Below, in pieces: positions 1-22,241 of a stretch of 22,241 bases of DNA. This DNA is from a virus. The stretch lies in the IMG/VR virus record IMGVR_UViG_3300025280_000205, positions 1 to 22,241 of that record; one strand, 5' to 3'. Each line of letters begins with the position of its first letter. Within the stretch, counting starts at the first letter, position 1. Position numbers and translations under genes: made by a program. The notes beneath the pieces were generated by a model. That model did not search any database and was not told the origin of the DNA. It saw only the letters and a list, made by a program, of their open reading frames with translations.

Positions 1-1
1 A

Positions 2-343
2 ACTGTGATAGTGAATGATGTAGAGCAGGCACACACACATCCTGTGCTTGATAATTATAACAAGACTATTGACCAACCTAATGCTTTTGAAATTAACACA
101 AGCATACAGAGGTGTCTTGTAAAGGCTATTGCTTTACATGGTCTTGGAATACACATATATGCTGGAGAGGATTTACCACCAAGTCCTCCAATAGATGCAT
201 CACAGCAAAAGAAATTGTTAACATTACTTGAAAAGCAAAACAAGGACGAAGGTGTGATTAATGTGGTAATGGGGCAGATAGGTAATGGAACAATCAATCA
301 GGGTAATTTCCAAAAAGCTTTGGAACATTACGAAAGTAAATAA
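2..343 (+). CDS. Single-strand annealing protein, Sak3/DUF1071 type, C-terminal part (5' truncated by window edge)
   Basis: The frame is open to the left edge, so this is the tail of a gene starting outside the window; the GTG at 5 is probably internal. The visible 113 residues look like the conserved C-terminal half of DUF1071/Sak3 single-strand annealing proteins. A segment PVLDNYNKTI matches the family's 'PVMDxxNKxI' pattern. After it come an 'INTSIQRCLVKAIALHGLG' helix and 'IYAGEDLP', which is close to a family signature. These proteins bind ssDNA and anneal complementary strands during phage recombination. The next gene encodes an SSB-like protein, a common partner. The poorly conserved end (QQKKLLTLL onward) is helical. 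The family call rests on remembered motifs, not on a search. Confidence 0.7.
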   Translation, partial: TVIVNDVEQAHTHPVLDNYNKTIDQPNAFEINTSIQRCLVKAIALHGLGIHIYAGEDLPPSPPIDASQQKKLLTLLEKQNKDEGVINVVMGQIGNGTINQGNFQKALEHYESK

Positions 344-366
344 CAACAATAAAAAAGAGGATAATA

Positions 367-1002
367 ATGAGTACAATGACTGAAACATTGCAGGACGAGT
401 CGTTTTTCATTCCTAGTGAAGATGGTAATACGACAGAGACTAAGTACACTCCTAAAGTTGCAGGGGAATATTTAGGTCATATCACTAACCTCATCGAGAG
501 TGAGCGAGAGTTTGTTCGTGATGGCAGAACCTTAAAGGCAAAGATTTATAATTTTAAAATCCATGTCGCAAGTGAAAATGCTACCATGAAGTACACATAC
601 CAAGATAAACATGGAACTCAGCGTGAGCATGATGGAACATCTTATGTAGATTGGGACATCGTGGCTGATGGAGTGTTTAGGTTCTTAGAACCAAAGGAAG
701 GCGATACGTTTGAAAGTAATGCTACTGACAATCAACGCTATTCACGTTTTTGTGAAGCACTTGGTATAGAAACGAAACAAGAAGAAAGAACTGTAAATGG
801 TAAAACTGTTAAGGTTCATATTCTTCCATCAATCACAGCAGAGCAGATAAATGGAACTCCAGTTATAGCGGTAGTTGGACGTGGAAAAGACTGGGTTAAC
901 AATAAAGGCAAAACTGTTCCTTCATGGAGAGCTAAGTTCGTGAAAAGATGGGAAAGTGGTAAACGCTTATCTACAATGACTTCTGATGATCTTCCATTCT
1001 AA
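367..1002 (+). CDS. Single-stranded DNA-binding (SSB-like) protein
   Basis: This 211-residue protein ends in SDDLPF, the acidic C-terminal tail by which bacterial and phage SSBs recruit partner proteins. The body is rich in alternating beta-type stretches, such as GEYLGHITNLIESEREFV and LKAKIYNFKIHV, which would fit an OB-type fold. I see no textbook OB-fold signature, so the fold is inferred. The start is ATG 367 with AGAGG about ten bases upstream. It lies 23 bases after the annealing-protein gene, in the same direction, and its TAA overlaps the ATG of the small HTH gene as TAATG. The likely role is coating ssDNA in phage replication and recombination. It is longer than typical SSBs, mainly through an N-terminal extension. 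Confidence 0.6.
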   Translation: MSTMTETLQDESFFIPSEDGNTTETKYTPKVAGEYLGHITNLIESEREFVRDGRTLKAKIYNFKIHVASENATMKYTYQDKHGTQREHDGTSYVDWDIVADGVFRFLEPKEGDTFESNATDNQRYSRFCEALGIETKQEERTVNGKTVKVHILPSITAEQINGTPVIAVVGRGKDWVNNKGKTVPSWRAKFVKRWESGKRLSTMTSDDLPF

Positions 1003-1124
1003 TGACTGTAAAGAAAAGATTAGCAAGGATACTTGTTAGGACGTTTAAGCGTAAACCTCACAGGGTTGCAAAGCTTTTAGGTATAAGCAGAGCAACTGTA
1101 TATAGGTATATACAAAACTCATAG
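1002..1124 (+). CDS. 40-residue helix-turn-helix protein (Fis-type HTH)
   Basis: A 40-residue basic protein starts at the ATG sharing the final A of the preceding stop (TAATG), which suggests translational coupling to the SSB-like gene. Residues about 23-38 (RVAKLLGISRATVYRYI) are a clear helix-turn-helix: a small residue in helix 1, the 'LGIS' turn and a recognition helix with R-A-T-x-Y. The pattern is closest to the Fis/HTH_8 domain at the end of NtrC-type activators and in resolvase-like tails. The whole protein is about one HTH_8 domain and nothing else. It probably binds DNA, as a small regulator or as an accessory factor. It could also be a relic of a larger DNA-binding protein. Confidence 0.65.
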   Translation: MTVKKRLARILVRTFKRKPHRVAKLLGISRATVYRYIQNS

Positions 1125-1147
1125 TATATTGGGTTATGCTATAGTTA

Positions 1148-1177
1148 GCAGGGGGGTGCATTGGAGTACTCCCCTGC
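1148..1177 (+). promoter_or_regulatory. GC-rich RNA hairpin between the HTH gene and the next small gene
   Basis: GCAGGGG (1148-1154) and CCCCTGC (1171-1177) are perfect inverted repeats. The pairing can extend inward through G-C, T-A and wobble pairs, leaving a short loop. This GC-rich stem stands out in a strongly AT-rich stretch and sits six bases before the ATG at 1184. No T-run follows, so it is not a standard intrinsic terminator. It may be an RNA processing or attenuation structure, or may modulate initiation at 1184. An extended -10-like TGCTATAGT lies just upstream (1137-1145) but has no convincing -35 box. Confidence 0.4.
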
Positions 1178-1183
1178 ATTAAT

Positions 1184-1315
1184 ATGAAGAAAAATCTACA
1201 AAAAATAATGAATAAAAAGTCTGCAAGAAAAAAATTAGAATGGGCACGAAAGAAACGTAACCAAAGAAAAACACCATACCCTTTTGGGTTTGAATATAAT
1301 AAGGAGAGAAAATGA
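1184..1315 (+). CDS. Small, very basic hypothetical protein (43 aa)
   Basis: An ATG-started frame of 43 codons whose TGA overlaps the next gene's start as ATGA (1312-1315), as is common in this cassette. The product is extremely rich in lysine and arginine, with clusters such as KKSARKK and ARKKRNQRK, and has an aromatic end (PYPFGFEY). Such a charge suggests nucleic-acid binding, but no domain is recognised. The ribosome site is poor; a GGAG lies in the hairpin loop about 18 bases upstream. The coupling overlap is the main support for the gene. It could be non-coding leader sequence. Confidence 0.45.
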   Translation: MKKNLQKIMNKKSARKKLEWARKKRNQRKTPYPFGFEYNKERK

Positions 1316-1566
1316 AAAGAAGTAACCTGCCACCAGATGATGGTGGTATAAATGATTGGGGTTTGACCTATAATACAGATTATGCAGTTTCAGCTAGAAA
1401 AAAAAGAGACAATGACAGATTATCTTTTTCTGTTAAGCTTTGTCCTTCTTGTAATACAGCATATGAATTAGTCTTGAATCAATACAAGCAAGAATCACAG
1501 GTGCATTATTATAACCACTTTTATAAAAGAGGCTTGCATAAGCAAACGTGTCCAAAATGTATGTAG
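1312..1566 (+). CDS. Small zinc-ribbon protein
   Basis: This 84-residue protein has two CxxC knuckles, C44-x2-C47 (CPSC) and C80-x2-C83 (CPKC), spaced as in a zinc ribbon. The C-terminal half, with 'YKRGLHKQTCPKC', resembles small phage zinc-ribbon proteins I have seen in aquatic phages, though I cannot name the family. The start is ATG 1312 with AAGGAGAG a few bases upstream, a strong ribosome site. It is tied to the previous frame by ATGA and overlaps the next by ten bases. A role in binding nucleic acid or a protein partner is likely, but the exact function is unknown. Confidence 0.65.
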   Translation: MKRSNLPPDDGGINDWGLTYNTDYAVSARKKRDNDRLSFSVKLCPSCNTAYELVLNQYKQESQVHYYNHFYKRGLHKQTCPKCM

Positions 1567-1706
1567 ATGAATTTACAGAAATTATAAAAGGATTACAAGA
1601 TGTTGTGTCATCTCTGCACAGAGAAAATAGAGAGCTAAAGAAAGAGATAGATGTTATCAGTGAAATTCTTCATGCCCATTTACCTGTAATTGAGGAGAAA
1701 AAATGA
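1557..1706 (+). CDS. Small coiled-coil hypothetical protein (49 aa)
   Basis: A 49-codon frame starts at ATG 1557, inside the last codons of the zinc-ribbon gene, and ends in TGA at 1704-1706, which overlaps the next ATG (1703). The product is almost wholly helical with hydrophobic residues at heptad spacing (for example LHRENRELKKEIDVISEIL). It should form a short coiled coil and probably a dimer. Translation is likely coupled to the upstream gene, since the start lies ten bases before that gene ends. No family is recognised. Confidence 0.55.
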   Translation: MYVDEFTEIIKGLQDVVSSLHRENRELKKEIDVISEILHAHLPVIEEKK

Positions 1707-1855
1707 CTAAGAAAGAAATAGTAAACATCTGGTACGAAACCCAGGTTGGTCACTATAAAAAATGCAGAGAAAAACAACTTGAGTTCTCTGATATAATGTG
1801 GAAACTATATGAAGAACTATATGAAGGGGTAAACGATGAACACAAAGATACTTGA
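1703..1855 (+). CDS. Small hypothetical protein (50 aa)
   Basis: A 50-codon frame starts at ATG 1703 (ATGA overlap with the upstream stop). GGAG lies about ten bases upstream in TTGAGGAGAAAAA, a good ribosome site. The product is charged and helical with several aromatics (NIWYETQVGHY, IMWKLYEELYEG). It overlaps the MazG-like gene by 20 bases, whose ribosome site AAGGGG lies within its 3' end. The chain of couplings supports real translation. No known domain is recognised. Confidence 0.5.
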   Translation: MTKKEIVNIWYETQVGHYKKCREKQLEFSDIMWKLYEELYEGVNDEHKDT

Positions 1856-2039
1856 CTTAATAGAAGAAAGGCTGATAATTGGTGAAAGAAAATATGGCAA
1901 TGAAAATGTTATAAATGATGGTAGAGATTTTGTTCAGGAAGCACTTGAAGAAGCACTTGATTGTGCAGTATATTTAGCAGCTAAATTAATCGAAATAAAA
2001 AACAAAAGAAAGGAAGATATAGAATGGGAAGAGCAATAG
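1836..2039 (+). CDS. Short MazG-like (all-alpha NTP pyrophosphohydrolase-type) protein
   Basis: The 67 residues include ERKYGNENVIN, then a helix with EALEEALDCAVYLAAKLIEI. An 'RxxKYG' segment followed by a helix with E-x2-E-E-x2-D and a 'YLAAxLI' end is seen in many short phage proteins related to the all-alpha NTP-PPase (MazG) superfamily. Those enzymes hydrolyse NTPs or dNTPs to monophosphates. Here only one acidic helix is clear (E35, E38, E39, D42), and the protein is shorter than true MazG domains, so activity is doubtful. The start is ATG 1836, preceded by AAGGGG. It overlaps both neighbours. The alternative is a helical structural protein without catalysis. Confidence 0.45.
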   Translation: MNTKILDLIEERLIIGERKYGNENVINDGRDFVQEALEEALDCAVYLAAKLIEIKNKRKEDIEWEEQ

Positions 2040-2275
2040 ATGTAGACAACAGACTTGATGGTCATGGCAACAGACTTGATGGTCATGGCAACAGGCTTGA
2101 TGACTACGAAAGAAGATTGAAACTAGTAGAAGATGCCTTAGAAGAAATGGTACAGACAAGAGTGCATCACGTAGACCTTCATGATAAAGAAGAGTTTACA
2201 CCGCCAGTTGGTAAACGTAAAATAACTACAAAAAGAAAGACTGTCGTAATTGAAAAAGATAACGCAGAGGCTTAG
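2024..2275 (+). CDS. Small coiled-coil protein with tandem heptad repeats
   Basis: This 83-residue protein begins with exact tandem heptads NRLDGHG-NRLDGHG, then NRLDDYERRLKLVEDALEEM, at residues 9-35. Leucine at the same register in each heptad predicts a parallel coiled coil. The second half is basic with KRKITTKRKTVVIEK. The start is ATG 2024 with AAGGAAG about 10 bases upstream, overlapping the MazG-like gene by 16 bases. The repeat-built N-terminus suggests an oligomer whose length can vary by repeat slippage. No function can be given from the sequence. Confidence 0.6.
   Translation: MGRAIDVDNRLDGHGNRLDGHGNRLDDYERRLKLVEDALEEMVQTRVHHVDLHDKEEFTPPVGKRKITTKRKTVVIEKDNAEA
2048..2104 (+). repeat. 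21-bp tandem repeat, about 2.7 copies, coding for heptads
   Basis: Two identical 21-base units (2048-2068 and 2069-2089; AACAGACTTGATGGTCATGG plus C) are followed by a partial third copy from 2090 with an A-to-G change. The period equals seven codons, so copy-number change keeps the frame and the coiled-coil register. The near identity at DNA level suggests a recent duplication. Confidence 0.9.
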
Positions 2276-2295
2276 GGACTACCTAAGAAAGAAGT

Positions 2296-2586
2296 ATGGG
2301 TCTGACGATTATTTCACTACTAGAAGAGAAGCCATTTTATCCTTACGTCTGCGGTATGTGCCAGGTCGCTACAAGAAAAAATAAATTCTTTTGGAAAAGC
2401 TGGTTTACAGGAGATGAATTAAGTATATGTAGAGAGTGTGCGTACAGAGAGAAGTATGGAACTAAAGGAATGATTAAGGCAAAAAAGGAGAAGTTACTTG
2501 AAAAAGAAGGCGACAAAGCAACAAACACAAAAAGTCTTGGAAGGACTTATTGGAGACATACAAGCCATCTTTCACAGGATGGTTAA
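2296..2586 (+). CDS. Small zinc-finger protein
   Basis: The 96 residues carry two knuckles, C19-x2-C22 (CGMC) and C45-x2-C48 (CREC), about 22 residues apart with aromatics between (FFWKSWF). This fits a C4 zinc ribbon. A lysine-rich helix follows. The last 30 or so residues share DNA with the next gene in another frame and look less protein-like, so the functional part probably ends near residue 70. The start is ATG 2296, since an in-frame stop lies at 2284. The ribosome site is modest (AAGAAAGAAG). No specific family is recognised. Confidence 0.55.
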   Translation: MGLTIISLLEEKPFYPYVCGMCQVATRKNKFFWKSWFTGDELSICRECAYREKYGTKGMIKAKKEKLLEKEGDKATNTKSLGRTYWRHTSHLSQDG

Positions 2587-2695
2587 TACCGAACATGTTG
2601 TTGGACTATACATAGAATACAAGGGAGATGAAGGTGGCTTTAATAAATTTTTAGAAGATAGGGCAAAGAAGAATGAAGCCGACAGTAAAAAGTGA
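2498..2695 (+). CDS. Small hypothetical protein with TTG start (65 aa)
   Basis: The gene starts at TTG 2498. AAAAAAGGAG lies eight bases upstream, one of the strongest Shine-Dalgarno sites in the cassette, and it decides the start. The protein has a basic N-terminus and then a compact helical domain (QKVLEGLIGDIQAIFHRM, VVGLYIEYKGDEGGFNKFL). It overlaps the zinc-finger gene by 89 bases, an unusually long overlap, and the next gene by 23. The hydrophobic patterning looks like a real fold. No function is recognised. Confidence 0.55.
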   Translation: MKKKATKQQTQKVLEGLIGDIQAIFHRMVNTEHVVGLYIEYKGDEGGFNKFLEDRAKKNEADSKK

Positions 2696-3044
2696 GCTTG
2701 ATTTTGTATATATAACTTCAGCAGGCACAAGGTATTTAAACAGGTTAGATGCTCTTTGTGCAGAAGGATCAATACAACAAGCAAGAGAATTTAAACAAAC
2801 AAAACAGGAGAGAATAATGGATTATATAGAGGTAATGCTGAAAGTATTTAGTGATAAGAATTGGGGAGTTTATTATAGAAGTGAACCAATGCACACATTA
2901 AGTATGCAGGAAGGTGCAGCTCTTTATAAAATTAATGAAGTCGATGAAGACGAAGTTGAAAGGGTAATAAAAGGGGCAATAGAAGAATGTTTGCAGACAA
3001 AGTACCAGAGTTCAGAACAAACCAAGAACGACAATACTGGATAA
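2673..3044 (+). CDS. Hypothetical protein with possible internal start
   Basis: From ATG 2673 the frame gives 123 residues. Residues 11-33 (FVYITSAGTRYLNRLDALCAEG) look like a 'YIT-x-DG-x-x-FL-x-x-x-EA' module found in many small phage proteins of unknown function. The rest is helical with acidic stretches (EVDEDEVERVIKGAIEECL). The ribosome site at 2673 is weak. An in-frame ATG at 2817 (residue 49) has a strong AGGAG seven bases upstream and would give a 75-residue product. Both forms may be made. The gene overlaps its neighbours on both sides. Confidence 0.5.
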   Translation: MKPTVKSELDFVYITSAGTRYLNRLDALCAEGSIQQAREFKQTKQERIMDYIEVMLKVFSDKNWGVYYRSEPMHTLSMQEGAALYKINEVDEDEVERVIKGAIEECLQTKYQSSEQTKNDNTG

Positions 3045-3193
3045 TATCTTTTTACGAATCACAGATAAAGAGTTTCCTTAAAAACGCAGGCAAGGAGACT
3101 ATAAATGGCGTAAAAATAACATCAAGGCTGATAAAAGTTACGATGGAGAGATATACTAGGTTATTGGAGAAATATAGTGCTACTAATTGGTGA
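2987..3193 (+). CDS. Small hypothetical helical protein (68 aa)
   Basis: A 68-residue frame starts at ATG 2987 and overlaps the preceding gene by 58 bases; AAAAGGGG lies about 14 bases upstream. The product is helical and basic with aromatics (RQYWIISFYESQIKSFL, TMERYTRLLEKY). The hydrophobic pattern is regular, as in a folded helical bundle. It overlaps the methyltransferase start by 17 bases, so the two are probably co-translated. No family is recognised. Confidence 0.5.
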   Translation: MFADKVPEFRTNQERQYWIISFYESQIKSFLKNAGKETINGVKITSRLIKVTMERYTRLLEKYSATNW

Positions 3194-4085
3194 CTGTTTT
3201 GAAAAGGTAAAAGAAATTGAAGAAAGTTCCGTACAAGCAATAATTACATCCCCCCCTTATTGGGGTCTTAGAGATTATGATAGTGATGGGCAACTTGGAG
3301 ATGAAGATACTCCTGAAGAATTTGCACAAAAATTAACCCTGTTTTTTAGAGCATGTAAACGTGTACTTAAAGATGACGGTACATTGTGGGTAAACATTGG
3401 AGATACATACTTTGGTGCTAAAGGTGGGCATTGGGAAGGTGGTAACTCTATTACAAATGATGAAACAGGTGGAGAATATAGGATGCAACGTAAAGCTCCA
3501 CCAAAACATGTACGATTAAAAACTAAAGACTTATGTGGTGTTCCTTGGATGTTAGCATTCTTACTACAATCTGATGGTTGGTATCTAAGGCAAGACATAA
3601 TATGGCATAAACCTAACCCTATGCCTGAGGCTGTTAAAGATAGGTGCGTAAAATCTCACGAATACATATTTCTATTATCATTAAAACCTCATTACTATTT
3701 TGACTATAAGGCTATACAGGAAAAGGCTATTTATGTAGGTGATAATAGAGCATCACGTGGAGACAGTCGTAGAGATGTAGACCTTGCTGCTAGCATGGCA
3801 GCTGAATCGCAGCCAACAGGAGAGTTTAGAAACAAACGTAGTGTGTGGTCAATAAATACAGCACAATCTAGAGAAGCACATTTTGCGGTATTCCCCGAAA
3901 AGATACCAGAGCTATGTATAAAGGCAGGAAGTAGAGAAGGAGATACTGTTCTTGATCCTTTTATGGGTAGTGGAACGACAGCATCAGTTGCACAAAGACT
4001 TGGGAGGAAGTGGATTGGGATTGAATTAAATGATGACTATGCAAGATTTATTAACACCAAGACAGCACAGAAGGAATTATTTTAA
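3177..4085 (+). CDS. DNA methyltransferase (N4-cytosine/N6-adenine type, orphan)
   Basis: This is a 302-residue SAM-dependent DNA amino-methyltransferase. Motif IV, TSPPYWGLRDY, is at residues 24-34 and the SAM-binding motif I, DPFMGSGT, at 260-267, followed by the GRKWIGIELNDDY strand (motif II). Motif IV comes before motif I, which is the beta-class order. SPPY suggests N4-cytosine, but related phage enzymes methylate N6-adenine, so the target base is open. The start is GTG 3177 with TTGGAG eight bases upstream. No restriction endonuclease is nearby, so it probably protects phage DNA from host restriction or marks it for regulation. The middle (about 100-240) likely carries target recognition. 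It is the usual length for the family. Confidence 0.9.
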   Translation: MLLIGDCFEKVKEIEESSVQAIITSPPYWGLRDYDSDGQLGDEDTPEEFAQKLTLFFRACKRVLKDDGTLWVNIGDTYFGAKGGHWEGGNSITNDETGGEYRMQRKAPPKHVRLKTKDLCGVPWMLAFLLQSDGWYLRQDIIWHKPNPMPEAVKDRCVKSHEYIFLLSLKPHYYFDYKAIQEKAIYVGDNRASRGDSRRDVDLAASMAAESQPTGEFRNKRSVWSINTAQSREAHFAVFPEKIPELCIKAGSREGDTVLDPFMGSGTTASVAQRLGRKWIGIELNDDYARFINTKTAQKELF

Positions 4086-4086
4086 T

Positions 4087-5424
4087 ATGACAGAAGAGAG
4101 AAACATAGAAATGACTGTCATTGGAACGCTTATAGGTTCACCAGATAGATATAATGATGTAGCAAAATACATATTAGATAACAGTGTTTGGAGTGACGTA
4201 AGATGTAGAAGATTGTGGAATCTAATCTCTGGCATGATAAAAAGAAGAGAACACGTTGACTCTATAACGATAGTAGCATCTCTTGAAACAGAAGATAAGA
4301 TGCTTGGAGTAGATAGTGTATATATAGTAGACTGTGTTGAGAATCGTGGCTTAGATACTGCTGTTGAAGTATATGCTAAAAAGATGTATGAAAAGCATTT
4401 ACTTGGACTTGTAGCAGAATCAGCAAGATCAATAGAGAAGAGTGCTAAAGAGAATACTGTCAATGCTTTAGATGTTTTAGTGAATGCTCATACACAGATT
4501 GGTGAGCTTATATCTTTAAGACCAGACAATACATTTGATATTAATGAGGCACTTGGAGATGCTATTGAATCCATAAGGAATACTGATAAACTACTTGTAA
4601 AGACAGGCTTTGAAAATATAGATAAGTTTGCAGGCGGACTTACAAGGGGAGAAATTACTATAGTTGGTGGCAGACCTGGACATGGTAAGTCAACAGTTCT
4701 TTTAAACTTACTTAGTAGTATCCTTAGTAGTGGAAAGAAAATAATTTTATTTAACAGGGAACTAACTAACGTTGAAGTATTAAAAAAGCTCTTAGCATTA
4801 GAGTCAGGAAAACTATCTTATGCATTAATACGGCAGGGAATATATGATGCAAACCAACTTAATGAACTTGACAATGCAAGAGAAATGATAGCAAAGAAAT
4901 ATAGCCCTGATAGATTTAGGATGTATGATAGCCTTAGAGATTTTGCATCATCTGCTACAGAGGTAAAGAAGTTTAAACCCGATGTTATTATTGATGACTA
5001 TATTCAACTCATAACACCAGCAGGTAAGGAAGACCAACGTAGACTTCAGCTTGAGCGAATAGTTAACGATTACAAATGGATTGCAAAAGAGTACAAATGC
5101 TCAGTAATATTAGCATCACAGCTTAATAGGGCATTGGAGACAAGAGGTAATCAAAGACCCCAGCTCTCTGATCTCGCAGAGTCAGGAGCAATAGAACAAG
5201 TTGCGGAGAACGTTTTCTTCGTGTTTTACCCCTACAAGCTAGACCAAAAACCAGAGAACAAACATAAGATGGTACTTGTAGCTGCTAAAGTTAGATATGG
5301 AGAAACAGGTAACATAGCTATGGCTTTTGATGGAGATAAGTGTAAAATATATAACTCAGAAGAAGAGCTGTTTTCTTCTAATACACCATTAAAGGAGATT
5401 ATAACTAGTGACTTGCCACTTTAA
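4087..5424 (+). CDS. dnaB: Replicative DNA helicase, DnaB family
   Basis: From ATG 4087 the protein has 445 residues. Upstream in-frame ATGs at 4030 and 4033 lie inside the methyltransferase gene. The chosen start has AAGGAA and begins directly with the DnaB N-terminal helical domain (MTEERNIEMTVIGTLIG). The RecA-like motor follows: Walker A GGRPGHGKST at 194-203, a Walker B-like VIIDDYIQL at 300-308, ASQLNR at 343-348, LSDLAESGAIEQVA at 360-373, and the arginine-finger region KVRYGETG at 401-408. The usual 'LEM' after the Walker A strand is replaced by NRELT, with the glutamate kept. It should unwind the phage replication fork. No primase is visible nearby. The protein ends in SDLPL, echoing the SSB tail. 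It overlaps the resolvase gene by 17 bases. Confidence 0.92.
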   Translation: MTEERNIEMTVIGTLIGSPDRYNDVAKYILDNSVWSDVRCRRLWNLISGMIKRREHVDSITIVASLETEDKMLGVDSVYIVDCVENRGLDTAVEVYAKKMYEKHLLGLVAESARSIEKSAKENTVNALDVLVNAHTQIGELISLRPDNTFDINEALGDAIESIRNTDKLLVKTGFENIDKFAGGLTRGEITIVGGRPGHGKSTVLLNLLSSILSSGKKIILFNRELTNVEVLKKLLALESGKLSYALIRQGIYDANQLNELDNAREMIAKKYSPDRFRMYDSLRDFASSATEVKKFKPDVIIDDYIQLITPAGKEDQRRLQLERIVNDYKWIAKEYKCSVILASQLNRALETRGNQRPQLSDLAESGAIEQVAENVFFVFYPYKLDQKPENKHKMVLVAAKVRYGETGNIAMAFDGDKCKIYNSEEELFSSNTPLKEIITSDLPL

Positions 5425-5896
5425 AGCACCATTTAAAAAGTGTATTGGAATAGACCCAGGAAAAAGCGGAGGTGTCGCAGTCATAGAAAAGGATGGGACT
5501 ACAAAAGTATATAAGTGTCCAACAACAGTTAAAGACATGGCATTACTTATTGGCATGTGTCTCAACGATGTCGCAGCATATAGAACTGCTGTATTCTTAG
5601 AAAAGGTATGGGCATTCCCAACTGATGCACGTAAGACAGCTTTTGTGTTTGGAACTAACTATGGACAATGGCAAGGAATACTTGCTTCACATGAATTAGA
5701 GATAAGGTATGTAACTCCAAAGGAATGGCAGGCACATTTTAATATAAAGAAGGGCTTACCTAAACAAGTTAGAAAGAAACAATTAAAAGATATAGCTATG
5801 AAAAGAAACCCTGAAACTAAAAAAATAACACTAAGTACAGCTGATGCATTACTTATAGCTATGTACGGAAAAGAGGCTATGTTAAGTGCTGGGTAG
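5408..5896 (+). CDS. RuvC-like Holliday junction resolvase (RNase H fold)
   Basis: The 162 residues begin with an RNase H-fold strand GIDPGKSGGVAVI, placing the first catalytic aspartate at D16. A buried strand with FLEKV gives E65, and STADALLIAMYGK gives D146. This D-E-D order and size match phage RuvC-like resolvases, which cut branched DNA during packaging and recombination. A fourth acidic residue is not obvious. The start is GTG 5408 with AAAGGAGA about nine bases upstream, inside the helicase 3' end. The position after annealing protein, SSB and helicase fits a recombination-dependent replication module. Confidence 0.82.
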   Translation: MTCHFKAPFKKCIGIDPGKSGGVAVIEKDGTTKVYKCPTTVKDMALLIGMCLNDVAAYRTAVFLEKVWAFPTDARKTAFVFGTNYGQWQGILASHELEIRYVTPKEWQAHFNIKKGLPKQVRKKQLKDIAMKRNPETKKITLSTADALLIAMYGKEAMLSAG

Positions 5897-5900
5897 GGTT

Positions 5901-5966
5901 ATGTACCAAAAAATAGAGAAAGTGGCTTATAGGGTACTATACGGAGCTTATCTGCTCCCATATTGA
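5901..5966 (+). CDS. Possible 21-residue micro-ORF
   Basis: In the 87-base gap after the resolvase gene, an ATG with GGTAGGG just upstream opens 21 codons (MYQKIEKVAYRVLYGAYLLP plus Y), hydrophobic and aromatic at the end. A small hairpin (GGAGC 5943-5947 with GCTCC 5954-5958) lies within it. It may be translated, or the gap may simply be the leader of the next gene. The evidence is thin. Confidence 0.2.
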   Translation: MYQKIEKVAYRVLYGAYLLPY

Positions 5967-5983
5967 CCTTCTAAAGCATAATA

Positions 5984-6604
5984 GTGAGTGATTTAAAAGA
6001 ATTAATACCTACAATGTACTTTCGTGATAGTGATGGAGACTACCACAAATGTCATAAACTACTACCAGATATTAGAAGAATATTTGGAGAAATAGAATAT
6101 ATAGATGGAGAACCTGTGGAAATAATACCTAACGAAACAAAAGTAAGAAAACCTAAAATTGATGTGTACTATTCAAGATCAATAAATGAAGATGGAACAT
6201 TTTCAAATGAGGTTGATGAGAACAATCAGAAGTATGTTGCAAGTGTTATAAGAAATACTTGGAAATGCAGAGTACTTGAGTACCCTAAAACATCTCCTAT
6301 TGATTATTACATAGAGAAAGATGGAAGGGGATGCTTTGGAGATAATAAGACAAGACTGTCAAAACCATTAGACTATGGCATTCTTAATGTGAGAAAGTAT
6401 CTTGTACTTATGGATGCAGCTAGATTGTATGACTGCCCTTCATTTGTATTCTTCTATGATGAAACTGGGGTTTATTATTCTGATGTAAGGAAAGTTAAGG
6501 GGTATGAAACTTTTTTAGTAGGGTCAAAAACTAAAAAATCCTCATGTGATAAACAAGAGCCAGCAGTTAAGATATTCAAAAAAGATATGAAGAGGTTGCT
6601 TTAA
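5984..6604 (+). CDS. Candidate PD-(D/E)XK nuclease-fold protein
   Basis: This 206-residue protein is the last gene on this strand. Its second half resembles small PD-(D/E)XK nucleases. There is a helix (YVASVIRNTW), then SPIDYYI with D107, then GDNKTR giving D120-x-K122 and R124, then a helix with the VRKYL lysine K138, and two further strands (CPSFVFFYDETG, VYYSDVR). D107...D120-x-K122 would be the catalytic motif. Such enzymes act as phage recombination exonucleases or endonucleases, which suits the neighbours. The first 80 residues are not recognised. The start is GTG 5984 with no clear ribosome site; ATG 6014 is an alternative. Its stop codon overlaps that of the opposing giant gene. Confidence 0.5.
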   Translation: MSDLKELIPTMYFRDSDGDYHKCHKLLPDIRRIFGEIEYIDGEPVEIIPNETKVRKPKIDVYYSRSINEDGTFSNEVDENNQKYVASVIRNTWKCRVLEYPKTSPIDYYIEKDGRGCFGDNKTRLSKPLDYGILNVRKYLVLMDAARLYDCPSFVFFYDETGVYYSDVRKVKGYETFLVGSKTKKSSCDKQEPAVKIFKKDMKRLL

Positions 6605-9600
6605 AGATTAGGAAATGCTGACCATTCATTTCTCCATTTAGGATCAGCTATTACTCTTAAATATCTTCTTAATCTAACTTGATATTGTGCTTTAACAGAC
6701 TCAGCCATTCGTTTATTTTCTGGAGTAAGCCAATCTAAAAATTGTTGCTGTTTAGATTTTGTTGTTCCTTCCATTTTATCAGATATATTATAAGGATCAT
6801 ATAGTTTTATAGTTTGTTTTATAGACTGCCTTACGCTCTTAGCTACTTTCCAAGGTTGCATGTAAGGGTCATCTTGCAGTTCCATATCTACAATAGCACT
6901 AAAAGCTTTCCAATACTCTTTTCCAATATCTTCGTCTGACCCAAACATCATTGCATATTTTAAATTTCTATAATAAGGTGATCTTCTTGAAATTGCTCCC
7001 TCATCAGAATAACGTGCTTCACCTTTTTCCTTTAAATATTTATGCTTCATTGAACGTATCTGCATAAAGTCTTTATAATACTTAGATGAATGTACTTTAG
7101 GAAAGGCATCTCCAAATTGACCAACAATGACAGCTGTCTTTTTTGCATAATCTGTTGCAGCTTGAGAGAGAGATTTACCACCAAGCATGTATTGTCTAAA
7201 CTCAGTTCCAGCTTGGCTTAAATTTCTAAGTATAATTGGAGTATTAAGTGGAACTGCTAAATCTTTTTCATGCGGACTTAAAGCTTCTCCAAACATTCCA
7301 AAGAACTCTGATCTCCAAAGATTCATCATCACATCGCTAAACCAATCTCCCTGTAATTTTTCAGAGCCGACAGGTTTAATTTTGCCAAATAGCTCATCAT
7401 ACATGGCATATAAAACTGCACCACTAACAGAATGGGCTAAAGCTGCACGTGCAAGTGGCATAATATTACCAAACTCTACAATTGGTTTTATAAAATTTCT
7501 ATGAGTATCAATTGTAGTAGCTGTAGCAATACGTTGGAACAAGGTAAATGGCTTTGCTTCCTTAGATGACATCCACAAAGGAAGTAATACAGTAGATGTT
7601 CCACCTTGTGCTGATACGTGAGAGAAATGTCCTACTTTATGAAGTATTTCTGCATGCTTTGACATTGCTTCTTGTGATGAAAAATCTTTTGCATTTTTAA
7701 GAAAGCTTATTTCTTCTGCATCTAAATGCCAAAGTTCTTCCATAAGTCTTTGCATACGCTTCTTATTTGTGCCCATCTTAAACATTCCACCTTCGCCACG
7801 AAGTATAGATTGAGCTTGAGCAAAATATAAGTGACCAGCATGGGAAGATACAATTCTGTTGAAGTTTTCAGTAGGTGTCATCCAATTTATATACTTAAAC
7901 ATATTTCTAAGATTAAAAAATCTTCCAATACCAATAGTACCAAGCTCTAAAGTTTTAGCACCATATTCAAGCTCTCCTCTACGCCTTGCTTCATGATATG
8001 CCAGTGAACTGAAACTTTTTTTGATACCACTCATTGTATTTAAAAATCCAAAATCACCTATTGATCTTGGTATACCAATAAGTAAATTCTTTATACCAGA
8101 CATAGGAGATGAAAGACCGAGAGCTGCTGATGTATGTGTAAGAGCACCAAGCACTCTATATGTAGGCATATTAAGTGCCTGCATTTCAGTCTTGTCAATT
8201 CCAAGTTGTCTCTTTATAGCTTTAATAGAATATCCAGCCATATCAGGTCTAGTTTCCATTTGTTCCATAATCTTACGTTTATTCATGTCTATTTTATACT
8301 TACTACCAACACCAGTCCACTCAGGGAAAAGACGTACACTTGCAAGATACTTAGACATTCTAGTTACATAAGTCTCAGCAGTAGCAGACATTGAATCGTC
8401 ATAAACCTTAATCTTTTCAAGTCTACCCTTATCATTTGTTACTTCAACATGTTCTTTCAATAAAGAATTACGTTCAATAAGATGTGGATTTTTAACAGTT
8501 GCATAACCATACACCATAGAATCATAAAGTTCTGTACGAACATCTTCATAGAACTCTTGACCTTCTTTTGTAGATATATCTTTTAATCGTTCTTCAAGAA
8601 TTTTAATTTCTTCTTCAGAACCTACTTTCAATCTTTTTTTAGCCTCAGCTCTTGCAGCTCCACCCTTTATATTTTCATTAACAAGATCAGCTATAAAGTT
8701 TTTATCTTTTTCAATGTATTCAAGACCCTTCTTTGTGAGCCTACGTGTCATATAGCCATCAACTTTTTTACGATCAAGTTCTTTCATTATATCTTTAACT
8801 TCTTGTGGTGTTTGATGCTTGCTAAGTTCAGTTTCTAATGACTTCCAATAAAATTCTGATAAGGCATTCCAAGTTTGATGAGCCTTATATTCATCAGAGT
8901 TTTTATTTGGATTTTTGCCGAAGACATTATCATAAAAAGACCTTTCTTCTACTGTTAAATTACCTTCATCATAATTTCTTTTAGCCCTCTCCTTATCAAA
9001 CAAATGTATATACTTTATTTTATTACCAAGTCTTTTCTTTATTGTATGCATAGCCTGATCTCCTGGCCCTCTGTATTTAACATGCTCTACCCATTCGTGA
9101 TCTAAAAGGCTCTTTGCTATCTTCTTACCAGGTTCACCACCATAGTTTTTTAGAACAAGCCATACAGGCATCATACCTCTTGATACATATTGTTTCCAAC
9201 TAAATTTCTTACTTCCTAATTCCTGAACTTCATCAAAGTTGGATCGTTCAAGGACTGGCTTATCATACTGCTGACGTATGTATGAAGAATATTCTTGAGC
9301 CTGTTCTTTAGATGCATACTCATACATACCATCTTTAACACCCATAAGTTTAAGTATTTGTGTAGATGCTTCTGGAGATACATGATACTGTTTATTAATA
9401 TCAGGTATTGTAAGTCTTGCAAGACTACTATTTTTACCACCACCCTTAGCATCAGTAAGTATTTTTTCATAATCTCTTACTTGCTCAACAGTATATTTGT
9501 GAAGTTTGCCAGTTAAATTTGTTGTACCAAATACATCTAACCTTGCCTTCCTTTTTACACTTGGATCAACCTTATCTTCAAGCCCATTGACTTTTATACG

Positions 9601-12600
9601 ATTCATTACATTTCTAATATTTTGAGCGGTTTGATATTTGGTTGCAGTCTCGACCAATCTACCTTCAGGAAGCTTTCCTTCAAGAACTTTTTCACCGAGA
9701 AGACGAGTAATATCTGCTTCATTATGAATACCAAGTTTTGTTTTCATGTTACTCCAAAACTTTTGTAGCCAATTTTTAACTTTACTTGCCATTGATTTAT
9801 TACGCATTCTACCTGCAACAAATTCACCAATAGATTGTACAAGTCCTTCTTCACCATTAAATTTACTTTCACCTTCACGTATAAGGTCTTTACTTTTCTT
9901 ATCACCAAATGCACGAAGAATATCAACTACGTGGTGAGATATTTCATGGGGAATAGTATCAGCTCTAGCACGCCCTCTAGCAATCTCAGCTACATAGCCA
10001 GATACACGACCAAGTATATATTCACCTTGAAACTTACCAAGCTTATCTTTTAAATATATTTCAAACTCAGGATATTTTTCTTTAAAGTATTTGATCTGAG
10101 CCTTCATCTCTTTTAGGGAAGTTCCCATCTCGGAAGCAGCTGATTCAAGTTGAAGTTTATGTTCTTTAGTTGTTATTTCTGTTGGAGCTACATAACGCTT
10201 AGTTGCTATTGTAGTTTGATGCCCCCTTCCCTCAGCAGCAGCTCTTAACCTAGCCTGATCTGCTTCAGTTTCATAAACTCTTCTATATATTTCAGCAGGA
10301 CTTCTACCAAAAGAAGCCCTAGTCATTCCTTTTCCTTCTGTTAATGCCCCAGGGATTGGCTCACCCCATCCATAGACCTCTCCCTCAAATGATTGATAGA
10401 CATTTATTTCTCCACCAGATTTTTCAACCGCCTCATATGTTATCTTACCAAATTCTTCTGGAGTTATTTTAAATACACCCTCTTTGCCTTTTAGATTATT
10501 AGCCTTCATGTAGGCATCTAAATCTTTTGCAAGGTCTAAATCTACCTTTATACGAACTTTACCATCTTTAGAAGTTTTAAATCCAATTGCACCTGTTTCT
10601 GGATTTACTTGATCCGCTTCAAGATAACGTATTTCCCCTGTTCTAGCTCTAAATAAATTAGCAACTCTTATTGCAAGAGATGCACCCTCTCCACTAAGTT
10701 CTCCAACCTTGCTTTGCTTTTTAGACCAATCAGCAGCATCATCTATTGCCTCTCTTGGTGTCTTTCCAACCTTTCCAACAACGACAGCTCTCTCACCCTC
10801 AACAACAGGTTTTGTTAAGCCCTCCGTAATTCTTTTTCTTAGTGGAAGGAAATCTGCAAGACCAGCATTAGACATTTTAGACAAGTTATCATAAATACGT
10901 ATTCCTTGGCTTCTTATAAAATTAGATTTATTAGCTGGGATGCCTAGCTTGTTCCACTCAGCCTTACTAACAAAAACATCATAGCCTAGTTTTTCAGTAA
11001 CATAATCTCTTGCAAGATTTTTAATTTGAGTATCACTCAACTTTGTTATATTTTCTTTATATCTTTTTTCTACCCAATTTAGAAATTCAGATGTTTCTTT
11101 AACAGCACCAAGCAAATTCTTTTGACGTGACTGATTAATAACTTCAGCTAAAATATTTTTGTGAGTTCTAGCAACTTTAGAAAGTTTTAAAGGCTTTCCT
11201 TCCGCATCTGCCTCTGGAAATGCTTTATCTATTTCAATAAGAGCATTGTCTTTTGGGGTCTTTACTCTCCCTTCTTTTGTTTTTAATGGTTTGCCAGTAC
11301 CCTCTTTTGCCTGTTGGATAATAGAATCAACATCCTTTTTAGATATTTTGCTTGGGTCTCTTCTGCCTTGCAACTCAGCAATACTCATTGTCTGACCTTT
11401 TTTCCTACCTTCTAAATCTGCAAGCCTATCCTGTTCTTGCTCCAATCTTTTAGTAGCTTTCTGCCTTCCCTCAATAGACTCTAAATCATAGCCACCCTCT
11501 TTACTAAAGTCAAATCGTGTCTGCGTTTTTCCATCTATTAAAATTGGTTTCCCATCTTGATCTTTAAGAATATTTTCATATTCAATTATCTCTCTACGCC
11601 AAGGCTCTAGCGGAGCTTCTTCACCCTTGCCATGATTTCCATCTGTTTCTTCAGACAATTTAACTAAGTCATCTAAAGTTCTTTCAAAGTCACGTTTAGA
11701 ATTTTTATAAAATGGAGCAACTGCATCACTAGCATTTTTTATTAATCTATCCTCAACAGCAATTAAGCTATTTAAAGCATTTTTAAAATCTACAACTGTA
11801 TCTTCGGATATATCACCAGACTCTCTAATACGATTAATGGTAGAACGTAGGGCACGATACTCTTCTAAATTTTTAGTATGCTCGGCATCAACTCCAGTCT
11901 TCTCACCATATAGCATATCTATATCACGAAGAAGCTGATCAGCTTGGTCTATCTTACCTTCGCCTCTTAATTTTCTTTCTTGTGCTATGTATCCCTGTAA
12001 AATATTATCTAAAGCCCTGCCCTCAGATGTGACACCATCTTCTTTAACTCCAAGCTTTTCCCTCTCAGCAGCTTCAAGCATATCAAGATGCATGTTTCCT
12101 TTATCAAATAATTTTTCTACAACCTTTCCCTTGACTTTGAGTACACCAAATAAACCTAGGTTTTTAAAGTATGATTTTAATGCATCTTGGTATCTAAAAT
12201 CTCCACCATTCATTACATTTTCATATTGCTCAGCAGCAGTGAATACACCAGATTCAGCACCTATTTGCCCTATAGTACCTGAAGCTATAAGTTTAGCATG
12301 GTCAGTCCCAGTAAGCATCTTAGTAGCTTCTTTAGTTCCCATTCCATACTTCCCCGCAAGCTTACCTGCACCTTCAAAACTACGAATAAGCTCGGCATTT
12401 ACATATCCTAATCCACCACCAACTCCACCTGCAATACCACCAAGAACAGCACCATGCATAGCACCATCAGTAACGCCTTCCCATACATCATTACCATCAA
12501 TAGCAGCTTGTACACCACCTATAGCACCCTCATAAACAGAAAGAGCACCAGCCTGTTGTGCCATTTGGGGAATTATGTGTCCCATTCCAATTTGTCTTGC

Positions 12601-12972
12601 TGCCCTAGCCATTTTAACATTTACACCAGCAAGTGCAAGACCACCCCTAGCAGCTGCTCCACCAGCAGCCATAGCAAGAAAGTCAAGTGGCATCATAAAT
12701 GAAAGGGCAGTTGAACCTATATCTTCTAATACATTAAGATTATAACCTTTATCAAGGTTATAGCGTTGCTTCCCTGTTAACATTTTATCCACCATTCCCT
12801 GCAACGATCTATTATAAGCTTCTCTAGTCCAATTCCAAGATTTTTCATTAATTGGGCCATCAAGCCAAGATTGAAATGAATTTAAATAATCTGGGGAGTC
12901 GTTTACAGGAGACTCATAGATTCCTTCACCACGCTGAAGTCTTTCTCTTTCAGCATTAATATTAAATGGCAT
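6601..12972 (-). CDS. Giant presumed virion/ejection protein with tyrosine-recombinase-like and zinc-metallopeptidase domains
   Basis: At 2123 residues this is by far the largest gene. Residues 85-195 hold Gly/Ala-rich hydrophobic segments (for example AMAAGGAAARGGLALAG and GAVLGGIAGGVGGGLGY), as in ejected proteins that cross the host envelope. A charged coiled-coil region lies around 500-530. Residues about 600-935 resemble a tyrosine recombinase, and residues about 970-1090 carry HEISH (1009-1013). The C-terminal half is helical, with further hydrophobic stretches near 1605-1640 and 1840-1865. It recalls the large polyvalent proteins with LPD38-type domains in phage genomes, a tentative match. 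Its ATG directly follows the TAA of the 662-residue gene with no gap, at the end of the late operon. A likely role is delivery into the host with the DNA. The recombinase may be active or a structural relic. Confidence 0.75.
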   Translation of the reverse strand: MPFNINAERERLQRGEGIYESPVNDSPDYLNSFQSWLDGPINEKSWNWTREAYNRSLQGMVDKMLTGKQRYNLDKGYNLNVLEDIGSTALSFMMPLDFLAMAAGGAAARGGLALAGVNVKMARAARQIGMGHIIPQMAQQAGALSVYEGAIGGVQAAIDGNDVWEGVTDGAMHGAVLGGIAGGVGGGLGYVNAELIRSFEGAGKLAGKYGMGTKEATKMLTGTDHAKLIASGTIGQIGAESGVFTAAEQYENVMNGGDFRYQDALKSYFKNLGLFGVLKVKGKVVEKLFDKGNMHLDMLEAAEREKLGVKEDGVTSEGRALDNILQGYIAQERKLRGEGKIDQADQLLRDIDMLYGEKTGVDAEHTKNLEEYRALRSTINRIRESGDISEDTVVDFKNALNSLIAVEDRLIKNASDAVAPFYKNSKRDFERTLDDLVKLSEETDGNHGKGEEAPLEPWRREIIEYENILKDQDGKPILIDGKTQTRFDFSKEGGYDLESIEGRQKATKRLEQEQDRLADLEGRKKGQTMSIAELQGRRDPSKISKKDVDSIIQQAKEGTGKPLKTKEGRVKTPKDNALIEIDKAFPEADAEGKPLKLSKVARTHKNILAEVINQSRQKNLLGAVKETSEFLNWVEKRYKENITKLSDTQIKNLARDYVTEKLGYDVFVSKAEWNKLGIPANKSNFIRSQGIRIYDNLSKMSNAGLADFLPLRKRITEGLTKPVVEGERAVVVGKVGKTPREAIDDAADWSKKQSKVGELSGEGASLAIRVANLFRARTGEIRYLEADQVNPETGAIGFKTSKDGKVRIKVDLDLAKDLDAYMKANNLKGKEGVFKITPEEFGKITYEAVEKSGGEINVYQSFEGEVYGWGEPIPGALTEGKGMTRASFGRSPAEIYRRVYETEADQARLRAAAEGRGHQTTIATKRYVAPTEITTKEHKLQLESAASEMGTSLKEMKAQIKYFKEKYPEFEIYLKDKLGKFQGEYILGRVSGYVAEIARGRARADTIPHEISHHVVDILRAFGDKKSKDLIREGESKFNGEEGLVQSIGEFVAGRMRNKSMASKVKNWLQKFWSNMKTKLGIHNEADITRLLGEKVLEGKLPEGRLVETATKYQTAQNIRNVMNRIKVNGLEDKVDPSVKRKARLDVFGTTNLTGKLHKYTVEQVRDYEKILTDAKGGGKNSSLARLTIPDINKQYHVSPEASTQILKLMGVKDGMYEYASKEQAQEYSSYIRQQYDKPVLERSNFDEVQELGSKKFSWKQYVSRGMMPVWLVLKNYGGEPGKKIAKSLLDHEWVEHVKYRGPGDQAMHTIKKRLGNKIKYIHLFDKERAKRNYDEGNLTVEERSFYDNVFGKNPNKNSDEYKAHQTWNALSEFYWKSLETELSKHQTPQEVKDIMKELDRKKVDGYMTRRLTKKGLEYIEKDKNFIADLVNENIKGGAARAEAKKRLKVGSEEEIKILEERLKDISTKEGQEFYEDVRTELYDSMVYGYATVKNPHLIERNSLLKEHVEVTNDKGRLEKIKVYDDSMSATAETYVTRMSKYLASVRLFPEWTGVGSKYKIDMNKRKIMEQMETRPDMAGYSIKAIKRQLGIDKTEMQALNMPTYRVLGALTHTSAALGLSSPMSGIKNLLIGIPRSIGDFGFLNTMSGIKKSFSSLAYHEARRRGELEYGAKTLELGTIGIGRFFNLRNMFKYINWMTPTENFNRIVSSHAGHLYFAQAQSILRGEGGMFKMGTNKKRMQRLMEELWHLDAEEISFLKNAKDFSSQEAMSKHAEILHKVGHFSHVSAQGGTSTVLLPLWMSSKEAKPFTLFQRIATATTIDTHRNFIKPIVEFGNIMPLARAALAHSVSGAVLYAMYDELFGKIKPVGSEKLQGDWFSDVMMNLWRSEFFGMFGEALSPHEKDLAVPLNTPIILRNLSQAGTEFRQYMLGGKSLSQAATDYAKKTAVIVGQFGDAFPKVHSSKYYKDFMQIRSMKHKYLKEKGEARYSDEGAISRRSPYYRNLKYAMMFGSDEDIGKEYWKAFSAIVDMELQDDPYMQPWKVAKSVRQSIKQTIKLYDPYNISDKMEGTTKSKQQQFLDWLTPENKRMAESVKAQYQVRLRRYLRVIADPKWRNEWSAFPNL
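9703..10065 (-). other. HExxH zinc-metallopeptidase-like region inside the giant protein
   Basis: Covers residues about 970-1090 of the giant protein. ADTIPHEISHHVVDIL contains H1009-E1010-x-x-H1013 on a hydrophobic helix, as in zincin peptidases. About 37 residues on, SIGEFVAGR offers E1050 as a third zinc ligand of gluzincin type. A preceding strand-like GEYILGRVSGYVAEIA fits the upper-rim strand of such folds. Zincin-like domains are known in phage polyvalent proteins. The substrate could be the giant protein itself, another virion protein or a host protein. Confidence 0.65.
10168..11115 (-). other. Tyrosine-recombinase-like region inside the giant protein
   Basis: Covers residues about 620-935 of the giant protein. 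Residues 626-700 are helical, like a SAM-like core-binding domain (SEFLNWVEKRYKENITKLS). The catalytic part has RTGEIRYLEADQV (R777, E780), matching the family's 'R-x-x-E-x-x-x-L-x-x-x-D'. Next come a beta-hairpin FKTSKDGKVRIKVDL (K802 or K805), an arginine in GMTRASFGR (R885 or R890), and GRGHQTTIATKRYV (H918, Y927), with the usual nine residues from His to Tyr. The box II histidine is not apparent: at HxxR the position is Gly (before R885) or Ser (before R890). R885 to H918 is about ten residues longer than usual. Most catalytic positions are therefore present. Confidence 0.7.
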
Positions 12973-14961
12973 TTATTCTTCCCCTTCTTCTGGATTCCAA
13001 TTTTTAACTATATTATATATATCAGTAACAGCTAAACCAGCACCAACAAGAGATGTAGCAAGTGAGAACCAACCACCACCAAGTACCGCAGCAGTACCAA
13101 TCTTTTTTGCTGTATTTTTAGCCATAAATCTTAATAAATATTGTTGACCTTTAGGACTTTGTATAATTCTTTTAAGCTGGGGAAAGAATTTCTTTACTGT
13201 CATTTTCTCTGCTGCATAACCAGCAGTAATATCAACAGCAATTCTTGGAGCACCTTCAAATTCAAATCCAAATACCTTATCAGTTAATATACTTCCTATA
13301 GCATATCTTTGTCCTAGTTTTGGAAGTCCGCCTTTAGCCTTCCATAAATTCCATTTATCTGTTGTACCTTTTTTAAATAAGCTACTTATTATCCTAGGTT
13401 TAGTCTTAAACTTTTTAGCCCATCTTTTTGACATACTGTCTTTAATGTTATCTATCTTAGAAGTTGCTTTAGTAAGGTCTCTTTTATTTTGATTTAAACG
13501 AAGTCTCTCTTTTACGTCAAGGGTTTTTATGCCCTCGGCATTTTTTATTTTAGTTTTAAGCTCTGCTATATCAGTTTCTAAGCTTTCTATGTTTTTTAGA
13601 TTAGCACCAACATCTTTTGAGCTTAAAAATTCTCTTATTTGGCCTGGTCTTAAATGTGTAAGCTCTTCTATATATTTCCCAGCTTTGATAGTAACATCAG
13701 CTACTTTTGCTCCAGCCTTTGCAATATTTTCTGCCTGATATGCTGCACCAGCAACACCAATACCAATGCCAAGCTTCCCTAATGCACTCGTATCTTCATC
13801 TGATATACCCGCAGCTTCTTTTACTTTTTCCGCCCTACCTTTTGGCTCACCCACAGTTGCTTTTACTTGTGGAACATCTAATATAGTTTTCTCACCCTTA
13901 CCAGACAAGATTTGTTCTTGTATATTTGGAGGTATCTCATGTAATGAAAGATCGGCAGTTCTAAGAAAATCAGTTCCAGTTAAATCTATATTAGTACTAT
14001 TAAGATTATTTAATTGCTGTGGAAGAGAATCATATTCTTTTATTAAGCTATTTAAAAATTTTCTCTCAACACTACCTTCGGGTGTAGCACTTAATTCCTC
14101 AGCAGTAATATTTATAGTTAGTCCCGACAATTGATCTTTAAATGGAATAACACCACTATTCTCAAGTAAATTATGTAATTGTGAATATCTTTTTGCACCA
14201 GTAAGAAGCTCGTTAGTATTAAAAGTAATAGCAGCTGTCTTGCCAACCTTCTCGTCATTATAATATTTTGCCACAGGAGCATAATTAAGATTTTCCCAAG
14301 CATCAGTATAGGCTTGCATCTCTCTATCATCAATTAAATCATCTTCTCTTGCTTCTGCTAAAAGAAAATCATTTATATTTTTGGCATTTGTAAGTTCTGT
14401 ATTGATATGTTGAAATGGTTTTAATTCAAGTCTATCAGCAAAATCAATCTTCATCTTATTCGTATGATCCATCCATTCCTTTTGCATCTCTTTTATAATT
14501 TTATAATCATTTTCATCCAATGTACGCTGATTACCTTCCGCATCTACACCAATATTTTGCATATCATATGATAATTCTTTTTTTAACCGCTCACCATCAG
14601 CCACAAGAAAATTAAAATCTTTATTCTTTTCTTGCTGTGTACCAAAGTCTTCAAGCATGAATTGACCCATCTCTAAAGTATTCTCATCCATACTACCTCT
14701 ATGTTTATTATAGTAGTTTTGGAATCTTTCTTTTTTTCGTTCTAAATCTTTTTCATTGAAGGTCATTGAAGTACCACGTGAAAGCTCAGACATAATACTT
14801 TGTCTTTGTGTATTCTTACGCTCATTCCATGCACGTTGCTCTTGACCCATTTCCCATGATTCTTTAAACACATCTAAATAGTCAGACTTAGTATCTCGCC
14901 CTTCTATTTTTTTAAGCTCTTGGTTTATAAGTGCCATCATATTGACATTATTAATTGCCAT
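12973..14961 (-). CDS. Presumed internal virion/ejection protein (662 aa)
   Basis: No family is recognised. The first 230 residues are charged and helical, with many Q, E and K (ERKKERFQNYYNKHRGS). The middle is mixed. A Gly/Ala-rich segment near residue 395 (LGKLGIGIGVAGAAYQAE) is followed by coiled coil around 455-515 (NIESLETDIAELKTKI). The C-terminus has a long hydrophobic Gly-rich stretch at about 623-652 (VLGGGWFSLATSLVGAGLAV) before an acidic end. Helices plus a membrane-like tail, next to the giant gene, suggest a partner in DNA ejection, comparable in position to podovirus internal core proteins. The start is ATG 14961 with GGGGG ten bases upstream, two bases after the preceding stop. 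It abuts the giant gene exactly. Confidence 0.6.
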   Translation of the reverse strand: MAINNVNMMALINQELKKIEGRDTKSDYLDVFKESWEMGQEQRAWNERKNTQRQSIMSELSRGTSMTFNEKDLERKKERFQNYYNKHRGSMDENTLEMGQFMLEDFGTQQEKNKDFNFLVADGERLKKELSYDMQNIGVDAEGNQRTLDENDYKIIKEMQKEWMDHTNKMKIDFADRLELKPFQHINTELTNAKNINDFLLAEAREDDLIDDREMQAYTDAWENLNYAPVAKYYNDEKVGKTAAITFNTNELLTGAKRYSQLHNLLENSGVIPFKDQLSGLTINITAEELSATPEGSVERKFLNSLIKEYDSLPQQLNNLNSTNIDLTGTDFLRTADLSLHEIPPNIQEQILSGKGEKTILDVPQVKATVGEPKGRAEKVKEAAGISDEDTSALGKLGIGIGVAGAAYQAENIAKAGAKVADVTIKAGKYIEELTHLRPGQIREFLSSKDVGANLKNIESLETDIAELKTKIKNAEGIKTLDVKERLRLNQNKRDLTKATSKIDNIKDSMSKRWAKKFKTKPRIISSLFKKGTTDKWNLWKAKGGLPKLGQRYAIGSILTDKVFGFEFEGAPRIAVDITAGYAAEKMTVKKFFPQLKRIIQSPKGQQYLLRFMAKNTAKKIGTAAVLGGGWFSLATSLVGAGLAVTDIYNIVKNWNPEEGEE

Positions 14962-14963
14962 TC

Positions 14964-15767
14964 TTAACTACCCCCTGCGTCTGGTATTGCTGTTAATACA
15001 TCTAAAAATGATTTTTTATTTGGGACTCTACCACCTTGCCTATAATCTACATCAGGAGTTTCAAACCATGACCCTTGCATCCAATCACTAACCCCAGCCT
15101 CAAATTCTTGTCCCGCCTGTTTCTCAAGTCCATATATATCTTGAGCATATCCTTGTTCTGCTTGCTTGAATTGCTGTGCAACATCTTTCTGAGCACCATA
15201 TGCACCTCTCATTTGAGAACCCATTCCAGACCCATATGCTTGTTGCATTTGAGCACCTGCTTTACCAGCATCTTTAGATATTCCATATACATCTTTTTGA
15301 AAACCTTCTCTTGCAAATTCTTTTTCTTCCGCAGGAGCACCTGTGTACTTAGGCATCATATCTCTAATTTGAAGTTTAAGCTTATCACCTGTAATGCCAG
15401 GCATTAATGGATCGAGGGTAGCGTAAATATCCTCAATAGACCTTTGTTCACCCTGCTCATCTACAAACATTTCTTTTGTGATATTTGCAGCACCCCACTC
15501 GGTTGATGTTGCGTCTATTCTTTTCCCAGCAGCTTCGTCTATTGTATCATAATGATTAGTAGTATTTTTCGGCACTGTATTACCAGTTTTTTCCCAAGCC
15601 TTAGTATCCTCATTATAAGTATATTCATCAAATTGATGTTCTACCCTATAATTTGACTTTTGCTGGCTTCCATATCCACTATATGTTTCTCTATCTATCT
15701 CAATACCTGTATTTTTATTGAAATATTTTGCACCAGTCATAGAACCAATTGTTGCTGTATCAGCCAT
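14964..15767 (-). CDS. Presumed virion protein with DxYG repeats and C-terminal QGGRVP motif (267 aa)
   Basis: Residues 1-110 are polar and mixed. Residues 155-230 form a Gln/Ala/Gly-rich helical region with two related units, QKDVYGISKDAG (from 157) and AQDIYGLEKQAG (from 208). The C-terminus has DYRQGGRVPNKKSFLDVLTA. Both motifs have counterparts in the next protein (15771-16706): GDIYGYGEDEA and YAQGGQVPQQQL. The pair may therefore be related or share a binding partner. The start is ATG 15767, three bases after the preceding stop, with AGGGAGA upstream. The context within the late operon argues for a virion role. The family is not recognised. Confidence 0.6.
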   Translation of the reverse strand: MADTATIGSMTGAKYFNKNTGIEIDRETYSGYGSQQKSNYRVEHQFDEYTYNEDTKAWEKTGNTVPKNTTNHYDTIDEAAGKRIDATSTEWGAANITKEMFVDEQGEQRSIEDIYATLDPLMPGITGDKLKLQIRDMMPKYTGAPAEEKEFAREGFQKDVYGISKDAGKAGAQMQQAYGSGMGSQMRGAYGAQKDVAQQFKQAEQGYAQDIYGLEKQAGQEFEAGVSDWMQGSWFETPDVDYRQGGRVPNKKSFLDVLTAIPDAGGS

Positions 15768-15770
15768 AAC

Positions 15771-16706
15771 CTATCTCCCTAACATTTGTGATAGTGATTG
15801 AGTATTATTGCCACCTAATGTCTTTCCCTTAGATTCAAAATAATTAGCTATTGATGGTTGCTTAGTCTCTTCAAGTGCAGTACCACTATATGCATTGTTT
15901 TGTTGCATCTGTGCTAAAGCAAGTAGTTGCATTAATTGTTGTTGTGGAACTTGACCACCTTGAGCATAAGGTAATATTTCTTCTGAAACAGCTGTATCAT
16001 CGTATTCACTACCAAATACATATGGTTCTTGATTTATTTGCTGAGACAATAAATCTTCAGGTTGGTGCAGTGGAGAATATGCCTCAGTATCAGCTGATAT
16101 AGGCATGTCAGCAGCAGCACCTACATCTTCACCACCCCATTTAGTTCCAAATAAATCACCAAGACCAGCCTTAGCACCTTCTACTCCACCAAATTTCCAA
16201 TCTTTCGTTCCAAGAAGTGCTTCCTTTCCTGTTATATCTCCTTTTAATAATTGTTTAGCCCCACCTAAATTACCAGCCATTCCTGCACTAATATAAGAAG
16301 AAAGTAAGTCTTTACCAAACCCACCACGTTCTTTTAGAGGGTCAACAGCCATTTGTGATTTTAAGTCTTTCTTTAGAGAGGATGCTTCATCTTCCCCATA
16401 TCCATATATATCACCTTTTAATCCGCCTGTTTTAGCACCCATACCCCTCGTCATTTCATGTGCAATCTTTTTTCCACCAAATGAACCAGCAGCCATTACA
16501 AGTGGCATAAGAAGACCACCAGAGGCAATTCCAAGAGCACCACCAAGAATAGAGCCAAGTCCCATTCCTAAGCCTTTACCTAAAAGACCGCTCCACCCTT
16601 TACGTTTCTGTGCCTTTTTTGCTTGTTTTCCATATTCTTTTGCAAGTCTTTTACTTGTAGTTCTTTGTTGCCCTACACGTCTTGCTCTTGCTAAACTTAT
16701 TGCCAT
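15771..16706 (-). CDS. Presumed virion protein with basic N-terminus and Gly-rich hydrophobic segment (311 aa)
   Basis: The first 37 residues are very basic (ARARRVGQQRTTSKRLAKEY), followed by a Gly-rich hydrophobic region at 38-78 (LGKGLGMGLGSILGGALGIA) that could insert into a membrane. A central glycine-rich part contains GDIYGYG at 99-105. The C-terminal third is Gln-rich (QQQLMQLLALAQMQQ) after QGGQVP at 249-254. A basic head plus glycine-zipper-like helix is typical of phage proteins ejected into the host envelope. The start is ATG 16706 with a strong AAGGAGT eight bases upstream. The protein shares motifs with the following gene. No named family is recognised. Confidence 0.6.
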   Translation of the reverse strand: MAISLARARRVGQQRTTSKRLAKEYGKQAKKAQKRKGWSGLLGKGLGMGLGSILGGALGIASGGLLMPLVMAAGSFGGKKIAHEMTRGMGAKTGGLKGDIYGYGEDEASSLKKDLKSQMAVDPLKERGGFGKDLLSSYISAGMAGNLGGAKQLLKGDITGKEALLGTKDWKFGGVEGAKAGLGDLFGTKWGGEDVGAAADMPISADTEAYSPLHQPEDLLSQQINQEPYVFGSEYDDTAVSEEILPYAQGGQVPQQQLMQLLALAQMQQNNAYSGTALEETKQPSIANYFESKGKTLGGNNTQSLSQMLGR

Positions 16707-16721
16707 AATATTACTCCTTAC

Positions 16722-16757
16722 TTAATTTAATTGTGCCTCTAAGGCTGTTACTTTTTT
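16722..16757 (-). other. Out-of-frame coiled-coil extension after the fibre stop
   Basis: Reading past the fibre stop in the +1 frame gives 11 codons, KKVTALEAQLN, then TAA at 16722-16724. Joined to the fibre end (AMQII) it forms an amphipathic helix with hydrophobic residues at 3-3-4 spacing. The junction, ATT-TAA-A followed by a run of A, could allow +1 slippage at the stop or reflect a one-base indel. The frame also holds an ATG 27-codon ORF (from 16805) with no ribosome site. Confidence 0.35.
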
Positions 16758-18174
16758 AAATAATTTGCATTGCAAAACATGTAAATGTTTGAGCAGTACT
16801 TCCATGTGTATTATTAACTGTTATATTTCGACTACTCCCAGGATCAGTAATTGTTGAACTGGTTGCTGTAGCTATTGCTGACAAACCATCTACATAAGTA
16901 CTTCCTACATTAAAACAAGAAATCATAACAGCAGATATATTAGACCTTACAATCAGAAGATAAACTCCAGCAGCTAATAATTTATTTTCACTAGCCCCAG
17001 CAGCAAGATTTGCAGTAGTCCAAGACACAGTATTCATATTGGTTTGTGAAATACTATCAAGTCCAGTTAAAGCACCAGAAATATCAGCAGCTCCATTAAT
17101 ATCTAATGAACCACCTTCAACTTCTCCACTAGTCTCTATCTTTCCACTTCCAGCATCTATTTTACCTGAGCAAGTAAAAGTTCCAGTTCCAGTGATATTT
17201 CCTGAGCTATCGCCAGTTAGCCAAACAACTGAACCATCTCCTGATGAAATAGAAAGTTGGTCATCAGCATCTGCTGTAACATCAGCTCCACCTATAACAA
17301 CATTATCGTGTCCACTTGTAATATTATTTCCAGCATCTCGTCCTATACATATATTATCATCTCCAGTTGTTATTACATCAAGCGATCCTCCTCCTATAGC
17401 TATATTGCCAGCACCAGTACAAGTTCCATCACCTACTCCAAACATTGCTCCTTTTCCAACTGCAATATTATTATCTCCACTATCCCTATTATTCATTGCA
17501 CTATGCCCAATAGCAACATTAGAACGAGCAGTAGCATCTGCGGCATTAGGATCACAAGTCTTCATAGCATTATTGCCAATAGCTATATTATTAAGAAAAG
17601 TATCACTCCCACCTACATCAACAGCATTACAAGCCTGATCACCAATAATTACATTACCACTAAATAAACCAGACCCATCAACATCAGTCACACCTAAGGC
17701 ATTCTCAGCACCAATAACAATATTACTATTACTAATATTACCATTTTTTATTCTACCTCCTAAAAGAATATCAGTAACAGTTGTAACTCCATCTGCTGCT
17801 GCAATACTAAATTTAGTGGAATTAGATGTACCAATTGTTAATGCACCATCAGCAGCTACTCTAAGTGCTGACTTTGAAGTAGAATCTTCACCAATCCTAG
17901 CAGTACTGCCAAAGAAAGCAACTTTCTTATCAGCTTTTATAATCTCAATACCATCACTACTTATAGATAAATGTTCTGATAAATTAGTACCAATCTTTGT
18001 TACACCATCAATAGAAAAGGGATTATCATACCATCTTCCGCCAATCTTACCAAATAATTTAGCACCTAATTGTGTCTGTCTTATCTGTAAATCGCCATCA
18101 GCACCCTCTCTCCTATTAGGAGAACCAAGCTTGTTGGATGTGACTGGTCTATTTGCTCCGCCCCAATTACTCAT
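16756..18174 (-). CDS. Tail fibre with YadA-like head repeats
   Basis: This 472-residue fibre begins with DGDLQIRQTQLGAKLFGKIGGRWYDNP, a head often seen in aquatic phage fibres and probably the virion attachment end. Residues 151-300 carry eight N-[IV]-x-[IV]-G-x-x-[AS] repeats, as in the left-handed beta-roll of YadA-type trimeric adhesins. Residues 325-385 are Gly/Ser-rich beta repeats (GKIDAGSGKIETSGEVEGG). The last 85 residues look like a beta-rich tip that may bind the host. The start is ATG 18174, overlapping the nozzle stop as TAATG. Just past the stop, the +1 frame reads KKVTALEAQLN, a possible missing coiled-coil end. A trimeric receptor-binding role is inferred. Confidence 0.75.
   Translation of the reverse strand: MSNWGGANRPVTSNKLGSPNRREGADGDLQIRQTQLGAKLFGKIGGRWYDNPFSIDGVTKIGTNLSEHLSISSDGIEIIKADKKVAFFGSTARIGEDSTSKSALRVAADGALTIGTSNSTKFSIAAADGVTTVTDILLGGRIKNGNISNSNIVIGAENALGVTDVDGSGLFSGNVIIGDQACNAVDVGGSDTFLNNIAIGNNAMKTCDPNAADATARSNVAIGHSAMNNRDSGDNNIAVGKGAMFGVGDGTCTGAGNIAIGGGSLDVITTGDDNICIGRDAGNNITSGHDNVVIGGADVTADADDQLSISSGDGSVVWLTGDSSGNITGTGTFTCSGKIDAGSGKIETSGEVEGGSLDINGAADISGALTGLDSISQTNMNTVSWTTANLAAGASENKLLAAGVYLLIVRSNISAVMISCFNVGSTYVDGLSAIATATSSTITDPGSSRNITVNNTHGSTAQTFTCFAMQII
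17275..17724 (-). repeat. Eight YadA-head-type protein repeats in the fibre
   Basis: Units start at fibre residues 151 (NIVIGAENAL), 174 (NVIIGDQACN), 196 (NIAIGNNAMK), 219 (NVAIGHSAMN), 236 (NIAVGKGAMF), 257 (NIAIGGGSLD), 274 (NICIGRDAGN) and 291 (NVVIGGADVT). The spacing is irregular (17-23 residues), with loops of different length between beta-roll turns. The DNA has diverged, so these are protein-level repeats. Confidence 0.85.
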
Positions 18175-20789
18175 TATTTTATTGGTCTCGGTCTGTATAG
18201 TATTGAAATATCATTTATCTCAAAAGTAGAGGATACTGATCCAGTCATGTATATTGACATACTTTTCCAATCTTTACCTTCTGATGCTGTTGAAGGAGTT
18301 AATTCTGCTACATGCCAATTTTCTAAATTATCAGCACTACTTTTATCTGCAAGCGGTGTATCACTACTGCTAAATTGATAAAGATCAGCTTCTTCTGAAT
18401 ATGTTCTATCATGTCCGTCTACACTATAAAAAACTTTAAGACTACTTGCATCTCCTTTATATGTGATATAAACTTTAAATAACTTTTTTGTTTGTGAAGG
18501 TAATCCAAAGTCTAAATCTTTCGTCCAATATGTTATTGTTTGAGTATTGCTAGAAGCCTGACCAAAATCATATGTCTTTAAAGCTGTTACTGCACCATTA
18601 CTACCACCAGTAGTATGAAGAATACTTAAATATCCATTAGGAGATATTACAAAATTAGAATGTCTATCAGAATTAGTATTTATAATCATTCCTGTTGCAG
18701 CTCCACTAGCAGACTCAGTCCATGATTGTGTTCCCATATGATATATCCAAGCACTAGTATCATCAGAATTATCCCCAATATTTTTTAAAACAATAATACT
18801 TTGTGAACGTGGATCATATCCAACACAAGGTACATTTACACCATCTTTACTAGCAGCAGCAGTATCTACAACACTACCCTCAGAAATACCCCAATTAGCA
18901 ACAGTAAACTTACCAGATGTAAGAGAGATTACTTTACTTCCATCATATATAAAGCATCCAATATAATTTGCAAATATTACTCCAAATGGAGTTTGAAATG
19001 TCTGACATGGATTCATTACACCACAATTTCTAAATGAAGCTTCTGTATAAAACTTTGTTGGATTTGATATATTTATAACATACAATGCATCTTGTTTAAA
19101 TTGTAATATCTTATCTTTAAATGATACTAATGCTGTTATTGGAGTTCCATCAGAAGATGGTGAATCAAATACATTAAGTTCTGGAAAAACCCCAGGCTTA
19201 TTAGGCATTGAATACATCATGCCATCAGCAAAAACTTTACCTCTAAACATATAACAACCTATAAACACAGCACCATTAGCACCAACAGTTGCAGTTCTAT
19301 ACCTCACATCATGTGGTGCTGGAGCAACGGTTGCATCATCAGGAGATTTATTATACATTTCATTAGCGTAATATCCATTTAATGCAACATATGTATATAA
19401 TTCTGGAGGAGACTTGAAATTTATATGACCTGCTAAATCATAAACAGGATCAGCATCTAAATCCCAAGGGGTAAATGTAGAATCTAAAGCACCCTTAACG
19501 CCATCGGGAAGACTAACTTCTGCAAGTAAATACCTCTCTACTGTTCCAGCCTCTCTAAAATAAATACGTGCACCATGTATTCTTTTATCACCACCAAGCT
19601 CAGCATCATTTTCATGTCTCAAACTTACATTAAAATCTAATGTTTGATCCGTTAATGTATCTGTATTCATGAAAGATAACCCTGTTTCACACCCATTATC
19701 AAATAAATAGCTAACATAAAAAGAATAAACGATACCGCTTGATGAACCCCAATTCCCACTACCAGTAGGATTTATATATACTGTCATAGCACCAGGAGAT
19801 GCTTCTATTCGTGTACCAGTTGAATCTACCATAGTTACATCATCATTGTCAGTGCCAACATCAGGAGAAGTTAATAATGCCTCGCCTGTTTGCCAACCTT
19901 TAATAACCTCATTATTATTCATATCTTTCCTATACACAAGTATAGCAGCTTTTCTTGAAGTTGCATGATCAGGCTCAAGATTAGCATCACAAGCATATAA
20001 TCCGTTGCCCGATGCATAAAATGTAGGTGCAACATCTACACGACCCTCAGCATCTGCATCTGATATTAAAAACCATGCATTATCATCATCAATTTGCGTT
20101 GTACCATCTGTTGCAACTACATGCTCACCATCAGTTGATACAACAATAGTATAATCACCTTGGATTGGGGGTGAAGCTAGTGAATATCCACTTTTAAATA
20201 CATAAAGCCCATACCCAGGCGATGGAATTGATGTAGTTTCACTTGATATCTCAGCGGTTGATAAAGTACTCTCCGTACTTTTTATATCTCCTAATGGCTT
20301 TATTCTTCCAACTTGTGAAACTGTCACGTTTGTAGCTTCTTGACATTCTGTATCAGATATATCACGTGGAGAAGACTTTTGATTAATACCTCCATGAAAC
20401 TTAGATAGTTGGTATAACTTCTTTCTACTACCTGCTACTTGTGGTAATGGTTGAAATCCCCCAGGGATTGCATTCCAATTAATAGAGCCAGAAAAAGGAG
20501 CAGCCCCTACATTTGAAATAGAAGGCATTGAAGGCATTGGATTAGCGGTTAAAGCACCAGTTGATTGCATTAAAAGCTCATCTGCCCTTGCCTTTTCTCC
20601 AGCAACGTCAGGTGGGGGAATTATTGGAGTATCAACAGGTGCTGCTGAAGGATCATCATAGGTCTGAGAAGGATCATATGACTGCTCCATTATCATCTTT
20701 ACTAATTCTGCTTTTCTTTCCGCAGGAGCACGCATAACGTCTAACATGTTAACGCCACCATCTTCATTGTAGTCAGGAAATTTTCCCAT
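18174..20789 (-). CDS. Tail nozzle / stabilisation-like protein
   Basis: The 871 residues contain, from about 131, FHGGINQKSSPRDISDTEC then EATNVTVSQVGRIKPLG. This resembles the opening of podovirus-type nozzle/tail tube proteins ('GG-x-N-x-x-x-S-PRDI-x-x-x-E' and 'VGRIK-x-LG'). Around 550-640 it has the repeated beta pattern KDKILQFKQDALYVIN and FGVIFANYIGCFIYDGSKV, typical of their beta-propeller. The first 125 residues are an extra, proline-rich, low-complexity arm, starting with an EF-hand-like loop DYNEDGGVNMLD (6-17). The protein would form the distal tail channel, and the fibre gene follows directly by TAATG overlap, which suits a tail-tip module. The start is ATG 20789, overlapping the previous stop by one base. 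Confidence 0.7.
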   Translation of the reverse strand: MGKFPDYNEDGGVNMLDVMRAPAERKAELVKMIMEQSYDPSQTYDDPSAAPVDTPIIPPPDVAGEKARADELLMQSTGALTANPMPSMPSISNVGAAPFSGSINWNAIPGGFQPLPQVAGSRKKLYQLSKFHGGINQKSSPRDISDTECQEATNVTVSQVGRIKPLGDIKSTESTLSTAEISSETTSIPSPGYGLYVFKSGYSLASPPIQGDYTIVVSTDGEHVVATDGTTQIDDDNAWFLISDADAEGRVDVAPTFYASGNGLYACDANLEPDHATSRKAAILVYRKDMNNNEVIKGWQTGEALLTSPDVGTDNDDVTMVDSTGTRIEASPGAMTVYINPTGSGNWGSSSGIVYSFYVSYLFDNGCETGLSFMNTDTLTDQTLDFNVSLRHENDAELGGDKRIHGARIYFREAGTVERYLLAEVSLPDGVKGALDSTFTPWDLDADPVYDLAGHINFKSPPELYTYVALNGYYANEMYNKSPDDATVAPAPHDVRYRTATVGANGAVFIGCYMFRGKVFADGMMYSMPNKPGVFPELNVFDSPSSDGTPITALVSFKDKILQFKQDALYVINISNPTKFYTEASFRNCGVMNPCQTFQTPFGVIFANYIGCFIYDGSKVISLTSGKFTVANWGISEGSVVDTAAASKDGVNVPCVGYDPRSQSIIVLKNIGDNSDDTSAWIYHMGTQSWTESASGAATGMIINTNSDRHSNFVISPNGYLSILHTTGGSNGAVTALKTYDFGQASSNTQTITYWTKDLDFGLPSQTKKLFKVYITYKGDASSLKVFYSVDGHDRTYSEEADLYQFSSSDTPLADKSSADNLENWHVAELTPSTASEGKDWKSMSIYMTGSVSSTFEINDISILYRPRPIK
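20739..20774 (-). other. EF-hand/dockerin-like calcium-binding loop at the nozzle N-terminus
   Basis: Residues 6-17, DYNEDGGVNMLD, place D6, N8, D10, G11, V13, N14 and D17 at loop positions 1, 3, 5, 6, 8, 9 and 12. This is the pattern of dockerin/EF-hand calcium loops. Only one loop is present, whereas dockerins have two. It lies at the tip of an arm not usual for nozzle proteins. Calcium binding is inferred from the motif alone. Confidence 0.55.
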
Positions 20790-20938
20790 TACAGACTATT
20801 TATTACCTTTTTAACTTCAGCCCAAGCTTTATCATCTTTCTTAGACTTTGTTATTTTAACAGCAATATCACCTACTTTAATGAGTATAGCTTTTAATCCA
20901 TGTTTTTTAACTGCTTTTGCTAATAATAATTTTAACAT
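20789..20938 (-). CDS. Small protein, paralogue of its upstream neighbour (49 aa)
   Basis: The start is ATG 20938, sharing one base with the preceding stop; its own stop shares a base with the nozzle ATG. The N-terminus is a basic amphipathic helix (MLKLLLAKAVKKHGLKAILI), then KVGDIAVKITKSKKDDKAWAEVKK. The segment 'T-x-S-x-x-DD-x-x-W-x-x-V-KK-x-I' matches the neighbour at 20938-21084, so the two look like diverged copies. Similar short phage proteins with a 'T-x-x-x-DD' motif occur near holin genes, but their function is not established to my knowledge. It is probably membrane-associated. Confidence 0.55.
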   Translation of the reverse strand: MLKLLLAKAVKKHGLKAILIKVGDIAVKITKSKKDDKAWAEVKKVINSL

Positions 20939-21084
20939 TATTTACCTACTATTTTATATATTGATTTTTTAATTGATGTCCATATAAGATCATCCCATTC
21001 TGTTGGACTAAGTGCAACAACCTTATCTATAGCTAGAATACCTATTACTACATATTCCCAATTTGCTGATAATAGTTCTACCAT
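20938..21084 (-). CDS. Small single-span membrane protein (48 aa)
   Basis: The start is ATG 21084, directly abutting the upstream gene's stop, with AAGGAGA about eight bases upstream. One hydrophobic segment, WEYVVIGILAIDKVVAL, is followed by SPTEWDDLIWTSIKKSIYK. This resembles the C-terminal part of the next gene's product and points to duplication. Size and layout fit a small phage membrane protein of the holin/lysis region, though it has only one span and no proof of pore function. No named family is recognised. Confidence 0.55.
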   Translation of the reverse strand: MVELLSANWEYVVIGILAIDKVVALSPTEWDDLIWTSIKKSIYKIVGK

Positions 21085-21339
21085 TTATTTATTTTCTCCT
21101 TTTTTAAAAAGTTTAATTATAATGTCTTTTATTACACCTACAGCTGTCATTGTTTTCTTAACCTCGTCTTTTGCTTCACGATTACTATCTATAAGCTTCA
21201 CAGTTATATCGTGCAAGTTTTTAATATCTTCTTGTACATCTCTTGTTAGAAACCTTATTAGATACATAAGAGCATAGCCTAGACCCAATGCTACAGAAAC
21301 TGGAATCCCAATTGTCTCGATTATTCCTACTATATCCAA
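21085..21339 (-). CDS. Holin-like small membrane protein (84 aa)
   Basis: The start is TTG 21339, chosen because GGGAGG lies six bases upstream and the sequence after it (DIVGIIETIGIPVSVALGLG) opens a membrane segment running to about residue 30. A long charged helix follows (RDVQEDIKNLHDITVKLIDS), ending in a basic tail (IIIKLFKKGENK). One N-terminal span plus a charged helical tail resembles BhlA/UviB-type holin-like proteins. It lies between two other tiny membrane-protein genes. No endolysin is in the window, so a lysis role is inferred from form only. Confidence 0.55.
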   Translation of the reverse strand: MDIVGIIETIGIPVSVALGLGYALMYLIRFLTRDVQEDIKNLHDITVKLIDSNREAKDEVKKTMTAVGVIKDIIIKLFKKGENK

Positions 21340-21355
21340 CTACACCTCCCATGTA

Positions 21356-21511
21356 TTATTTAAGCTCTTTGTATATTTTAATTATTAAGTACACTAGTGT
21401 GGCAACTCCTACGCCTAGGCTTACAGCTTCAGGAAGCCAGCCACTAATAGATAACCACCATCCACCCATGCCTGCTCCTGTTGTTTTTAATGTGTCTACT
21501 ATTCCGTCCAT
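21356..21511 (-). CDS. Holin-like small membrane protein (51 aa)
   Basis: A 51-codon frame from ATG 21511, with AGGG about ten bases upstream, ends 16 bases before the next gene. The sequence is MDGIVDTLKTTGAGMGGWW, then one or two hydrophobic segments (LSISGWLPEAVSLGVGVAT, LVYLIIKIYKELK). The 'WLPE' turn before a span ending in 'KIYKELK' is like several short putative phage holins. It probably sits in the inner membrane with the basic end in the cytoplasm. Pore formation is not shown by the sequence. It is the first of four consecutive tiny genes. Confidence 0.6.
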   Translation of the reverse strand: MDGIVDTLKTTGAGMGGWWLSISGWLPEAVSLGVGVATLVYLIIKIYKELK

Positions 21512-21514
21512 ATA

Positions 21515-22120
21515 TTAAAACCCTATGGCATTTATAACTTTGCCAGCCATTTCTGGTGCTATGTCTTCAAGTTCTCTTAACTTCATTTGAAATTCATATG
21601 AATCTAAACTACCTTCTGTTAATTCTCTAAATAATCTTTGCGGAGTAGTTTCTACATTAACTAATACATTTTGCTTATTTCTAAATGTTCCAGTTGGATT
21701 AGGTGTAAATTCTGGTTTTTCATATTGATATTGAGTTTTTGGCATTTTTTTTGTAGCCTTTGGTATTGATCCAAACATTCTTCCAGGTGTTTTTATACCA
21801 CCAGCAATACCCATTACCATCGTTAGTAAATCCTCCTCAGTTAACGGTGCAACTTCTTGACCAAATATATTTTTACCACCAGTGCCAGAAAGAACTGATG
21901 AAAATGAACCGTTTGCTGACTTAATATCATCAGCATCTTTAGACTTTTCTCCAAATACATCTAAGATTGATTTTTCCATATCTCTAATTTGCCCTTTTTT
22001 ACCCTCCGTATACTCTTTATGTCTCCCATGTAAAAATTGACTAATATCTGGGTCATTTGAATATGGTCTAGGCACATTCATTTTCTCAACCTCTTTAACT
22101 ATATCTAATATATTTGCCAT
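21515..22120 (-). CDS. Hypothetical protein of the late operon (201 aa)
   Basis: No family is recognised. The N-terminus (MANILDIVKEVEKMNVPRPY) is helical, then a polar region. A short hydrophobic Gly-rich stretch, LLTMVMGIAGGIKTPG, lies around residue 98-113. A proline/lysine-rich linker is followed by a C-terminal helical domain (TTPQRLFRELTEG, YEFQMKLRELEDIAPEMAGK). The start is ATG 22120 with AGGAT about eight bases upstream, inside the end of the preceding gene's trailer. Its place among late genes suggests a minor virion or assembly protein, but nothing in the sequence proves it. Confidence 0.6.
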   Translation of the reverse strand: MANILDIVKEVEKMNVPRPYSNDPDISQFLHGRHKEYTEGKKGQIRDMEKSILDVFGEKSKDADDIKSANGSFSSVLSGTGGKNIFGQEVAPLTEEDLLTMVMGIAGGIKTPGRMFGSIPKATKKMPKTQYQYEKPEFTPNPTGTFRNKQNVLVNVETTPQRLFRELTEGSLDSYEFQMKLRELEDIAPEMAGKVINAIGF

Positions 22121-22124
22121 AATA

Positions 22125-22241
22125 TTATCCTGTAATTAATTCGCCCCACAATGAAGTCTTACCATTTATAATTTGTATTACATGCACAGTGAAAAAGCCT
22201 TTGTCATAAAAGTCAACGATTGCAAATGCATGACTCCAATT
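22125..22241 (-). CDS. C-terminal fragment of an unidentified protein (truncated by right edge)
   Basis: Only the last 38 codons are visible: NWSHAFAIVDFYDKGFFTVH, then VIQIINGKTSLWGELITG and TAA. The frame is open to the right edge. The alternating beta pattern and 'W-x-H-x-FA-x-V-x-x-x-x-x-G-x-F-x-V' recall the end of phage calcineurin-like phosphoesterases, from memory and not secure. The stop lies four bases before the next start, so they share a transcript. Confidence 0.5.
   Translation of the reverse strand, partial: NWSHAFAIVDFYDKGFFTVHVIQIINGKTSLWGELITG

Follow-up and report, generated by a model that had tools for sequence, protein, structure and literature searches.

Phage integrases are usually early, separately expressed enzymes, and the tyrosine recombinase (TR) fold is also found in inert regulators such as YopR and MrpR of SP-beta. 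Virion proteins that act on phage DNA after entry are known as well, as in the Mu gpN-type protein, which is injected and circularises DNA and is not a recombinase. In T7, tail proteins are followed by two mid-size proteins and then one giant (gp14-gp15-gp16), and the cargo of gp16 is a transglycosylase. Polyvalent phage proteins have been proposed as injected effectors, and neither recombinase nor integrase is ever mentioned in the main text of that work (PMC5512222).

The locus analysed here lies in a 22,241-nucleotide virus record (IMGVR_UViG_3300025280_000205; the whole stretch is called the window), in which the ORF at 6601-12972 on the minus strand has a 2123-aa product (Table 1). A 28.8 kb record, L001, carries a 100% identical copy of the giant gene, and scanning IMG/VR with alignments of the giant protein turned up 49 distinct homologues, including partial ones, whose environmental contigs reach 51 kb; relatives are 29-44% identical. 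Since the whole protein by itself found nothing useful in Pfam, PHROGs, NCBIfam, PDB or 50,697 phage records, the case made below rests on its relatives. Pairwise comparison and alignment reveal a common layout, in which the N and C modules are conserved, the latter without a PDB match, and between them come first a hypervariable slot and then a zincin-like segment; the slot (residues ~560-935) is unalignable between many members, whereas both flanks are conserved (blastp/MAFFT). As judged from profile and fold comparisons, the occupant of this middle slot is almost certainly a tyrosine recombinase homologue.

Table 1. Coordinates of the features of the window and of its relatives (positions without a record name refer to the window)
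Feature	Position	Strand	Basis
Giant late ORF P0001, 2123 aa	6601..12972	-	ORF translation; identical copy L001; relatives
Conserved N module, residues ~20-440, Gly-rich, SFMMPLD motif	11653..12915	-	blastp/MAFFT conservation
Hypervariable cargo slot with TR region, residues ~560-935	10168..11295	-	flanks conserved, slot not
Helical region in core-binding-domain position, residues ~599-730	10783..11178	-	AlphaFold helices; SAM hits in L025/L010
TR-like catalytic region, residues ~745-930	10183..10740	-	Pfam, PDB profile, hhalign, AlphaFold, Foldseek
R777, box I Arg	10642..10644	-	invariant 13/13; E780 at 10633-10635
R897, proposed box II Arg	10282..10284	-	invariant 7/7 subgroup
H918 of 'RGH'	10219..10221	-	H, Q or lost in subgroup
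Y927, proposed nucleophile	10192..10194	-	Tyr recurs 7/7; model confidence low here
Zincin-type metallopeptidase-like domain, H1009-E-I-S-H1013, candidate third ligand E1050	9643..10155	-	conserved HExxH and IGE motif
Conserved C module, residues ~1130-2123	6604..9585	-	conservation among relatives
662-aa syntenic neighbour, function unknown	12973..14961	-	synteny
472-aa tail-spike-like protein	16756..18174	-	phrog_4636 E=9e-14
Permuted slot TRs, box I (TGPRLNE) after Tyr	L024:6989-8173; L032:7076-8239; L039:4885-6060; L037:7175-8341; L008:12104-13294; L047:7001-8149; L020:7241-8314; L029:7175-8344; L065:6797-8149; L006:6099-7289
Split-gene lineage example L049	5433-9023 (N module + permuted TR) and 9014-12073 (C module)

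Comparison of 33 slot regions with 24,736 Pfam families identified PF00589 (Phage_integrase) as the family matched by most members, followed by two integrase SAM-like families. Individual slots reached 1.2e-13 (L022), 8.6e-6 (L048) and 1.7e-5 (L021) against PF00589, and further Pfam matches were obtained for L025 (SAM-like, 9.5e-6), L010 (3.4e-4) and L006 (1.1e-3). The Phage_int_SAM_1/SAM_4 matches in L025 and L010 fall on the equivalent of residues ~599-730 of the window protein, a stretch with no direct Phage_int_SAM match of its own, in which the first-pass annotation had seen a helical region at the place expected for a core-binding domain; AlphaFold indeed predicts helices there. Residues 616-720 also have a weak match (1.9e-4) to PHROG 15646, a phage family of unknown function. 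The window belongs to a subgroup of seven (with L021, L048, L044, L028, L002 and L005), and its slot matches that of L021 at 2.7e-32 by blastp. A 13-slot profile led by the window and run against PDB with hmmsearch retrieved a XerA-like structure (4a8e, 4.2e-8) and XerA (5hxy, 4e-6), then IntI4, XerH and XerD, with 9i5v_14, labelled RaiA, also among the matches. Likewise, hhalign of the seven window-type sequences against seven known recombinases (lambda Int, P2 Int, Cre, XerD, FimB and two streptococcal integrases) gave E=6.9e-6, with the C-terminal part out of register. Limited to the window plus its two nearest relatives, the profile gives a weak signal (XerA, E=0.19).

The AlphaFold model of the slot (pLDDT 74 overall, above 90 in most of the core and below 50 around the Tyr) has XerA as its top Foldseek match in PDB (E 1.4e-4, prob 1.0, TM 0.27-0.33); the four matches that reach E<=0.001 all resemble XerA, and among the top 50 almost every entry is a recombinase or a regulator with the recombinase fold. 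The predicted fold is Xer-like, though Xer structures give low TM-scores (0.26-0.39). The first-pass annotation had proposed an integrase-like domain from its motif and had named the lack of a profile match, a fold unlike that of Int, or poor conservation of R777 and Y927 as what would count against it; we found family profile matches, a Xer-like fold and, in the relatives, recurrence of R777 and of a Tyr equivalent to Y927. It could still be argued that an unrelated protein, coiled or helical, carries the motif by chance, given that neither the window protein nor its TR region has a profile match when taken alone. We consider this extremely improbable, because PF00589 leads the 33-slot scan and all 13 divergent slots share R777, and the individual Pfam, PDB-profile, Foldseek and hhalign results contradict it too.

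The slot recombinase has the box I R-x-x-E, basic beta-hairpin, box II Arg and GH-x-Tyr in the order seen in Xer/XerA-type recombinases and phage integrases (PF00589), XerA being its top match by both sequence profile and fold. Unlike these enzymes, it is embedded in a 2100-aa late protein, lacks the box II His, has a relaxed third His and gives low overall TM-scores. The residues first picked out in the window (R777, E780, K802, K805, H918 and Y927) are all in place, 10168-11115 corresponding to residues 620-935. All 13 slot sequences have R777, E780 is nearly invariant among them, and K802 and K805 sit in the beta-hairpin of the model, the loop of which aligns loosely. One assignment has to be changed: R885 or R890 had been taken as the second catalytic Arg, and both were rejected in favour of R897 (in 'IYRR'), which fits better and is invariant in 7/7 members of the subgroup. 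With R897 as the box II Arg, the distance to H918 is 21 residues and therefore close to normal, and the longer spacing reported earlier disappears. The missing box II His was correctly noted: this His/Lys position is Glu in the window (E894) and variable in the subgroup. The third His is kept in the window, L002 and L044, is Gln in L005, L028 and L048, and is lost in L021, while a Tyr follows the GH/GQ motif in 7/7 members by motif inspection, at a spacing that is 9 in the window and variable across the subgroup. Because both His positions are relaxed in the subgroup, altered activity of the window copy is possible.

These substitutions bear on a different interpretation of the slot, as an inert TR fold that serves as a sequence-specific DNA-binding module, organising or protecting the incoming genome or regulating early transcription. 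Loss of the box II His, a Gln instead of the third His in half of this subgroup, and the presence of YopR, MrpR and SroF among the fold matches would all agree with it, YopR and MrpR being alike in their TR fold and degenerate catalytic set. However, the slot recombinase keeps both Arg and the Tyr throughout the subgroup, and it lies in a late fused protein, not in an early regulator; the slots of L022, L060 and L062 retain the full HxxR, later His and Tyr; and dN/dS in the L025/L058 slot is 0.30, indicating some constraint. We therefore regard an inert fold as unlikely. As read from these alignments, the family includes members with a full catalytic set, some of which are probably active, and the version in the window is a relaxed one, which may be catalytically weakened; that it is fully active seems to us somewhat doubtful.

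The slot appears to be exchanged between lineages. L021 and L022 are 63% identical in the N module, 80% in the zincin segment and 78% in the C module and only 19% in the slot, where their recombinase types differ, and L004 and L020 show a similar profile (54%, 77%, 57% and 19%, respectively). Conversely, in L025 and L058 dS is 0.079 in the slot vs 0.60-0.62 in the N and C modules, and DNA identity peaks at 99.7% over residues 701-800, from which a recent exchange of the slot follows. Over residues ~600-850 of the giant ORF of this pair, DNA identity is ~95-99.7% in the slot and ~80-88% over most of the flanks. On this evidence recombinase types swap between close relatives like a cassette; some relatives (L009, L012, L013, L017, L031, L033, L066 and L068) have no TR at all. 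A separate observation concerns L011 (L011:9320-16258), whose giant protein is 21% identical to that of the window and lacks the zincin motif, while its neighbouring genes are among the closest to those of the window (DnaB 73%, 871-aa protein 52%), making exchange of the whole gene likely. A hypervariable, exchangeable slot between conserved flanks is a pattern typical of conflict cargo, and the TR could be an injected effector that damages or rearranges the DNA of the host or of competitors (plasmids, prophages, dif) or that counters a defence system, a role that would itself account for the rapid swapping and that has a precedent in the proposal made for polyvalent proteins (PMC5512222). Nevertheless, no target was identified, and the window, which cannot probe a site in a host, has no dif-like site; we consider a conflict role very unlikely.

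In ten members (L006, L008, L020, L024, L029, L032, L037, L039, L047 and L065) the beta-hairpin, box II and GH...Y come first and the box I segment follows the Tyr. T, R and E are invariant in this displaced segment, and T-x-P-R-x-x-E is found in nine of the ten. With the segment moved upstream in silico, the profile score rose from 34.9 to 43.4 in the comparison with known recombinases and from 34.6 to 57.3 in that with the window subgroup; no gain against known recombinases came from moving other segments. The profile picks up this order in the split-gene lineage described below as well. A model of the permuted form has a pTM of 0.70 and values above 90 for the box I region, and its fold search returned Cre-like entries first at a non-significant E of 0.2, the viral library being non-significant too. 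One TR type thus appears, by its motif order, to be circularly permuted, the alternative being that the segment is the remnant of a second recombinase; the window's own TR domain has the ordinary order. As far as found in the literature searched, which was incompletely covered, this apparent permutation would be the first natural one in the TR superfamily.

The source is an uncultured tailed phage that bears a portal and is laid out much like a podovirus. The order of its genes is conserved, with tail-type genes and several proteins of unknown function ahead of the giant gene and, after it, a convergent block encoding a PDDEXK-like protein, a RuvC-like resolvase, a DnaB helicase, a DNA methylase and a Sak annealing protein; the structural arm of relatives includes a portal (phrog_156), a terminase and a tail fibre. 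This arrangement resembles T7 gp14-gp15-gp16 in gene order and relative sizes (here 267, 662 and 2123 aa) and differs in that neither the giant gene nor its neighbours match them in sequence; the neighbouring tail-gene products likewise had no sequence match to known ejection proteins and no PDB match. Polyvalent proteins such as N4 virion RNA polymerase and P1 DdrB are alike in being very large, late, multidomain proteins encoded near tail genes, with a zincin domain and changing enzymatic cargo. However, MPTase-PolyVal (PF18818) had no match in 12 records despite the HExxH and conserved Glu, and LPD38 had none, in a search whose control was likewise unmatched; the giant protein is therefore likened to the polyvalent proteins, and not filed as a member. 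Unlike a stand-alone phage integrase, the TR is embedded, and no separate gene, att or dif site was found. All matches to PF00589 at E<=0.01 in 32 records lie inside giant ORFs, in a search that misses divergent recombinases, most slots included, and in records that are incomplete. The first-pass annotation had envisaged action on genome ends, integration or interference with host Xer recombination, for which we found no support: the best dif-like site in the window scores 20/28, as in shuffled sequence, with none at <=3 mismatches, and neither a relative nor a lysogen was found in 84,980 prokaryote genomes. Between the 871-aa and 201-aa late genes, 725 bp (20790-21514) without a convincing gene could be a regulatory or site-bearing region; its inverted repeats are short and at chance level.

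The zincin-like segment carries the motif PHExSHxVV (with H1009, E1010 and H1013) and has no Pfam match. HExxH is present in 25/28 single ORFs bearing a TR vs 0/8 without one (Fisher 5.5e-6, a test that ignores the relatedness of members and uses TR calls made partly by eye), the TR members lacking it being L011, L048 and L044. In L009 (L009:9863-15499) the TR is lost and KEISK (PKEISK) stands in place of HEISH, a pattern of loss suggesting that the peptidase is kept only alongside a fused TR. In L049 and L052-L057 the N module and TR are in one gene and the C module in another, and HExxH is absent; L054, L055 and L056 are split as in L049. The simplest reading, we infer, is that the zincin would separate the TR half from the C half wherever the two are fused.

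Release of the TR by the zincin could instead occur in the producing cell, where it would resolve dimers or concatemers, or recombine phage DNA before packaging in the manner of Cre, without ever being injected. The late position of the gene, the adjoining zincin and the lack of a separate integrase or resolvase-type TR in the 32 records would fit such a role. Fusion to a protein that is conserved even without a TR, and that is encoded among tail genes, favours delivery, as does the parallel with virion-borne multidomain phage proteins; moreover, the window encodes a RuvC-like resolvase of its own and relatives without a TR exist. A function confined to the producing cell is accordingly quite unlikely.

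Homology to TRs, swapping of the slot, co-occurrence of zincin and TR, adjacency to tail genes and the lack of a detected separate integrase are what can be read from the sequences. The explanation that we prefer, in which the virion delivers a TR cargo that the zincin releases and that acts on DNA at entry, has as a whole about an even chance of being correct; that the TR is delivered in the virion is in itself somewhat favoured. The modular late protein would most likely belong to the large internal virion (ejection) proteins, packaging and injection being inferred from the position of its gene, and the TR in its middle slot would replace a stand-alone integrase. The adjoining zincin would probably cut the polypeptide, so that the N module and recombinase become separable from the C module; self-cleavage, activity and substrate are all presumed here. 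The released recombinase, delivered with or bound to the phage DNA, would then work at specific sites in DNA immediately on entry; it might, for instance, join or process the ends of the genome or carry out recombination with a site of the host. Exchange of the slot between lineages would alter site specificity. The likeness to Mu gpN is one of idea only, that of a virion protein acting on genome ends after entry. A more far-reaching picture, of a phage family without a free integrase whose ejected giant protein delivers interchangeable, protease-released TRs, one widespread version of which is circularly permuted, is on balance doubtful.

The literature searched, the coverage of which is incomplete, held no report of a recombinase as polyvalent or virion cargo, or of permuted TRs. 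The cassette-like exchange of the slot suggests a DNA-recombining cargo, perhaps injected with the genome. If this were true, recombinases would join the known virion-borne cargos, and the family would lend itself to tests of cargo exchange, protease release and target site. If a TR carried by a late giant protein is delivered with the DNA, site-specific recombination could start before phage gene expression.
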